DNA of 64,000 nt from Cytophagales bacterium (GTDB lineage Bacteria > Bacteroidota > Bacteroidia > Cytophagales > Cyclobacteriaceae), in the NCBI GenBank assembly GCA_020402945.1, contig JADBYQ010000013.1:1-64000 (forward strand), read 5' to 3'. Numbering within the stretch: position 1 is the stretch's first letter; each line of letters opens with the position of its first letter. The notes under the pieces were generated by a model that was not told the DNA's origin, ran no database searches, and saw only the letters and a program-made list of their open reading frames with translations. Position numbers and translations under genes: made by a program. Of the stretch, positions 1 through 64,000 are shown one piece after another.

Positions 1-180
1 ACCAGTGTCATAGAAACTTGCAGAGCTATACTTGTAATCTTCAGATAGTGTTGCCAGCTGCCAATGCGGCTGGCAAGGATTGTTGTGAAGATACTCAAAC
101 TTTTGCTTGAAGAACCACTCGTGTACTAAATCAATGCTCATTGAATTCCGCTTCCAAACCTGAAATGCCCTGTCTTTCAG
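1..180 (-). pseudogene. C-terminal remnant of a REP-associated tyrosine transposase (RAYT, Y1_Tnp/IS200-like)
   Basis: Read on the minus strand, the frame gives about 60 residues containing FQVWKRNSMSIDL, then KFEYLHNNPCQPHW, then LSEDYKYSSASFY. The pattern of a (Q/Y)hHNNP block followed by PEDYxxSSAxxY is the signature C-terminal half of the IS200/RAYT family. The gene runs off the left edge of the window. Its 5' part (catalytic HUH motif) is absent: upstream of about position 180 the frame runs straight into hairpin repeats. So this is a 5'-truncated, presumably inactive copy. RAYTs recognise REP hairpins, and such hairpins lie directly beside it. The family call is confident; inactivity is inferred from the missing N-terminus. 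Confidence 0.72.
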
Positions 181-191
181 CAACAACAATA

Positions 192-476
192 TTGTTGGTT
201 GGGAGACCAACAATAACAAAATATTTTGACCAACGGCAACTAGGGGTGAGCCATGCGCCTTTGCTCGCGTGCAACACCAACATGGGCGGAAAATTAACGA
301 AAGTACCTATTATTTGAGTTCATCTAGCTTGTTGGTGAGCCTACGCGCCTTTGCTCACGCGCAACACCAACAAGGGCGGAGATTGTTGGTCGGGAGACCA
401 ACAATAACAAAATATTTTGACCAACGGCAACTAGGGGACCAACAATAACAAAATATTTTTACCAACGACAACTAGA
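192..476. repeat. REP/BIME-like cluster of hairpins with TTGTTGGT/ACCAACAA stems
   Basis: Two short hairpins have arms TTGTTGGT and ACCAACAA (192-199/206-213 and 383-390/397-404). Each is followed by the same roughly 35-bp tail running through ACAAAATATTTTGACCAACGGCAACTAGG, and a third diverged tail copy lies at 437-476. A larger hairpin has the same arms (329-337/365-373) around a GC-rich loop, and a half copy of it occupies 247-287. The cluster sits between the RAYT remnant and the susD terminator, as expected for REP sequences mobilised by such a transposase. No reading frame here looks coding. Confidence 0.75.
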
Positions 477-503
477 GGTTTTTGTCAATCAACTCAGATT
501 AAA

Positions 504-536
504 AAAAGAAAGGCGCTCATCGAGCGCCTTTCTTTT
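504..536. terminator. Bidirectional intrinsic terminator downstream of susD
   Basis: A 15-bp perfect stem (504-518 with 522-536) has a 3-base loop, an A-run on the left and a T-run on the right. It lies 18 bases past the susD stop codon on the minus strand. Confidence 0.9.
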
Positions 537-553
537 TAACAAACGGTAAGTAA

Positions 554-1819
554 TTAGTTCGCAGGGTTTGGTGGAGTCTTCGTGTTATTGAAACGTTCTA
601 CTGATGGGTAAGGATAAAAATTTCTATTTCTTTCCCCGCGGGCGTTGTTCGGATCAAACCTACGGTTGTCTTCCAGTCTCATACCCGACATGAATAACTC
701 AATACACCTGTTCTTATAAATCTCATCAAGCATTGCAGCCTGTGTTGTAACAGGTCCAGATGCAGGCAAGTTTGCATTTACTCCAAATACATCGGTTGTT
801 TTTGTCAAAACTAAATCCAATGCTGTTTTTGCCTCGGGCAGTTTGTTTAAACGGGCGTTGGCTTCAGCTTGGATCAGCAACATCTCACCTGGGATATAAA
901 CAGGGATGCTCTCACTATCGCTCTTGAAAAAACCCTTTCCATTTGCAGCTATAGCAGTCAAGTAAAACGCAATCCTTCCATCTATTGGATTTGGTGTTAG
1001 AGAAGTAGGTAATCCAAAATTTGCAACGACATCGTACAAATTGTTTGTCGTCAAAGAAACACGGAATACAGGATTTTGCGAAACCGTATTGAAATCAAAG
1101 AACGATCTGCTTGTTGCTAAGACCGTCTGCGCTGCGGTTATCGCTTCTTGATTCTTACCCAGGAAAATATTATATCTTGCTAAGAGAGCAAAAATGGAAT
1201 TCCGAATATTTATGTTCGTTCCTACAAGCGCGGTGATAGTTGTTGAAGGAACGTCAGCCGATAATAATAAAGAGGCATCTTGAAGTAGTCTAACAGCTTC
1301 CTCTAAACCTTGTGTACGTGTGACAAAATCAGCATTTTGTGATGTCTTGATCACTACATTTTCCCAAAATTGACACATCGTCCCTATTGACAACGCCCTA
1401 TAAAAGGCACCATACACTCGTATTGTATTTGCATCAGCTGCAACAGGGAACTTACTTGCATTATCGAACAAGAATTCTCCATTTTGTCGAACTAGATTGA
1501 GCGAGGTCCATAGATTAGTTACAATAGGATTATCCGGTGTGAGGCTTGTTCCTCCAGTTTTTAAGTTTTGCAAATCAGCATTTCCTGCGTTTAGCACACG
1601 TAACTCATTAGCTGAAAGGCCAGCCGCAGTGATTGAAGTATACAAAGCGCTCGTAGCTCCAACCGCGTATCTCCATTGGGATCCAGACACTAAGTTAATA
1701 AGACCTTGAGGCGATGAGTTAATAGCTTCAACAGTTGGTGCATTTGGATTGACAAAATCAGTCTTGCAGCTAAACATGATTAGCGGAAGAACTATAAGAA
1801 ATGATATAACTTTTTTCAT
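554..1819 (-). CDS. SusD/RagB family nutrient-binding outer membrane lipoprotein
   Basis: A surface lipoprotein that pairs with a SusC porin to capture a ligand, usually a glycan or peptide, at the outer membrane. The N-terminus is a lipoprotein signal with lipobox LIMFSC, acylated Cys18. The C-terminal region has the family pattern ER/NRCIELFMSGMRLEDNRRF followed by a FYPYP segment. At 421 residues it is at the short end for SusD proteins. It starts 13 bases after the SusC stop, so it is the second gene of a susC-susD operon, and a strong terminator follows. Substrate cannot be read from sequence. Because susC upstream is frameshifted, the pair may no longer work, although susD itself is intact. 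Confidence 0.93.
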   Translation of the reverse strand: MKKVISFLIVLPLIMFSCKTDFVNPNAPTVEAINSSPQGLINLVSGSQWRYAVGATSALYTSITAAGLSANELRVLNAGNADLQNLKTGGTSLTPDNPIVTNLWTSLNLVRQNGEFLFDNASKFPVAADANTIRVYGAFYRALSIGTMCQFWENVVIKTSQNADFVTRTQGLEEAVRLLQDASLLLSADVPSTTITALVGTNINIRNSIFALLARYNIFLGKNQEAITAAQTVLATSRSFFDFNTVSQNPVFRVSLTTNNLYDVVANFGLPTSLTPNPIDGRIAFYLTAIAANGKGFFKSDSESIPVYIPGEMLLIQAEANARLNKLPEAKTALDLVLTKTTDVFGVNANLPASGPVTTQAAMLDEIYKNRCIELFMSGMRLEDNRRFDPNNARGERNRNFYPYPSVERFNNTKTPPNPAN

Positions 1820-1831
1820 TTTTCTATTTGT

Positions 1832-4800
1832 TTAAAAAGAAGCAGTTAATTTAAACTGGAAGGTTCTTGGTATAGGCACGTTACCAAAATCATCTCCGCG
1901 AACTCTTGTGTTCTGCCCTGCTGAATTAGTTTCAGGATCAAAACCGCTGTAGTTGTCTATTGAAAACACATTCCTTCCAATAACAGTAAAGTTGATGTTT
2001 GAGAATAATCCCATTTTACCAAAGTCGTACGTCAGGGCAACCTCACGAAGTTTGACAAATGATCCATCTTCGATATGTTCCTCTTGAATTCTAGGCCCGA
2101 TGAATCCACCAATTGCTGCAACCCAACCGCGAGGCAATTCACCTCGAAGTTCGCGCTCTGACATTTTGCCAGCGCCCACGTTGTTGAGTGTGATTTTATT
2201 CCAGTTATAAATTTCGAACCCTTGAATAGCATCAAACTGAACCCGTAGTGAAAAGCGTTTATAGCCGAAGTTATTTATTAATGAGCCCGTCCAATCCGGA
2301 TTAGGATCACCAAGAACTCTTCGGATTGGTGTTCCTGAAGGTTGGCCAGTAACAGCGTCTCTTTGAGCAATGTTCGTGTTTGGATCGCCTCGCTCGACTT
2401 GAGGTAATCCTGCTGGAGTGAGCAATAGAGATCCGTCACTTGCTTATTTAACAAATCGGTAATCTCATTTTTGAAGGTCGAAAAAATTGCTGTAAGGCCC
2501 CAAGAGAAACTCTTTGTCTTGACAATCGCAGCATCCGCTTGCAATTCGATACCAGTGTTTTTAAGTTGTCCAGCGTTCTTTATTATGTCCGACCCTCCGG
2601 ATGTGGGAGCGACTGCGGTAGTTAAAATTAGATCTTCAATCGTTTTAGAGTAATAGGTAAATTGTAAAGCTAGTTTATTCTTTAAAAAAGACAAATCAGT
2701 TCCAAACTCGAACTCTTTTTGCCGCTCTGGCTTGATGTCTCGTTGACCAATTCTACTACTTGGAACAAATCCACCACGATTTGGTAACACAATTGGACTT
2801 GCCACCGTAAACCGATCAAACTCTCCTATGGCGGTCAAGTTTCCTGCCTCTCCATACGATCCTCTCAATTTGAACGAATTCCAGAAAGTTGGCATGGATT
2901 TCCAAAATGCTAAATCGGAAAGAACTACACTGGTACTCACCTTTGGATAAAACTGATTCCGTTGATCTTCACCAAAGGACGATGCACCATCAACCCTTCC
3001 AGCCAATGTCAAATAAAGAAAATCTTTAAACCCAATAGTCTCTTGCAAAAAGAATCCCCACAAGGTAAACTCACGCTGATCCTCGCTTGGATTCGCGAAG
3101 AAGTTTCTTGATGCATTCAAAGTGTTAACAAAAGGCAACAAATCTCTTCCCTGCGCAACGTTGCTCTTGTTTTGCCGATACAACCACTGGGTCCCTATGG
3201 AAGTAGTCGTTGAAAATGAGGAGCCAATAGTATGATTATAAGTGGCAGAAAAATTACTATTTAGTTGAAATGTGCTTGAGTTAGCAACGCTTGCATATCC
3301 GTCTGGAAAGAATGCAGCTGAAACACCCGGGTATGGTATTGTCGGTTGCAAGGTGTTTCCAACTAACGAAGTATTATCTATGCCAACCCGATAGTCCAGA
3401 ATGAGATTTTCTATAGGAGCATAATTAAAATTGAGGTTACCTATCACCCTGTTTGTTTCTTGTGTTATGTTATAAGTCTCAATGGGAGTTAATGGATTTA
3501 TGCGAAGAATTTCACCTGCACGTAAATTACCAAATGCATCTCGTTCGTTGATATTAAAAACATTGTCCATTATAATTACTCCACTAATTGGATTGAAAAA
3601 GTTGTTTCCATTCGGCAAATCTCTGCTGGAACTATTTGAATAAATCAAGCCAGCGGTGAGCAGCGCTTTATCATTAATTAGTCGTTGATCGACTTTCAAA
3701 TTCAAACCATATCTTTTAAAGTTTGTACTTTTTAAGATACCATCATTGTTGTAATAAGAAGTAGAAGCAAAGTAGGTGGTTTTCTGATTACCGCCTGCTA
3801 TGGACAGGTAATTGTCAGTACCCGTTGCGGTCTTAAAAATGTCTTTCCAGTAATTATACCGGCTGACCGCATATTGGTTTGTAACTATTGGAGCATTGTT
3901 TCCTGCCACGGGGCCTGTCCCCGGCAATAGGGCTCGATCCGCAGGTGTTCTAAAATCGCCAATAAGAGTTAATCGATCACCAGTAGTTGACAATCTTGCG
4001 TCTCCTGGATAACCAAATCTAAAAGGGTACTGATTCAATTCTATCTCTTTTCGCAACTCGCTAACAACTACGGAAGTGGAGAAAGTGATCTTAGGTGCAC
4101 TGTTTGTTGCCTTTTTCGTTGTAATTAGAACCACTCCGTTAGAAGCCAAAGATCCATAAATGGCCGCTGCTGATGCTCCCTTTAAAACTTCTATGTTTTC
4201 AATATCGTTCGGATTAATATCTATCAATCGATTTTGACCAGCCTGAAAATTTGTTCCCTGTGCATCTGCATTTAAATTGATTACATTGCTTGAACTATTA
4301 TTGATAATATTCCCGTCAACTATAAAAATAGGTTCCGCAGACCCGTTTACTGTAGAAATACCCCTTAAAATGACTGAAAAACCGCCCCCTGGATCTCCGG
4401 AATTCTGAGTTATAACTGCTCCAGAAATTCTTCCCGAGAGGCTAGAAATCGCATTGGGGCTGCCAACATCCTTGAAGTCCTTTTGACTTATCCGCGAAAC
4501 AAGATTGCCTATCTTTCTCTTTTCAGAAGTTGTTCCCAAACCTGTAACAATTACTTCGTCCAGTTTTAAAACATCCTCAGCTAAGGCAATAGTAAACTCG
4601 TAGGACGTCTGATTATCAACAACAAGAGCATTTTTTGAAGTCTTGTAACCGATAAAACTTGCAATCAAAGAATAACTGCCTGGTGTTACTGCCGAGTTAA
4701 ACTTAAAGTTTCCTTCCGCATCAGTAATTGTTCCTGAGGTTGTTCCATCTATTCTTATGGAAACCCCCGGCAACCCCTGTTGTGTTTCTGCATCCGTTAC

Positions 4801-4914
4801 CTTTCCGGTAACTACTACCTCTTGCGCCTGCGCTTGAAGCGTAGTGAAAGCCAAGAGAAAAACCAGCCCCATGCTACATAGGCTGTGCCTTTTTTGCTTG
4901 TAAATGTTTATCAT
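1832..4914 (-). CDS. SusC/RagA family TonB-dependent outer membrane transporter, disrupted by a frameshift near 2430
   Basis: TonB-dependent porin partner of the downstream SusD. I start it at 4914 (MINIYKQKRHS), which gives a proper signal peptide ending AQAQ; an ORF extending to 4977 adds an implausible leader. In order: carboxypeptidase-regulatory-like domain (VTGKVTDAETQQGLPGV), a DEVIVTGLG segment, plug domain with AAIYGSLASNGVVLITTKK, then the beta-barrel. The frame breaks around 2425-2445. The upstream frame runs out of homology after NEITDLLNKQVTD and continues as junk to 2278. The next frame resumes with DGSLLLTPAGLPQ and ends in a normal barrel strand (FQFKLTASF). The offset equals one lost base, but the stretch usually present here in SusC proteins (a GxPxGxFYG loop) seems missing, so an out-of-frame deletion is also possible. 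Probably non-functional unless it is a sequencing error. Confidence 0.88.
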
Positions 4915-5027
4915 GAAAAATAGTTTAAGGTGAAAAGAGGTTATTTGTCTGGCTACGCCCATTGCCAAAAGCAGCAAAAGACCGTAAACATTGGCTTGAA
5001 TTTGCGTTTTTTTTCTAGAATTGCAAA

Positions 5028-5055
5028 CGATTGTAAAATATTTTATGTAAAATCG
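5028..5055. promoter_or_regulatory. Candidate operator in the susC/deoR divergent intergenic region
   Basis: The 28-bp stretch begins CGATT and ends AATCG around a perfect 12-bp palindrome TAAAATATTTTA (5034-5045). It lies 18 bases before the DeoR-type gene and about 115 bases before susC, where an autoregulating DeoR protein would bind. Binding is inferred from position and symmetry only. Confidence 0.45.
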
Positions 5056-5072
5056 TGCGATAAGCCTGACCT

Positions 5073-5822
5073 ATGCTCAAAGAAGAGCGACTGAATTACA
5101 TAGTCAACGAAGTAAAGATCCGCAACAGGGTGCAACTGCTAGACATTGCCCAAAAGCTATCTGTCTCTGAAGATACTGTTCGCAGAGACTTGAATTACCT
5201 GGACGAGCAAGGCAAAGTAAAAAAGGTACACGGTGGAGCTATTTCAAACTCTTTCCACGTTTATACGTACCGCGAAGATCAAATCTACGCACATGAAGAC
5301 AAGTCGGTAATTGCCGAAAAGGCGCGCCAGTTGCTGGTAGATAACATGGTTGTTATTATGTCTGGGGGCACTACAAACCTTGAAGTAGCCCGTCTTCTTC
5401 CCGATCACCTTAAACTCACGATCTTTACACCAAGCCTACCCGTTGCCATGCAATTGCTTGAGCATCCTTCCATCGAAACTATTTTTGTGGGTGGCAAACT
5501 TTCGAAAGACGCGCAAATTGCTGTTGGTGGCGATGCCATCCGCACGTTGTCACAAGTGAAAGCCGATTTGTGTTTTATGGGTATGGGCAATTTAAATGCT
5601 GAAACGGGCCTCGCTGAATTTGACTGGGATGTGGTGCAGCTAAAAAAAGCTATGCTGGAGTCTGCCAAAAAAATTGTGGTGCTAACTATTTCTGAAAAAA
5701 TTAATTCATCGCAACGTTTTAATATCTGTCCGATAGAATCGATCCATACATTGATCACAGAGCTTGACCCAAGTCATTCAAAAGTTCTTCCTTTCAAAGC
5801 AAAAGGACTAGAAGTTTTGTAG
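5073..5822 (+). CDS. DeoR family transcriptional regulator
   Basis: A repressor of sugar or sugar-phosphate genes that typically senses a phosphorylated sugar. The N-terminal DeoR helix-turn-helix covers residues about 6-58 (IAQKLSVSEDTVRRDLNYLDE then GKVKKVHGGA). The C-terminal DeoRC ligand domain covers about 75-230 and contains the conserved SGGTTNLEVARLLP and FVGGKLS segments. Its 249 residues match the family. It is transcribed divergently from the susC-susD operon with a palindromic element between them, so it probably controls that operon and itself. The gene converges on anmK. No effector can be deduced. Confidence 0.9.
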   Translation: MLKEERLNYIVNEVKIRNRVQLLDIAQKLSVSEDTVRRDLNYLDEQGKVKKVHGGAISNSFHVYTYREDQIYAHEDKSVIAEKARQLLVDNMVVIMSGGTTNLEVARLLPDHLKLTIFTPSLPVAMQLLEHPSIETIFVGGKLSKDAQIAVGGDAIRTLSQVKADLCFMGMGNLNAETGLAEFDWDVVQLKKAMLESAKKIVVLTISEKINSSQRFNICPIESIHTLITELDPSHSKVLPFKAKGLEVL

Positions 5823-5844
5823 CGGAAGCCTAAAGATTATCGAA

Positions 5845-7047
5845 TTAATTCGGGAAAGAAATTTTTCCCATTGAAACAGAAGGAATTCCATTTCTGCCCG
5901 ACCCGTATTGCACGCCCCCTCCACAAACACACTCATTGGCAAGTGTAGCAAATAGTACCGCTTCCTTCGCATCGGGATTGATGTGAAGGTCGTGTGTGGT
6001 TAAAAACGAAAAGCCAGGCAACTGACTTATAATATTTTCCATGAGCAATGGATTGTGCATGCCACCCCCGCTAGAAAAGAGCTTGATGTTAGTTTTATCG
6101 CCCGTACTTTTTTTGATCCCCTCTACGATCATGTCTGCCGAAAAACGGTTGAGTGTTGCCAACGTGTCCTCGGGCGACAACTGTTGCGTATTCGATTTTT
6201 TCTTTGCGTTGTCGAGGTAATTCAAATTGAACAACTCTGGTCCTGTGGTTTTTGGAAAAGACTGCTCGAAAAAAGGATGATCTTTCAGTTCCCTCAACAA
6301 AGCACTATTCAAGCTACCGCGTTTTGCCACTTCGGCATTTTCGTCAAAGTATTTGTGGGGAAAATGTTGCTGAATAAATGCATCCATTATTGTATTCCCT
6401 GGGCCAACATCTGTACAAAAAACCTCATCAGCATTTAGATTTCCGGGCAGATAGGTGAAGTTGGCAATGCCGCCAATGTTCAGCATGATGCGATCTTCAT
6501 CTCTTTTAGAAAAAATAAGAAAGTCGCCATAGGCAGCAAGTGGCGCGCCTTCGCCACCACCCGCAATATGTTTTTGCCGAAAATCGCTCAGTGTAACAAC
6601 TCCGGTGGCATGTGCGATATGATCACCATCACCGATTTGAAGTGTAGCGTTTCCAAACTTTTGTTGACCGTGTAACAACTTTGGAGCATGATAGATCGTC
6701 TGCCCGTGACTCGCAATCAAATCAATATCGGTAGGGTCAATCCTCCATTTAACAAGGCATTTCAATATCAGTTCTGCGTGATACAGCCCAACCCACGGAT
6801 TAAGCAAACAAACTTTCTCAAGGCTCACTTGCTGCTTCGAGAATACCGATTTGATTTCGTCTTTGAATTCGGAATCATAAGAAACTGTCTCAAAGGCAAC
6901 TAATTCTATTTGAGTTTCTAATCCCTTCCCGCGAAAGCGGCACAATGCTACATCCAATCCGTCTAATGAAGTGCCCGACATCAAACCAATAATCAGCCGC
7001 TCAGGCTTATTGGCGATTGTAAATAGCTTTTCAATTTGTGGATTCAT
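5845..7047 (-). CDS. anmK: Anhydro-N-acetylmuramic acid kinase
   Basis: Converts 1,6-anhydro-MurNAc plus ATP to MurNAc-6-phosphate in peptidoglycan recycling (cytoplasm). Diagnostic motifs are present: GLMSGTSLDGLDVAL (residues about 21-35), the HGQTIYH segment, LNIGGIANFT, and CTDVGPGNTIMDAF with the catalytic-region Asp, plus an SGGG motif near the C-terminus. It is 400 residues, slightly longer than the E. coli enzyme (about 370). It converges with the DeoR-type regulator; the 22-base gap contains no obvious terminator. Whether the SusCD/DeoR locus handles cell-wall sugars is only a guess from proximity. Confidence 0.95.
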   Translation of the reverse strand: MNPQIEKLFTIANKPERLIIGLMSGTSLDGLDVALCRFRGKGLETQIELVAFETVSYDSEFKDEIKSVFSKQQVSLEKVCLLNPWVGLYHAELILKCLVKWRIDPTDIDLIASHGQTIYHAPKLLHGQQKFGNATLQIGDGDHIAHATGVVTLSDFRQKHIAGGGEGAPLAAYGDFLIFSKRDEDRIMLNIGGIANFTYLPGNLNADEVFCTDVGPGNTIMDAFIQQHFPHKYFDENAEVAKRGSLNSALLRELKDHPFFEQSFPKTTGPELFNLNYLDNAKKKSNTQQLSPEDTLATLNRFSADMIVEGIKKSTGDKTNIKLFSSGGGMHNPLLMENIISQLPGFSFLTTHDLHINPDAKEAVLFATLANECVCGGGVQYGSGRNGIPSVSMGKISFPN

Positions 7048-7168
7048 ACGATCTTTTCCATTTCCAACCAGTGATTTACTGTCTTTTGCCGTGTGGAGCT
7101 TCTTGCCTCAAATGGTTTAACCTTTAAACCAAAAATACTTTCTTGTACTTATACTACAGGATTCATCT

Positions 7169-7240
7169 TGCCACGAATAACACGAAATTTCACGAATTCC
7201 ACATCGAATGTATTTGAGTTTATTTGTGCATTCGTGGCCA
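7169..7240. repeat. CACGAAT-type inverted repeat element
   Basis: CCACGAAT (7171-7178) pairs with ATTCGTGG (7230-7237), and CACGAA recurs at 7181 and 7191 inside the element. It fills much of the gap between anmK and the BrkB gene. A 70-residue frame crossing this region (7093-7305) has no recognisable features and I do not call it a gene. Confidence 0.6.
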
Positions 7241-7265
7241 AATTTTTGGCTGGATCGCTCACCAG

Positions 7266-8261
7266 TTATCTCATCGACTTATGGATTTTTTGTTTTCGTT
7301 GGTGAGCATTTACTGCCTCTACTTTGCCACCATAATGCAGGCTGGCGTTAATTTCATAACCGTAAAGCAAAATCACCGTCACCAATTGAATCCAAATCAT
7401 TAGCGCAATCAATGCCCCGATAGAGCCATATACTTTATTGTAACTGCCGAAGTTGGTGATGTAAACCGAAAATCCATAGGAAAGACCAATGATGGCCAAC
7501 GTGGCAAGCAAAGAGCCAATAGAAAAGAATTTCCAGTTGTAATGAACGGCCGGGCCAAAATAATAAATGAACGAAATAGCAATAAAGAACACAATGAAGA
7601 TGACAACAAATCGTAAAAGCAGCAACAAATAAATCGTGAAGCTATCCAAATTTAGATGACTAAAATCTTCGATATGTGATAGCACATAGTCCAATGAAAA
7701 CTGGCCAACCACCAACAAAATAACAGCCGAGAACAACACAAGCGCCAACATGAGCGTCAATGCCAACGAAGTCAATCTCATGCGAAGCCAATGTCTGCGC
7801 TCCACCGTCCGATAACAGGCATTGAATGACCGCATCAACGCCAACATACCATTGCTAGAAAGGTATACCGCAAAAAGAAAACCGAAAGTCAGCAAGCCGC
7901 CCCGCTGGTTACTGAGTATATCGAAAACAGTAGATGCAATGGCTCCGTACATAGATGGTGGCACCAATTCTTTGATGAAATCCATAATCGTTTCGGTGGT
8001 GATATCCGGGAAATAGACGTTGATATAGGGTAGAAGCGTGAACAAAAAAATTATTGCGGGGAAAGTAGCCAAGATAAAATTGTAGGCCACTCCATTGGCG
8101 CGATCGCCTATTTCATCTTCCTCCAAATTATGTGTAAAGATTTTAAAAAACTTATAGAGTGAAAGGTTGTCGTACTTCTTAAACTTGATACGCTTCATCC
8201 ACGTCCGGCCAGAACGCGCTGTAGAAAATGTTAGAATCTTTTTTCTCGTGACGTACTTCAC
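7266..8261 (-). CDS. YihY/virulence factor BrkB family inner membrane protein
   Basis: Polytopic membrane protein of the YihY/BrkB (formerly RNase BN-like) family; the molecular function is not settled. Six hydrophobic helices are visible between residues about 50 and 305, starting with the family pattern GDRANGVAYNFILATFPAIIFLFTLLPYI. The YLSSNGMLALMRSFNACY and YGSIGALIALMIWIQLVTVILLYGYEINA segments are typical of helices 3 and 6. The first 45 residues are basic and cytoplasmic. At 331 residues it is normal for the family. It stands alone: 134 bases separate it from the thioesterase upstream, with only AT-rich inverted repeats (8270-8280 against 8357-8375). Confidence 0.92.
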   Translation of the reverse strand: MKYVTRKKILTFSTARSGRTWMKRIKFKKYDNLSLYKFFKIFTHNLEEDEIGDRANGVAYNFILATFPAIIFLFTLLPYINVYFPDITTETIMDFIKELVPPSMYGAIASTVFDILSNQRGGLLTFGFLFAVYLSSNGMLALMRSFNACYRTVERRHWLRMRLTSLALTLMLALVLFSAVILLVVGQFSLDYVLSHIEDFSHLNLDSFTIYLLLLLRFVVIFIVFFIAISFIYYFGPAVHYNWKFFSIGSLLATLAIIGLSYGFSVYITNFGSYNKVYGSIGALIALMIWIQLVTVILLYGYEINASLHYGGKVEAVNAHQRKQKIHKSMR

Positions 8262-8395
8262 TTTTTTAATTTGAAAATTGGAAGATTCGTCAATTTAAAA
8301 ATGAAAGTCTGTTAGTACCCTTTTGAATTACACTCAAACATAACCAGCGATTCCCCATTTTCAAATTTTCAAATGGCCAGACTCTCTAAATCTAA

Positions 8396-8800
8396 CTAGA
8401 AGAAAGGTTTCAACACTTCCATAAACGCCTGAGGAGGTCTGCATGGCTTGCCTGATTTTTTATCTACAAATGCCAGGTGTGTCTCGCCTTCGTGGATTAA
8501 CTTGCTTTCTCCATTGTAAATGGAATAGTTAAATCGAATACGTACACTCGGTTTTTCTTGAATGGTTGTTACAATTTTCAAATGATCATCGTACAACGCG
8601 GCTTGGTGATACTTTGAATGATTCTCTAACACAGGCATCATTACCCCATCGTCTTCCAGTTTCTTATAAGTAAGTCCTAATTGGCGTAAACTCTCCACAC
8701 GGCCTACCTCATAGTACATGGCATACACGCCATAGTACACGTAGCCCATTTGGTCAGTTTCACCATAGCGCACGCGCACAAATGTTTCAGAGGTATACAT
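8396..8800 (-). CDS. YbgC/4HBT-type acyl-CoA thioesterase
   Basis: Hot-dog-fold thioesterase that hydrolyses acyl-CoA (short or medium chain, or hydroxybenzoyl-type). The N-terminal VRYGETDQMGYVYYGVYAMYYEVGR contains the catalytic Asp16 in the DxMGxVY context typical of YbgC. At 134 residues it is full length. Its ATG overlaps the mltG stop codon by one base (TAATG), so the two are translated from one transcript. The exact acyl substrate is unknown; E. coli YbgC is linked to phospholipid metabolism and the Tol-Pal region. Confidence 0.92.
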   Translation of the reverse strand: MYTSETFVRVRYGETDQMGYVYYGVYAMYYEVGRVESLRQLGLTYKKLEDDGVMMPVLENHSKYHQAALYDDHLKIVTTIQEKPSVRIRFNYSIYNGESKLIHEGETHLAFVDKKSGKPCRPPQAFMEVLKPFF

Positions 8801-9852
8801 TATTTTTTGTTGGCTTCTGCCTTTTTCATTTCTGCAGTCAACGCTTTTTGATACTTACGCGCATTTATGTTATGCTCGCTCAAATTTGCTGCAAAGTTAT
8901 GATAGCCTGAAAAATCTTCTTTGGCGCACATGTAGTAGTAATCCGAGGGAGTGTAATTGAGCACGGCATCGATATTGGCGATTTGCGGTACGTTGATTGG
9001 GCCGGGAGGAAGGCCGGGGTATTTGTATGTGTTGTATGGCGACTTGATTTCTTTGTGGCCGTTATAAATTCTCTTCAATGAAAAATCACCTGAAGCATAA
9101 ACCAAAGTCGGGTCGGCTTGCAACGCAATATCTTTTTTTAGACGATTGAGATAAAGCCCGGCAATCACAGGAGCCTCGTCTTGTTTCACCGTTTCTGCTT
9201 GTACAATAGATGCAAGAATGGAAACTTCAATGGGAGTCAGTCCAAGTTTTTTTGCTTTGGCGGTACGGTCTTCATTCCAAAATTTGAGAAACTCCTGATG
9301 CATCCGTTCAATCAATTCGCTCGGGGTTACATTAAAATAAACCTCGTAGGTATTGGGTAAAAACATAGTGCGAATATTCTCCTTCGTGAAGCCTTCCTGA
9401 TTTGATTCAACAAAGTCGTCTAGTGCTTCTTTAAACTCATCTGGCGAAACACCTATGTTTTTCGTTAGTTTTTCTGCTAACTCATCGGTGAGGCGTACAT
9501 AAGAAAACGTAACTCTGACTGGTTCTTGCTTACCCGACTTCAACACCTTAATGGCTTGCAGATTGGTCATACCTTTTCGAAGAACAAATCGCCCAGGGAT
9601 TATCTTTTCGTCATACCCTGACAGGCGAGCCAAAAAACTGAAAGAGACCATATCGTTCACAAAGTTTCCTTTCCCCAAATCTGTCAGCACTGACCGATAG
9701 GTAGCTCCAGGCTTGATGATAAAAACACGGTCGTCACGCTCAACCAAAATATTTGGGACATAAACAATTTGGTAGGCATAAAACGTAAACGAGATGAGCA
9801 ATACAGAACCCACCAAAAAGAAAACCAACTTGCTCTTTTTTACTTCAGCCAT
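8800..9852 (-). CDS. mltG: Endolytic murein transglycosylase MltG
   Basis: Inner-membrane lytic transglycosylase that cleaves nascent glycan strands and helps set their length. One N-terminal membrane helix (about residues 10-30) is followed by a LysM-like subdomain and the YceG catalytic domain. The active-site Glu is residue 220 in ILASIVQAETVKQDEAP, with downstream family motifs GLYLNRLKKDIALQADPT and NTYKYPGLPPGPI. At 350 residues it is normal length. It is co-transcribed with the thioesterase (one-base overlap). Confidence 0.95.
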   Translation of the reverse strand: MAEVKKSKLVFFLVGSVLLISFTFYAYQIVYVPNILVERDDRVFIIKPGATYRSVLTDLGKGNFVNDMVSFSFLARLSGYDEKIIPGRFVLRKGMTNLQAIKVLKSGKQEPVRVTFSYVRLTDELAEKLTKNIGVSPDEFKEALDDFVESNQEGFTKENIRTMFLPNTYEVYFNVTPSELIERMHQEFLKFWNEDRTAKAKKLGLTPIEVSILASIVQAETVKQDEAPVIAGLYLNRLKKDIALQADPTLVYASGDFSLKRIYNGHKEIKSPYNTYKYPGLPPGPINVPQIANIDAVLNYTPSDYYYMCAKEDFSGYHNFAANLSEHNINARKYQKALTAEMKKAEANKK

Positions 9853-9915
9853 AGAAACAAAATGAACATCAAAAATACAAAAAGTAATTCCACCGTGTTG
9901 AGTGTGATTTTAAAA

Positions 9916-11463
9916 TCATTGGTTTTTACTTCGTATCAGTTGTTCTTGCGTGGCCTGCATTTCTTCCAAGTTTTGCCTTAACTCTTCTTCCTGCGATTTC
10001 AATCGCTCCGTTTGAGCTTGTGTTTCCATCAGCATATCTTTCATTTTTTGTGCAACGGTTACGCTATTGATTACCGAGGCCACAAACCCTCCCGCTTTTT
10101 CTAGGAACTCAATTTCATGTTTTTGCCATTTATGAAAACCTGCTAGTTCTACCAGGGCTTCTATCTCATCATTAAATTTCATCGGCACAATAACAAGACA
10201 AGTGGGCGTAGCTTCACCCAGTCCAGAGGTAATAGATGTATAATTGTTCGGCAAGTCCGTAACCAGGGTGGTTTCACCTTCAAGATAAACTTGGCCGATC
10301 AGACCTACGCCCGGCTCAATAGTTTTGGAAACATACTTCTTCCGATCGTAAGCAAAGCAAGAGGACAGTTCTAACCGAGTCTTCTCACCTTCTTTCTTTC
10401 GCACGAAAAGACTACCCTGCACCGCTTTCAAGTGTCGGCACAAGAAAAAAATAGTTTGATAAGATAGATCGTCCATTGAGTTCTGGTGGTTGCGAACTAG
10501 TTCATTGAACTTTGCAAGACCGGAGTTTAGCCAATTTCGTTTTTCCTCTTCTCGCCTTGCCGCTTTTAATTGATCTTTAAGTGCGGTAAGTTTTCCCGAG
10601 AGGTTTTCTTTGTTTAACATTCCATTTCTTTCATTCACGCCTCGCCACGTAACGTCCAAATTGCCCTCGGTAAGTTGCGTAACAAAATTTGCGGCATCTT
10701 TAAAACTCGAAATAGATCGGTCAATATAAAGTGCTTCTGACCCGTCCGTAATTTCATTGCCATCGTCAAACAAAAAGGTTCGGTTACTTTTATCAAACTC
10801 GAGCAATAATTTTTTTCGTTGATTGGTTTGCTTCACTAATCGCACAACAATAAAAATAAGTGTAGGGATGCCAAATAACACGAGAAATGCTTGTATCCAA
10901 CCATTTCGAGCCATCGCATTTTCATATCGCTCCTGGGCAACCGTATTCAGCTTATCTTGGTGGGCATTTATTTTCTTTGCAACCGCATCATATTCATACC
11001 AAAGCGCGGTGCCCCTATCTTCTTTAAACATAGTACGAAAGGTATCCATGCTATCCACCTTAATTGCTTCGATCATCTCTCCGGAAAAAACCAGATAGTT
11101 GCTAACTGCATTTCGTATTTTTTGAAGTCCCTCAACCTCGATATTTTGAGATGACAATTGTCTATTTAGGTCGTCAAAAGTCTTATTGAAAACCTCCTGC
11201 GCAATTGTGTAAGGTTTAAGCAAGCGTTCATCTTTAGCTACAGAAAAACCCCTCACGCTAATATCTGCGCGCTGCACTATGCCGCGGATAATGAAGTTCA
11301 TGTTCTCCTTTATAGATGCGGTTTCCTCTTTGGTTTTAACCGTAGCAATCATCACCAGGTTGTTGTAGTACCCGGTTGCTGCGCTTACAAAAATTAAAAT
11401 GCCAAGAAACACTATGGGTACTAGAATTGAATTTTTTTTGAGGAACTGAGCCAATTTTTTCAT
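9916..11463 (-). CDS. Membrane-bound GAF-domain sensor protein without kinase output
   Basis: Start taken at the second Met (MKKLAQFLKKN), just before the first membrane helix. Layout: helix 1 near the N-terminus, a periplasmic four-helix sensory region of about 150 residues, helix 2 (WIQAFLVLFGIPTLIFIVV), a helical linker, then a GAF domain over roughly residues 325-470, ending in a coiled coil (TQAQTERLKSQEEELRQNL). The chain stops after MQATQEQLIRSKNQ, a linker that in related proteins leads to a PAS or histidine kinase domain. No kinase, cyclase or methyl-accepting domain follows, so it must signal through a partner or be a shortened sensor. Monocistronic; neighbours give no clue to the signal. 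Confidence 0.75.
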   Translation of the reverse strand: MKKLAQFLKKNSILVPIVFLGILIFVSAATGYYNNLVMIATVKTKEETASIKENMNFIIRGIVQRADISVRGFSVAKDERLLKPYTIAQEVFNKTFDDLNRQLSSQNIEVEGLQKIRNAVSNYLVFSGEMIEAIKVDSMDTFRTMFKEDRGTALWYEYDAVAKKINAHQDKLNTVAQERYENAMARNGWIQAFLVLFGIPTLIFIVVRLVKQTNQRKKLLLEFDKSNRTFLFDDGNEITDGSEALYIDRSISSFKDAANFVTQLTEGNLDVTWRGVNERNGMLNKENLSGKLTALKDQLKAARREEEKRNWLNSGLAKFNELVRNHQNSMDDLSYQTIFFLCRHLKAVQGSLFVRKKEGEKTRLELSSCFAYDRKKYVSKTIEPGVGLIGQVYLEGETTLVTDLPNNYTSITSGLGEATPTCLVIVPMKFNDEIEALVELAGFHKWQKHEIEFLEKAGGFVASVINSVTVAQKMKDMLMETQAQTERLKSQEEELRQNLEEMQATQEQLIRSKNQ

Positions 11464-11578
11464 TGTCGTTCTATTAGTTGCCAACATATGTTGCGCGCAA
11501 AGGTAATTTGTAAAATGGAAAAATTTACGAAAGTTTTAGATCCGATAAGGCAGCGTCTGACTCTCCAACATATATTCT

Positions 11579-11765
11579 ACGTTACCGTGATTATTTTAAG
11601 GCGTCTTTCAACCCAAATTTTGCAGTAGCAAAATTTGCCTGCGGTTGGCGCAAAATGCATGGCATTTTGGTCAAGGTTAACCCTGAAAATACTGACGTTA
11701 CCGTAAGTATTCTTCAGCCCTCCGGGCAGATTTTGCAACCAATTGCAAAATCTGGGTTCAATAAA
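11579..11765. repeat. Nested hairpin element upstream of the Sua5 gene
   Basis: Three perfect hairpins lie in a row: 11615-11623/11628-11636 (AAATTTTGC arm), 11651-11658/11662-11669 (CAAAATGC arm) and 11727-11738/11743-11754 (CAGATTTTGCAA arm). The outer ends also pair with each other: ACCCAAATTTTGC (11611-11623) against GCAAAATCTGGGT (11745-11757). A near-direct repeat ACGTTACCGT occurs at 11579 and 11695. The 353-base gap between the GAF gene and the Sua5 gene holds nothing else; a 67-residue frame through it (11577-11780) is an artefact of the repeats. Confidence 0.7.
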
Positions 11766-11816
11766 GTTAGCTTCTAACAAGCGGTGGAAATTAATTAACT
11801 TGCTGATGAAACTACT

Positions 11817-12461
11817 ATGCCTGCCGAACTTTTAGTCATTCATCCAATCAACCCCGAACCGAGAAAAATAAATCGTGTCGTTGAGGTTTTACTAGAAGGC
11901 GGAGTAATTATTTACCCAACTGACACCATCTATGGTATCGGCTGTGACCTTAAAAACAAGCGAGCCGTTGAAAAACTCTCCCAAATTGAAGACCTGTCTG
12001 CTCGACAGGCAGGCATCAAACCTCAGAAAATGAATTTGTCATTTATCTGCAATGATTTGAGCCACATTTCCGAATACGTAAAACGACTAGACACCCCAGC
12101 CTTCAAAGTGTTGAAAAAACTTTTACCCGGCCCCTTCACATTTATTTTTGAGTCCAATTCTAATGTTCCTAAAATTTTAGGTGTTAATAAAAAGACCGTA
12201 GGAATACGCATACCCGATCATCGCATTCCGTTAGCCATTGTAAAACAACTGGGCAATCCACTTATTACCTCGTCTATCAAAGACGATGATGAAATAAAAG
12301 AATACACTACAGACCCGGAGGAAATCTACGAGGACTTCAAAAACAGAGTTGATCTCATTGTACATGGCGGGCAAGGCGGCAATGTGCCTTCAACCATCGT
12401 AGATTTTACCGGATCAGAACCTTTTGTTACACGGCAGGGTCTGGGAGAATTTCTTGGCTAG
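11817..12461 (+). CDS. L-threonylcarbamoyladenylate synthase-like protein (Sua5/YciO/YrdC family)
   Basis: Family enzymes make threonylcarbamoyl-AMP for the t6A modification of ANN-decoding tRNAs; some YciO members have uncertain roles. Motifs: [19 protein letters not shown] (residues about 31-49), [50 protein letters not shown]. It is 214 residues, normal for a YrdC-only form. Oddity: after KLSQIE come the residues DLSARQAG (59-66), encoded by an imperfect palindrome (11993-12013), where relatives go straight to GIKP; this looks like a translated repeat insertion. A TAACTTGC box (11796-11803) precedes the start. Monocistronic, facing the S9 peptidase. Confidence 0.88.
11993..12013. repeat. 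In-frame palindromic insertion inside the Sua5/YrdC-like gene
   Basis: CCTGTCTG (11993-12000) and CAGGCAGG (12006-12013) form an 8-bp stem with one wobble pair and a 5-base loop. Removing 21 bases here would join QIE directly to GIKPQK, the usual family sequence. The motif is closely related to the palindrome inside glmM at 60038. Confidence 0.65.
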
Positions 12462-12464
12462 CAA

Positions 12465-14462
12465 CTACTTTTTCTGGGGGAGCTTTTCCTTTAGGTCGTC
12501 TCCTTTCAAATACTTTCCATACCAATCCAAGTACCTCACCAATCGATCTTTTTGATAACTCGGTACGCCAATTCCGTGGTGCTGACCGGGATATACAACA
12601 AATTGGGTTGGTACACCCAAGGATTTCAATGCCTGATACATTTGCTCGCTGCCCGCAGCGGGCACGTTAAAATCTTTTTCACCCACCATATAGAGTGTGG
12701 GCGCTTTGATTTTTTCAACGTTTAGAAAAGGGTAAGATACTTTCATCCACTTGTCCATGTTCTTCCATGGAACACCCAATTCATTTTCATACTGGGCGAT
12801 ATATTGATCAGAGCCATACAATGAAAGTTGCAAGGCACTTCCCGCTCCGCTAGCCGCTGCTTTGAAACGTGGATCAGTAGCGGTTACATAGTCTGTAAGA
12901 ATTCCGCCATAACTCCACCCGCCAATGCCTAACTTATCCGCATCTACTTTTCCAGTGTTGATTAAGTGATCAACCGCACCAATCAAATCCATCACTTCTT
13001 TGTTCCCCCAATCTGCGAAGATGGCCTTGCTAAAAGCCATTCCTCTGCCACTACTGCCGCGGTAGTTTACGCACGCAACGGCATACCCTTTTGCTGCTAA
13101 AACCTGAGGCGTTAAATCAAAACCAAAATCGTCTTGTGCAGTGGGGCCGCCATGTATCCATAATACCAATGGCAACTTCTTGTCCTTTGGCTGATTGGCC
13201 GGCCAGAACAGTAGACTATTCACTGTCGTGCCATCCTTACTTTTGGAGGTGAACCCCTCTACAGAAGCCAACGCTAAGGGCTTTAGAAAATCGTTATGGA
13301 CGTGGGTGAGTCTGCGAGTCGATTCTCCTTCAACCGTGTAAATCTCATTGGGTGTGGACGCATCACTTGAAAGTGCTACCCAATTGTTATTAGCTGCCGA
13401 CTGTAGTGCCCCAAACGTACGATCGCCCGAGGTTAACTTTTTCATATTTCCATCCAAATCAAAGGAAACTACATGGGCTCTTCGATCATCGTCAACTACA
13501 GTATAAACGGACTTACTGTCGGCCGACCAACGAGGAGCTGATACATCGCGATCTAATTTTGCATTTAAAATTTTAGACGAACCTCCTTCAGCAGGAACTA
13601 ATGCTAGCTGGGGCTGATCATAAATATCATAGCCTGGTGTTTGGGATTTTAGGTAGGCAATGTACTTCCCATCCGGACTCCATGCTGGGCTTGTGTCCGA
13701 ATCCTGCCATGTTGTGAGTTGTTTGATGGCCGCATTTTTTGTGGCCTCCATCACCCAGATATCGGTATTTCCGTTGCGATCGGGATCAGCACTTCGGTTG
13801 CTGACAAAAGCTATTTTTTTACCGTCTGGAGACCACACCGGATTCCCTTCGTCATAATCGCCCTTGGTAAGTGTATCCAACTTCTTTGTTTCAAGATCAA
13901 AAACATACAGATGGCTACGCTTACGCTCCAGATAGCCACCCGCATCTGATTTAAAATGATAGCGATCGATCATGATCGGTTTCGCGGATTTTTTCTTTTC
14001 AGCTTCATCGCTCGACTCCTGATCTTGTATAACCAGCACTATCTTTTTGGCATCAGGGCTCCACACATAGTCACTGATACTGTATTTTAATTCTGTCAGT
14101 TTTTCAGCTTCTCCTCCACGTCTGTCCATTCTCCAAATCTGAGATGATTTAGTTTCGTAGCGCGAAGACATAAAGGTTAAATATTTTCCATCCGGAGACC
14201 AACGAGGTCGACTTTCACTCTCCTTGCTGGGGGTCAGCTTCACCGTTTCCTTCCCATCCCAACTTATCATCCAAATATCGGAATCTGATTTGTCTTTGGC
14301 CGAATCCGGTGTGGATAACACATAAGCCACCCATTTTCCCTCAGGCGAAACTTGCGGGTCGCTAACTGATTTGAGTCGATAAATATCTGAAGGATCAATG
14401 GCGCGTTGTGCAACGCCAATCATCGAATTCAACAGAAAAAAGAAGAATAAAGTCTGCCTCAT
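12465..14462 (-). CDS. S9 family prolyl oligopeptidase-type peptidase
   Basis: Exported serine peptidase (dipeptidyl-peptidase / acylaminoacyl-peptidase type) that trims peptides. Signal peptide about residues 1-18 (ends GVAQ). Residues about 20-390 form a TolB/PD40 beta-propeller with repeated WSPDGKxIAF blades. Residues about 415-650 form the alpha/beta hydrolase domain: nucleophile Ser517 in GGWSYGG, Asp597 in GEKDFNV, His629 in GQHHG. At 665 residues it is standard. The stop lies 3 bases from the end of the Sua5-like gene, to which it converges. Probably periplasmic; specificity unknown. Confidence 0.94.
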   Translation of the reverse strand: MRQTLFFFFLLNSMIGVAQRAIDPSDIYRLKSVSDPQVSPEGKWVAYVLSTPDSAKDKSDSDIWMISWDGKETVKLTPSKESESRPRWSPDGKYLTFMSSRYETKSSQIWRMDRRGGEAEKLTELKYSISDYVWSPDAKKIVLVIQDQESSDEAEKKKSAKPIMIDRYHFKSDAGGYLERKRSHLYVFDLETKKLDTLTKGDYDEGNPVWSPDGKKIAFVSNRSADPDRNGNTDIWVMEATKNAAIKQLTTWQDSDTSPAWSPDGKYIAYLKSQTPGYDIYDQPQLALVPAEGGSSKILNAKLDRDVSAPRWSADSKSVYTVVDDDRRAHVVSFDLDGNMKKLTSGDRTFGALQSAANNNWVALSSDASTPNEIYTVEGESTRRLTHVHNDFLKPLALASVEGFTSKSKDGTTVNSLLFWPANQPKDKKLPLVLWIHGGPTAQDDFGFDLTPQVLAAKGYAVACVNYRGSSGRGMAFSKAIFADWGNKEVMDLIGAVDHLINTGKVDADKLGIGGWSYGGILTDYVTATDPRFKAAASGAGSALQLSLYGSDQYIAQYENELGVPWKNMDKWMKVSYPFLNVEKIKAPTLYMVGEKDFNVPAAGSEQMYQALKSLGVPTQFVVYPGQHHGIGVPSYQKDRLVRYLDWYGKYLKGDDLKEKLPQKK

Positions 14463-14551
14463 AAAATGTAGTCTAGGCGTGAAATATACAAAAAGGCAGC
14501 TTTAAGAGGCTGTTTTTTACACTAACGGGTGGGATGAAATCCAGTAGAAAC

Positions 14552-14588
14552 AAAAAACCCCGGCTTATCCGCCAGGGTTTCCTTTTTC
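14552..14588 (-). terminator. Intrinsic terminator after the 63-residue gene
   Basis: The stem AAACCC-GGC/GCC-GGGTTT (14555-14580, one mismatch) is followed on the minus strand by six T residues. It lies just past the stop of the small gene at 14601, which supports that gene being transcribed. Confidence 0.7.
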
Positions 14589-14600
14589 GTTTTTACAATT

Positions 14601-14792
14601 TCAAGCGATCACAAAACACCGGTTCAAAATGGCCCGGTGCTCATTCCCATAATTGGCATAACACCAATTTCTGAGCTCCTGAATCTCCTCCGCTATCAAT
14701 ACTCTGATAGCTTTTCTCAGCTCCTTTTCAAAGAGCCGTGCGTCAAAACTTACTCGGCTGAGTATGTTTTTGACATAATTGAGCATTTTCAT
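14601..14792 (-). CDS. Small conserved hypothetical protein (63 aa)
   Basis: A helical, mixed-charge protein with FDARLFEKELRKAIRVLIAEEIQELRNWCYANYG in its core. I recall similar 60-65 residue proteins with the KxVSFDxxLFEKELRKAI pattern in other Cytophagales, but no function is known. Evidence that it is real: a dedicated terminator 13 bases after the stop, plausible codon use, and its position alone in an otherwise empty gap between two divergent genes. No signal peptide, membrane helix or metal motif. Confidence 0.55.
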   Translation of the reverse strand: MKMLNYVKNILSRVSFDARLFEKELRKAIRVLIAEEIQELRNWCYANYGNEHRAILNRCFVIA

Positions 14793-14944
14793 TCGTTGTT
14801 TAAAGTACGTGGTTCAATGTTGAAAATTTAAAACGTTGAGATTAGTCTTAAGTTGCCTAGCCAATTTGACTTATTTCAAACGCCCTTCAAATCGTATTGA
14901 GACTTGAAAGTACAAAACAGATTTAATACTAAAAAAGAAGATTT

Positions 14945-14952
14945 TAATTTTG
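14945..14952 (+). promoter_or_regulatory. Candidate -7 box (TAATTTTG) for batD
   Basis: Matches the Bacteroidota TAnnTTTG consensus. A promoter here makes the upstream Met at 14904 unlikely and favours 14994 (or 14970) as the batD start. Confidence 0.4.
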
Positions 14953-14993
14953 TATTGCAACTTGTTGCGATGCTACTTGCAACCTTGAAATTT

Positions 14994-16433
14994 ATGGTAA
15001 GAAGCGGTTTTTTGATTTTGAGCCTACTCACGTTGGGCTTTTGTGCGAAGGCACAAAATGTTCAGATTGAACTCGGGCCGGGAGAAATTGGTGAAAACCA
15101 AGCCTGGACCATCACGATCACGGTCAATAACGACCGCCTTAAGAGCTACGATAACTTCCCCGATATTGAAGGGTTGCAAAAAAGAGGCACCTCATCCAGT
15201 TCTCAAACGAGTATTGTGAATGGCCAAATGAGTTCCTCGCAAAGCATTATCATGACGTACGCTCCTACTCGCCAAGGGACATTCACTATTCCTTCCTTTA
15301 AAATGAAAGTGAATGACCAGATATACGCTGTAAATGGGAAAAAGCTGAAAATCGGCCCGCCCGTGCAGGTGCAGCAAACTGATCCATTTAGAAGTTTTTT
15401 TGACCGCGACCCGCGTGAAGATTTCTTCGGGAAAGGTACTACCGAGTTTGTAGACGTAAAGGAAGAAGCACTACTCGCGTTGACGACCAGTAAAGATGAA
15501 GTGTATGTTGGCGAAGCCTTTACTGCTACCCTTTCCTTTCTGGTGGCGGAAAGTAACCGTGCTCCCATGCAGTTTCACGAATTGGGAAAGCAGCTTGCCG
15601 ATATTCTTAAAAAAGTGAAACCCTCCACTTGCTGGGAAGAGAATTTTAATATTGAGAGTATAGAAGGAGAGCCTATAGAAATCAACGGCAAAAATTACAC
15701 CCAATACAAGATTTATCAGGCTACTTTCTATCCACTCAACAACCAGCCGGTCATTTTTCCGAGTGTAGGGTTGGAGATGATTAAGTTTAAAGTCGCCAAG
15801 AACCCATCTTTCTTCGGGCAAAATAGACAAGAAGATTTTAAGACGTTCTATTCAAAAGCCAAAACCGTGAAAGTGAAAGACCTTCCTCCTCATCCACTGA
15901 GTGATGTGGTGGCGGTTGGTGATTACCGATTAGAAGAAAGACTCGCCAAGAACGATCTGGAAACCGGTCAGAGTGTAGGTTATGACTTTACCATCTTTGG
16001 AGAGGGAAACATATCTGGGATTGAAAAACCGAGAGTTAGCAGCGACAATAGCTTTGAATTTTACGAGCCAAATATTAAACAAAATATCAACCGCGAGGTG
16101 GGGCATATCACGGGCAAAAAAACATTCAGCTATTTTATCATTCCCAAAGAGCCTGGATCTTTTGCCTTGAAGAATTATTTTCAATGGGTGTTTTTTAATC
16201 CGTCCACCAAAAAATATGACACGCTTCAATCGAAAGAATTAGTAACCGTTCAAGGAGAAAGTCAAAAAAATCAAGCCATTGAAAGCAACGACCTAGGCTC
16301 CTTTTACGATCGAATGGATGTCACAGACAATACGCTGAAAACCATCACTTCCGCCAATCAGCTAAAAATTGCTCTGAATGTTTTTATCTTGCTCATCTTA
16401 GCGGCATCCGTCTATTTGATTGTAAAAAAATAA
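14994..16433 (+). CDS. BatD family protein (Bacteroides aerotolerance operon type)
   Basis: BatD-like proteins are membrane-anchored, mostly periplasmic, and usually sit with BatA/B/C/E and a MoxR ATPase. Here the gene is without those partners. Start chosen at [21 protein letters not shown], a clean signal peptide; the frame is open from 14904. Features: [34 protein letters not shown] and [19 protein letters not shown] (typical N-terminal BatD domain), a second beta domain, and a C-terminal membrane helix ([19 protein letters not shown]). The stop overlaps the aroC start by one base, so the two are co-translated. Precise biochemical role unknown. Confidence 0.88.
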
Positions 16434-17506
16434 TGGGCAATACCTACGGTACTCTTTTTAAGATCAGCACGTTCGGAGAAAGTCATGGACTGGCAATAGG
16501 TGCGGTCATAGATGGCTGCCCGGCCGGGTTGGAGATAGATGAGCCGTTTATTCAAGCAGAATTAACCCGAAGAAAGCCCGGCCAATCAAAAATTACAACG
16601 CAACGAAAAGAAGACGATACATTCAAAATCATTTCGGGAGTTTTTGAAGGAAAAACAACCGGAGCACCCATTGCCATTGTGATCGAAAATCAAGATCAGC
16701 GCAGCAAAGATTACAGCCACATTGAAAATACTTTTCGTCCCTCTCATGCCGATTTTACTTATCAAGAAAAATATGGGATTCGTGATTATCGTGGGGGAGG
16801 CAGAAGTTCGGCCCGCGAAACAGCCGCACGAGTAGCAGCTGGAGCGATTGCTAAGTTGTTTTTAAGAAAATATCGGATTGAGATAAATGCCTTTGTATCA
16901 CAAGTAGGTGAATTGAAAGCTCCGCATTATACTGCGTTAGATCTTTCAACAACAGAAGATAATATTATCCGGTGCCCCGATCCTGCAATAGCAGAAAAAA
17001 TGATTGCCTTAATTGACCGAGTGCGCTTAGACCGCGACACCATTGGTGGCATTGTTACCTGTGTGATCAAAAACACGCCTGTTGGTTTGGGCGAGCCAGT
17101 TTTTGATAAACTTCATGCCGAGTTGGGCAAAGCTATGTTGAGCATCAATGCGGTGAAGGGTTTTGAATACGGGAGTGGCTTTGAATGTGTGCAACTGCGG
17201 GGCTCACAACATAACGATGAGTTTTACAACGAAGGTGGAAGGATACGAACCAAGACAAATCACTCCGGTGGGGTACAAGGCGGTATCAGCAATGGAGAAG
17301 ATATCTATTTTAACGTGGCCTTCAAACCGGTAGCCACTATTATGCAAGATCAACATACAGTTGATAAAGATGGAAATGACGCGATCGTATCTGGCAAAGG
17401 AAGGCACGACCCGTGTGTAGTTCCACGTGCGGTGCCAATCGTAGAAGCCATGGCTGCATTGGTCTTGGTGGATTTTCTATTGAGAGCAAAAGTGAATCAA
17501 CTGTAA
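16433..17506 (+). CDS. aroC: Chorismate synthase
   Basis: Last step of the shikimate pathway: 5-enolpyruvylshikimate-3-phosphate to chorismate, needing reduced FMN. Signatures: FGESHG (residues 14-19, with His18), the [28 protein letters not shown] block, [15 protein letters not shown] and the C-terminal [20 protein letters not shown]. The 357-residue length is standard. Translationally coupled to batD (TAATG overlap), an unusual pairing that may simply reflect shared transcription. Confidence 0.97.
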
Positions 17507-17515
17507 AGTAGGGTT

Positions 17516-17659
17516 ATGACCATTCTGGTGGCCTTTTTTGTGATCGGTTTCGTTGGCGCTCTTACGGTTTCCGGAATTAGAGTCTACTTTATGATTGATG
17601 ATTATCGAATGAGAAAAAAGCAAAACAAGCACGACAACCAAAGCCAAATCAAAGCGTAA
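17516..17659 (+). CDS. Predicted 47-residue single-pass membrane protein
   Basis: ATG at 17516 and TAA at 17657. One hydrophobic helix (ILVAFFVIGFVGALTV) is followed by IRVYFMIDDYRMRKKQNKHDN, a basic and polar tail, a typical N-in or C-in small membrane protein layout. It begins 9 bases after aroC in the same direction, so it could be the last gene of the batD-aroC transcript. Function unknown; I do not recognise the family. The codon pattern is consistent with coding. Confidence 0.5.
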   Translation: MTILVAFFVIGFVGALTVSGIRVYFMIDDYRMRKKQNKHDNQSQIKA

Positions 17660-17740
17660 GTTCAGCGCCCTATCAAGGCCATTTCCGACAGTGGCAAACA
17701 TAACACATCTGAAAAAAGAAATGTTATCTTGCGCTAGCGC

Positions 17741-20700
17741 ATGCTACAAGACTACCTTAGAAAAATAGCCGATACCACCGCACAGGGCGATGCCCGCGAA
17801 GAAAGCTATTACTCAAACCTTTCTTCGTTTGTTGAAACTTTTGCTGAAAGCATTGGCCGTAAGAAAATTCAAATCACAACGCTGCCAAAGAAAACCGAAG
17901 CGGGTAACCCCGACTTTCGAATTTGGGACGGCCAACAAAGCATTGTAGGCTACATAGAAGCAAAAAAACCAGGCGAGAATTTAGATGTCATCGAAAACTC
18001 CGAACAGCTTAAACGCTACAGAGGAGTATTTCCTAATCTTATCTTAACCGATTTCTACGAATTCAGGCTTTTCAGAAATGGCCAGCTTATCGACAAAGTT
18101 TCCATTGGTCGGCCTTTCATTGCCAAGCGATTAAAAACAGTTCCTCCTGTTGAAAATGAAGAGAAGTTTCTTGCTCTCCTTAACAAATACTTTTCTTTTA
18201 CCCTACCCAAAGTTTTTACTGCCGAATCACTTGCAGCTGAACTGGCCAAGCGTACTCGCTTTTTACGCGATGAAGTTGTAACTATCGAACTGGAAGAAGA
18301 ACAAAAAGGCAAAGGGCCGCTCTATGGATTTTATACCGCCTTCAAAAGATATTTGATTGCTGATTTAAAGGAAGATGGCTTTGCCGACATCTACAGCCAA
18401 ACAATTACCTATGGTTTGTTTGCTGCACGTACCCGTGCGAATGGGAAATTCAATCGAAAATTAGCTTTTGAATTGATCCCTCAAACCATTGGCATTTTGC
18501 GCGATGTGTTTCAATTCATTTCGCTTGGCAAAAAATTGCCCATCGCAATGGAGGTGATTATCGATGACATTGCCGAAGTTTTGCAAGCGGCTGATGTAAG
18601 CAGCATTTTGCACGAGTACTATAGAAAAGGCAAGGGCGAAGACCCCATTGTTCACTTCTACGAAACATTTCTAAACATCTACGACCCTGCTACACGCGAG
18701 AAGCGCGGAGTCTATTATACGCCCGAGCCGGTAGTAAAATACATTGTTCGTGCCATCCACGACTTGTTGAAAACTCATTTTGATTTGCAAGATGGGCTGG
18801 CCAGCAAAGAAGTAACCTTGCTCGACCCCGCTGGCGGAACTCTTACTTTCCCAGCCGAAGCCATCAAACTGGCAGTGAAAGAGTTTACCGAAAAATATGG
18901 CGAAGGTGGCCTCAACCAGTTTTTTCAAAACCACATACTCAAACACTACTTTGCTTTTGAATTGATGATGGCACCTTATGCCATTGGGCATATTAAAATT
19001 GCCTTTTTGCTGGAAGAGCTGGGTTACAAAATGAAGGACGATGACCGCTTCAATTTGTTTCTTACCAATACGCTGGACATGGAAGATTTAGCCCAGACCG
19101 AAATACCCGGCTTGGAAAGTTTGAGTGACGAAAGCCATAAGGCAGGCAAGGTAAAACGACATGATCCAATTTTGGTGATTCTTGGCAACCCGCCCTATTC
19201 TGCCAACTCAGCCAACTACAATGAGTGGACTGAGAAATTATTAAAAGAAGACTTGGATGGAGCCACCTCTTATTACAAAGTTGATGGGCAACCATTAGGT
19301 GAACGCAATTCAAAGTTATTACAAGATGATTATGTGAAATTCCTCCGTTTCTCTCAATGGAAAATCCAGAAAGCAGGGCAGGGCATTGTGGGCATGATTA
19401 CCAATCATAGTTATTTGGATAATCCCACGTTTCGTGGAATGCGGCAAAGCTTAATGAACACCTTCAATGAGATTTACGTCATTGATTTGCACGGTAACAG
19501 TCAAAAAGGAGAAATTAATCCAGCTGGTGGTATAGATGAAAATGTTTTTGATATTAGGCAGGGAACAGCAATTGTTGTTTTAGTTAAGAGATTTAAATTA
19601 TCTCAAACTAAGGTTTTACACCAAGATATATTTGGTAAGCGTAGTGAGAAGTATGAATGGTTGGAAAAAGCCAAGTTTAAACCACAAAGCTATTCTCGGA
19701 TCAAGCCAATGAAACCTTGGTACATGCTTAAGCCTTTTGAGATTACCAAAATAAAATATTACGAAGGCTGGCCATCAATTGTTGATGTCTTTCCGATTAA
19801 TTCAACAGGAATAAAAACCCATCGGGATGACTTTGTAATCTCATTTAAAGCAAGTGAACTTGAGGGAAGGCTAAGGCAGTTTACAAATCTAAAATTTCAC
19901 GAGGATTTTCTATCCGAAGCATATAATTTAAAGAACAGCTCAACATGGAATATTTCTAAAACTCGAGACAAGATTCAGAGCGACAAACACATCTTTGAAA
20001 AATTCAATCAAATTAGTTTTCGCCCATTTGACATTAGAACGATTGTTTATTCAGACGAGTTGATTGATAGGCCTAGGAGAGACGTCATGAGCCATATGCT
20101 TAAGGAAAATTTGGGCATTGTTTGTTCGCGACAAGCTCAAGATGGGTTTAAACACATTTTTATTTCGGAATATTTAGCTGATGTAAATCTTACCGGAAAT
20201 GCAGGTCGGTACGGTAGCGGTAATCTCTTTCCCCTTTACCTTTATAAACCCACCGAGCCCAAACGCAAGACTCAAACCATGATGCTCTTCGAGCCAGAAG
20301 AGAGTTATGGCAAAGATGGCCGCAAGCCCAACATCAGCAAAGAGGTTTTAGAAAAGCTGGAGAAAGCTTACAAAAAGAAGTTTAACCCCTCACCCCTTCC
20401 CCTCTCCCGAGGGAGAGGGGCGTCCACAGGACGGGGTGAGGGATTTACACCCGAGAACACTCTCCATTATTGCTACGCCATCCTTTACAGCAACACCTAT
20501 CGTGAGAAGTATGCGGAGTTTTTAAAGATAGATTTCCCGCGCATACCATTTACATCGGATTTCAAATTGTTTTTGCAACTGGCAGAGTTAGGCGAGCAAC
20601 TTACCGAACTGCATTTGCTGAAAAGCAAAGCATTGAACAAACCGATAGCCAAATACAAAGGCAAAGGAGATGATCGCATAGAAAAACCCAAGTTTGATGA

Positions 20701-20941
20701 AGAAAGGCAAATGGTATTCATCAACGAGAAGAATTATTTTGAGGGTGTTTCCCCAGAAGTGTGGAACTACCACATAGGAGGCTACCAGGTGATGGAAAAA
20801 TACTTGAAAGACCGTAAAGGCCGCCTGATGGAAGACCCTGGTCACTATTGCAAAATGGCAACGGCCATTTCGGAGACTATTTTAGAACAGAAGAAAATTG
20901 ACAAACTGTTTGTAGACGTAGAGAAAAAAATAATTGACTAA
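17741..20941 (+). CDS. Type ISP-like/IIG restriction-modification enzyme (nuclease + N6-adenine methyltransferase)
   Basis: A single-chain enzyme that both modifies and cuts DNA, acting in defence. N-terminal PD-(D/E)xK nuclease: Asp58 in NPDFRIWD and Glu73-x-Lys75 in YIEAKKPG. A helical coupler follows, then the methyltransferase with SAM motif DPAGGTLTF near residue 362 and catalytic NPPY at 483-486. The remaining roughly 500 residues hold the target-recognition part. Full type ISP enzymes also carry a helicase and exceed 1500 residues; this one (1066) lacks it. Residues about 882-902 are a translated GC-rich palindrome that interrupts KKF/TPENTLHYCYAILYS. The gene starts after a TATCTTGC box and its stop overlaps the next ATG. 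Recognition sequence unknown. Confidence 0.88.
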   Translation: MLQDYLRKIADTTAQGDAREESYYSNLSSFVETFAESIGRKKIQITTLPKKTEAGNPDFRIWDGQQSIVGYIEAKKPGENLDVIENSEQLKRYRGVFPNLILTDFYEFRLFRNGQLIDKVSIGRPFIAKRLKTVPPVENEEKFLALLNKYFSFTLPKVFTAESLAAELAKRTRFLRDEVVTIELEEEQKGKGPLYGFYTAFKRYLIADLKEDGFADIYSQTITYGLFAARTRANGKFNRKLAFELIPQTIGILRDVFQFISLGKKLPIAMEVIIDDIAEVLQAADVSSILHEYYRKGKGEDPIVHFYETFLNIYDPATREKRGVYYTPEPVVKYIVRAIHDLLKTHFDLQDGLASKEVTLLDPAGGTLTFPAEAIKLAVKEFTEKYGEGGLNQFFQNHILKHYFAFELMMAPYAIGHIKIAFLLEELGYKMKDDDRFNLFLTNTLDMEDLAQTEIPGLESLSDESHKAGKVKRHDPILVILGNPPYSANSANYNEWTEKLLKEDLDGATSYYKVDGQPLGERNSKLLQDDYVKFLRFSQWKIQKAGQGIVGMITNHSYLDNPTFRGMRQSLMNTFNEIYVIDLHGNSQKGEINPAGGIDENVFDIRQGTAIVVLVKRFKLSQTKVLHQDIFGKRSEKYEWLEKAKFKPQSYSRIKPMKPWYMLKPFEITKIKYYEGWPSIVDVFPINSTGIKTHRDDFVISFKASELEGRLRQFTNLKFHEDFLSEAYNLKNSSTWNISKTRDKIQSDKHIFEKFNQISFRPFDIRTIVYSDELIDRPRRDVMSHMLKENLGIVCSRQAQDGFKHIFISEYLADVNLTGNAGRYGSGNLFPLYLYKPTEPKRKTQTMMLFEPEESYGKDGRKPNISKEVLEKLEKAYKKKFNPSPLPLSRGRGASTGRGEGFTPENTLHYCYAILYSNTYREKYAEFLKIDFPRIPFTSDFKLFLQLAELGEQLTELHLLKSKALNKPIAKYKGKGDDRIEKPKFDEERQMVFINEKNYFEGVSPEVWNYHIGGYQVMEKYLKDRKGRLMEDPGHYCKMATAISETILEQKKIDKLFVDVEKKIID
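20381..20447. repeat. 63-bp palindromic element inserted in frame in the restriction-modification gene, with TTTA duplication
   Basis: Inner stem CCCCTCTCCC/GGGAGAGGGG (20399-20408 with 20411-20420) and outer stem CCCTCACCCC/GGGGTGAGGG (20387-20396 with 20433-20442) are both perfect. TTTA occurs at 20381-20384 and 20444-20447, exactly 63 bases apart. Excising one unit restores KKFTPENTLHY with no frame change. The base composition (over 65% G+C) is unlike the host gene. Confidence 0.8.
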
Positions 20942-21537
20942 TGGGATTGACTATTCATTACAACGGCCATCTCCGTACCAAAGTATCGCTACCGGCATTG
21001 GTAGAAGAGGTAAAAGATATTGCAAAAATTCATCAATGGCCTTTTGAGATATATGAAACCGAATTTCCACTCCACAGATTCAACAGAAAAAAGCATTCTA
21101 ACCTACTCTATGGAATATGCTTTACCCCACCAGAATGCGAAAAAGTGAGCCTTTGCTTTTTATCGAATGGTCAGTTAGTTGGTTTTTGGTCGTGGCAACT
21201 ATTTGTCAAAACGTTAGGTAAAGACAAGGGATTCCTAGAAGGCGGTGCATCCGTTAAAACCCAGTATGCAGGCGAGGTAATACATAAAACATTGATTCAT
21301 TTGTTGGATTACCTCAGCAAAAAGTACTTTCGCAGCTTTACGATGGCGGATGAAGGAAAATATTGGGAAACACGCGATGAAAAACTACTCCAAAAAAAAT
21401 TTTCAACTCTTACTGGATTATTGAAAACTCTTTCGGGTATTATCGAAACAACCCCCATCAATCCAAAGGAACCTTTCGAAAAATATTTTGAGGGGATATT
21501 GAAGGAAGTTCATGCTCAAAATAAACTAAGCAAATAG
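20941..21537 (+). CDS. Hypothetical protein coupled to the restriction-modification gene
   Basis: A 198-residue soluble protein beginning GLTIHYNGHLRTKVSLPALVEEVKDIAK. I recall proteins with this MGLTIHYxG start and an FEIYETEFP-like segment annotated as hypothetical in many bacteria; no function is established. No catalytic motif, signal or membrane helix is visible. Its ATG overlaps the TAA of the restriction enzyme (TAATG) and it ends 3 bases before the transporter gene. It may be an accessory of the restriction system or just a passenger; this is inference from position only. Confidence 0.75.
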   Translation: MGLTIHYNGHLRTKVSLPALVEEVKDIAKIHQWPFEIYETEFPLHRFNRKKHSNLLYGICFTPPECEKVSLCFLSNGQLVGFWSWQLFVKTLGKDKGFLEGGASVKTQYAGEVIHKTLIHLLDYLSKKYFRSFTMADEGKYWETRDEKLLQKKFSTLTGLLKTLSGIIETTPINPKEPFEKYFEGILKEVHAQNKLSK

Positions 21538-21540
21538 CAA

Positions 21541-22935
21541 ATGAAATCAATTAAGCCTCAAAAAAGCCGCCTCACCCTCTACATCATCATCGCCTTAGTA
21601 ATTGGTATTGGTCTGGGTTTCTTATTGAATAAAAACTATGTAGCGGACGAGAATAAAAAATTGGAATCCCTTGAGGTCAGCTTTCAGCAAGTGCAACACC
21701 AACTGTCGCAATCAAACGACAGCATTGCTTCTGTAAAATTGGAGCAACAAAAAAAATTCATTATCAAAGAACGTAGCGCAGTTATCTCTACTCGCGATAA
21801 AAAAGTGGAGCCTTTTTCTATTCTCGCAGATATCTTCCTTCGCTTAATTAAAATGATTGTTGCTCCGCTTGTGTTTACAACTTTGGTTGTGGGTGTGGCC
21901 AAGTTAGGAGATATCAATTCGGTTGGCCGTATTGGTGGCAAAACGCTGTTATGGTTTATTGGCGCATCGCTGACGAGTCTGTTGCTCGGGATGATCTTGG
22001 TTAATATTTTCAAACCTGGTATCGCGATGAATTTACCGTTGCCCGATGCCGGTACCGATATAGGACTCGCTCACAACAGTCTTTCATTGAAGGATTTCTT
22101 GTACCATGTTTTTCCAGCCAGTGTGATTGATGCGATGGCCAAAAATGAAATTCTCCAAATCGTGGTGTTCTCTCTTTTCTTTGGCGTAGCTACTGCGGCT
22201 ATTGGCGAACAAGGAAAAATCGTAATCAAAGCAATGGATGCGATCGCTCATGTCATTCTTAAGGTAACCGGATACGTGATGAATTTCGCGCCCGTGGCAG
22301 TCTTCGGAGCTATGACGGCCATCATCGCCAAACAAGGGCTAGGCATTTTAAAAACCTATTCTATTTTCATTACTGAATTTTATTCGGGTCTGTTGATTTT
22401 GTGGATTGTGTTAGCGTTGGCAGGATCTGTGATTATCGGAAAGCGCGTAATCGAACTACTTCGGAAAATGAAAGAGCCGATTTTGTTGGCTTTTAGCACA
22501 AGCAGTAGCGAAGCGGCTTTTCCAAAAACGATGGAGTTGCTCCAAAAATTTGGATGCAAAGACAAAATCGTGAGCTTCGTATTGCCGCTTGGTTATTCTT
22601 TCAACTTAGATGGCAGCATGATGTACATGACGTTCGCTTCGCTATTTATTGCACAATCCTATGGAATTGATTTACCACTTTCCACCCAGATAAGCATGTT
22701 ATTGGTATTGATGTTGACCAGTAAAGGTATTGCAGGAGTGCCGCGCGCTTCGTTGGTTGTCATAGCCGGAACCCTTGCCACATTCAATATTCCCGAGGCC
22801 GGGCTTGCCTTACTTTTGGGCATCGATCCGCTGCTTGATATGGGTCGCAGTGCCACCAATGTAGTTGGCAACAGCATCGCCACAGCCGTGGTAAGTAAGT
22901 GGGAAAATTCACTAGGGGAGGCTGAAAAACCATAG
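21541..22935 (+). CDS. Dicarboxylate/amino acid:cation symporter (DAACS, GltP/GltT type)
   Basis: Sodium- or proton-coupled uptake of glutamate, aspartate or C4-dicarboxylates across the inner membrane. Family landmarks: first hairpin SSSEAAFPKTMELL, the Na+-site motif FNLDGSMMYM (NMDGT in archetypes), second hairpin SKGIAGVPRAS, and DMGRSATNVVGNSIA in the last helix, where Asp and Arg in related carriers contact the substrate (the usual final Asp of NxxGD is Asn here). After the first helix there is an unusually long polar coiled segment (residues about 35-80, ENKKLESLEVSFQQVQHQL) before the conserved core, common in Bacteroidota members. 464 residues. Substrate not determinable. Confidence 0.93.
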   Translation: MKSIKPQKSRLTLYIIIALVIGIGLGFLLNKNYVADENKKLESLEVSFQQVQHQLSQSNDSIASVKLEQQKKFIIKERSAVISTRDKKVEPFSILADIFLRLIKMIVAPLVFTTLVVGVAKLGDINSVGRIGGKTLLWFIGASLTSLLLGMILVNIFKPGIAMNLPLPDAGTDIGLAHNSLSLKDFLYHVFPASVIDAMAKNEILQIVVFSLFFGVATAAIGEQGKIVIKAMDAIAHVILKVTGYVMNFAPVAVFGAMTAIIAKQGLGILKTYSIFITEFYSGLLILWIVLALAGSVIIGKRVIELLRKMKEPILLAFSTSSSEAAFPKTMELLQKFGCKDKIVSFVLPLGYSFNLDGSMMYMTFASLFIAQSYGIDLPLSTQISMLLVLMLTSKGIAGVPRASLVVIAGTLATFNIPEAGLALLLGIDPLLDMGRSATNVVGNSIATAVVSKWENSLGEAEKP

Positions 22936-22966
22936 TAACATACTGATTATCAAAATACTTTGCAGA

Positions 22967-22985
22967 TTGGGAATTAAATTCCCAA
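22967..22985. promoter_or_regulatory. 19-bp perfect palindrome before the DUF4143 ATPase gene
   Basis: TTGGGAATT-A-AATTCCCAA lies 9 bases upstream of the ATG, where an operator or a 5' hairpin covering the ribosome-binding region would lie. Confidence 0.5.
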
Positions 22986-22994
22986 ATTGCAAGA

Positions 22995-24146
22995 ATGATT
23001 GATAGACAAGCAACTCGTTTGCTGAAAGAGATTACAGCTTCCTTTAAAGCTATAGCCATCATCGGGCCTCGTCAGAGTGGAAAAACCACGCTGACAAAAT
23101 CATTCTTTCCGGACAAGCCATACATCACGCTTGAAAATCCGACCGACCGAAATCTAGCATTGGCCGATCCCGTGAGGTTTTTAGCTTCCTTCCAGCAAGG
23201 CGCAGTATTAGACGAAGTACAAAAAGCACCCGAGTTGTTTTCTTACCTGCAGGGCATTTTAGATTCTAGTGATGAGAAAGGAAAATTTGTGCTTACGGGC
23301 TCTAATAATTTTTTATTGCTGGAATCTATTTCTCAGTCGCTAGCCGGAAGGGTTGGCTATTTGGATTTACTGCCGTTCTCCATCCACGAAAGCGGAATTT
23401 GTCCTCAGCCCCCCACTACATTGGAAGAGCATATTTTCTTGGGTGGCTATCCTTCCTTAGTACATGATCGAATAAACCCTGAGACTTGGTTTGCGAGTTA
23501 CGTGCGCACGTATGTAGAGCGCGATGTAAGATTGGTAAAAAATATTTCTGATCTAACTACCTTTCAACGATTTCTATTTTTATGTGCAGGACGCATTGGG
23601 CAGCAAATTAATTTAACCAACCTTGCTAACGAAACAGGTGTTGACCACAAAACCATTCAATCGTGGCTTGGAGTTTTGCAAGCAAGTTACATCGTGTATA
23701 CACTTCCGCCTTACTACAAAAACTTCAACAAGCGATTGACCAAAACATCTAAACTATATTTTTATGATACGGGGTTGGCATGCTACCTGTTAGGAATTAA
23801 AAATGCCAATGAACTTACCAACCATGGCTACAGAGGGCCGTTGTTTGAAAATTTTATCATAACTGAATTGTTAAAGAATCGCTACAATAAAGGCCAGCGC
23901 AGCAACTTATTTTATTGGCGTGACAGCAGCGGCAACGAGGTAGACATTCTGATTGATAACGGAAGCACCCAAATTCCGGTAGAAATAAAATCGGCAGCCA
24001 CACTCAATTTGGATTTTTTCAAGGGCTTGAATTATTGGGAGAAATTAACGGGGCATATGGGAGGAAAATTGGTGTATTCGGGAGACGAAGGGAAGAACTA
24101 TAAAGAATTTACTGTTCACCATTGGAAAGGCGTTGGTAATCTGTAA
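22995..24146 (+). CDS. AAA+ ATPase with C-terminal DUF4143 domain
   Basis: Walker A GPRQSGKTT (residues about 20-28), Walker B with AVLDEVQKAPELF, sensor segment KFVLTGSNNFLLLESISQSLAGRVG, then a winged-helix-like linker and DUF4143, ending in a PD-(D/E)xK-like region: FYWRDSSGNEVDILIDNG then PVEIKSA. These 380-residue proteins are abundant and scattered in bacteria and archaea and behave like selfish or defence-related genes, but no activity is proven. It is a single gene with a perfect palindrome at its start, suggesting local regulation. The presence of D-x(n)-ExK in the C-terminal part hints at nuclease ancestry. Confidence 0.9.
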   Translation: MIDRQATRLLKEITASFKAIAIIGPRQSGKTTLTKSFFPDKPYITLENPTDRNLALADPVRFLASFQQGAVLDEVQKAPELFSYLQGILDSSDEKGKFVLTGSNNFLLLESISQSLAGRVGYLDLLPFSIHESGICPQPPTTLEEHIFLGGYPSLVHDRINPETWFASYVRTYVERDVRLVKNISDLTTFQRFLFLCAGRIGQQINLTNLANETGVDHKTIQSWLGVLQASYIVYTLPPYYKNFNKRLTKTSKLYFYDTGLACYLLGIKNANELTNHGYRGPLFENFIITELLKNRYNKGQRSNLFYWRDSSGNEVDILIDNGSTQIPVEIKSAATLNLDFFKGLNYWEKLTGHMGGKLVYSGDEGKNYKEFTVHHWKGVGNL

Positions 24147-24205
24147 AATCGAGTGGGGTAACTCCATCTAATTTTAGTCCAAAAGTTTTTCGTTATTTGC
24201 CGACT

Positions 24206-24213
24206 TATATTTG
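24206..24213 (+). promoter_or_regulatory. -7 box TATATTTG for the FKBP gene
   Basis: Exact TAnnTTTG match 11 bases before the ATG, implying a very short leader. Confidence 0.5.
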
Positions 24214-24223
24214 AAGAAACCCA

Positions 24224-24976
24224 ATGAAAAATTTCGTATTAACTTCTATTCTGATTGTTGTCAACTCGATCGCGTTTGCGCAATCCAAAAAAGAACTTCA
24301 AAGTCAAGTACTTCAATTAACAGAAGAATCAAAAAATCTAAAAAAGGAGGTTGAAGCTTTGAAAAATCCGACAATTCAGTTAGCCGATAAACATACTAAG
24401 GCAAGCTATGGATTAGGTGTATTGGTAGCATCCAACATCAAAGCCCAAGGTGGCGATTCACTTTCCTTGGACGTGATTGTAGCGGCCATCAAAGATGTTT
24501 TCAACAACAAGACGCTTTTAATACAGCAACAGGAATGTTCTAGCATTGTGCAACAATATATGCAAGAGGCCTCCAAGCTAAAATCGATGAAAGCGCGCGA
24601 GGAAGGCCAACGTTTTCTTCTTGAGAACAAGACAAAGCCAGGCGTGACTACCACAGCCAGCGGGTTGCAATATCAAGTAATAACCGTGGGCAAGGGAAAA
24701 ACACCGACCCCTAACGACAAAGTGACCGTGCACTATACAGGAAAGTTATTGGACGGTACGGAGTTTGACAGTTCGGTGAGGCGTGGCAGCCCAGCTACGT
24801 TTGGGGTCACTCAAGTTATTGCCGGTTGGACAGAAGCATTACAGCTCATGCGCGAGGGAGACAAGTGGGTTTTATTCATTCCCGAAAATCTAGGTTATGG
24901 AGATCGTGGGGCTGGGAGCCAAATCCCTCCTTATGCAACACTTGTTTTTGAGATAGAGCTAATCAAAATCAATTGA
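24224..24976 (+). CDS. FKBP-type peptidyl-prolyl cis-trans isomerase, exported
   Basis: Catalyses Xaa-Pro isomerisation and probably acts as a periplasmic chaperone. Signal peptide about residues 1-19 (ends AFAQ). A coiled-coil (KELQSQVLQLTEESKNLKKE) is followed by an FKBP_N helical domain (KASYGLGVLVASNIKAQG) and the C-terminal FKBP domain (residues about 150-250) with VTVHYTGKLLDGTEFDSS, VIAGWTEALQLMREGDKW and IPPYATLVFEIELI. Organised like FkpA/Mip. The coiled coil before FKBP_N suggests a dimer. Own promoter; no clear operon partner. Confidence 0.94.
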   Translation: MKNFVLTSILIVVNSIAFAQSKKELQSQVLQLTEESKNLKKEVEALKNPTIQLADKHTKASYGLGVLVASNIKAQGGDSLSLDVIVAAIKDVFNNKTLLIQQQECSSIVQQYMQEASKLKSMKAREEGQRFLLENKTKPGVTTTASGLQYQVITVGKGKTPTPNDKVTVHYTGKLLDGTEFDSSVRRGSPATFGVTQVIAGWTEALQLMREGDKWVLFIPENLGYGDRGAGSQIPPYATLVFEIELIKIN

Positions 24977-25032
24977 TTGAGCCTATCCCGTTTTTCGGGC
25001 TGGAACCAGACTGGGTATTCTAAAATAGTATG

Positions 25033-25061
25033 TTGATGCGAACTTTATTTGGCTAATTTTG
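25033..25061 (+). promoter_or_regulatory. Promoter of the NifU-like gene (TTG-N18-TAATTTTG)
   Basis: The -33 TTG at 25033-25035 and -7 box at 25054-25061 match the Bacteroidota sigma-70 consensus. The upstream Met at 25049 lies inside it, so the true start is 25082. Confidence 0.6.
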
Positions 25062-25081
25062 TATGTTCAATAAATCGTTTT

Positions 25082-25657
25082 ATGCTAAAACCAGCGCCAA
25101 AAGCCATTCATATATACCTGGAGTCCAACCCCAATCCAAATTCACTCAAATTTGTGCTGAATGAGATGTTGGTACCCGAGGGGATGAGCTTTGATTTCCC
25201 AACTCCAAGTGCAGCAGAAAACGCTCCGCTGGCACAAGAGTTATTTATGTACCCCTTTGTGGATCGTGTTTTTTACGCCAGCAATTTTGTAACCGTTACC
25301 AAAAAAGAAGAAGTTGAATGGATTGAAATTCAGGAAACGTTGAAAAAACACATACAGGGTTTCTTGGAATCGGGTAAGCTCATTCTTGATATGAAAGCTC
25401 CCGCTGCTGAGGAGCAGGAGGAAACGGAAACGATTAAAAAAATCAAAACAATATTAGATGAATACATCCGTCCGGCAGTAGAACAAGACGGAGGAGCTAT
25501 CACATTTCATTCATTAAAAGACAAAAAAGTAACGGTAACACTTCAAGGATCTTGCAGTGGTTGCCCGTCATCCACGATCACATTAAAAGCCGGCATCGAA
25601 AATTTATTTAAAAAAATGATGCCAGAGGAAGTGGAAGAAGTGGAAGCCCTTGGCTAA
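25082..25657 (+). CDS. NifU-like iron-sulfur cluster scaffold/carrier (Nfu type)
   Basis: Carries Fe-S clusters to apo-proteins. Two domains: the N-terminal Nfu_N domain (residues about 7-95; YLESNPNPNSLKFVLN) and a C-terminal NifU domain containing the cluster-binding CxxC in GSCSGCPSSTITLKAGIE. An acidic linker joins them. The start is set at 25082 by the promoter and by homology (MLKPAPKAIHIYLES); 191 residues. The stop overlaps that of mnmD by 3 bases in a tail-to-tail arrangement. An isolated Fe-S gene: the cysteine desulfurase in this window is 37 kb away. Confidence 0.93.
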   Translation: MLKPAPKAIHIYLESNPNPNSLKFVLNEMLVPEGMSFDFPTPSAAENAPLAQELFMYPFVDRVFYASNFVTVTKKEEVEWIEIQETLKKHIQGFLESGKLILDMKAPAAEEQEETETIKKIKTILDEYIRPAVEQDGGAITFHSLKDKKVTVTLQGSCSGCPSSTITLKAGIENLFKKMMPEEVEEVEALG

Positions 25658-26334
25658 GGCTTTGTTGCTCGAATCATTTCTCGTTTTCCTGGCGGACCGG
25701 GTATTTTCTCCACCAAAAGCCCCAATGACACTAAGTCTCTTTTCAGCTGACCTTTTGCCGAATAGGTAACGAATACACCCTGCGGTTTCATTGCTCGTGC
25801 CATTTTAACGAGATTACTGCGCTGCCACATATCAGGTTGCTTGTCTGGCCCGAACGCATCAAAAAAAATCAAATCAAATTTTTCGTCACCAAAATCTGTT
25901 TCTTGTAGCTTTGAATCATTCTTAAGAAAATCAAAATACGGTGAAATTTTTTTTGGCTTTCTCCACTCGGCTTGGTGCAAGTTTTCAAAAACCGATTTTG
26001 CATTGTTTGTACCGATGATGGCAGGATAGTTAAGAAGTCGCACCATTTCCATCGCTAGTGGAAACGCCTCGATTGACTCGTATTCAATTTCAACACCCAC
26101 TTTTTCTGCAGCTAAAGCGGTAAGTAATGCATTGAGGCCGGTACCAAATCCTATTTCCAAAATGGACATAGTCTGTCGATTTGAAAGCCGCAGCCAATGA
26201 TGCAAACCTGCCTCAATAAAAACATGCTGTGATTCTTGAATGGCTCCGTGAACAGAATGATAGGTCTCTTGCAGCCCAATGTGAAACAACGAAGTTGAAC
26301 CGTCTTCAGTGTGAATGACGATGAGCTCGTCCAC
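25654..26334 (-). CDS. mnmD: tRNA 5-methylaminomethyl-2-thiouridine methyltransferase MnmD
   Basis: SAM-dependent final step of mnm5s2U34 formation in tRNA; corresponds to the MnmC2 half of E. coli MnmC as a separate protein. Motifs: SILEIGFGTGLNALLTALAAE (SAM binding), FDLIFFDAFGPDKQPDMWQ (catalytic-region DAF) and VFVTYSAKGQLKRDL. At 226 residues it is standard for MnmD. No fused FAD oxidase domain. It is one base past the ispF stop and likely co-transcribed with ispF and the M16 peptidase upstream. Confidence 0.93.
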   Translation of the reverse strand: MDELIVIHTEDGSTSLFHIGLQETYHSVHGAIQESQHVFIEAGLHHWLRLSNRQTMSILEIGFGTGLNALLTALAAEKVGVEIEYESIEAFPLAMEMVRLLNYPAIIGTNNAKSVFENLHQAEWRKPKKISPYFDFLKNDSKLQETDFGDEKFDLIFFDAFGPDKQPDMWQRSNLVKMARAMKPQGVFVTYSAKGQLKRDLVSLGLLVEKIPGPPGKREMIRATKP

Positions 26335-26335
26335 G

Positions 26336-26815
26336 TTACTCTTTCTTGATTAAAGCAACAGCCATCGCATTGATCCCTTCTTCACGCCCCACATACCCCA
26401 TGGTTTCATTCGTGGTGGCTTTGATGGATACACCTTCCTCCAAAATATTCATTAACGGAGCAAGGACTTTTTTCATCTGAGGTATATGCGGATTGATCTT
26501 TGGATTCTCCAAAATAATGGTGCAATCAACATTCTCAATTTGCCAACCTTGGTCAGCTAACATGCGTGTCACATCTTGCAAAAAGAATTTAGAATCCTTG
26601 CCACTCCATCTAGGGTCTTTGTTGGAATAGTGGAATCCAATATCGCGGAGGTTGGCGGCACCAAGCAATGCATCGCAAATAGCGTGGATCAATACATCGG
26701 CATCGGAGTGACCGAGTGCTCCCTTAGTTGATGGAACTACAATTCCCCCTAACCAAAAGTCACGCCCTTCTACCAATTGATGAACATCAAAACCAAGACC
26801 TACACGGAGCTTCAT
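26336..26815 (-). CDS. ispF: 2-C-methyl-D-erythritol 2,4-cyclodiphosphate synthase
   Basis: Fifth enzyme of the non-mevalonate isoprenoid pathway. Zinc ligands appear in GFDVHQL (Asp10, His12) and in the GHSDADVLIHAICDALLGA block; the C-terminal ATTNETMGYVGREEGI segment is diagnostic. 159 residues, standard. It lies 2 bases after the M16 peptidase stop and directly before mnmD, so the three form a tight operon. Confidence 0.97.
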   Translation of the reverse strand: MKLRVGLGFDVHQLVEGRDFWLGGIVVPSTKGALGHSDADVLIHAICDALLGAANLRDIGFHYSNKDPRWSGKDSKFFLQDVTRMLADQGWQIENVDCTIILENPKINPHIPQMKKVLAPLMNILEEGVSIKATTNETMGYVGREEGINAMAVALIKKE

Positions 26816-26817
26816 CG

Positions 26818-28056
26818 TTATGCGATCGAGTGGTAATACAATACACTAGCATTCTCTTCGCGCAAAATGGAAGAGGCCACTCGTTGCAAATCAGCCGCAG
26901 AAATACGCTCCATCAATTGCGCTTCTCTATTCACTAAACCCGGATCACCCGAAAGAGAAGCGAAAGCTAAATTCATTGCCCGGTTTAATACCTCTACCTC
27001 GCCAAATTGTAGACTTGCCTCTGCCTGATTTTTTACTTTTTCAAGTTCCATCTCAGTCACGCCCTCATTTACTACTTTTTGAAGAACCTGGTCAATCTCC
27101 TTTTCGGCTTCATGTAAATCAATCCCCTCTCTCACCCTACCACTCACCACAAACAAACCCGGATCTACTGTTCCCATAACAAATGACGAAATAGAGCTGA
27201 AGATTTCCCGCTCTTGTACAAGCGTCTGATACAATCGGCTGGAATGCCCTCTACTCAAAATATCACTCAAGAAATCAGTAGCATAATAATCATTGTCAAA
27301 CCTGCCACACATGTGCCACGTCTTATAGATCGCGTGGGCAGGCACTTTCGCTTCTACCTCCTCCACTTTCTTTTTTGTTTGAGGTGGCTCCAACATCAAA
27401 TTTCGCTTCTGTTTGACACCTGAGGGGATGGGGCCGAACCATTTTTCGGATAACTTTTTAACCTGATCTAACGTCACATTTCCAGCCACCACTAGCACGG
27501 CATTGTTTGGCAGATAATGCTTGTAGAAAAAAGTCTTTACATCTTGTAGCGTTGCATTTTCAATATGGCTAATTTCTTTGCCAATTGTCGCCCATTGGTA
27601 GGGATGCTTTTCATAGGCAAGTGGTCGAAGCTTCAACCATACATCACCATAGGGTTGATTCAAATAGCGCTGTTTAAATTCCTCTATCACCACCTTACGT
27701 TGCACTTCCAATACATTTGGATCAAAAGACAAACTCATCATTCGGTCACTCTCCAACCAAAAACCAGTTTCTAAATTAGCAGCGGGCACCGTTAGGTAGT
27801 AATTGGTGATATCGGTACTGGTAAACGCATTGTTCTCTCCGCCCACTAATTGAAGAGGCTCGTCATAGCTGGGTATATTGGCAGATCCTCCAAACATTAA
27901 ATGTTCAAATAAGTGGGCGAATCCTGTCTTTGATGGATCCTCATCACGAGAACCCACATCATACAAAATATTCATCACTGCCAATTGTACAGAATGGTCC
28001 TCATGCACAATTACGCGCAATCCATTGCCCAGGGTAAACTCCTCAAATTGTATCAT
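26818..28056 (-). CDS. M16 family zinc metallopeptidase, putative processing protease
   Basis: Pitrilysin-type peptidase related to mitochondrial processing peptidase beta and bacterial PqqL-like proteins. Start placed at MIQFEEFTLGNGLRV (28056), the conserved family beginning; a longer frame to 28125 adds an unlikely leader. Zinc motif HxxEH in FAHLFEHLMF, with the distal Glu in the VVIEEFKQRYLNQPYGDVW segment. The second M16 domain (residues about 185-370) has the YKTWHMCGRFDNDYYATDFL and GHSSRLYQTLVQE features. No signal peptide, so cytoplasmic. 412 residues. First gene of the M16-ispF-mnmD operon. Confidence 0.92.
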   Translation of the reverse strand: MIQFEEFTLGNGLRVIVHEDHSVQLAVMNILYDVGSRDEDPSKTGFAHLFEHLMFGGSANIPSYDEPLQLVGGENNAFTSTDITNYYLTVPAANLETGFWLESDRMMSLSFDPNVLEVQRKVVIEEFKQRYLNQPYGDVWLKLRPLAYEKHPYQWATIGKEISHIENATLQDVKTFFYKHYLPNNAVLVVAGNVTLDQVKKLSEKWFGPIPSGVKQKRNLMLEPPQTKKKVEEVEAKVPAHAIYKTWHMCGRFDNDYYATDFLSDILSRGHSSRLYQTLVQEREIFSSISSFVMGTVDPGLFVVSGRVREGIDLHEAEKEIDQVLQKVVNEGVTEMELEKVKNQAEASLQFGEVEVLNRAMNLAFASLSGDPGLVNREAQLMERISAADLQRVASSILREENASVLYYHSIA

Positions 28057-28204
28057 TGGCTTCAAAAATAACGCTAGTTTTTGGATTTCTTGATGGCGTC
28101 TATTTCTACATGCCGATAACTCCAAAGTTTATGACCTTTTCAAACATTGCGTTTGCAAATATGTTAAATGAAAAATAAGTACCTTTACAACTCATTTTGA
28201 ATTT

Positions 28205-29215
28205 ATGACCGCCACTGATTTTCATTTCTCAAACAGCCCAGAACCACACCGCATTCGCACCAAAGAAATTCTTTCACATCATCCGGAAGTGAAGCAGCTT
28301 TTTGGCAAAAATCCTTTGACGTTGCTTGCCATTTTTGGTCTGGTGGGGGGAATGATAGCAATGTCTTACCTGTTGAAAGACAGTCCTTGGTGGATGGTTA
28401 TTTTAGTTGCCTATGTGGTGGGGGCGTTCTTCAATCATGCCCTGTTCGTAATGATTCACGAATGCTCTCATCATCTTTTATTCAAAAGCAAAGCTGCCAA
28501 CTATATTGCAGGAATCATCGCGAATTTACCGCACACGATGCCAAGTGCCATTTCCTTTTTCCGTTACCACATCAAACACCATTCTTTTCAGGGTGTACAT
28601 GAACTAGATGCAGATCTTCCGGATTTCTGGGAAGCAAGATTAATCAATAATACTACATTGGGTAAAGCATTTTGGTTATTGCTATTTCCTGCCTTTCAAG
28701 TAGCACGAACTTTCCGCTTGAAAGAAATAAAGCCAGTGGATGGTTGGATCATCACAAATTGGGTTGTTCAGATTGCCTTTAATGTTGCCATCTGGGTGTT
28801 CTTCGGGCCAAAGGCATTGATCTTTATGCTGGTGAGTTTTTTCTTTTCGGTTGGCTTGCATCCGCTTGGCGCCAGATGGATACAAGAACACTATTTGACG
28901 CTTGACCAAAATCAGGAAACCTATAGTTATTATGGCCCGTTGAACAAGCTGGCGTTCAACGTGGGCTACCATAATGAACATCATGATTTCCCTTCAGTAC
29001 CCTGGAACAAACTTCCTGCCTTAAAAAAACAAGCTCCTGATTATTATGACTCGTTAAAGTCACACCAATCCTGGACAAAGCTTTTCTTTCAATTTCTTTT
29101 TGATAAGAACATTTCACTTTATTCCCGCATTACCCGAAATGAGCGTGGCAAAGTGAAACTCACCGATGAGAGCAAGCCTGATTTGGAGATGGTGCGCGAG
29201 CAGGTTAAGCATTAG
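28205..29215 (+). CDS. Fatty acid desaturase related to sphingolipid delta-4 (dihydroceramide) desaturases
   Basis: Membrane diiron desaturase. Histidine boxes: HECSHH (85-90), HIKHH (122-126) and HNEHH (256-260). The resemblance to animal DEGS1 goes beyond the boxes: an N-terminal Lipid_DES-like segment (PHRIRTKEILSHHPEVKQL) and the C-terminal block GYHNEHHDFPSVPW, then YYDSLKSHQSW and ISLYSRITR, in the same order and spacing as I recall for DEGS1. By family this predicts a trans double bond at C4 of a sphingoid base in (dihydro)ceramide. Many Bacteroidota make dihydroceramides, so the substrate is available, but activity is inferred. Stop overlaps the bestrophin stop by 4 bases. 336 residues. 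Confidence 0.88.
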   Translation: MTATDFHFSNSPEPHRIRTKEILSHHPEVKQLFGKNPLTLLAIFGLVGGMIAMSYLLKDSPWWMVILVAYVVGAFFNHALFVMIHECSHHLLFKSKAANYIAGIIANLPHTMPSAISFFRYHIKHHSFQGVHELDADLPDFWEARLINNTTLGKAFWLLLFPAFQVARTFRLKEIKPVDGWIITNWVVQIAFNVAIWVFFGPKALIFMLVSFFFSVGLHPLGARWIQEHYLTLDQNQETYSYYGPLNKLAFNVGYHNEHHDFPSVPWNKLPALKKQAPDYYDSLKSHQSWTKLFFQFLFDKNISLYSRITRNERGKVKLTDESKPDLEMVREQVKH

Positions 29216-30099
29216 TTTCTTAAACCGAATATTTCCCTTACGTTTTCTTTAATTTTAATTGATAATTCGTCTGTTGGTAAGTCGTTGACATCTTTACCAA
29301 ACGGGTCTTCAATTTCTTCGGCAATCAATTCAACGCTCAACAAAACGAATGTAATAATCACAACAATTGGAATCGTGATAAATCCGGATGTGGTGACGAA
29401 AGCGAAAGGCAATGTAATCACATAAAGAAAAATAAACTGCTTGAAATACATCGTGTAAGAATAGGGAATAGGTGTGTTCTTGATTCGCTCGCAGGCACCT
29501 AAGATCTCGGAAAACTCCTTCATCTCTCTATCTAACAACAGCAACTGATCACCTGTAAACACACCCTTTTTATAAAGTAGATTAACGCGCTGATAAATCA
29601 GCGAAGACAACCTGTTGGGAATATGTTTTGCTCCCTCCAAATCTTCAAGTAGGACAGGATCAATGCCCACCCAATTCGCTGCGTTTACGCCTTTGCGTAA
29701 ATGTTCCTTTACTGAGACTACAAAATGGGGAATCATGTCGCTAAACCATTGTCGATTTTCTAAGTCATCATTCTCTAAGAATGCATTTAGCTTCAGAGCA
29801 AAATTACGGGTATTGTTCACCATGCTTCCCCAAAGCTTTCGTCCTTCCCACCAACGATCATAAGCTGTATTCGTGCGAAATACCAAAAAGAGGCCTAATA
29901 CTATTCCAAGCAGCGAATGCATGGAAATTGTTGTTTTGAAATCACTTTCGTGAAAACGCATAATATCTAATAGCACATAACAAAGTATGGCGGTGTAAAT
30001 CGCCATGAAAACAAGCGCGGGCGTAAGCGTGCGCATGACCGATCGACTATACGCATGGAAGATAACCGATAACCAGGCCTTGGGATTGTAATTAATCAT
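29212..30099 (-). CDS. Bestrophin family anion channel
   Basis: Bacterial bestrophin-like (formerly UPF0187/YneE) chloride-type channel of the inner membrane. Recognisable: the N-terminal PKAWLSVIFHAYSRSVMRTL, the FRTNTAYDRWWEGRKLWGSMVNNTRN block, and PIPYSYTMYFKQFIFLYVITLPFAFV, followed by the EEIEDPFGKDVNDLP cytosolic motif. 295 residues, standard. Converges with the desaturase (4-base overlap of ends). Confidence 0.93.
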   Translation of the reverse strand: MINYNPKAWLSVIFHAYSRSVMRTLTPALVFMAIYTAILCYVLLDIMRFHESDFKTTISMHSLLGIVLGLFLVFRTNTAYDRWWEGRKLWGSMVNNTRNFALKLNAFLENDDLENRQWFSDMIPHFVVSVKEHLRKGVNAANWVGIDPVLLEDLEGAKHIPNRLSSLIYQRVNLLYKKGVFTGDQLLLLDREMKEFSEILGACERIKNTPIPYSYTMYFKQFIFLYVITLPFAFVTTSGFITIPIVVIITFVLLSVELIAEEIEDPFGKDVNDLPTDELSIKIKENVREIFGLRN

Positions 30100-30174
30100 T
30101 CAAGAAAATTTGGCTCCTAAGATAAACAAGAAAAGCGTAGAACACGCTTGATCAAATCATAACAAAAACTCCAT

Positions 30175-30182
30175 TAACTTTG
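30175..30182 (+). promoter_or_regulatory. -7 box TAACTTTG for the E1 dehydrogenase gene
   Basis: Exact TAnnTTTG match 15 bases before the ATG; a possible -33 TTG lies about 24 bases further upstream. Confidence 0.5.
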
Positions 30183-30196
30183 CCTTTTTCGTTGCT

Positions 30197-32176
30197 ATGA
30201 AATTCCTCCGCAAAAAACATTCCGATCAAACTCTGCTAAATCTCTACGAGCGGTTGGCAAAACCTCGCTTGATTGAAGAAAAGATGCTGATCTTGCTACG
30301 CCAGAGTAAAATCAGCAAATGGTTTAGTGGAATTGGTCAGGAGGCTATTTCGGTAGGCATCACAGCTGCTCTGGAAAAAGACGAATACATTCTTCCTATG
30401 CATCGCAACCTAGGCGTTTTTACGGGTCGTGATATGCCCTTTGAGAAATTATTTGCCCAATGGCAGGGAACAAAAAGTGGCTACACGAAAGGTCGCGATC
30501 GCTCTTTTCACTTTGGAACAAACGAACATCATATTGTGGGGATGATCTCTCACCTTGGACCGCAAAATGGCGTAGCGGATGGCATTGCACTCGCAGCCAA
30601 ATTAAAAAAAGAGAAAAAAGTTACGGTTGTCTTTAATGGCGATGGAGGCACTAGTCAAGGCGACTTTCATGAAGCGTTGAATGTTGCAGCCGTGTGGGAC
30701 CTTCCCGTGATTTTTGTCATTGAAAACAATGGATATGGGTTGTCGACACCCAGCAGCGAACAATTTCGTTGCAAACAATTTATAGACAAAGCAATTGGCT
30801 ATGGAATTGAAGGAGTTCAGGTAGACGGAAACAACGTGCTGGAAGTATATGACACGATGAAGTCCCTTGCCGAGAGTTTGAGAAAAAACCCGAGGCCAAT
30901 ATTGTTAGAGTGCATGACCTTTCGGATGCGTGGTCACGAAGAAGCAAGCGGCACCAAATATGTTCCCAAGAAGTTAATGGACGAGTGGGCCAAAAAAGAT
31001 CCCCTCGATAACTATGAGAAATTTTTGCTGAGCGAAAAGGTAATCGATCAAAAATTCATCGACTCGATCCGCAAAAAAATAAAAAAAGAAATTGAAGAAG
31101 GTCTAGCTGCTGCCTTCGAGGAAACGAATCCCGTAGCAGATACGGCAATAGAATTGAATGATGTGTACGCACCATTCGCTCAACAAGTGGTCGCCCCGAT
31201 ATCAGAAAAAAAAAGTGAGAAACGGTTTATAGATGCCATCAGCGATGGCCTGCGACTAAGCATGGAAAAGCATTCCAATTTAGTTTTGATGGGCCAGGAT
31301 ATTGCCGATTACGGTGGCGTATTTAAAATTACAGAAGGCTTTGTAGACAAGTTTGGCAAAGACAGAGTTCGTAACACGCCCCTCTGCGAAGCAGCCATTG
31401 TTGGTTCTGCTCTTGGTCTTTCTATCAAAGGGATGAAGGCAATGGTGGAGATGCAATTTGCCGATTTTGTTACCGAGGGCTTCAACCAGATAATAAATAA
31501 TCTTGCAAAAATTCATTGGAGGTGGGGTCAAGCAGCAGACGTAGTTGTCCGCATGCCTACAGGTGCAGGCACCGCTGCGGGGCCATTTCATTCTCAAAGC
31601 AACGAGGCATGGTTCTTTCACACACCAGGTTTGAAAATCGTTTATCCTTCAAATCCGTATGATGCGAAGGGTCTATTGTGCGCTGCGCTTGAAGACCCTA
31701 ATCCGTATTTGTTTTTTGAACACAAGGTCTTGTACCGTTCTGTAAAAGATGAAATACCTGATGATTATTATACAGTTGAAATCGGCAAAGCCAAATTAGT
31801 AAGTGAAGGAAGTGATCTTTCTATTATCACCTATGGCATGGGGGTTCATTGGGCGAAAGAAATTTTACAAACCATGCCAGAAGTGAGTGCTGATGTGTTG
31901 GATTTGCGCACGCTGCTGCCATGGGACAAAGTTGCTGTAGAACAGACGGTGAAGAAGACGAATCGTATTTTGATCCTGCATGAAGATACGCTGACAGGCG
32001 GTATTGGAGCAGAAATATCTGCGTGGATCAATGAGCACCTATTCAACCACCTAGACGCTCCAATTATGCGCGTTGCAAGTTTGGACACAGCCATCCCTTT
32101 TGCTCCTACGCTGGAAAATAATTTCTTACCAAAAGGAAGGTTGAAGGGAAAGATCGAAGACTTGTTAAAATATTAA
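30197..32176 (+). CDS. Fused alpha/beta E1 component of a branched-chain 2-oxoacid dehydrogenase-type complex
   Basis: Thiamine diphosphate-dependent decarboxylation of 2-oxoacids, handing the acyl group to lipoylated E2. Residues about 1-320 are the alpha subunit with the ThDP motif GDGGTSQGDFHEALNVAA...ENNGY. Residues about 335-659 are the beta subunit (MGQDIADYGGVFKITEGF, RVRNTPLCEAAIVGSALGLS, IVYPSNPYDAKGLL). Fusion of the two halves is common in Bacteroidota. The set resembles 2-oxoisovalerate rather than pyruvate dehydrogenase, but substrate is not certain. No E2 or E3 gene is nearby. Monocistronic. Confidence 0.92.
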   Translation: MKFLRKKHSDQTLLNLYERLAKPRLIEEKMLILLRQSKISKWFSGIGQEAISVGITAALEKDEYILPMHRNLGVFTGRDMPFEKLFAQWQGTKSGYTKGRDRSFHFGTNEHHIVGMISHLGPQNGVADGIALAAKLKKEKKVTVVFNGDGGTSQGDFHEALNVAAVWDLPVIFVIENNGYGLSTPSSEQFRCKQFIDKAIGYGIEGVQVDGNNVLEVYDTMKSLAESLRKNPRPILLECMTFRMRGHEEASGTKYVPKKLMDEWAKKDPLDNYEKFLLSEKVIDQKFIDSIRKKIKKEIEEGLAAAFEETNPVADTAIELNDVYAPFAQQVVAPISEKKSEKRFIDAISDGLRLSMEKHSNLVLMGQDIADYGGVFKITEGFVDKFGKDRVRNTPLCEAAIVGSALGLSIKGMKAMVEMQFADFVTEGFNQIINNLAKIHWRWGQAADVVVRMPTGAGTAAGPFHSQSNEAWFFHTPGLKIVYPSNPYDAKGLLCAALEDPNPYLFFEHKVLYRSVKDEIPDDYYTVEIGKAKLVSEGSDLSIITYGMGVHWAKEILQTMPEVSADVLDLRTLLPWDKVAVEQTVKKTNRILILHEDTLTGGIGAEISAWINEHLFNHLDAPIMRVASLDTAIPFAPTLENNFLPKGRLKGKIEDLLKY

Positions 32177-32232
32177 TCAAAGATTTTATTTAAAAATAGG
32201 GGGACTGAAGTGTGAGCCTCATGAAACATCTT

Positions 32233-32400
32233 TTATTGGTTTTTTTCCTTCAACTTCGCTCTTCCTTCTTCTTTTAATGCTTTACTAATAATCCACTCCA
32301 ACTGCCCATTTGTGCTGCGAAATTCATCGGCTGCCCATTTTTCGACAGCCTTTAGTATTTCAGGATCTAGTCGCAGAACAAATGGTTTTTTTTGTGCCAT
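32233..32400 (-). CDS. Arc-type ribbon-helix-helix protein (55 aa)
   Basis: Too short for most gene finders. ATG at 32400, TAA at 32233. Sequence begins MAQKKPFVLRLDPEIL and continues AVEKWAADEFRSTNGQLEWI, the beta-strand plus two-helix pattern of Arc/MetJ-like DNA-binding proteins (FVLRLDPE strand, RSTNGQLEWII helix). It starts 9 bases downstream of the SPFH gene in the same direction. I recall this SPFH plus Arc-like pairing in other bacteria. Likely a small transcriptional regulator, perhaps of its own operon. Confidence 0.82.
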   Translation of the reverse strand: MAQKKPFVLRLDPEILKAVEKWAADEFRSTNGQLEWIISKALKEEGRAKLKEKNQ

Positions 32401-32409
32401 ATTTTACCA

Positions 32410-33261
32410 TCACTGATTAAAAGTTCCGGTATTGATAACTGGATTGACATCTTTGTCAGCGCAAAGCACAACCATCAAGTTACTTACCATGGCCGCTTTT
32501 TTCTCTTCGTCCAACTCAATTATGTTTTGCTCTTTTAAATGTTCCAATGCCATTTGAACCATACTTACAGCGCCTTCCACTATTTTAAACCGAGCCGCAA
32601 CAACCGCTGTTGCTTGCTGCCTTCTCAGCATAGCTCCGGCAATTTCGGGAGCGTATGCTAAATAGCCAATCCTTGCTTCGATTACATAAATCCCCGCGAT
32701 GTCCAATCGATTCCTTAGCGTTTCCTCTAGTGCTTGATTAACCTCCGTATGACCCGATCTCAGCGTCATCTCCGCATCATTGTCAAAATTATCATAGGGG
32801 TACATTCCTGCCAACGTGCGTACCGCAGCATCGCTTTGAATCCGCACAAAGTTTTCATAATTGTCCACTTCAAAAGCTGCTTTGTAGGTATCTTTAACTT
32901 GCCACACAAGAATTACTCCTATTTGAATCGGGTTCCCAACCTTGTCATTTACTTTGATTTTTTCACTATCGAAGTTGCGCGCACGAAGAGAAATTTTTTT
33001 TCGACTGAACAGCGGATTCACCCAAAAGAAACCGCTTGACTTCACCGTGCCACGGTAATCGCCAAACAACACCAACACCATAGAACTATTCGGGTTCAAA
33101 AAGAAGAAACCAGGCATTATCATAATACCCGTGAAAACGAACAAAATAAAAAATGGACTACGTGCTGCAATCAAACCCGCTATTCCTAATGTCAATAGGC
33201 CAAAGCAGATCAAAATCATCCAGTAACCAGAGGCGGGCGAGTAACTTTTTTCGTTATTCAT
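32410..33261 (-). CDS. SPFH/Band 7 domain membrane protein
   Basis: Stomatin/flotillin-like scaffold of membrane microdomains. Two adjacent N-terminal hydrophobic helices (residues about 13-55) precede an SPFH domain: NSSMVLVLFGDYRGTVKSSGFFWVNP, LRARNFDSEKIKVNDKVGNPI, AVRTLAGMYPYDNF. The C-terminal helical tail includes EIAGAMLRRQQATAVVAARFKIVEGAV. 283 residues. Followed after 9 bases by the Arc-like gene. Probably oligomeric at the inner membrane; client unknown. Confidence 0.9.
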   Translation of the reverse strand: MNNEKSYSPASGYWMILICFGLLTLGIAGLIAARSPFFILFVFTGIMIMPGFFFLNPNSSMVLVLFGDYRGTVKSSGFFWVNPLFSRKKISLRARNFDSEKIKVNDKVGNPIQIGVILVWQVKDTYKAAFEVDNYENFVRIQSDAAVRTLAGMYPYDNFDNDAEMTLRSGHTEVNQALEETLRNRLDIAGIYVIEARIGYLAYAPEIAGAMLRRQQATAVVAARFKIVEGAVSMVQMALEHLKEQNIIELDEEKKAAMVSNLMVVLCADKDVNPVINTGTFNQ

Positions 33262-33397
33262 ATTTATGATATTAAAATGATATTAGATCAATATTACGAA
33301 TTAACAGGTAAAAAGGTTTTGTGTGCTAAGTTTTTTTTCTGGGTTTCGAGAAGATTTATTTCCGGAAAGGCCAAACCCCATTTTTCACTACATTAGC

Positions 33398-36300
33398 ATG
33401 TTTAAACGGGTGACATTGAACGCACATGTAGAAAAGCCTAAGCATTACTTCACTTGGCGGTGGATTGGGATGATTTTACTCTTTTTTATTTGCAGCTCCA
33501 CTTTTGCACAAAATACGAAGGGAGATAAGCCGATTAGTCCGTTTCCAAGTATTTCCCAAAAATCAAAACCGAAGAAAGAAAAAAAGATAAGGTCAGTTTC
33601 CAGAGACATTTCAGGCCGAAGACTACGCACAAAGAACAAATCAGCGGCAGCAAGGGCAGTAATAGTGGCCTCTTCTCCCTATCAGGGCAGGATTTCAGGG
33701 CGGGGTGAGAGGCCGGGCAAACCAATAGGTGGACGCAGGACTAGAATTAGATCTTCGTCCGCACAAATGGCTAGAAACAATGTTTATCCAAACAGAGGCC
33801 CCTACGTCAATAATCCCTCGCGAAAACCAAGAAAGGAAGAACAGTATTTTCAGCGTAAAGATTTTCAGCGTAAAGGTCGGGTTGAAAGATTTCGTTTTCG
33901 AGAAAAATCTTCATCCGGTGCCGGACAAGCAAGCGCAAGGCGCCAAGCAACGACTAGACAGTTCTTTTCACCAAGGAAAAAAAAATTGTACTGGGTCACC
34001 TCGTCTCCAAGAGGTGAAGTAAGCTCAACAAAAGATATTTCAGGCCGGCCACTTCGCAGAAAGAATTTTAGGAGCCCAAAGCCGGAAATTACGCCTCAAA
34101 CTGACCCCTATTACGGGCAGGGCAAATTTGGAGACAAAACTAGTGGCGAGCCGGTTTTTCCTGGCTATATTCCAGAAAACAGGCAACGTGAGCGAGCCTG
34201 GCGCGGAGATGTTTCCAAAAAACCAATCCGAAAAAACTATTCTAAAATCCGAAATCATAATTTAAAGCAACGTTTCATTCCTTGGGAACAACCTAGTAGG
34301 AGCAAGCCGAATCGAACGCCCATCGGAGTCAAACGTCCGGCTAGCGGAAGCAACTTTGGAAGTTTTCGAGGCAGACGTAAAAATTGGGAGGCAACTCAAC
34401 CATTCTCGAGGCAGGGAACCGGTTATGCTGGAAATAGCAAAACAAAGCGACCTCAAAGAGGTGCTAGTAGAATCTGGCGACAGTCAAGAAATAACGGAGG
34501 TAATGCAATTGCAGTAAGGACACCTTCGACCGCTGCAGCGAAGGCAGGGTACTACCAAGGATCGAGTAAAAGATGGGAGCTTTCGACCCTTTTTCAAAGG
34601 CAAGGTACCGGGTACTCTGGAGACTTAAGAAGTAGGCAAACAAAAAAGGGTGGTTTTGGGTATTCTCGAAGTGCTAAGAGTAGAGGGTTAAGAGCGGGTG
34701 GTGCCGCCAACGCCAACAAGAGATCAAGAAACAATGGAGGCAATGCAATAGCCGTCAGAATGCCAACATCGGATGCTGCAAAAGCAGGAACATATAGTGG
34801 AAACTTGAAATCAGCGCGAGCCCACGGCTTTAGCGATCAGGGCGAAGGATTCACTGGCTTTATCAAAGCTAAGAAACCAATCAAAGCTCATGCTAGCTTC
34901 AAGTTAAGGTCTAAAAATAATGGGGGCAACGCAATAGCGGTTCGAATACCGAGTTCAGGTGCTGCAAAAGCGGGGGCGTATAGTGGCAACTTGAAATCAG
35001 CACAAGCCCACGGCTTTAGCGATCAGGGTGAAGGATTCACCGGCTTTATTAAAGCTAAGAAACCAATCAAAGCTCATGCTAGCTTCAAGTTAAGGTCTAG
35101 AAATAATGGGGGCAACGCAATAGCGGTTCGAATACCCGCATCCGGTGCGGCAAAAGCAGGAACATACAGCGGAAACTTGAAATCATCACAAGCCCACGGC
35201 TTTAGCGATCAGGGTGAAGGATTCACCGGCTTTATCAAAGCTAAGAAACCAATCAAAGCTCATGCTAGCTTCAAGTTAAGGTCTAGAAATAATGGGGGCA
35301 ACGCAATAGCGGTTCGAATACCCGCATCCGGTGCGGCAAAAGCAGGAACATACAGCGGAAACTTGAAATCATCAGATGTATTCACCTTACGGGATCAAGG
35401 TGAAGAGTTCACGGGTTTTCTGAAGTTGAGAAAACCAAAAAAAGGCGGACGCGGGGGCGAACGAAAGTTTTGGAATAACGATGGAAAACCAATTGATGGT
35501 CGCACTCCACTGTCCAGTAACGCAAAAGCTTCTATTTATTCAGGGAAAGTAAAACAAAAGGAAGATTATGTCCAGAATGAAAAAACTTCCAGGTTATCGC
35601 TAAAGAAAAAAGAGCCGAAAAAGGGAGCATTTGAAGTGGAAGGATTGCAAGTAAAAGTGAAACAACATGACTTTGCACAAAATCCACGCTCGGCACGTAG
35701 TTCTACCAAAAAGCGAGAACCGGAAAAAGGCGCATATTTGGCAGAAGGTTTTCAGACAAAAGTGAAACAAGAAGACTATAATCAAAACCGTCTTGCCTCA
35801 AAAAGTTCGATAAAGAAAAGAGAGCCGGGGAAAGGTGCTTTTGCAGCAGAGGGCCTTCAAATAAAAGTGAGGCGAGCTAAATACGAAAAGAATCCAAACG
35901 CAAAACCGGGAGCGCTAAGAGCTATTGGCCCTTCTTCGGCAACAGTGAAAGCCAGCGAGTACGTTGGACGAATGAAAATGATTTGGGACTACAAGCACAA
36001 CCCAAGCAGTAGCAAATTTGCATTAGACGTTATACGCCCGAATCGCGCTTTTGCAAAAGGTAATAAATACCAAGGACGAACTCGTCTAACAAAAAACTAT
36101 CGACATAACCCAAAGAGTAGCAAGGATGCACTAAAAGTGATTGCGCCTGGAAAGGCCTACGCAAAGATTTCCAACTACCAAGGAAATCTAAAAATGAGTA
36201 AGCCTCACGGAAGCAACTTACACCCTGACGCGAAGTTCGCCCATGGACGTATCAACAATGTGAAACAAGAGCGAACTATTTTGACAAACGCCAAGTTGTG

Positions 36301-36415
36301 GTGGTCTCGGCTATTCAAGAAAAGTGATACACAGCCAAATGCAGTGAAAGAAAAAGTAAGACGGCCGCGCTACGACAAAAAAGAGCGCGAATTGTGGAAA
36401 GACCTTTACGATTAA
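33398..36415 (+). CDS. Large basic repeat protein, exported, function unknown
   Basis: About 1005 residues from the chosen start (MFKRVTLNAHV); the frame is open from 33323. A basic leader and hydrophobic helix (WIGMILLFFICSSTFAQ) act as a signal. The rest is Lys/Arg/Gly-rich, with little hydrophobic core and no known domain. It is built of units centred on Y(S/Q)GN/R-x-K roughly every 40-62 residues. In the middle a 62-residue unit starting NNGGNAIAVR and containing AKAGTYSGNLK and GFSDQGEGFTGFIKAKKP is repeated about four times, with near-identical DNA. The C-terminal 130 residues (HPDAKFAHGRINNVKQERT, then KVRRPRYDKKERELW) look better conserved, and I recall similar C-termini in other Cytophagales. 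Possibly a surface or envelope fibre; this is inference. Confidence 0.8.
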   Translation: MFKRVTLNAHVEKPKHYFTWRWIGMILLFFICSSTFAQNTKGDKPISPFPSISQKSKPKKEKKIRSVSRDISGRRLRTKNKSAAARAVIVASSPYQGRISGRGERPGKPIGGRRTRIRSSSAQMARNNVYPNRGPYVNNPSRKPRKEEQYFQRKDFQRKGRVERFRFREKSSSGAGQASARRQATTRQFFSPRKKKLYWVTSSPRGEVSSTKDISGRPLRRKNFRSPKPEITPQTDPYYGQGKFGDKTSGEPVFPGYIPENRQRERAWRGDVSKKPIRKNYSKIRNHNLKQRFIPWEQPSRSKPNRTPIGVKRPASGSNFGSFRGRRKNWEATQPFSRQGTGYAGNSKTKRPQRGASRIWRQSRNNGGNAIAVRTPSTAAAKAGYYQGSSKRWELSTLFQRQGTGYSGDLRSRQTKKGGFGYSRSAKSRGLRAGGAANANKRSRNNGGNAIAVRMPTSDAAKAGTYSGNLKSARAHGFSDQGEGFTGFIKAKKPIKAHASFKLRSKNNGGNAIAVRIPSSGAAKAGAYSGNLKSAQAHGFSDQGEGFTGFIKAKKPIKAHASFKLRSRNNGGNAIAVRIPASGAAKAGTYSGNLKSSQAHGFSDQGEGFTGFIKAKKPIKAHASFKLRSRNNGGNAIAVRIPASGAAKAGTYSGNLKSSDVFTLRDQGEEFTGFLKLRKPKKGGRGGERKFWNNDGKPIDGRTPLSSNAKASIYSGKVKQKEDYVQNEKTSRLSLKKKEPKKGAFEVEGLQVKVKQHDFAQNPRSARSSTKKREPEKGAYLAEGFQTKVKQEDYNQNRLASKSSIKKREPGKGAFAAEGLQIKVRRAKYEKNPNAKPGALRAIGPSSATVKASEYVGRMKMIWDYKHNPSSSKFALDVIRPNRAFAKGNKYQGRTRLTKNYRHNPKSSKDALKVIAPGKAYAKISNYQGNLKMSKPHGSNLHPDAKFAHGRINNVKQERTILTNAKLWWSRLFKKSDTQPNAVKEKVRRPRYDKKERELWKDLYD
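34721..35370 (+). repeat. Tandem 186-bp repeats in the large repeat protein gene
   Basis: Unit boundaries at AGGTCTAvAAATAATGGGGGC fall at 34907, 35093 and 35279, exactly 186 bases (62 codons) apart. The two complete units between them differ at few positions. A diverged copy precedes (from about 34721) and a partial copy follows to about 35370. Near-identity suggests recent duplication or gene conversion, and the region is prone to copy-number change. Confidence 0.9.
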
Positions 36416-36420
36416 AAAGT

Positions 36421-36774
36421 ATGAATTGGATTCATTTAGATTCAGAAGAGAAACTAGCAGAAGCAACAAGCGCCTCGCGGACAAAGCCGATTGTGTTGTT
36501 TAAGCATAGTACGACCTGCTCTATTAGCAATACAGCGCTCAACCGACTAGAAAGAAATTGGAAAAGCGAAGAAGTTGCTGGTACACAAACCTACTACCTC
36601 GATTTACTTTCTTACCGTCAACTCTCAAGGCAAATTGCTGAAAAATTTCAGGTAGAACACCAATCGCCTCAAGTACTGATTATACAAAATGGAAAATCAG
36701 TATACGATACCTCTCATTTTGATATCAACTACCCGACCATCAAAGCAGAAATTGAAAAACTGCTGAAAAGGTAG
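36421..36774 (+). CDS. ytxJ: Bacillithiol system redox-active protein YtxJ
   Basis: Monothiol thioredoxin-fold protein thought to act as a bacilliredoxin, removing bacillithiol from proteins. Start at 36421 (MNWIHLDSEEKL), 5 bases after the repeat-protein stop; a longer frame reaches back into that gene. The redox motif is TTCSISNTAL with a single Cys, and KFQVEHQSPQVLIIQNGKSVYDTSHFDI matches the family C-terminus. 117 residues. Implies the host uses bacillithiol, as many Bacteroidota do. Confidence 0.92.
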   Translation: MNWIHLDSEEKLAEATSASRTKPIVLFKHSTTCSISNTALNRLERNWKSEEVAGTQTYYLDLLSYRQLSRQIAEKFQVEHQSPQVLIIQNGKSVYDTSHFDINYPTIKAEIEKLLKR

Positions 36775-37185
36775 TTAAAAATCAAACGAAATAGTTTGTT
36801 TCAACTCTGATGAAAGGCTCAACGCCACAGGGCAAGTGCGAGCTGCATTTTTTAACTTTAGCTTCTGTTCCTCCGATGCCAATAGCCCTGGGTGGGCAAA
36901 ATGAATTTTTATTTCAGCGATTTTTCGAGGAGAACTATTCATCACCTTTATAACCTCAGATTTTAAGCCAGTCAGATTTACTCCTTCTCGCTCAGCTACA
37001 ATTCCCATGATCGTCATCATGCAACTACAGAGCGCAGCGCTGACCAGATCAGTTGGACTAAATGCCTCTCCCTTGCCATTGTTATCTACCGGGGCATCTG
37101 TAGTGATCGCATTTCCAGATCTTAGGTGGGTAGCCTTTGTGCGCAACCCACCAACATATTCTGCCTCTGCCATAATTGTTTCCAT
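36775..37185 (-). CDS. OsmC family peroxiredoxin-like protein
   Basis: Thiol-dependent peroxidase of the OsmC/Ohr superfamily. The two conserved cysteines are in AALCSCMMTIMG and ARTCPVALSL. The N-terminal AEYVGGLRTKATHLRSGNAITTDAPVDNNGKGEAFSPTDL pattern is typical of the YhfA/OsmC subfamily. 136 residues. Its stop abuts the ytxJ stop (convergent). With YtxJ and the superoxide dismutase, the area has an oxidative-stress flavour, although the genes are not one operon. Confidence 0.93.
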   Translation of the reverse strand: METIMAEAEYVGGLRTKATHLRSGNAITTDAPVDNNGKGEAFSPTDLVSAALCSCMMTIMGIVAEREGVNLTGLKSEVIKVMNSSPRKIAEIKIHFAHPGLLASEEQKLKLKNAARTCPVALSLSSELKQTISFDF

Positions 37186-37254
37186 AGTGTTAAACTTTAC
37201 CGTGTTTTTTTTCGTTGGCTATTTACCTTAAATTTCGACATTCTAGGTTCAGCA

Positions 37255-38010
37255 ATGACAAAAAAAATACAAATAACGGGCTTCCTATTTCTGGCTTTCG
37301 CTTTTACAGCAATGAGCCAAACCCAAGATAGCTATGAATACAACTCCGAGTTTACGTGGGGTATAAATAAAAATTCCTCAGGCGGTTTAATAGGTGGTTT
37401 TGTTTTTAAGAAAGCCACCCGAATTAATGAGCGTATCTTCAAAACGTATGGTTTGGAGATTATGAATGTGAAGAACCCACAAGAAGTAAGGGTTCAGTCG
37501 GGCATTACTGGCAATTCGTTTATTGCCGGAAAGAGTAATTATCTCTATGCGCTTCGCTTCCAGTACGGTCGAGATGTAGTCCTTTTCACAAAAGCTCCCC
37601 AACAGGGCATAGAAATAAAAGCAGTGTTGGCCGCGGGACCAAGTATTGGAATTGTTGCTCCTTACTATATTGAGCGTTTGGTAAGTAACCAAAGTTTCAA
37701 TAATACAAAGAGTGAACAGTATACTCCTTACAATCCAGATGGAACCGTTAATGAAGACCACGCGATAGGTAGAATACTGGGCACAGGCTACCTTTTTCAA
37801 GGGCTAGGAGATTCAAAAATTCAATTTGGCGGAAATATTAAAGCCGGAATCAATTTTGAACTAGGAGTGGTTAAGAGTCAAGTAACAGGATTTGAGGTGG
37901 GCGTTTTAGTAGACGCCTATTTTAGCGAGGTTGTCTTAATGCCTAAAGCTGAAAACCGAGCCGTTTTTCCAACCTTCTATTTTACGCTTTTCTACGGGAG
38001 TAGAAAATAA
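37255..38010 (+). CDS. Hypothetical exported protein, probable outer membrane beta-barrel
   Basis: Start at 37255 (MTKKIQITGFLFLAFAFTAMSQ), giving a signal peptide cleaved after about residue 20; the frame is open from 37126, but that part overlaps the OsmC gene. 251 residues. It has alternating aromatic/polar strands (SEFTWGINKNSSGGLIGGFVF, LYALRFQYGRDVVLF, FELGVVKSQVTGFEVGVLVDAYF) and ends FPTFYFTLFYGSRK, an aromatic terminal strand like those of small outer membrane barrels. I do not recognise a named family. Monocistronic, upstream of the TonB genes. Confidence 0.72.
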   Translation: MTKKIQITGFLFLAFAFTAMSQTQDSYEYNSEFTWGINKNSSGGLIGGFVFKKATRINERIFKTYGLEIMNVKNPQEVRVQSGITGNSFIAGKSNYLYALRFQYGRDVVLFTKAPQQGIEIKAVLAAGPSIGIVAPYYIERLVSNQSFNNTKSEQYTPYNPDGTVNEDHAIGRILGTGYLFQGLGDSKIQFGGNIKAGINFELGVVKSQVTGFEVGVLVDAYFSEVVLMPKAENRAVFPTFYFTLFYGSRK

Positions 38011-38104
38011 TTTTTGGTTTTTACGCAACAAAATAAGCACTTCATTCTAAAACCTTACCGACTAGATGCCGTAACCACTCCATACCAAAATAATATGGAT
38101 TAGT

Positions 38105-38767
38105 ATGGAATCAAAAAAAACACAGAAGGCAGATTTGTCAAACAAACGCGGTCTTTTCTTCAGTATTGGTCTTTTTTCAGCCCTTTCGGTAGCTCTCATG
38201 GCATTTGAATGGAAACAGACCGATGAAAAAGTGGACTTGCTGTCTGCAAAAAGTACCAACACGTTCGAAGAAATGATTGAGGTGCCTACCACCCAACAAC
38301 TACCACCGCTTGCACCAGTCATACAACAGCCAAAAATTGTAGAAGTACCGGATGAAGAAGAGATTCAAGAAAATCTGAACATTGACTTAGATAATGAGTC
38401 TCCAAGAATAGAAGTTGCTTCAGTGGCGGTTGCGGAGGCAGAAGAAGAAGTAGATGAAATTTTTACAATTGTAGAGGAATCTGCCATGCCCAATGGGGGA
38501 ATGCCCGCCTTTTACAAGTATTTGGTGGATAATATGAGGTATCCGGCACAGGCAAGGAGACTGGGCGTGGAGGGCAAAGTGACGCTTTCTTTTGTGGTTG
38601 ACAAAAACGGAAAAATAAGTGAAGTGAACGTTTTGAGAGGTATTGGCTCAGGCTGCGATGAAGAAGCGGTGCGGGTCATGCAAAATGCTCCTTCATGGAA
38701 ACCCGGCAAACAAAGAGGAAAAGCAGTAAAACAGCGCTGCATAATGCCAATTAGCTTCAAAATGTAA
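38105..38767 (+). CDS. TonB family energy-transducing protein (paralog 1)
   Basis: Couples the inner-membrane proton gradient to outer membrane transporters such as SusC. One helix near residues 17-36 (GLFFSIGLFSALSVALMAFEW), a Pro/acidic periplasmic stretch (PPLAPVIQQPKIVEVPDEEEI), and a C-terminal TonB domain with YPAQARRLGVEGKVTLSFVVDKNGKISEVNVLRGIGSGCDEEAVRVM. 220 residues. Followed by a hairpin terminator and a close paralog. No ExbB/ExbD in the window. Confidence 0.93.
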   Translation: MESKKTQKADLSNKRGLFFSIGLFSALSVALMAFEWKQTDEKVDLLSAKSTNTFEEMIEVPTTQQLPPLAPVIQQPKIVEVPDEEEIQENLNIDLDNESPRIEVASVAVAEAEEEVDEIFTIVEESAMPNGGMPAFYKYLVDNMRYPAQARRLGVEGKVTLSFVVDKNGKISEVNVLRGIGSGCDEEAVRVMQNAPSWKPGKQRGKAVKQRCIMPISFKM

Positions 38768-38823
38768 AAGTTGAGTAGCCCCGATTTTCGTTCCTTGTCT
38801 AGTTAGGAAATGCCAAAGTCATA

Positions 38824-38851
38824 AAAAAGGGAAAAAATTTTCTCCCTTTTT
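38824..38851 (+). terminator. Intrinsic terminator between the two tonB paralogs
   Basis: 9-bp stem AAAAAGGGA/TCCCTTTTT (38824-38832 with 38843-38851) ending in a T-run, 57 bases past the first tonB stop. Confidence 0.65.
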
Positions 38852-38856
38852 GTTAC

Positions 38857-38891
38857 TTGGTATGCACAAATGGATTCTATTCCTATATTTG
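38857..38891 (+). promoter_or_regulatory. Promoter of the second tonB paralog (TTG-N24-TATATTTG)
   Basis: -33 TTG at 38857 and exact TAnnTTTG at 38884-38891, directly after the first gene's terminator, so the paralogs are separately transcribed. Confidence 0.5.
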
Positions 38892-38910
38892 AAATCCTAA
38901 ACTGATAAAA

Positions 38911-39585
38911 ATGGAAGCGAAAAAGTCAGAAAAAGCAGATTTGACGAAGAAGACTGGGCTGTATTTCAGCATAGGTCTCTTGTTAACAATGTCCCTCACC
39001 GTCATGGCCTTCGAATGGAAGAGCTACGATGAGAAGTTGGACTTGCTCACAAACAAAAGCACGAATACATTTGAGGAAATGCTTGAAGTGCCGCCAACCG
39101 AGCAACCACCTCCACCAGCACCCGTTATTCAGCAGCCTCAAATTGTAGAGGTTCCGGATGAAGAAGAAATTAAAGAAGACCTAAACATCAAGTTTGATGT
39201 GGAAGTAACGGAAGATACAAAAGTAGAAGCTGTGACAGTTGTAGCCGAAGAGCCAAAAGAAGAAGTAGAAGAGATCTTCTCAGTGGTGGAAGAAACTGCT
39301 ACCCCCAAAGGAGGCCTTCCTGCCTTTTACAAGTATGTTGGTGACAAAATGAAATACCCTGCTCAAGCTCGCAGAATGGGTGTAGAAGGGAAGGTTTTCG
39401 TACAGTTTGTAATTGGAAAAGATGGATCCATTAATGACGTAAAGATTATTAAAGGTATTGGAGCCGGTTGTGATGAAGAAGCAGCTCGTGTGATGCAATC
39501 TGCACCACCTTGGAATCCAGGAAAGCAACGCGGTAAAGCAGTAAAGCAACGCTATACACTCCCTATTATTTTCAAACTAGGTTAG
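38911..39585 (+). CDS. TonB family energy-transducing protein (paralog 2)
   Basis: 224 residues, clearly a tandem duplicate of the preceding gene: the same N-terminus (MEAKKSEKADLTKKTGLYFSIGL against MESKKTQKADLSNKRGLFFSIGL), same helix, same PPPPAPVIQQPQIVEVPDEEE stretch and same C-terminal domain (YPAQARRMGVEGKVFVQFVIGKDGSINDVKIIKGIGAGCDEEAARVM). The Pro-rich spacer and the C-terminal contact strand differ somewhat, which may change which transporters each serves. Own promoter; strong terminator after. Confidence 0.93.
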   Translation: MEAKKSEKADLTKKTGLYFSIGLLLTMSLTVMAFEWKSYDEKLDLLTNKSTNTFEEMLEVPPTEQPPPPAPVIQQPQIVEVPDEEEIKEDLNIKFDVEVTEDTKVEAVTVVAEEPKEEVEEIFSVVEETATPKGGLPAFYKYVGDKMKYPAQARRMGVEGKVFVQFVIGKDGSINDVKIIKGIGAGCDEEAARVMQSAPPWNPGKQRGKAVKQRYTLPIIFKLG

Positions 39586-39607
39586 TCGCCAGTTTTTTGA
39601 AAAGTTA

Positions 39608-39633
39608 AAAAGCCCCACTGATGGGGCTTTTTA
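39608..39633. terminator. Bidirectional terminator between tonB-2 and chrA
   Basis: Perfect 10-bp stem AAAAAGCCCC/GGGGCTTTTT with a 6-base loop, serving both converging genes. Confidence 0.92.
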
Positions 39634-40827
39634 TTTTAGTACGAAACCCAAAACTAGCCCCACCAGTATCACTGCCCAGGAAGGTATTTTAGTGAAGGCC
39701 ACCAAACAGAAAGAGGCGATTGTAAACGTTACATTTAGTAGATTGGCTTGGAGTGGTTGAAACAATAAAATAGCAGCTGCGGCTACCAGTCCTGCGCTTG
39801 CAGCATGAATGCCCTCAAGGGAAGCTCTTATCGGCCTGTACTTTTTGAGGCTGTCCCATATGCGTGTCATAAAAAAAATAAGAAAAGTACCCGGCAAGAA
39901 TATGCCCGCTGCTGACATCAAGGCACCGAAAATTGCTCCGCCTGTTCCTCCTTCCCGCATCGCTAAACTTCCAATGTAGGCAGCAAACGAAAACACCGGT
40001 CCGGGCAATGATTGAGCAAGCGCATAGCCGGAAAGAAACTCCTCGTGCGTGAGGTATTGCTTAGGTGCGTATTGAACAAACTCCGTATAAAGCAAGGGAG
40101 TCAAAACCTGCCCTCCTCCAAAAATCAAGCTTCCGTTGCGATAAAAGTTTTCAAACAAGCGAATGGGCAAAAAAGAAGGATTTGATTTGGTGACGCTTCC
40201 CAATACAGCCGCCAGCACAAGTACTCCGAGCCAAAGTAAAAAGTTGGCCCATCGGACTTCAAATTTCTTTTTTGCTTCTCTTGGATGTGCCTTATAATTA
40301 AAGGCGGTCAATGCGCCTGCAATCAATAATGTGACCGGAAAAACAAAAGGCGTCTTAATAAAATAGGCGGCAACGCCAGCACCAATCATGATTAACGCAG
40401 CTCTAAATCGGGTGATGGATTTTAAGCCAATTGAATAGGCGGCATAAGCTACCAGTCCAACGGCCATGGGTTGTATAAATCGCGTAAAGGCCAGGGAGAT
40501 ATTTTTCGATTCAAAACTTCCAATCAACAGACCGGCAACGGTCATGATGGTCACTGACGGCAACATCCAAATCAACAATGTAAGATAGGCCAAGCCAGGT
40601 CCGCCCAATTTGTAGCCAACTGCAGAAATAGTCTGTGTGGATGTGGGACCCGGCAAGACTTGACAAAGTGCATTTAACTCCAGCAGGTCGCTCTCAGTAA
40701 CATAGTTCTTCTTCGTGGCCAAGACATTCTGAAAATGGGCAAGGTGAGCCTGAGGCCCTCCAAAGCTAGAAACAGACAGCAGTAAAACGTCTTTTAAAAA
40801 ACCTCGATAAGAAATATGCTTGACCAA
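39631..40827 (-). CDS. chrA: Chromate transporter, two-domain ChrA
   Basis: CHR-family inner membrane protein exporting chromate. Two homologous CHR halves: the first has SVSSFGGPQAHLAHFQNVLATKKNYVTESDLLELNALCQVLPGPTSTQ, the second has GSLIFGGGQVLTPLLYTEFV and LSGYALAQSLPGPVFSFAAYIG. The PGPTST and PGPVFSF signatures are diagnostic. 398 residues, typical for the long type. Lies 6 bases after the oxygenase gene on the same strand. Family function is known for some members only; sulfate or other anions remain possible. Confidence 0.93.
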   Translation of the reverse strand: MVKHISYRGFLKDVLLLSVSSFGGPQAHLAHFQNVLATKKNYVTESDLLELNALCQVLPGPTSTQTISAVGYKLGGPGLAYLTLLIWMLPSVTIMTVAGLLIGSFESKNISLAFTRFIQPMAVGLVAYAAYSIGLKSITRFRAALIMIGAGVAAYFIKTPFVFPVTLLIAGALTAFNYKAHPREAKKKFEVRWANFLLWLGVLVLAAVLGSVTKSNPSFLPIRLFENFYRNGSLIFGGGQVLTPLLYTEFVQYAPKQYLTHEEFLSGYALAQSLPGPVFSFAAYIGSLAMREGGTGGAIFGALMSAAGIFLPGTFLIFFMTRIWDSLKKYRPIRASLEGIHAASAGLVAAAAILLFQPLQANLLNVTFTIASFCLVAFTKIPSWAVILVGLVLGFVLK

Positions 40828-40833
40828 GTTGAG

Positions 40834-41805
40834 TTACTTCTTCAATCCAATTTCGCGCAACCGTTGATTCAGAAAATCGCCAGCGGTGATATCATCCCAC
40901 ATCTTAGGATTTGCCTCATCCACACAACCCGGTAATGCTGCCAAGCTCATCTCTGAGCGGGGATGCATAAAAAAAGGAATAGAATACCTTGGCTTGTTCA
41001 TTTGACTGCGCGGTGGGTTGACTACACGGTGAATCGTTGATTTCAATTTTTTATTGGTCAATCGCTCAAGCATATCTCCCACATTTACAACCAATTGTTC
41101 TGGCAATGCCGTAATGGGTATCCACTTTCCGTCACGTCTCAATACTTGCAGTCCATCTGCGCTGGCGCCCATCAAAAGAGTGATCAAGTTGATATCGCCA
41201 TGCTCCGCTGCACGTACAGCATCCGCTGGAACAGCATCTGGATTTTCAATAGGAAAATAATGGATTGGTCGTAGAATACTATTCCCATGCTTCACCCTTT
41301 GATCAAAGTAGTTTTCCGGCAGCTGGAGATAGAGAGCAATTGCTCTCAACATCTGCACCCCTGTTTGTTCAAGTCGTTGATAAACATCGAGAGCGATCGA
41401 CTCAAACTCTGGTAATTCGGTAGGCCAGATATTGTCAGGATACTCCTTCTTAATTGGATCTCCATCTAACACTTCCTGCCCTACATGATAAAACTCCTTC
41501 AAATCACCGGTGTTGCGCCCCTTCGCATGTTCTTTCCCCTTACCAATGTAGCCCCGCTGACCGGCCAACCCTTCTATTTCATATCGTTGTTTAGCCGAAT
41601 CGGGCAACGCAAAAAACCTCTTGATCACATCATACAATCTAGCCGATAAATCATCCGTGAGGTAGTGATTTCGGATCGCCACAAAGCCAATGTCTTTGTA
41701 GGCAGTACCTAGATCTGCCACAAATTCCTCTCTTTTAATAGGGTCACCGCCTGTAAAATCGGCCAAATCCAAAGAGGGTACTTGATCGTATAATATATCA
41801 GTCAT
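40834..41805 (-). CDS. Isopenicillin N synthase-like 2-oxoglutarate/Fe(II) dioxygenase
   Basis: Non-haem iron oxygenase. Start at 41805 (MTDILYDQVPSLDLADF); frame open to 41829. N-terminal DIOX_N domain (FVADLGTAYKDIGFVAIRNHYL, GQRGYIGKGKEHAKGRNTGDLKEFYHVG), then the double-stranded beta-helix with HxD in EHGDINLIT and distal His plus Arg in STIHRVVNPP and KPRYSIPFF. The RxS motif binding 2-oxoglutarate is present as RYS. 323 residues. Substrate unknown; no biosynthetic cluster nearby, so a penicillin-type pathway is not implied. Confidence 0.92.
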   Translation of the reverse strand: MTDILYDQVPSLDLADFTGGDPIKREEFVADLGTAYKDIGFVAIRNHYLTDDLSARLYDVIKRFFALPDSAKQRYEIEGLAGQRGYIGKGKEHAKGRNTGDLKEFYHVGQEVLDGDPIKKEYPDNIWPTELPEFESIALDVYQRLEQTGVQMLRAIALYLQLPENYFDQRVKHGNSILRPIHYFPIENPDAVPADAVRAAEHGDINLITLLMGASADGLQVLRRDGKWIPITALPEQLVVNVGDMLERLTNKKLKSTIHRVVNPPRSQMNKPRYSIPFFMHPRSEMSLAALPGCVDEANPKMWDDITAGDFLNQRLREIGLKK

Positions 41806-41930
41806 AGCTGTTTGAGTTGTATAATGCAAGCTATCTATTTTTTAAGTAAATTTAGGATATCAAAAATTGTAAGGTTAGCTATTGTCCAACCTAGGTTATT
41901 TTTCTGCTTTCAACTAAACCAATTGAAAAA

Positions 41931-42644
41931 ATGAGCACCACGAGAAGGAAATTTATTAAAGATTCAGTAAGGGCCTCTGCTGCGGTAGCGGTAGGGACTT
42001 CATTTATTTTTACTGAGTCAACCGCGCAAGCACCTGCCACCACTACCCTACAGTTCGCACAGATGCCCCTACCATACGCCTTCAACGCATTGGAGCCAAA
42101 TATCGATGCCCTAACGATGGAAATCCACTATGGAAAGCATCACGCTACCTATGTAAAGAATGTGAACGAAGCGATAGCCGCAGACAAGATTGTCTACGAA
42201 AACGAAAAAGACTTTTTTGCGAACGCCTCCAAGCTATCCGCAAAAGCACGTAACAACGGTGGCGGTGGATACAACCATAACTTTTTTTGGCAAGCGATGA
42301 AACCAAATGGAGGCGGAGTTCCCGCTGGCAAAGTGAGTGATGCCCTCAACGGTGCGTTTGGCTCTTTCGACAAATTCAAAGAACAATTTAATGATGCCGC
42401 TATGAAGCGATTTGGTTCGGGATGGGCATGGTTGATAAACGATGGAGGAAAATTAAAAATTGGTTCTACGCCCAATCAAGACAATCCATTGATGGATATA
42501 AGTGAATTGAAAGGTACACCCGTATTGGCTTTGGATGTGTGGGAGCACGCTTACTATTTGAAGTACCAAAACAAACGTAATGAGTATGTAGCCCATTGGT
42601 GGAATACCATTAACTGGGACGAGGTGGCGAAAAACCTGAAATAG
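41931..42644 (+). CDS. Superoxide dismutase (Fe/Mn), Tat-exported
   Basis: Dismutates superoxide. The N-terminus STTRRKFIKDSVRASAAVAVGTSFIF is a twin-arginine signal, so the enzyme is folded in the cytoplasm and sent to the periplasm. Metal ligands are in HYGKHHATYV, YNHNFFWQAM, LALDVWEHAYY (Asp and His). The C-terminus has YVAHWWNTINWDEV. 237 residues with signal. Fe or Mn preference cannot be decided. Exported dismutases protect against external superoxide. Confidence 0.95.
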   Translation: MSTTRRKFIKDSVRASAAVAVGTSFIFTESTAQAPATTTLQFAQMPLPYAFNALEPNIDALTMEIHYGKHHATYVKNVNEAIAADKIVYENEKDFFANASKLSAKARNNGGGGYNHNFFWQAMKPNGGGVPAGKVSDALNGAFGSFDKFKEQFNDAAMKRFGSGWAWLINDGGKLKIGSTPNQDNPLMDISELKGTPVLALDVWEHAYYLKYQNKRNEYVAHWWNTINWDEVAKNLK

Positions 42645-42741
42645 AATTGATCAAAAAAATCCAATTATTCCAGCTCTACCAAAAGCGTTGGGCAAACTTT
42701 ATCTCTTTTTTATACATCTAAACAAAAATTATCCAAACCAT

Positions 42742-44127
42742 ATGAACAAATCGATCAAAAACAAACCTATCACCATGATCGCAATGGCACTCCTGATTTT
42801 TCTAGGAAGCTGCGATCAGAAAAAAGAGGAAGCCTCTAACACATTTAAAGTCCCTGTAGAATACTACAAATTAAAGAACGGACTAAAAGTGGCCTTGTCG
42901 CAAGACAAAACTGCGCCCACGGTAGCCGTTGCTGTCTATTACAACATCGGTTTTCGAATCGAGCCAAAAAACCGAACAGGATTTGCTCACTTGTTTGAAC
43001 ACATGATGTTTCAAGGCTCTCAAAATCTTGGAAAAATGGAGTTCATCAAATTGGTACAACAAAATGGGGGTATCCTGAACGGATCCACTCGGTTTGATTT
43101 TACTAATTATTTTGAGGTAATGCCAGCCCATAAACTCGAGACAGCGATTTGGGCAGAAGCCGATCGAATGAAAGGTCTTGCTATTACACAAGAGAATCTG
43201 ACCAACCAGCAAGGTGTGGTAAAAAATGAAGTAAAGGTTAATGTTTTGAATCAGCCATATGGCGGATTCCCGTGGTTGGATATGCCGCAATACGCGAATG
43301 AGAATTGGCACAACGCCCACAACTTCTACGGGGATTTAAAAGACCTTGACTCTGCAAAATTGGAAGACGTAGATAATTTTTTCAACACGTTCTATGCACC
43401 CAACAATGCCTCGCTTGCTATCGTTGGCGACTTTGAAATTGCAGAAGCTAAACAGTGGGTTGAAAAATATTTTGGAGAAATACCAGCTTCCCAACTCCCA
43501 CCTAAACCAGATATTTCTGAACCCAGACAAGAAAAAGAAAAACGTTTCACTAAAGAAGATAAACTCGCGAACAAACCGGCTATAGCTTTTGCCTATAAAA
43601 TGCCTGAACGAAACAGCCCAGAATATTTTGCTATGGGCTTAATTGATCAAATGTTGGTACAGGGTGAAGATAGCAAGCTATACCTCGCTCTTGTTCAAGG
43701 CAAAGGATATACAGGCGGAATAAGTGGCGGGATTAATTACTTAGGGAATATGTTTAACTATAGTGGCCCCATGATATGGATGGCTGATTTGATTTATGAT
43801 GCGAATGTATCGCCAGATTCAATCCTATTCGAGGTTAACAAGGCCGTTGGCGACATTCAGAAAAATGTGACGCAAGAAGACATTGACCTGGCAGTCGTAA
43901 AAATGAGGTCTAAACTTTATGATGACCTTGGCGGATTCTTCGGCATCGGACGTGCAGATATGCTGGCGAGTTTTGCGCTCTTTGATGACGATCCTTCCAG
44001 ATTAAATACGTTGGAAGACGAGTTTAAAAAAGTGACTCCTGAATTAATTAAAAAGACAGCCACTGAATATTTGCGGGCTACAAATCGTACTATCTTAATT
44101 ATTGACCCTAAAGCTGAAGTAAAATGA
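42742..44127 (+). CDS. M16 family metallopeptidase, lipoprotein, catalytic subunit
   Basis: Start at 42742 (MNKSIKNKPITM); frame open from 42688. Lipoprotein signal with LIFLGSC lipobox. Zinc motif HxxEH in FAHLFEHMMF, with the downstream Glu in VVKNEVKVNVLNQPYGGFPW. Two M16 domains, 461 residues. Stop overlaps the start of the next M16 gene (ATGA), the classic arrangement of a catalytic plus a non-catalytic subunit forming a heterodimer like the mitochondrial processing peptidase. Likely periplasmic peptide degradation. Confidence 0.93.
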   Translation: MNKSIKNKPITMIAMALLIFLGSCDQKKEEASNTFKVPVEYYKLKNGLKVALSQDKTAPTVAVAVYYNIGFRIEPKNRTGFAHLFEHMMFQGSQNLGKMEFIKLVQQNGGILNGSTRFDFTNYFEVMPAHKLETAIWAEADRMKGLAITQENLTNQQGVVKNEVKVNVLNQPYGGFPWLDMPQYANENWHNAHNFYGDLKDLDSAKLEDVDNFFNTFYAPNNASLAIVGDFEIAEAKQWVEKYFGEIPASQLPPKPDISEPRQEKEKRFTKEDKLANKPAIAFAYKMPERNSPEYFAMGLIDQMLVQGEDSKLYLALVQGKGYTGGISGGINYLGNMFNYSGPMIWMADLIYDANVSPDSILFEVNKAVGDIQKNVTQEDIDLAVVKMRSKLYDDLGGFFGIGRADMLASFALFDDDPSRLNTLEDEFKKVTPELIKKTATEYLRATNRTILIIDPKAEVK

Positions 44128-45518
44128 AAAATGCATTGAAGATCACAATCGGCTTTTTGCTTTGTCTCACTTTCGTTTATCAAAGCGAGGCGCAAAAACA
44201 AACACCTCCTGCAGGTGGTACGCCAAAAGATTTTAAACTTCCAGAGAAGAAAGTGAGCCAACTTCCCAATGGCCTTCGCTCTACATTGGTTCAATATGGC
44301 GCTGTACCAAAAGCAGAGGTACAATTAATTATCAAAACTGGAAATATTCATGAATCTGCAAACGAAGTTTGGTTGGCTGACCTGACAGGTTTGTTGATGA
44401 AGGAAGGAACCACCACCAAAACCTTTAAAGAAATTTCTAAAAAGGTGGCGGGTATGGGCGGAAACATCAATGTAAGCACAGGAATGGATAATGTTACGAT
44501 TAGCGGCTCTGTGTTGTCGGAGTTTGTTCCAGAACTTGTGCGAGTTATTGCTGACTTAGTGATGAATCCGGCTCTTCCTGCAAAGGAAGTAGATCGATTA
44601 AAAGCGGATTTAAAAAGGCAACTGACGGTTGAGAAGTCTGGTCCCCAATCTCAAGCCACTGAAAGATTTTTCCAGATCGTCTACAAAGATCACCCGTATG
44701 GCAGGTACTACCCAACAGCAGAAATGATCGATAGCTACACGGCTGAAAAAGCAAAAAACTTTTTTGAGAAAAATTTTGGCGCGAAGCGTTCAGTCATTTA
44801 TGTGGTTGGAAAATTTGATGAAGTCGAAGTAAACAAGGCAATTAATGATTCATTTACCTCCTGGAAAGCAGGTGCCGAAATTGATTTCCCGGCTGCTACT
44901 CCCACACGCACAAACGAGATTGCGATGATCGATCGTAAGGACGCACCTCAAACAACAGTCATTCTAGGATTGCCAACACTAACACCAAAGGACAAGGACT
45001 ACATGGCTCTTCAAGTTACCAACTCACTACTGGGTGGTTCTTTCGGTTCTCGAATTACGAGTAACATTCGAGAAGACAAAGGATATACCTATTCACCCTA
45101 TAGTACAATACAAAACCGAAAAGGAGTTTCCCTTTGGTACGAGGAAGCAGATGTAACTAGTGAACATACGGGAGAGTCATTGCGCGAAATTTCAAAAGAG
45201 ATAAAAAAGTTACAAACAGAGAATCCTTCCAAAGAAGAATTAGAAGGGATTCAGCGCTATATGGCCGGAACGTTCGTTTTGCAAAATTCAAACCCGGGCG
45301 GAATTATCAGTCAACTTAACTTTATTGATCTACACGAATTGGACGAGAGCTATCTGACCGATAGAGTAAAGAACATCTATGCGGTGACACCCGAGAAGGT
45401 GTCGCAAATAACAAAAGATCATTTTAAATATGAGGACATGACGCTCGTACTAGTGGGTGATAAGAAACAACTAGATCAACAAATCAAAATGCACAAGGAC
45501 GCGCAGAAGCTAAAATAA
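44124..45518 (+). CDS. M16 family peptidase homolog lacking the zinc motif (non-catalytic partner)
   Basis: 464 residues with an N-terminal signal peptide (ends SEAQ). The region where HxxEH should be reads VWLADLTGLLMKEGTTTKTFKEIS, with no His or zinc-binding Glu, so it is probably inactive. The C-terminal domain keeps the substrate-binding FGSRITSNIREDKGYTYSPYS motif, where Arg and Tyr contact peptide in active relatives. Overlap with the upstream catalytic gene by 4 bases supports a fixed 1:1 complex. Confidence 0.93.
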   Translation: MKNALKITIGFLLCLTFVYQSEAQKQTPPAGGTPKDFKLPEKKVSQLPNGLRSTLVQYGAVPKAEVQLIIKTGNIHESANEVWLADLTGLLMKEGTTTKTFKEISKKVAGMGGNINVSTGMDNVTISGSVLSEFVPELVRVIADLVMNPALPAKEVDRLKADLKRQLTVEKSGPQSQATERFFQIVYKDHPYGRYYPTAEMIDSYTAEKAKNFFEKNFGAKRSVIYVVGKFDEVEVNKAINDSFTSWKAGAEIDFPAATPTRTNEIAMIDRKDAPQTTVILGLPTLTPKDKDYMALQVTNSLLGGSFGSRITSNIREDKGYTYSPYSTIQNRKGVSLWYEEADVTSEHTGESLREISKEIKKLQTENPSKEELEGIQRYMAGTFVLQNSNPGGIISQLNFIDLHELDESYLTDRVKNIYAVTPEKVSQITKDHFKYEDMTLVLVGDKKQLDQQIKMHKDAQKLK

Positions 45519-45539
45519 ACCAGCCTCGGAAATGCTTAA

Positions 45540-45570
45540 AAAAAGTCAGGCGCAATACCTGACTTTTTTT
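45540..45570 (+). terminator. Intrinsic terminator after the M16 operon
   Basis: 11-bp stem AAAAAGTCAGG/CCTGACTTTTT with a 7-base loop and trailing T-run. Confidence 0.9.
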
Positions 45571-45576
45571 ATATGA

Positions 45577-45651
45577 TCAGTAGCCTCCATGATACTTTCT
45601 AAAGAACCATTCGGTGAGAGCAAGTAGCAGAAAAATCACTAATACGTGTGA
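45577..45651 (-). pseudogene. Duplicated 3' end of the VWA-like membrane protein gene
   Basis: The minus-strand frame encodes LVIFLLLALTEWFFRKYHGGY then stop, matching the end of the gene at 46474 (FLLLALIATEWFFRKYHGGY). The last 40 bases (45576-45615 and 46473-46512) differ at only two positions. It directly follows the higA stop. Either a leftover gene end displaced when the toxin-antitoxin module entered, or the end of a lost tandem paralog. Confidence 0.75.
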
Positions 45652-45652
45652 A

Positions 45653-46012
45653 CTAAATTCCAAGAACAATGGAAGCATCTATTCCCAGCTTCAGGCTTAT
45701 TTCCCTAGCTACTTTTAAAGTGGGTTCGCTCTTGCCATTAAGGTATTCACTTACTCTGGATGTACTCACCCCCAAAAGCTCGGATAGCCGTTTTTGATTC
45801 AATCCCATTTCGGCCATGCGCAATTTAAGGACTTCAACAAGCGAAGTTTTTTTCACCGGATAGTTTCGCTCCTCATATTCTGCTACGAGATCAGACAATA
45901 CATTTAGTTCTACATACCCTTTCGCATCTTTGTTTTCAATATTATCTGGGTTTTGTAGAAGTTCTTCCACGCGCTCAACAATAGCGTTGTAGTCCTTTTC
46001 TGTCTTTATCAT
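45653..46012 (-). CDS. higA: HigA-type antitoxin with XRE helix-turn-helix
   Basis: Neutralises HigB and represses the operon. 119 residues. The N-terminal helical region (YNAIVERVEELLQNPDN) presumably binds the toxin; the C-terminal HTH_XRE domain (residues about 60-115) includes LNQKRLSELLGVSTSRVSEYLNGKSEPTLKVAREIS. Toxin-first order (higB then higA, 3-base gap) is the hallmark of the HigBA family. A short remnant of a neighbouring gene follows its stop. Confidence 0.92.
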   Translation of the reverse strand: MIKTEKDYNAIVERVEELLQNPDNIENKDAKGYVELNVLSDLVAEYEERNYPVKKTSLVEVLKLRMAEMGLNQKRLSELLGVSTSRVSEYLNGKSEPTLKVAREISLKLGIDASIVLGI

Positions 46013-46015
46013 AAG

Positions 46016-46312
46016 TCAAATATTTTCAATTTCCTTAATCTTATCATAGTCTGCGTGTGTACCGATAAACCTGATGTAAACTTTTTTCGCATTAAATGAA
46101 ATAATAGCTACCAATCGGTAATCATTTCCTTTGATATTGAAAACGAAACGATGATTCCCCACGTAGTCAACTTTATTAAAATCTAGCCTAAGATCGTTCA
46201 GATTCTCCCAATTTTTTTTCGTCACGGTATGGTACCAAAAGTTTAAAGAGATTTCGGAATCGGGATGTAATTCTGAAAATGCCGTTATCCTTTTATAAGT
46301 CACTATACGCAT
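46016..46312 (-). CDS. higB: HigB-type mRNA interferase toxin
   Basis: RelE-fold ribosome-dependent endoribonuclease. 98 residues: FWYHTVTKKNWENLNDLRLDFNKVDYV, then NHRFVFNIKGNDYRLVAII and the C-terminal KKVYIRFIGTHADYDKI, where the conserved His and Arg/Lys residues of HigB lie. Starts 18 bases below a clear promoter. Complete, so probably active. Confidence 0.93.
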   Translation of the reverse strand: MRIVTYKRITAFSELHPDSEISLNFWYHTVTKKNWENLNDLRLDFNKVDYVGNHRFVFNIKGNDYRLVAIISFNAKKVYIRFIGTHADYDKIKEIENI

Positions 46313-46330
46313 TTTAGGTCTTCATTTTTG

Positions 46331-46384
46331 CAAAAATAGGCCATAATATTACAAATTTCAATATAAAATTCTATTATTTGTAAT
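46331..46384 (-). promoter_or_regulatory. Promoter and candidate HigA operator of higBA
   Basis: On the minus strand, -33 TTG (46361-46359), 20-base spacer and -7 TATTTTTG (46338-46331). An inverted repeat ATTACAAAT (46348-46356)/ATTTGTAAT (46376-46384) overlaps the -33 region, a suitable autorepression site. Confidence 0.6.
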
Positions 46385-46473
46385 AAATCTAATGGGAGAA
46401 ACCTGTTAATCGGCAACAAAAAAGAAGTTATTCTCGCGCCCTTCTGCAATTGAACTTTATGCAATAAAGGAAA

Positions 46474-48549
46474 TCAGTAGCCTCCGTGATACTTTCTAAA
46501 AAACCATTCGGTAGCAATTAGAGCAAGCAACAGAAAGCAAAACCATTTCAAGTTAATCAGTGAATTGAATGACTCGTTAGATCGAATAATGGCTTGGGGC
46601 TTCTCGTTTTCAACATCGGTTTTTAGCTGGGTAATTTCGTTAGCCAGATAAAATTTACCACCTGTCGCCAGTGACAACTTCCTTAGCAATCCAAAATCTG
46701 CGGTGAGATTTTGAGATTCAATATTTTGTGCGGTTACTAAAAACTGGCCACCTACCTGTTCACGCTTTCCCTGAATGTCAGTAGAAGATTTGAATTGATA
46801 CACACCTTCAAGCAAGCCACCTATTTGATAACGACTGCCGCCCGGGCTTGTGGTGTACTGATAAGAAGTAATTTCCCCCTTTTCGTTTTTTAATTCAATT
46901 GCGATAGTGTTGCCATAAATCGGTTCGAATAAATCATTGTATAGTTGACTTTCGATAACCACTGGTGTTGCTTCACTGAATTCGTTCTGAATCGCAAAGC
47001 TTCTGAATTTTCGTTTGTCCTCCAACGTGCTTAGGTATTGGATCAGTTTAGAGAACACATCATCAAATACAATTGTTTTTTCTGTGTTGCTATACTCACT
47101 CATTCTCCATTTCCAAAATCCCTCTCCTACGATTGCTGCCACCTTATGTTTGTCTTCTGCCCAAGTGAGTAACAAGGGTCGGTCGGTTGCCACACTTCCT
47201 ATTCGTTGATACAACAAAATAGATGCATTTGTGGGGAACGAAAATTTTCCGAAGGGCACATTCAGAGGTGGATACTTTGTAAACACGCCATTGCTGTTCT
47301 CCAAAAAGTTAAAGTCGCGAAAGGTTGTATTTATTACTGGTGTCACCTCGTCCCATTGCCCATTGCCTTCAAAATTTAACGGAATCTGATTAGCAACGAG
47401 TTGACGTAAATTGGATTGCATTCCAATAATCAACAGTAACGATGCTGATGAATTTTTAAACTGTTGGTACAGACTGGCGGTTCTGTTGTTGCGATCTGCC
47501 ACTTGATGAAAAATGACCAATTCAGCAGCACCTGGCTTAAGCATTGCAGGGTTCAGTTCCGTTACTCCCGGAATATGCACAACTAACTCATAATTGAAGT
47601 TATTGTCTACTACTGCTTTGATGGCTTTTATATCCGGGTGAGGAGCTGGAGCAATCAACAAAATTTTCTTTCGTCCTTCGACTACCTCCACAAAAAAACT
47701 AAATCTATTATTTTTTAGTGATGCTTCTCCGCGAGCAGGTTCTACTACAACATCTAACCGCTGAATACCTTTTTCTAACGCTTCAATTGAAAAGTCAAAG
47801 CCAAGGAATGAATTTGTGCCTGAATCCTTTTGTTGGGTGGAAAGTACTTTGCCATTCTTTAAAACCGAGATCGTTACCTTCTGGTTTGGCAATTCCTGAA
47901 CTATCACTTCAGCACGAACGGGAAATTTGTTTCCTTGATAAGTAATCTTGTTGTAGGCAACATTTTTTAGCACCAGATCAACGCGATTCGTTGTGTCCCC
48001 TACACCGATTGTAGATATAGGCACGCGACCGGGAGAATAAAGAGGTGACGTTCCGGTATTATATATACCATCTGAAATCAATACAATGCCTGCCAAATTC
48101 TTTCCCTCATACCGGGCAGTGACACCTCGTATAGCGGAGGTCAAATCGGATGTTGGACTCGTAAAATGAACCTTATCAGTCGGGCTATTGTCTAAATTTG
48201 TTGTGGTGATTTCATAGCCTTGCGCCTTAAACTTGTTCTTTGCATCCTCAATTTCTTTCAGGAGGCGTCTTCGAGCTAAAGAGTCAGTAGATTCCTGAAC
48301 AGAATTTGAATTATCGATAAGAAAAGCTACGGTGGGCTTTTCAACAATTTGATTAGTAATCTTTAGAATTGGCCCCAACAGCAAAACTGCAAGAAGCGCA
48401 ACCAGTATTGCCCGCAATACAAATAGAAATTGATTTACTCTTTTCGACCACGGTGCCTTTGCGTTGTACAATAGAAAAGAATATCCTAGTCCTACCGCCA
48501 GGCAAAGAAGAATATAAAATGGTGATGACTCAAATTGAAGGCTTTTCAC
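46474..48549 (-). CDS. Large membrane protein with von Willebrand A-like domain
   Basis: 691 residues. Two N-terminal membrane helices (residues about 10-25 and 38-62), then a VWA-like domain with AFLIDNSNSVQES (a MIDAS-like DxSxS is altered to DNSNS) and LAGIVLISDGIYNTGTSPL. A long beta-rich periplasmic part follows with a Rossmann-like or glutamine-amidotransferase-like middle. One C-terminal membrane helix (WFCFLLLALIATEWFF) ends in RKYHGGY. Related Bacteroidota proteins sit near Bat or MoxR genes but the function is unknown. Its last 40 bases are duplicated beyond higBA. Confidence 0.82.
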   Translation of the reverse strand: MKSLQFESSPFYILLCLAVGLGYSFLLYNAKAPWSKRVNQFLFVLRAILVALLAVLLLGPILKITNQIVEKPTVAFLIDNSNSVQESTDSLARRRLLKEIEDAKNKFKAQGYEITTTNLDNSPTDKVHFTSPTSDLTSAIRGVTARYEGKNLAGIVLISDGIYNTGTSPLYSPGRVPISTIGVGDTTNRVDLVLKNVAYNKITYQGNKFPVRAEVIVQELPNQKVTISVLKNGKVLSTQQKDSGTNSFLGFDFSIEALEKGIQRLDVVVEPARGEASLKNNRFSFFVEVVEGRKKILLIAPAPHPDIKAIKAVVDNNFNYELVVHIPGVTELNPAMLKPGAAELVIFHQVADRNNRTASLYQQFKNSSASLLLIIGMQSNLRQLVANQIPLNFEGNGQWDEVTPVINTTFRDFNFLENSNGVFTKYPPLNVPFGKFSFPTNASILLYQRIGSVATDRPLLLTWAEDKHKVAAIVGEGFWKWRMSEYSNTEKTIVFDDVFSKLIQYLSTLEDKRKFRSFAIQNEFSEATPVVIESQLYNDLFEPIYGNTIAIELKNEKGEITSYQYTTSPGGSRYQIGGLLEGVYQFKSSTDIQGKREQVGGQFLVTAQNIESQNLTADFGLLRKLSLATGGKFYLANEITQLKTDVENEKPQAIIRSNESFNSLINLKWFCFLLLALIATEWFFRKYHGGY

Positions 48550-48587
48550 TTATTCATTTTTTGTAAGGGCTTTCATGATCATCCCTT

Positions 48588-49853
48588 CTAGTATCCATAT
48601 TTCTCCTTCCAGAGTTTCCTGAGGTGACTTCTCATTTCCAGCTCGCGCGTATTATTTCCCGGTTCGTAGAATTTAGTCCCTTGAATTTGCTCTGGCAAAA
48701 ATTCCATATTCGCAAAATTCCCCTCAAATCCATGGGCATATTGGTAATTCTTACCGTAATCCAAATCCTTCATCAACTTCGTGGGCGCATTTCGAATTGC
48801 CAAAGGTACTGATAGATCGCCTGTTTCACGCACAGATTTTAATGCCAATTCAATTGCCATATAACTTGCGTTACTCTTTGCAGAGCTGGCTAAGTAGGTA
48901 GCGCATTGCGCAAGGATTATTCTTGCTTCTGGGTAGCCGATCAAATTTACAGCTTGAAAAGTTGTGGTTGCCATTACCAAAGCCGTTGGATTGGCATTGC
49001 CAATATCTTCAGAAGCAAGAATCACCATTCTCCGCGCAATAAATTTCACGTCTTCGCCCCCTTCAATCATCCGTGCTAAGTAGTAGACGGCTGCGTTTGG
49101 ATCGCTGCCACGAATTGACTTGATAAAAGCGGAAATAATATCATAATGTTGCTCACCGCTTTTGTCATAGATGGCAATATGCTTTTGGGCCAGGTTCATC
49201 ACCAGCTCATCGGTAACAATTACATCACCTGCAATGGCTTCCGCAATCAAATCAACCAAATTGAGCAGTTTTCGTGCATCTCCTCCTGAAATAGCAATGA
49301 GCGCCTGTCTTTCCTTGATTTTAATGGTACGCTTATTTAGACTTTCATCTTGGCTAAGTGCATGTTCTGCCAATTGTATTAACTCATCGTCAGTTAGAGG
49401 CTTCAGCACATATACTTGGCACCGGGAAAGCAAAGCGGAGTTGACCTCAAACGAAGGGTTCTCGGTTGTGGCTCCAATCAGTGTAATGGTTCCTTTCTCC
49501 ACGGCACCAAGCAACGCATCCTGTTGCGATTTATTAAAGCGATGAATCTCATCGATAAACAAAATTGCACGATTGCTGTACTTCGCTTTTTCAATCACTT
49601 CGCGCACATCTTTCACACCCGCACTGACAGCACTCAAAATGTGAAACGGGCGCTTAACCTCATTGGCGATAATGTTTGCAATCGTTGTTTTGCCCACACC
49701 GGGTGGCCCCCACAAAATCATGGAAGGCACATTGCCGGTTTCAATCGCTTTTCTAATGATTCCGTTCATCCCCACTAAATGACTTTGTCCTACTAAGTCT
49801 TCTAACTTAGAAGGTCGCATGCGTTCAGCTAGTGGCGTAGAAGAGTTCAGCAT
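48588..49853 (-). CDS. rarA: Replication-associated recombination protein A (RarA/MgsA)
   Basis: AAA+ clamp-loader-like ATPase acting at stalled forks. Walker A GPPGVGKTTIAN (residues about 49-60), Walker B ILFIDEIHRFNKSQQDALL, sensor 1 IGATTENPSFEVNSALLSR, then the RarA tetramerisation region with LARMIEGGEDVKFIARRMVILASEDIGNANP and PEARIILAQCATYLASSAKSN. 421 residues, standard. Monocistronic or leading the small frame region downstream of threonine aldolase. Confidence 0.96.
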   Translation of the reverse strand: MLNSSTPLAERMRPSKLEDLVGQSHLVGMNGIIRKAIETGNVPSMILWGPPGVGKTTIANIIANEVKRPFHILSAVSAGVKDVREVIEKAKYSNRAILFIDEIHRFNKSQQDALLGAVEKGTITLIGATTENPSFEVNSALLSRCQVYVLKPLTDDELIQLAEHALSQDESLNKRTIKIKERQALIAISGGDARKLLNLVDLIAEAIAGDVIVTDELVMNLAQKHIAIYDKSGEQHYDIISAFIKSIRGSDPNAAVYYLARMIEGGEDVKFIARRMVILASEDIGNANPTALVMATTTFQAVNLIGYPEARIILAQCATYLASSAKSNASYMAIELALKSVRETGDLSVPLAIRNAPTKLMKDLDYGKNYQYAHGFEGNFANMEFLPEQIQGTKFYEPGNNTRELEMRSHLRKLWKEKYGY

Positions 49854-49856
49854 TTA

Positions 49857-49961
49857 CTAAATGAAAAACAAAAGAAACAACACATTGATCGCAAAGCCCT
49901 TTTGCTCGGCATCAATCATGCCCTCCGATACTGGTATCGATTTTCCTAACTCATCCATCAT
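49857..49961 (-). CDS. Possible 34-residue membrane peptide overlapping the threonine aldolase stop
   Basis: The ATG at 49961 overlaps the aldolase TGA (ATGA), the usual sign of coupled translation. The peptide reads [20 protein letters not shown] followed by a hydrophobic tail NVLFLLFFI. Codons look normal, but the length is so small that chance cannot be excluded. No family recognised. Confidence 0.28.
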
Positions 49962-50983
49962 GAGAAATGAAGTTGATTTAATATGGTGATAGTACTTTGA
50001 AGCATGGCGTCATCAAAATCCAAATGCGTTACCAATCGGATTTCGGTAGCACTAAATGCCAATGCTTTGATGTTGTGTTCTGCTATTTTTTCCAGAAACA
50101 GGGCAGGACTTACGCTAGCCACTAGTTCAAAAATAACAATATTGGTATCTACGGGCATCACTGACTTAACAAACGAAAGTTGTTGGAGACATTCGCCAAT
50201 CACTTTTGCGCGTGCATGATCCTCCTTCAACCTGCCAATGTGATTGTCGAGTGCATAAATTCCGGCAGCAGCGAGGAACCCTGCTTGTCGCCAGGCTCCA
50301 CCAAATACTTTCCGCATCCTCCGTGCCTTTTTTGCAAACTCCTTTTTGCAAACCAATACGGAACCAACAGGCGCACCTAATCCTTTGGAGAGACAGATCG
50401 AGATCGTGTCGAAGTATTTACCATAGTCGCCAGCCTTTTCTCCCGTGGCTACTAATGCATTGAATAGCCTCGCACCATCCAAGTGCATATGCAAGTTTTT
50501 AGAACGAGCGAATGCACTTATCTTCTCAATATCCTTCAGCGAATAAAAACTTCCCGCTTCGCGAACTACCGTGTTCTCCAACGCTACGACAGCTGTGCGT
50601 GGATAATGTTGATCATCGTTGTTGATGTTGGCCGCAATTTCATCGACCGAAACTCTTCCGCGGTCACCGGCTAATAGCTTCACACTAACATGGCTATTGC
50701 CCATCAGCCCACCGCCCTCGTATTTATAAATGTGGGCGCCTTTGTAACAGATCACCTCATCGTAAGGCTGCGTAAGAACATTGATTCCAATTTGATTGGT
50801 CATGGTACCGCTGGGGCAATACACGGCTGCATCCATCCCAAGCAAGGCTGCGCATTTTTCTTCTAGTTTATTTACTGTAGGATCCTCACCAAACACATCA
50901 TCGCCCACTGGCGCTGCAAACATAGCCTCTTTCATAGCTGGTGTTGGCTTGGTCACCGTATCACTTCGTAAATCGATTATCAT
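49958..50983 (-). CDS. ltaE: Low-specificity L-threonine aldolase
   Basis: PLP enzyme splitting L-threonine or allo-threonine to glycine and acetaldehyde. Recognised by [51 protein letters not shown], and the PLP lysine in [26 protein letters not shown] supplies the cofactor Asp. 341 residues. A 27-base gap separates it from the alkyltransferase-like gene upstream, so they may share a transcript. Confidence 0.95.
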
Positions 50984-51010
50984 GCAGAAAAAATTGTTCG
51001 CTTTTTATTT

Positions 51011-51373
51011 TTATAATAACTCCTTTGCCGGATCCCAAAATTTTTTGTCAAAATCTTGAACCTGATCCTTGACCACTTTCACGCCTTCTTTCTCGAGGCT
51101 CTTTTGCATGGCGCTGGGCGGGGAAAAATGATGCTTGCCAGTTAGTAGCCCGTGCCGATTGACAACCCTGTGTGCGGCAACTCCTTTTTCTGTGTGGGCC
51201 GCATTCATCGCCCAACCTACCATGCGCGCACTCATTTTGGTTCCCAGGTAATTTGCGATGGCTCCATAGCTAGTTACGCGTCCTTTCGGTACTAGACGTA
51301 CTACCTCATACACATCAGCAAAGAAATTATTCTCTTTTTTCTGTGTTGAGACGGGCAGCTTTCTTGCGGTCAT
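51011..51373 (-). CDS. Alkyltransferase-like protein (ATL, MGMT family without acceptor Cys)
   Basis: Start at 51373 ([13 protein letters not shown]); the frame extends to 51469 but that part looks non-coding. DNA-binding domain of O6-alkylguanine-DNA alkyltransferases: [27 protein letters not shown] with [11 protein letters not shown] (helix-turn-helix and Arg finger). Where alkyltransferases have PCHRV, this reads [10 protein letters not shown], so the acceptor Cys is replaced by Ala. ATL proteins bind O6-alkylguanine and flag it for nucleotide excision repair. 120 residues. Confidence 0.9.
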
Positions 51374-51485
51374 TCCCTCAAAGTAAGCTACCTTTTCGGA
51401 GGAAAAAAAAGAGATGGAATAGATATTTCCTATCCAAAAGAGATATCCTTGAGCTAGATTTGCAGGCATTAAAATACTAAGTTGA

Positions 51486-53009
51486 ATGTACAGGTGTTTT
51501 GTTTTTCTTTTGTTACTACCGGGCTTTCTGAACAGTCAAAGTTTCATTTTTCCATCTGCCGAGAATTGGACGGAACTGAGGGAGGGTCAGACGTTTTCCT
51601 TTAAACTAGATGTGACGGAAGCAGAAAAACCGAAATACACGCTGGAAGGAGTAAATGGCTATCGGGTTACATTTGACACATTAGGGCATTTTTCGTGGAC
51701 ACCCTCTTTCGATCTCGTAGATCGACTGGAAAAACAAAAAGAGATTCCTCTTTTGTTTCAAGCGGAATGGAAGAGTGGGCATCGCATCCGAAAGTCAGTT
51801 TCTTTTCTCGTGTTCCACCAAAACCGTCCACCCATAGTCGATGATCTGCCAACATTCTATGTCAAGCAATCTACTCAGAATCAATACCAGATTTCAGATG
51901 ACTATGTAACTGACCTCGATGGCGATCCCATAAGTTATAAACCCATTGTTTCGCAAATGCCCGAAGGAATGCATTTTTCATCTCAAGGTCTTATCACGTG
52001 GAATCCTTCGCGCAATCAATTCATTGCACTAAAAAACAATCCGTTGGCAGTCGAGTTTGTCGCGCAAGACCAACCCGATAAACTGGAGACAAAGGCGCGA
52101 ATTAGGATTGCCCAGACGCAGCTAGACCTTCCTCCCGATTTGCTTTTGCTTCCGGGAGATTCAGTCTTTACCATAAAAGAAGATGAACGCTTAAACATTA
52201 AGATTTACGCCTCAGATCCCAACGGAGATGAAAACCTGACAAACTTTGGCTTTGTAGCTTCTGACAGCGGTGTCCCTGAGAGCGCTCTGCAAAAGAGCAA
52301 CTCTGCACAAGGTGAGTTTACCTGGCTACCTGGCTACGGCTTTGTTGACGAATCTGAGAAAACGAAAACGTTCCGTCTCACTTTTTTCATTTTGGATAAA
52401 TCGGGCAATCGGGTTGAACGCCATGCAAAAATCAAAGTCGTTGATACCGAGAACCTGGAAGAAAAAGACAAGTCGTTGTTTCAGAAATACAAGAACTCAC
52501 TCGTGAGCGCCAAAGCTCTTATTGACCGTTTGGATGAAAATCATGAAAAACTTAGCAAAACCCTTAAGCAAGCTAAAAAAGGAAAAAAGCATCGGGCGAT
52601 TTTAAACGCTTCCCTTGGCGCCACTACTGGCTTATCACCTGTTATACTTTCCAATGATCCAAACAGCTATAGGGCAGTTTCGGCCATTGGGGGAACGACA
52701 GTGTTAACGCTGGGAACATTAGAAGCAACCGAGGTAATTGGAAAATCAAAAAACGAGATTTTAGATAAACTAAAAATCAACGTTGAAATCCGCAACCAAC
52801 TTCAATTGGAAGGCGACAATTTTGCCCGAAAATATGCCCTGAAGTCAGCACGAAGAGAGAAGACTTTTGATGTTGACCGAGACAAATTACTACCCATCAT
52901 TAATAACCAAAAGTTGGAGTTTTTGGAGTTGAGCGCAGAACAGACCGCTCAGCCCAAGTTTGACAACAAGGAGATCAAAAAGACTTTTATTGATTTTAGT
53001 GAAGAGTGA
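51486..53009 (+). CDS. Exported protein with putative Ig/cadherin-like domains and helical C-terminus
   Basis: 507 residues. Signal peptide about 1-18 (ends LNSQ). Three beta-sandwich repeats follow, each ending in a (F/I)(S/T)W(T/N/L)P motif: TLGHFSWTPSFD, SQGLITWNPSRNQF and AQGEFTWLPGYGF, typical of cadherin-like/He_PIG putative Ig domains; YVTDLDGDPISYKP and ASDPNGDENLTNFGF look calcium-binding. The last 170 residues are helical and basic with a small glycine-rich hydrophobic stretch (GATTGLSPVILS). Likely an envelope structural protein. Divergent from the ATL gene, 112 bases between starts. Confidence 0.75.
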   Translation: MYRCFVFLLLLPGFLNSQSFIFPSAENWTELREGQTFSFKLDVTEAEKPKYTLEGVNGYRVTFDTLGHFSWTPSFDLVDRLEKQKEIPLLFQAEWKSGHRIRKSVSFLVFHQNRPPIVDDLPTFYVKQSTQNQYQISDDYVTDLDGDPISYKPIVSQMPEGMHFSSQGLITWNPSRNQFIALKNNPLAVEFVAQDQPDKLETKARIRIAQTQLDLPPDLLLLPGDSVFTIKEDERLNIKIYASDPNGDENLTNFGFVASDSGVPESALQKSNSAQGEFTWLPGYGFVDESEKTKTFRLTFFILDKSGNRVERHAKIKVVDTENLEEKDKSLFQKYKNSLVSAKALIDRLDENHEKLSKTLKQAKKGKKHRAILNASLGATTGLSPVILSNDPNSYRAVSAIGGTTVLTLGTLEATEVIGKSKNEILDKLKINVEIRNQLQLEGDNFARKYALKSARREKTFDVDRDKLLPIINNQKLEFLELSAEQTAQPKFDNKEIKKTFIDFSEE

Positions 53010-53019
53010 AGCAAGGCAT

Positions 53020-53049
53020 TTGCCAAAAACAAAATAACGGTTACTTTTG
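53020..53049 (+). promoter_or_regulatory. tRNA-Ser promoter (TTG-N19-TACTTTTG)
   Basis: -33 TTG at 53020-53022 and -7 box at 53042-53049, with consensus spacing, 53 bases before the tRNA. Confidence 0.6.
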
Positions 53050-53101
53050 CAATCCTAAATCGCTAAAAACTTTCTTTCGCCAAGGCTACAGAGAGTAAAA
53101 C

Positions 53102-53191
53102 AGAGGAATGGTAGAGCGGTTTATTGCACCGGTCTTGAAAACCGGAGACCCTTCACGGGGTCCGGGGGTTCGAATCCCTCTTCCTCTGCCA
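53102..53191 (+). tRNA. tRNA-Ser (anticodon TGA)
   Basis: Acceptor AGAGGAA (53102-53108) pairs with TTCCTCT (53181-53187), then discriminator G and encoded CCA. Anticodon stem CCGGT/ACCGG encloses CTTGAAA with anticodon TGA at 53136-53138. A long variable arm (GAGACCCTTCACGGGGTC) marks serine. T-arm GGGGGTTCGAATCCC is intact. It decodes UCA and, by wobble, other UCN codons. Confidence 0.97.
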
Positions 53192-53226
53192 AAAAAACCT
53201 AGAGATTAATTTCTCTGGGTTTTTTT
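53191..53226 (+). terminator. Terminator of tRNA-Ser
   Basis: 15-bp stem (53191-53205 with 53212-53226, one G-U pair) ending in a T-run, immediately after the CCA end. Confidence 0.92.
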
Positions 53227-53244
53227 ATTTGGGCAATCTGGCCT

Positions 53245-53691
53245 TTATCCGAAAAAGCCTACTCCTCTGGCCATCAACCCCGCCAGTAGTGGGATAATAA
53301 ATGGCAAAAGCAACTCTAGTCGCAGCATCCAAAAAATAGCTGATTGGATTTGTATTTCTTCTTCAGGGTTACCTTTTCGACTCTTAACAAAGAACACGGT
53401 TGGATAAATAGACAATATCCCAATCAAAGAAAACAAACCAATCTTGGTGAGAAAAATCCAATTTTTCGAATGGTAATCGGCTCGCTTGTCTAGGCTGCCA
53501 AGCCACAGGGTCAGCCCAGCGGCTACCAAAACAACGTCAGCAATAACATCGACCGCATCGACACGTTAGAGGCGATCTAGCTCTTGCCGCGTAAGTTCCT
53601 TCTTAAGCAACAGGTAATCAGAAATCTAAGACCCGACAATGGCGAATATGCTTATGAAACGAACGTAGCGAAGAATTATTTCTGTACTCAT
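53245..53691 (-). pseudogene. DUF2214-like membrane protein gene with two in-frame stop codons
   Basis: One continuous frame from ATG at 53691 to the stop at 53245 encodes a 148-residue, four-helix membrane protein, beginning MSTEIILRYVRFISIFAIVG and ending LLPFIIPLLAGLMARGVGFFG. It is broken by TAG at codon 22 (53626-53628) and TAA at codon 42 (53566-53568), with no frameshift between. The part after the second stop (53245-53529) remains open as 94 residues. The coherent translation on both sides of the stops shows recent decay. Family assignment to DUF2214 is from memory of the TKIGLFSxIGxLSIYPT and GLMARGxG segments; function unknown. Confidence 0.72.
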
Positions 53692-53806
53692 AACTTGAAA
53701 CAAAATAAAATACAATGCTAGCAAATCTCGACAGAACATACCACGGAAATTCACAGCAAAAAGCTCAAATCAGAAAATAATTACCAACTTGCAGCGAACC
53801 TAGTCT

Positions 53807-54694
53807 ATGAGATTTCTTACTGCATTCTTCTACTATGGGGTGATCATCCCTGTTTCGCATTTGCCGTTTCGTCTACTCTACGTGCTATCGGATGGCCTTT
53901 ATGTTGTTTTATTTAAAATGATCGGTTATCGCAAAAAAGTCGTACTTCAAAATGTGGCTAATTCCTTTCCAGAGAAAACCACGAATGAACATTTGCAAAT
54001 TGCAAGTGATTTTTATCGGCATTTTTGCGATTTGGTGGTAGAAAGCCTAAAGGTGTTTACTATTTCGCAGGAGGAAGTGAATGAGCGAATGAAAGTAATC
54101 AATCCTGAATTTATTGATCGCTTTTATGATCAAGGCAAGAATGTTATCATGGCTGGTGGTCATTATAACAATTGGGAACTCTTTGCCATGGCCATTGATG
54201 GCCCTCTTAAACACAAAGCAGTTGCTATTTATAAGCCGCTTACCAGTTTATTCTTTGATAAAAAAATGCGTGAATCAAGAAGTAAATATGGTTTGGAAAT
54301 GATTTCCACCAAGAGTGTAGAAGAAGAATTCAAAAAGATGAACGCTCCACTTCGTACGATCATCTTCGGCATTGACCAATCTCCTGGTTCAGCGAAAAAC
54401 AGTTACTGGGCTACTTTTTTAAATCAAGACACCGCCATGCTTTTTGGAGCCGAAAAATATGCGAAAGAATACAATTTTCCAGTCGTCTACGCGCGAATCA
54501 ATAAACTAAGCAGAGGGCATTATACAACGGAATTTGTGGAAGCGATAGAGGAACCGGCAAAAACAAACTACGGGGAGATCACCAAAAGAATGAACAGTCT
54601 GTTAGAGAATGATATTATCAACCAGCCAGAATATTGGTTGTGGTCACACAAGCGATGGAAGCACAAACGACCAGCAGATTTCGTTCAACAGTAG
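53807..54694 (+). CDS. LpxL/HtrB-type lysophospholipid/lipid A acyltransferase family protein
   Basis: Membrane-associated acyltransferase that likely adds a secondary acyl chain to lipid A precursors or a related lipid. N-terminal hydrophobic anchor (residues about 1-38). The catalytic HX4E motif is His-Tyr-Asn-Asn-Trp-Glu in MAGGHYNNWELFA; the second block FGIDQSPGSAKNSYWATFLNQDTAM gives the substrate-binding DQSP and FL-TA elements; the C-terminus has PEYWLWSHKRWKHKRP. 295 residues. Converges with the aminotransferase, 6 bases between stops. Confidence 0.92.
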   Translation: MRFLTAFFYYGVIIPVSHLPFRLLYVLSDGLYVVLFKMIGYRKKVVLQNVANSFPEKTTNEHLQIASDFYRHFCDLVVESLKVFTISQEEVNERMKVINPEFIDRFYDQGKNVIMAGGHYNNWELFAMAIDGPLKHKAVAIYKPLTSLFFDKKMRESRSKYGLEMISTKSVEEEFKKMNAPLRTIIFGIDQSPGSAKNSYWATFLNQDTAMLFGAEKYAKEYNFPVVYARINKLSRGHYTTEFVEAIEEPAKTNYGEITKRMNSLLENDIINQPEYWLWSHKRWKHKRPADFVQQ

Positions 54695-54700
54695 ATTTGG

Positions 54701-55843
54701 TTAAATCATTCGCAGAATCTTTCCTGCACTTTCCAGTGTCGTGTCACTTTTCGCAAAACAAAATCGAAGTAGTTTTTGATCTGAGCCGTCCTTGTAAAAA
54801 GCAGAAACAGGGATAGGGGCCAATTTTTTCTCCTTAGTCATCCAGGCCGCCATTTCCATTTCACTTTTGGTAGACACCCCTTCGTATGACAGCAATTGAA
54901 AATAGCTCCCAAAACAGGGAAGAGGTTTTAGGGAAGAGCCTTTTATATGATTCAAAAAGAAATCACGCTTTTGCTGATAAAATTTCCCGAGATACATATA
55001 GTTCTTCGATTCTTTTAGATATTCAGCCAACGCGAACTGAATAGGTGTGTTCACGCTAAATGTAATGAACTGATGTGTCTTTCTAATTTCTCGAGTCAGT
55101 TCCTCTGAGGCAACGGTATATCCAACTTTCCAGCCCGTAGCATGAAAAGTTTTTCCAAAGGAAAACACAGCAATAGATCGCTTTGCAAGATCGGGATATT
55201 TCAAAACGCTTTGGTGCGAAATGCCATCAAAAATAATACGTTCATACACTTCATCACTCAAAACAATCAGATCGTGTTTAAGTGCAATTTTCTGTAAGGC
55301 TAACATATCCGATTCGTTTAACACAGCACCACTAGGGTTATGTGGTGTGTTCACCATTATCATTTTTGTATTCGGTGTAATCTTGTCTTGCACCTCTTGC
55401 CAGTCAATGGCAAAATGCGGTGGCTTAAGATTAAGATGGAAAGGAATTCCTCCGTTGAGTCGGATAGCAGGATCATAACAATCATACGCAGGATCAAACA
55501 ATATCACTTCATCGCCCGATCCGATCAACGCGGCTATGGTGGAAAAGATAGCTTCTGTACCACCTGCCGTTACCGTTACTTCTGTTTCAAAGTCTGTAGG
55601 TCGCTGGTAAGTAGCCGTGATAACTTCTGCAATTACTTTTCGTAAAGACGGCACGCCTGGCATGGGCGCGTACTGGTTGTGCCCGTCTTTCATGTTTTGG
55701 TGAATTAGTTCTATCAGTTTTTCTGAAACGGGAAAATCAGGAAATCCTTGAGACAAGTTGATAGCCTGATGCTCCAGCGCCATCTTTGACATGACGCTAA
55801 AAATAGAGGTGCCAACTTCAGGGAGGCGGGATTTTACGACCAT
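54701..55843 (-). CDS. Class I/II PLP aminotransferase (methionine/kynurenine aminotransferase-like)
   Basis: Start at 55843 (MVVKSRLPEVGTSIFSVMSKMA). INLSQGFPDFPVSEKLIELI and QYAPMPGVPSLRKVIAE are the N-terminal landmarks of the YbdL/KAT group; AGGTEAIFSTIAALI precedes the cofactor pocket; NTPHNPSGAVL and SDEVYERIIFDG bind PLP; the PLP lysine is in FSFGKTFHATGWKVGY; the C-terminus has LLRFCFAK. Members prefer methionine, kynurenine, phenylalanine or glutamine. 380 residues, standard. Confidence 0.92.
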   Translation of the reverse strand: MVVKSRLPEVGTSIFSVMSKMALEHQAINLSQGFPDFPVSEKLIELIHQNMKDGHNQYAPMPGVPSLRKVIAEVITATYQRPTDFETEVTVTAGGTEAIFSTIAALIGSGDEVILFDPAYDCYDPAIRLNGGIPFHLNLKPPHFAIDWQEVQDKITPNTKMIMVNTPHNPSGAVLNESDMLALQKIALKHDLIVLSDEVYERIIFDGISHQSVLKYPDLAKRSIAVFSFGKTFHATGWKVGYTVASEELTREIRKTHQFITFSVNTPIQFALAEYLKESKNYMYLGKFYQQKRDFFLNHIKGSSLKPLPCFGSYFQLLSYEGVSTKSEMEMAAWMTKEKKLAPIPVSAFYKDGSDQKLLRFCFAKSDTTLESAGKILRMI

Positions 55844-55903
55844 AAAATTCAACGTTCAAAATTCCAAATTACTGTGGGCACCTTTTGAATCTTGAATTTT
55901 GAA

Positions 55904-56461
55904 TTATCTCTTCAAAGGCGCTAGTATACGATACTCAGTATCTACGTCACCTTTACTGATGTCAGCAAGTTTCCCTTTCAATATTTTCTTTTTAAGAGGG
56001 GTGAGATAATCAATGAATAATTTACCTTCTATATGGTCGTACTCATGCTGGATGATACGCGCCTTCATATCGTCAAATTCTTCTTCGTGCTGAATCCAGT
56101 TTTCGTCAAAGTACCGAATCCGAATCCTTTCCTGACGCCATATGTCCTCGCGTATATTTGGGATACTCAGACAACCTTCCTCGAAATCCCATTCTTCGCC
56201 TGTTTCCTCTAATATAATCGGATTGATGAATATCTTTCTGAAATCCTTTAATTCTGGCTTTTCTTCCAACACCGTTCCGTCTACCACAAAAAGGCGAATA
56301 CTCTTGCCAATTTGTGGAGCGGCCAGTCCAATTCCATGAGCAGCGGCCATCGTTTCAAACATATCTTCCGCAAACGCCTTCACATCCATTTCGCCCTTCA
56401 CGATGTCCTTTGCTTTCTTGCGCAAAACAGGATCGCCATACATTACAATCGGGTAAACCAT
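55904..56461 (-). CDS. def: Peptide deformylase
   Basis: Removes the formyl group from nascent proteins; Fe(II)/Zn enzyme. Start at 56461 (MVYPIVMYGDPVLRKKAKDI), the family consensus; the frame runs back to 56560 over the ruvX end. Motif 1 HGIGLAAPQIG, motif 2 EEGCLSIP (metal Cys), motif 3 IQHEYDHIEGKLF (two His, catalytic Glu). 185 residues. Downstream of ruvX on the same strand. The 51-base gap to the aminotransferase carries the inverted repeat TTCAAAATTC (55855-55864)/GAATTTTGAA (55894-55903). Confidence 0.97.
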   Translation of the reverse strand: MVYPIVMYGDPVLRKKAKDIVKGEMDVKAFAEDMFETMAAAHGIGLAAPQIGKSIRLFVVDGTVLEEKPELKDFRKIFINPIILEETGEEWDFEEGCLSIPNIREDIWRQERIRIRYFDENWIQHEEEFDDMKARIIQHEYDHIEGKLFIDYLTPLKKKILKGKLADISKGDVDTEYRILAPLKR

Positions 56462-56513
56462 ATCATGAAAATAAAATGCAAAGGTAGGAATTGACAAGTA
56501 TTTATCGCAACTC

Positions 56514-56930
56514 TCAATATCCTTTCGATTGAAGATAGTTTTGTAAAATAAGCGTGGCACTGATTTTATCTACATTGCCTTTTACTTGCCTATCCTTCTT
56601 TTTCATTCCTCCGTCAATCATCGTTCGTTGCGCTTGACTACTGGTGAACCGTTCATCGGCCAATGCAATGGGCTTGTCTGGAAAAGTAATTTTGAAAACC
56701 TCTACGAACTTTCGAACAAGAGGTGCCGTCTCAGAATCTTCGTTATTAAGTCGTTTGGGCATACCTATCACGACCTCGTCCACAGCCTCGCGAACAAAAT
56801 AAGTTTTCAGGTAATCGATCAGTTTTCCCGACTCCACCGTATCCAATGCCGTTGCAATAATGCGCATCGGGTCAGTTACTGCAAGTCCGGTGCGTTTCAT
56901 TCCATAGTCAATAGCGAGGATTCTGCCCAT
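56514..56930 (-). CDS. ruvX: Holliday junction resolvase-like protein RuvX (YqgF)
   Basis: RNase H-fold nuclease family; members act in 16S rRNA 5' maturation (E. coli YqgF) and can cleave Holliday junctions. Start at 56930 (MGRILAIDYGMKRTGLAVTDPM). The first catalytic Asp is in AIDYG, Glu in EVVIGMPKRLNNEDSETAPLV, and the final Asp in PIALADERFTSSQAQRTM. 138 residues. Lies 5 bases after hipT and before def, so hipBST transcription probably runs into it. Confidence 0.95.
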   Translation of the reverse strand: MGRILAIDYGMKRTGLAVTDPMRIIATALDTVESGKLIDYLKTYFVREAVDEVVIGMPKRLNNEDSETAPLVRKFVEVFKITFPDKPIALADERFTSSQAQRTMIDGGMKKKDRQVKGNVDKISATLILQNYLQSKGY

Positions 56931-56935
56931 TGGTA

Positions 56936-57877
56936 TTACTTTTTGATTGTCGTGAAAATCCTTGCCCATCTGAGGCTCATTAACTCAACATACTTTTTTT
57001 TCATTTCTTCTGAAAGGAAACTAATCTGTATCTGTTTGTACCACTTCAATTTTTGATTCTCTATTTCCTGAAGTGTTTTTTTGATAATGATTGATGTCAG
57101 CCCAAGCCTTTCACTCCCAAAATAATCGATTAGATTTTCCTTTGTGATTTTGCTTTTCCTACCTGCCAAGGTAAGGGCAAACTCTTCTTGTGGATTGGAC
57201 ATCGCAATAGTTGTGTTCAATAGGTCATACGAGGGAGATATTTCAACTTTTCCATTTCGCCTGATCAACGAAAAATTCTTCAAATGCATATCTTCATTCC
57301 CGCAGAGAAAGTTGAAGATCGTAAGCCTAAATAGCTTTTGTTTTTCTATCAGTGGAAAGGTACAGAACTGATCTAGTACGCCAGCCACTTTTTCCATGGA
57401 TGAACTATACTTTGTTTCTCTTGTCTGTCCAGTAAGTTGGGCAAAATCCTCAACCGCTACCCTTTTCTTTTTTGGCAATCGGTCAAATCGTTTGATGAAA
57501 TAAGAACGCGAGCCATCTTTTGAATAGATCATCCCATGAAGCGGAATTTCAATCCCCGCCAATGCAGCGAGCCGCATTGTAAGGTCTTCATTCTCCGGCA
57601 ACTCTTCATACAAATCATTTTGAGGCTTAATAATAAAATTACCTCCTTGATCGGCTATTTCAAAAATCCCAGCAGATACATTTAGTCGAGCACTCAACTT
57701 GGGCTGAACACCCTGTATTGACATTTTAGTAGCTCTTGCCATCGCCTGTTTTAATTGATCACCTTTGTTATAAGGGAAATCAAGTAAGTCTTTCAACTTT
57801 GGAGACAATAACTTAAGTCCTTGGGCTGAATACTTTTGCTCGCCACATAGTTCATAGGTAATCGGGCAGCGATTCAT
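56936..57877 (-). CDS. hipT: HipT-like Ser/Thr kinase toxin (HipA C-terminal domain)
   Basis: Kinase toxin of a tripartite HipBST system; the E. coli homolog phosphorylates tryptophanyl-tRNA synthetase and is blocked by HipS. 313 residues, equal to HipA without its N-terminal subdomain. Gly-rich loop MSIQGVQPKLS (Ser53-Ile-Gln55); catalytic Asp196 and Asn201 in GNEDMHLKNF; metal-binding Asp218 in SPSYDLLN. All key residues are present, so it should be active. Its ATG overlaps hipS by 4 bases. The Gly-rich loop contains the usual autophosphorylation site; the second Ser of the E. coli SIS motif is Gln here. Confidence 0.9.
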   Translation of the reverse strand: MNRCPITYELCGEQKYSAQGLKLLSPKLKDLLDFPYNKGDQLKQAMARATKMSIQGVQPKLSARLNVSAGIFEIADQGGNFIIKPQNDLYEELPENEDLTMRLAALAGIEIPLHGMIYSKDGSRSYFIKRFDRLPKKKRVAVEDFAQLTGQTRETKYSSSMEKVAGVLDQFCTFPLIEKQKLFRLTIFNFLCGNEDMHLKNFSLIRRNGKVEISPSYDLLNTTIAMSNPQEEFALTLAGRKSKITKENLIDYFGSERLGLTSIIIKKTLQEIENQKLKWYKQIQISFLSEEMKKKYVELMSLRWARIFTTIKK

Positions 57878-58185
57878 TCGATTATCGGTTTGACACTCAC
57901 CGCTCCAACTAAATCTTCACCTACTGCCATCAATTGACTGAAGTTGTCTGTTCGATCAATTTTTTTTTGGCGAAGTAAGCCTTCTAACTGTTGCCCTTCT
58001 GGTAAAAGCCCATCAAAAAATGCGGGAAAGCTTTCGAATTCAAATTTCATTTTACTCACTGGCATCGTCAGCGATATAGCACCACCTTGATAACCTTCCA
58101 GATATTCAAATCCATATTCCTTCCGATCTGTTTCCGTCAGATAACCTGCCAATGTACTATCAAAAAATACTGCTGCCTTCCTCAT
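57874..58185 (-). CDS. hipS: HipS-like antitoxin (HipA N-terminal subdomain as separate protein)
   Basis: 103 residues matching the couple_hipA / N-terminal subdomain 1 of HipA: VFFDSTLAGYLTETDRKEYGFEYLEGYQGGAISLTMPVS and FPAFFDGLLPEGQQLEGLLRQ, then FSQLMAVGEDLVGAVSV. In HipBST systems this separate piece is the actual antitoxin, inhibiting HipT. Overlaps hipB and hipT by 4 bases on either side, so the three are translated together. Confidence 0.88.
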   Translation of the reverse strand: MRKAAVFFDSTLAGYLTETDRKEYGFEYLEGYQGGAISLTMPVSKMKFEFESFPAFFDGLLPEGQQLEGLLRQKKIDRTDNFSQLMAVGEDLVGAVSVKPIIE

Positions 58186-58400
58186 AATGATTGGTCGAGC
58201 GGGCTTTGCAATTTTACTTTGATGTTCAACCCTGATAATATTTTAACAAGGGTAGATAACCGAACCGTTTCTTTTCCTTTTTCTAAGTCATATATCACCG
58301 ACTTTCCCACCCCTACCATCTCTGCCAGTTGAACTTGTGTCAGTCCACTCATCTTTCGGTGGGTACGAATATAGTTACCAAGCTCAGGTTGATTTAACAT
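58182..58400 (-). CDS. hipB: HipB-like XRE-family repressor
   Basis: 72-residue helix-turn-helix protein (SGLTQVQLAEMVGVGKSVIYDLEKGKETVRLSTLVKIL) that should bind the palindromic operators upstream and repress the operon, and stabilise HipS-HipT. First gene of hipB-hipS-hipT with 4-base overlaps. One operator lies 4-21 bases before its ATG, implying a nearly leaderless transcript. Confidence 0.9.
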   Translation of the reverse strand: MLNQPELGNYIRTHRKMSGLTQVQLAEMVGVGKSVIYDLEKGKETVRLSTLVKILSGLNIKVKLQSPLDQSL

Positions 58401-58403
58401 ATT

Positions 58404-58421
58404 TTACTGTTATATCAGTAA
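58404..58421. promoter_or_regulatory. HipB operator O1
   Basis: 18-bp palindrome TTACTGTTATATCAGTAA with one mismatched pair, located between the hipB -7 box and the ATG. Confidence 0.75.
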
Positions 58422-58450
58422 AAATAGGCATAAAATTAAATAAGTATCAA
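58419..58450 (-). promoter_or_regulatory. Candidate promoter of hipBST
   Basis: On the minus strand: -33 TTG (58450-58448), 21-base spacer, -7 TATTTTTA (58426-58419), one base off the TAnnTTTG consensus. Operators O1 and O2 flank it. Confidence 0.45.
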
Positions 58451-58464
58451 TAAATAGTAAATAA

Positions 58465-58482
58465 TTACTGCTATAGCAGTAA
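58465..58482. promoter_or_regulatory. HipB operator O2
   Basis: Perfect 18-bp palindrome TTACTGCTATAGCAGTAA, 61 bases from O1, about six helical turns. Confidence 0.8.
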
Positions 58483-58534
58483 AAAGATTTATAAATAGTT
58501 ACAGAAATAGCTATAGAAAATATATCATTTAAAA

Positions 58535-58552
58535 TTACTGCTATAGCAGTAA
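58535..58552. promoter_or_regulatory. HipB operator O3
   Basis: Identical to O2 and 70 bases away; the symmetry extends to 26 bp (AAAATTACTG...CAGTAATTTT, 58531-58556). It abuts the mazG stop, so it could also serve as a weak terminator or roadblock for mazG. Confidence 0.75.
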
Positions 58553-58554
58553 TT

Positions 58555-59367
58555 TTAAGCCCCTTTCGCCCGATTCCAATACACATCCATTTCTGCCAAA
58601 CTCATTTCTCCCATCTTTTTGCCGTCCTTCGCAGACTCTGTTTCCAGATACTGAAATCGCTTGATGAATTTTTTATTGGTACGCTCCAATGCTTCTTCCG
58701 GATCGATATTTACAAATCTTGCATAATTGACCAATGAAAAAAGCAAGTCGCCAAACTCAGCCATCACCTTTTCCTTATCGATAGACTCAACAGGCTTTCC
58801 ATCAAACTCATTTTTAAATTCATTCATTTCCTCCTCTACCTTTTCCCATACTTGCTCTTTGCGCTCCCAGTCAAACCCTACACCTCGCGCTTTGTCTTGA
58901 ATGCGAATCGCTTTGAACATCGCGGGCAACGATTTAGGCACACCTTCCAGCACCGATTTATTTCCTGTTCTTAATTTGATCTTTTCCCAGTTTTCCTTCA
59001 CAGCTTTTTCATCATCGGCCACTACATCTCCATACACGTGTGGATGCCGCTCAATCAATTTATCGCAAATGCCATTCAGCACATCGGCCATGTCAAATGC
59101 TTTGAGTTCTGAAGCTATGCGCGCATAAAATGCCAGATGCAACATCACATCGCCCAGTTCCTTTTTCACTTCGTTAAGATCACCCTCCAATATCGCATCC
59201 GAAAGTTCGTAGGTTTCCTCAACCGTCAAGTGACGCAAACTTTCCAGCGTTTGCTTTTTATCCCACGGGCAGTTCTCCCGTAATTCATTCATCACGGTAA
59301 GTAATCGGTCGAACGCTTTCAGTTTTTCCTCGCGTTGCAAATCAGGGGCAGAGTATGGTTTCTTCAT
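58555..59367 (-). CDS. mazG: Nucleoside triphosphate pyrophosphohydrolase MazG
   Basis: Hydrolyses NTPs/dNTPs to monophosphates, a housecleaning enzyme. Two MazG modules: the first with NCPWDKKQTLESLRHLTVEETYELSDAILEGD and the ExxE...D metal site in EVKKELGDVMLHLAFYA, the second with KVMAEFGDLLFSLVNYARFVNIDPEEAL. GVGFDW precedes the second module. 270 residues, normal. Not a toxin-antitoxin component despite the name. Located just upstream of hipBST. Confidence 0.95.
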   Translation of the reverse strand: MKKPYSAPDLQREEKLKAFDRLLTVMNELRENCPWDKKQTLESLRHLTVEETYELSDAILEGDLNEVKKELGDVMLHLAFYARIASELKAFDMADVLNGICDKLIERHPHVYGDVVADDEKAVKENWEKIKLRTGNKSVLEGVPKSLPAMFKAIRIQDKARGVGFDWERKEQVWEKVEEEMNEFKNEFDGKPVESIDKEKVMAEFGDLLFSLVNYARFVNIDPEEALERTNKKFIKRFQYLETESAKDGKKMGEMSLAEMDVYWNRAKGA

Positions 59368-59399
59368 TTCAAACTAATGGGTTTTCAATTTATTTTTTG

Positions 59400-59475
59400 G
59401 CGGCCGAGCGGGCTATTCGCTTCAATCCACGCGAAGCGCGTGGGATTTTCGCTGCTATCCCTGGCCGAGCTTGGA
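59400..59475. repeat. GC-rich hairpin repeat between mazG and the small membrane gene
   Basis: A central stem CCACGCG/CGCGTGG (59427-59433 with 59437-59443) is flanked by GGGCTATTCGCTTCAATCC on the left and GGATTTTCGCTGCTATCCC on the right, with GGCCGAG at both ends (59402 and 59463). I recall this pattern as a recurrent intergenic element in Flavobacteria and Cytophagales. The rest of the 220-base gap contains only a promoter. Confidence 0.6.
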
Positions 59476-59536
59476 GCCATTTACAAAGTTCTCCTAAATC
59501 CCAATTAAGTGTAAACTAATTCAACCAATCTTTGGT

Positions 59537-59544
59537 TATCTTTG
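59537..59544 (+). promoter_or_regulatory. -7 box TATCTTTG for the small membrane protein gene
   Basis: Exact TAnnTTTG match 43 bases before the ATG. Confidence 0.5.
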
Positions 59545-59587
59545 TGCGCTGTAAAATTCGTCATTCACCATCGTAAATAACTATTTC

Positions 59588-59818
59588 ATGACAGTTTTTC
59601 TTCTTTCACTTGGTGTCTTTGCAGTGTTCTTTTTACTGATGTCGGTGCGTTTGCTATTTATTAAGGATGGTGAGTTCAGAGGCACCTGTGCCACGCAAAG
59701 CCCATTTCTGGCAAAGGAAGGAATCACGTGTGGCTATTGCGGCAAAGTGGTAGGCGCTGGCGAGGCATGTGGCGATCCTGAGAAAGCTGAATCATTTCCT
59801 GAAATCAAGAAAGGCTAG
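59588..59818 (+). CDS. Small membrane protein with Cys-rich C-terminus (NqrM-like?)
   Basis: 76 residues: one membrane helix (FLLSLGVFAVFFLLMSVRLLF) followed by a polar tail with four cysteines, GTCATQSP and CGYCGKVVGAGEACGDP. Layout resembles NqrM (DUF539), the iron-delivery factor for Na+-NQR, which has a helix followed by GSCGG and CxxC-type cysteines, but the match is loose and no nqr genes are near. Widespread in Cytophagales as 'membrane or secreted protein'. Own promoter; upstream of glmM. Confidence 0.68.
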   Translation: MTVFLLSLGVFAVFFLLMSVRLLFIKDGEFRGTCATQSPFLAKEGITCGYCGKVVGAGEACGDPEKAESFPEIKKG

Positions 59819-59903
59819 TATTTAGTGGTTAAGCCCACCAAACTGATCCTTTTATAGCCATCAAAAGAACCTTAACTTCGCGGTCGCACTTTAACTCAAT
59901 TTC

Positions 59904-61343
59904 GTGACCCTCATTAAATCTATTTCCGGCATCCGTGGCACCATTGGTGGCAAACCGGGCGATGGCCTTACTCCTGTTGATACTGTAAAATTTGCAGCAG
60001 CCTTCGGCACTTGGGTAAAATCCCGGCAAGGCACCCGCCTGCCGGACGGGCAGGAAAGAATTGTAATTGGGCGCGATGCCCGCATTTCAGGTGAAATAGT
60101 AAGCAACCTGGTATGCGCAACGTTGCAAGGTCTGGGTTTGGATGTGATTGATCTTGGACTATCCACCACTCCAACAGTTGAAATAGCCGTGCCCTTAGAA
60201 AAAGCGGGCGGAGGTATTATTTTGACAGCAAGTCACAATCCTATTCAATGGAATGCACTGAAACTGTTGAATGAAAAAGGAGAATTCATTTCTGCGGAAG
60301 ATGGAGCAACTATCTTAAAAATTGCTTCTGACGAGAGTTTCGACTTTGCCCCGGTAGAAAAACTCGGTAGCTATGACAAGAAGAATAAGTATATCAAAAA
60401 ACACATCGAGCTGATTCTGAAAAATAAGTTGGTCGACAAAAAAGCCATTCAAAAATCAAAATTCAAAATTGTAGTAGATGCCGTTAATTCTACAGGTGGC
60501 ATTTCAGTTCCCGAGCTATTGAAAGCACTTGGTGTAAAGAAGGTAAAGAAATTGTACTGCGAGCCAACAGGAAAGTTCCCCCACAATCCAGAGCCTCTGC
60601 CCGAGAACATAAAAGCCATTTGCAAAGTAATAAGAAAGGGAAAATATGATTTGGGCATTGTCGTAGATCCAGATGTGGATCGTCTGGCATTGGTACAAGA
60701 AGATGGAAAACCATTTGGTGAAGAATACACATTAGTAGCAGTGGCCGATTACGTATTGAGCAGACGAAAAGGCTTGTCCGCCAAAGATTCATCGAAGGCG
60801 GGCAACACGGTTTCTAATCTTTCTTCTACTCGCGCCTTGCGTGACGTGACAGAAAAAGCAAAAGGAAAATATACGGCAGCTTCTGTAGGCGAAGTAAATG
60901 TGGTGACTGCCATGAAGAAAACCAAGGCAGTAATTGGTGGTGAAGGAAACGGTGGCGTGATCTTTCCTGAATTGCACTATGGCCGCGATGCGTTAATGGG
61001 TATCGCACTATTTCTAACTCATTTGGCCAAATCCAAATTGACTGCTTCCGAGTTGCGCAAAACGTATCCTAATTATTTCATTTCCAAAAATAAAATTGCA
61101 CTGACTCCTCAGATTAATGTGGATGAAGTACTGGAAAAAATCAAAGCCAAGTACGCTTCTGAAAAAATCAACACAGCTGATGGCGTAAAGATCGATTTTG
61201 AAAAAGAAAAAGAGTGGGTGCATTTGCGCAAGAGCAACACCGAACCGATTATTCGTATTTATGCTGAGTCCGAAAATGAAAAGAAGGCTGATGAGTTAGC
61301 AAAGAAAATCATTAGAGAAATTCAAGATGTAATTAAGAATTGA
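59904..61343 (+). CDS. glmM: Phosphoglucosamine mutase-type phosphohexomutase
   Basis: Interconverts glucosamine-6-P and glucosamine-1-P for UDP-GlcNAc (a phosphomannomutase role is possible). GTG start at 59904; the MTLIKSISGIRGTIGG beginning fits relatives. Active-site serine loop TASHNPIQWNALKLL, metal loop DPDVDRLALV, sugar loop GEGNGGVI, phosphate loop RKSNTEPIIRIYAES. 479 residues, about 15-20 longer than usual. Residues about 40-50 (RQGTRLPDGQER) include a translated palindromic insertion (60038-60054) where relatives have a shorter loop before IVIGRDAR. Confidence 0.92.
   Translation: MTLIKSISGIRGTIGGKPGDGLTPVDTVKFAAAFGTWVKSRQGTRLPDGQERIVIGRDARISGEIVSNLVCATLQGLGLDVIDLGLSTTPTVEIAVPLEKAGGGIILTASHNPIQWNALKLLNEKGEFISAEDGATILKIASDESFDFAPVEKLGSYDKKNKYIKKHIELILKNKLVDKKAIQKSKFKIVVDAVNSTGGISVPELLKALGVKKVKKLYCEPTGKFPHNPEPLPENIKAICKVIRKGKYDLGIVVDPDVDRLALVQEDGKPFGEEYTLVAVADYVLSRRKGLSAKDSSKAGNTVSNLSSTRALRDVTEKAKGKYTAASVGEVNVVTAMKKTKAVIGGEGNGGVIFPELHYGRDALMGIALFLTHLAKSKLTASELRKTYPNYFISKNKIALTPQINVDEVLEKIKAKYASEKINTADGVKIDFEKEKEWVHLRKSNTEPIIRIYAESENEKKADELAKKIIREIQDVIKN
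60038..60054. repeat. In-frame palindromic insertion inside glmM
   Basis: CCTGCC (60038-60043) and GGCAGG (60049-60054) form a 6-bp stem around GGACG. It encodes part of TRLPDGQ, an extra segment between VKSRQG and RIVIGRDAR. Same motif family as the element in the Sua5-like gene. Confidence 0.6.
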
Positions 61344-61398
61344 AGGCTAAGATTCAAAGTAAAGATTTTGTAACTTGCACTACGTAAATTCGATAGTT

Positions 61399-61647
61399 AT
61401 GGACATACAGACGGAAAAATTATTGTTGATTGAACAATTGATTCAAATTGGCGACACAAAATTAATTGAACAAGTACGAGATTTATTGCGGAGTGGAAGT
61501 AATCCTGTGGTAGGCTATGAAGCCAATGGAAAAGCCATAACTCAGAAAGATTTTATAAAAATGGTAGAGCAGGCAGAAGATGAGGTTGCCATGGGGAAGT
61601 ACCAAACTATTGAAGAACTGGAAAAAGAGGCAGAAAGCTGGAAATGA
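61399..61647 (+). CDS. Antitoxin-like protein of a RelE/ParE-type module
   Basis: Start at 61399 (MDIQTEKLLLIEQLIQIGD) because a TAACTTGC box at 61371-61378 lies over the upstream Met at 61375. 82 residues, acidic, with IEQVRDLLRSG helix and a C-terminal tail EDEVAMGKYQTIEELEKEAESWK, the usual pattern of short antitoxins that wrap a RelE-fold toxin (similar proteins are annotated addiction module or DUF2683-like). Overlaps the toxin start by 4 bases. Confidence 0.8.
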   Translation: MDIQTEKLLLIEQLIQIGDTKLIEQVRDLLRSGSNPVVGYEANGKAITQKDFIKMVEQAEDEVAMGKYQTIEELEKEAESWK

Positions 61648-61958
61648 AAAAAGACTACCGAGTAATCATTCCACCGATTGCAAAGGAATCTCTTCGTGAA
61701 ATTATTGAATACACAAAAATAGAATCCCCTTCTGCCGCCATAAAAGTTCAAAAAAAATTAATAGAAATAGCAAAGGGTCTAAAAAATTCACCGGAGAGGT
61801 TTTCAAAAGAGTATTTCTTGTCTGAGAAACCAGGGAACTATCGTTCAGTTGTTCAATGGCATTACAAGATCATATACAAAGTATCGGAGAATGAAGTTAC
61901 AATCATTCGGTTTATGCATACGAGTAGAGACCCAAAAAGAATCGAAAAGATTGAATAA
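61644..61958 (+). CDS. RelE/ParE family toxin
   Basis: 104 residues: YRVIIPPIAKESLREIIEYT, SPSAAIKVQKKLIEIAKGLKNSPERF, GNYRSVVQWHYKIIYKVSENEVTIIRFMHTSRDP. The PERF and YRxxVxxxYKIIYxV and FxHxxRDP pattern is the ParE group. Whether it acts on gyrase (ParE) or ribosomal mRNA (RelE) is not decided by sequence. Translationally coupled to the antitoxin; ends 27 bases before the cysteine desulfurase. Confidence 0.9.
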   Translation: MKKDYRVIIPPIAKESLREIIEYTKIESPSAAIKVQKKLIEIAKGLKNSPERFSKEYFLSEKPGNYRSVVQWHYKIIYKVSENEVTIIRFMHTSRDPKRIEKIE

Positions 61959-61985
61959 GATTAGGCGCATATATTTTGAAACAAA

Positions 61986-63131
61986 ATGAGAGTTTACCTT
62001 GACAACGCTGCTACCACGCCACTCGATCCAGAAGTATTTGAGACCATGAAACCTTTCATGCTGGAAGATTTTGGTAATCCTTCTTCCACTCACGCTCATG
62101 GACGCAAGGTGCGCGCAGCTATTGAATCAGCTAGAAAAAAAGTAGCTGAACTACTTAACTGTACGCCCGGTGAAATCATTTTTACCTCTGGAGGCACGGA
62201 GGCAGACAACACACTCATTCGATGTAGCATCAATACGTACCAGCTTGAACATGCTATTTCTACTCCCATTGAGCATCATGCCGTAACTCACACACTTGAA
62301 ACCTTAGAAAAGGAAGGTAAAATAAAATTGCATTTTGTAAAACTGGATGAAAAAGGCCATGTTGACTATATTCATCTGGAAGAATTACTAAAGGCTCACC
62401 CCAAAGCAATTGTGTCGCTCATGCATGCCAATAATGAAATTGGCAACATCCTAGACTTAGAAAAAGTGGGCGAGCTGTGTAACCGTTACAAAGCTTACTT
62501 TCAATCCGACACAGTGCAAACGATGGGGCATTATCGCCATGACATGAAGAAACTGAAAGTACACGGCTTAACGGCAGCCGCACATAAGTTTCATGGGCCA
62601 AAAGGTGTGGGCTTCATGTACATCAACAAAGACAAAAAAATCCATCAACTCATTCACGGTGGCGCGCAAGAACGAAACATGCGCGGTGGCACTGAGAATG
62701 TTTATGGAATTATTGGTTTAGCAAAAGCCCTTGAAATTTGCTATCGCGAAATGGAAGAGCACGAAAGTCAAATCAAGAAACTAAAATCGTACATGATCGA
62801 AAAGTTGAGAACATCCATTCCGGGTGTAGACTTTCATGGTGATTCAGCAAATTTAGAGAGAAGTCTGTATACTGTTCTTAATGTGTGCTTGCCTGAATCA
62901 GAGGAAAATGAAATGTTGCTTTTCAATTTAGACATGCAAGGGATTTCCGCATCCGGTGGTAGTGCCTGTTCTAGTGGTGCTTCTACCGGTTCGCATGTCT
63001 TGGGCGCATTATACCCAGAATCAAAACGGGGAGCCATTCGTTTTTCGTTTAGCAAATACAATACCCCTGAAGAGATTGATTTTGTTGTGAATAAATTAAC
63101 TGAAATCTGTCGAGCTACGGTAAATAGCTAA
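61986..63131 (+). CDS. Cysteine desulfurase (NifS/IscS family)
   Basis: PLP enzyme releasing sulfur from cysteine for Fe-S clusters and tRNA thiolation. VYLDNAATTPLDPEVFETM start, PLP lysine in LTAAAHKFHGPKGVGFMY, EHHAVTHTLE, and catalytic Cys in the loop SGGSACSSGASTGSHVLG (class I, SSGA type). 381 residues. No IscU/SufU neighbour; the only Fe-S scaffold here is the NifU-like gene at 25082. Confidence 0.95.
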   Translation: MRVYLDNAATTPLDPEVFETMKPFMLEDFGNPSSTHAHGRKVRAAIESARKKVAELLNCTPGEIIFTSGGTEADNTLIRCSINTYQLEHAISTPIEHHAVTHTLETLEKEGKIKLHFVKLDEKGHVDYIHLEELLKAHPKAIVSLMHANNEIGNILDLEKVGELCNRYKAYFQSDTVQTMGHYRHDMKKLKVHGLTAAAHKFHGPKGVGFMYINKDKKIHQLIHGGAQERNMRGGTENVYGIIGLAKALEICYREMEEHESQIKKLKSYMIEKLRTSIPGVDFHGDSANLERSLYTVLNVCLPESEENEMLLFNLDMQGISASGGSACSSGASTGSHVLGALYPESKRGAIRFSFSKYNTPEEIDFVVNKLTEICRATVNS

Positions 63132-63176
63132 TCGTCCGAAAACCGAATCATTCGCCTGAACGGTGCAAGGTGACCA

Positions 63177-64000
63177 TTAGTGTACTGGGTGCATCCTGGT
63201 GCCAAATCGCTTAACGATTATTTTTTCTAAACTTTCTCTATGATTGGGATGAGAAACCTTTAAAATCTCATAAGCTCGCTGACGCAAATTTTTTCCATAT
63301 AAATAAGCCGTCCCAAATTCAGTGACCAAGTAATGCATGTGGGCCCGGGTTGTGACAACACCAGCCCCTGATTTTATCTCGGGTACAATTTTCGAAACGC
63401 CCTTCTTTGTAGCCGAAACTAGCGCAATAATTGGTTTTCCTCCATCAGACAAAGCTGCCCCGCGTATAAAATCCATTTGTCCGCCCACGCCAGAATATTG
63501 ATACGTACCAATTGAGTCTGCACACACCTGGCCTGTAATGTCTACTTCAATGGCGCTATTAATGGCAACCACTTTCGAGTTTGCACGAATCACTCGCGTA
63601 TCATTTACGTAGCTCGCTTCCAAAAAGGCAAACTGCGGATTATCATCCAAAAAGGCATACAATTCTTTTGAACCAATAGTAAAACCAGAAACCACTTTGC
63701 CAGGATGCTTCTTTTTGTACGCATTGGTGACCACGCCTTGTTTGATCAGATCCATAACGCCATCTGAAAACATTTCCGTGTGAATGCCAAGATCTTTGCA
63801 ATGCCCCATGGCTTTTAAGGCTGCGTCCGGAATGGATCCAATCCCTAATTGAAGTGTAGAGCGATCTTCCACCAATGAGGCAATGTTTCTTCCAATTGTT
63901 AGATCTTCTTCTGTCAGTTGACTGGAATAGGAGACTTCAGGAAGCGAATCGGTGCATTCCACCAGCGCATCAAATCGGCTCACATGGATAAAACCATCCC
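63177..64000 (-). CDS. Acetyl-CoA hydrolase/transferase family protein (partial, C-terminal part)
   Basis: The frame is open to the window edge: positions 63984-64000 encode DGFIH directly before VSRFDALVE, so the GTG at 63983 is internal and the gene continues off the right side. The segment includes LQLGIGSIPDAALKAMGHCKDLGIHTEMFSDGVMDLI, ANSKVVAINSAIEVDITGQVCADSIGTYQYSGVGGQMDFIRGA and AHMHYLVTEFGTAYLYGKNLRQRAYEI, typical of class I CoA-transferases (acetyl-CoA hydrolase or 4-hydroxybutyrate CoA-transferase). The family's active-site Glu normally follows VNSAIEVD-type text, seen here as INSAIEVD. Exact acyl acceptor unknown. Confidence 0.92.
   Translation of the reverse strand, partial: DGFIHVSRFDALVECTDSLPEVSYSSQLTEEDLTIGRNIASLVEDRSTLQLGIGSIPDAALKAMGHCKDLGIHTEMFSDGVMDLIKQGVVTNAYKKKHPGKVVSGFTIGSKELYAFLDDNPQFAFLEASYVNDTRVIRANSKVVAINSAIEVDITGQVCADSIGTYQYSGVGGQMDFIRGAALSDGGKPIIALVSATKKGVSKIVPEIKSGAGVVTTRAHMHYLVTEFGTAYLYGKNLRQRAYEILKVSHPNHRESLEKIIVKRFGTRMHPVH

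Follow-up and report, generated by a model that had tools for sequence, protein, structure and literature searches.

A palindromic insertion in a Type ISP restriction-modification gene and its likely relation to in-frame DUF559 nuclease units

A palindromic insertion of 63 bp in a Type ISP restriction-modification gene is well established in the window, the 64,000-nucleotide stretch of Cytophagales DNA analyzed here. With moderate confidence, we interpret the insert as a non-autonomous solo copy derived from a larger element that carries a nuclease between palindromic borders, persists in genes without splicing and would be moved by its own nuclease. The sequence-only reading of this DNA had described the palindrome in isolation and missed that such palindromes are the borders of a DUF559 nuclease element.

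Results

The host gene (17741..20941, forward strand) was identified from its open reading frame and Pfam matches (Type_ISP_C, E 9.7e-85; N6_Mtase, E 9e-6) and encodes a Type ISP restriction-modification protein of 1066 aa including the insert, which lies inside the Type_ISP_C specificity domain (residues 682-1028; 19784..20824, forward strand). As previously proposed, the insert is in frame, and the open frame across the palindrome predicts its translation. Alignment with empty orthologs (L011 in G010 and L018 in G004) places the 63 bp at 20385..20447 on the forward strand, as one of five equivalent placements, with a gain of 21 residues, while the consensus of the family copies delimits an element proper of approximately 58-60 bp, from 20385/20386 to 20443/20444 on the same strand. 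Precisely 63 bases are missing from the same-genus ortholog of G010 (83% identical at the protein level). The G004 ortholog is without the same 21 residues, with 63 gap positions in total, scattered, in its DNA alignment, and the ortholog of G038 (64% identical) likewise lacks the palindrome peptide. The gap against close relatives that the sequence-only reading anticipated is hence found. The two outcomes that it had named as contrary to its claim were not seen: close orthologs are devoid of the insert, and the palindrome has other copies.

The nested perfect stems and their TTTA flanks were confirmed at the positions originally described, on re-reading of the sequence. All on the forward strand, an outer stem pairs the left arm CCCTCACCCC (20387..20396) with the right arm GGGGTGAGGG (20433..20442), and encloses an inner hairpin, CCCCTCTCCC-GA-GGGAGAGGGG (20399..20420; stem arms 20399-20408 and 20411-20420), and a third small hairpin, CGTCC-ACA-GGACG (20421..20433), which was absent from the earlier description and completes a three-way junction. 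Folded as DNA, positions 20381-20447 reach -23.2 kcal/mol, whereas shuffled sequences average -11.6 (z -5.09) and none of 200 folds as low. The insert is also richer in GC than its gene, as the earlier reading had held, with the 60-bp bin at 20381-20440 reaching the gene's maximum (0.667, against 0.567 for the runner-up).

The TTTA copies at either end (20381..20384 and 20444..20447), seen both in the sequence and in the ortholog alignment, are compatible with a 4-bp target duplication, and the simulated chance of a slide of at least four bases without duplication is 0.015. The earlier interpretation of TTTA as a clean, general target duplication does not extend beyond the window site, since no consistent direct repeat is found across 25 listed family copies (best z 2.66 among 288 combinations of offset and length). 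Instead, complementarity runs up to four bases past CCTCACCC in these 25 copies, at 100, 72, 56, and 72%, versus 65, 39, 31, and 56% in mismatched pairs. No target duplication is therefore claimed for the family.

A DNA search (E <= 0.001) detected family matches in 35 of 390 genomes of the host's family, spanning 4 of 84 genera, with copy numbers that are lower bounds because few candidates were scored per genome. The window's own genome holds a second full copy (81% identical, on contig C96), and the inner hairpin recurs at four more places, two of which (C128) are the borders of a DUF559 unit. Across genomes of the order, the pattern CTCACCCC-N25-55-GGGGTGAG occurs 71 times in the forward direction, in 43 of 390 genomes, versus 16 forward matches in 12 genomes for the reversed control, although by eye some of the matches (G052) are other things and not this element. 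The proposal of a small mobile palindrome that tolerates coding sequence, in the manner of Rickettsia palindromic elements (RPEs), is thus borne out by its lack in close orthologs and by these further copies. The accompanying statement that such palindromes are usually intergenic describes this bacterial family poorly: 11 of the 25 listed copies (10 of 24 once a symmetric copy listed twice is removed) fall within frames of 200 aa or more, no closer than 40 aa to either end.

Family copies occur in both orientations, often in or at genes recognized as GcvP, UvrA, HutF, and HutG (names that, like IleRS and PurL below, are presumed from the sequences). In UvrA and GcvP, an intact palindrome peptide is present in some species and worn-looking versions in others, which we read as the expected course of an inserted segment that then evolves like any other protein sequence. 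The consensus structure comprises 22 pairs, of which roughly five have both sides changed, a rough count given a few rows in which the outer arm was misaligned by MAFFT; two pairs of the third hairpin show both-side changes, and the inner hairpin stem is the most constant part among 23 aligned copies. Several related arrangements were also observed. A variant of about 100 bp or longer, with the same outer and inner stems and longer intervals, occurs at C2:12786-12805 and C59:720-739 (L004 and L003) and at L132 of G099. At L047, L071, and L072 (genus g23), the palindrome sits within a larger repeat with flanks common to several places, perhaps another mobile element. Many order-level copies (L051-L090, family f13 and others) are single long hairpins near stop codons and may serve as terminators.

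The DUF559 domain (PF04480) is present in 40 of 58 genomes of the genus and in 223 of 390 of the order, and many hits fall within frames of about 1000 aa. The domain, mostly accompanied by peptides that the palindromes encode, lies within or is fused to leucyl-tRNA synthetase (LeuRS), IleRS, HsdM, HsdR, HsdS, QueG, HutF, and HutG, and in other genomes it also occurs in MetH, PurL, CoA transferase, RecQ, a DNA helicase, and methylmalonyl-CoA mutase; MetH, QueG, HsdR, HsdM, HsdS, RecQ, CoA transferase, and methylmalonyl-CoA mutase were named by Pfam hits on one protein each. Free-standing versions exist besides the embedded ones, and in-frame units are also seen in named isolates, among them Rhabdobacter roseus and Flavobacterium rivuli, the LeuRS frame of the latter being open over 1228 codons. 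The four strong hits in the window's own genome lie in LeuRS (C128, L171), in HsdR (C104, L174), fused to QueG (C47, L173), and beside HutF (C96). Near HutF, palindromes of the family adjoin a DUF559 gene. DUF559 has the Vsr/homing-endonuclease (EDxHD) fold with its conserved acidic and His residues; E15, D43, E54, D56, and H60 are invariant in 24 of 24 aligned domains and are presumably catalytic. The nuclease frame is under purifying selection, and Pfam scans (E 1e-3 or 1e-5) of 17 DUF559-bearing proteins revealed no intein/Hint domain.

The architecture of the unit is clearest in LeuRS. A LeuRS fragment used as query has a single match in the window's own genome; 47 of 49 matching genomes have one match and two (G023 and G207) have two, those of G207 being within the same gene. 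The only LeuRS copy detected in the own genome carries a DUF559 unit in frame, so that a gene that should be essential harbors the nuclease, whereas the site is unoccupied in G025, a near relative (94% over the query). Forty-one of the 49 LeuRS loci could be parsed in the genus: linkers 15-23 residues long are seen in 22, while 2 hold a solo palindrome peptide and 17 a DUF559 unit. The unit spans roughly 450-550 bp and consists of a border with a hairpin, one DUF559 domain, and a second border with a hairpin, the entire linker including DUF559 amounting to only 155-187 aa. LeuRS units and LeuRS solo copies have CTCACCCC/GGGGTGAG-type ends in common. Furthermore, one solo palindrome (L239) reads as the outer half of the left border joined to the outer half of the right border, which suggests how solo copies may arise.

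Beyond LeuRS, the longest inverted match between the left and right 200-bp flanks reaches at least 11 bp in 73 of 141 units, compared to 2 of 131 control pairs, and extends up to 51 bp in Hymenobacter daecheongensis (L400); the remaining 68 units have no inverted match of that length. Direct flank matches of at least 11 bp occur in 45 of the 141 units, so that border orientation is not uniform, and the exact ends cannot be read at LeuRS, UvrA, GcvP, and MetH because the borders lie within variable linkers. A strong inverted repeat flanks 136 of 166 DUF559 domains (30 have none nearby), against 128 of 3401 background windows. In two surveys, motif density next to DUF559 was 81-fold and 57-fold over background, with 27 of 86 domain hits in the former having no CCCTCTC-type motif within 180 bp. 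At the genome level, DUF559 is present in 38 of 43 palindrome-positive genomes (5 have none) versus 185 of 347 others (odds ratio 6.7, Fisher p 3.5e-6, uncorrected for kinship). Within the genus, Hut-linked DUF559 genes are bordered by palindromes of the same type as the one in the window. The nearest copy of the window palindrome in its own genome comes after such a gene, and palindromes of its type flank DUF559 in G030 and G027.

In a tree of 149 DUF559 domains, with few columns and 71 of 146 inner branches unresolved, host labels cluster (37 host-label changes versus a mean of 87.9 when shuffled). At least 15 host changes occur among the 76 tree rows in eight named host genes, and the sister domains L198 and L203 (support 99) lie at two different LeuRS positions. 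The pattern is that of a lineage long resident at one site and sometimes moving. In a Chloroflexota bin, DUF559 lies within a gene (L387) of the Type ISP kind, to which the host of the window insert also belongs. Other DUF559 lineages (L173, L205, L207-L209, and L412) are flanked by other GC-rich palindromes, for instance of the CCCCCCTT-type at QueG, a hint that palindromes may be particular to each type of nuclease. The putative IleRS gene of the window's own genome (C47:108715-109626, L479) has at one place a different and longer segment than that of G025, common to G649, with no palindrome-type peptide; the unit seen at IleRS in G001 does not amount to a simple insertion.

Discussion

The window insert is likely a solo derivative of the DUF559 element, and unit architecture and nuclease homology suggest that DUF559 drives the movement. 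In the proposed mechanism, the nuclease would cut the empty allele or another target, and repair of the break would copy either the whole unit or a solo palindrome into the cut. Only in-frame insertions in tolerant linkers would survive, and the inserted peptide would remain as an unspliced linker, eroding later. Solo copies may form when a unit loses the nuclease segment that separates its two hairpins or, alternatively, come from mobilization in trans.

Three other explanations can be weighed against this model. An IS200/IS605-type tyrosine transposase (RAYT) could mobilize the palindrome as a REP-like element, or the palindrome could be a MITE belonging to a conventional transposon, with DUF559 as a palindrome-tolerating passenger. 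Hairpin shape and size match REP and MITE biology, TTTA could be a transposon target duplication, and intragenic REPs are reported in uvrA and tRNA synthetase genes in the available passages of PMC3733652. The ends of the solo palindromes, however, resemble those of DUF559 units, the density of the motif rises sharply next to DUF559, and the target duplication is not conserved over the listed copies. Furthermore, the GTAG tag of REPs is absent from the ends of the window copy and not constant in the 25 listed copies, where by eye only L223 has it directly beside an end (the left). We therefore regard this explanation as improbable, if the most plausible of the three.

Somewhat less plausible still is that the host proteins have domesticated DUF559 as an accessory domain of use to them, the palindromes being recombination scars or terminators and the solo copies immobile, decayed remnants. 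The endurance of host-specific clades across many species, the purifying selection on the nuclease, the worn look of the palindrome peptides in UvrA and GcvP, and the many order-level hairpins seen by eye directly after stop codons would all fit such a history. A shared function is nonetheless not suggested by hosts as unrelated as tRNA ligases, MetH, HsdR, QueG, and CoA transferase, nor by a presence that varies among species of one genus, and no DUF559 remnant is found in the window gene, either at the insert site or in the empty orthologs. An assembly error or chance expansion, conceivable in a draft genome of 136 contigs, is very improbable given that the window frame remains open, that the same type of palindrome lies in frame in other, independent genomes, and that in-frame DUF559 units occur in the named isolates.

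Chances are about even that the nuclease-bearing element and its solo derivatives define a previously undescribed selfish class, in which a single-domain nuclease of homing type (DUF559), bordered by inverted palindromes, colonizes conserved genes in frame and unspliced, sheds tiny solo palindromes through coding sequence, and moves at least one large class of CCCTCTCC-type palindromes in bacteria. Such an element was not described in the retrieved portions of the open-licence PMC literature found by text search (including PMC10969869, PMC3943268, PMC1189080, and PMC3733652), nor in those of the open-licence PMC papers that mention DUF559. A nuclease of homing fold appears to be resident in essential proteins that have no splicing domain, where translation turns its palindromic borders into linkers. 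The model would provide, on the one hand, a candidate mover for intragenic palindromes and, on the other, a route for new linkers and domains into proteins, in a system testable in culturable bacteria such as Hymenobacter and Flavobacterium.

Homing endonucleases usually enter conserved genes through introns or inteins, and one study on fractured genes is said to have introduced a new homing family. The DUF559 nuclease resembles the EDxHD homing endonuclease I-Bth0305I in its fold and its conserved acidic and His residues; unlike I-Bth0305I, it lies in neither an intron nor an intein, but in frame within host proteins and between palindromic borders, with cutting and homing both putative. The units likewise differ from inteins in having no self-splicing domain in the 17 proteins scanned by Pfam. 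For the Vsr mismatch endonuclease and VsrA of Caulobacter, the accessible part of the literature proposes a repair role and describes neither palindromes nor gene insertion. REPs and REPtrons (RAYT) feature short hairpins flanking a mobility-type gene, and CGTC REPs are said to have no dedicated transposase in the available text of PMC3733652. The arrangement reported here is similar in its short hairpins beside a mobility-type gene and in some intragenic copies, but its partner gene, frequently situated in frame within host genes, encodes a nuclease of the Vsr fold instead of a Y1 transposase, and its palindrome is longer and folds into a three-way junction. RPEs are palindromic, dispersed, in frame in unrelated genes, and translatable, according to the part of PMC10969869 available. 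The window palindrome, in frame in a gene and missing from orthologs, is likened to them by behavior, without being assigned to them. It comes from another phylum and has a nuclease-bearing full-length form that this part of PMC10969869 does not mention for RPEs. As in MITEs, the terminal inverted repeats are common to solo copies and the full-length unit, as seen in the CTCACCCC/GGGGTGAG-type ends at LeuRS. Overall, behavior known from RPEs and MITEs is here joined to an EDxHD-type nuclease, a combination that, as a whole, has a fair chance of constituting a new class.
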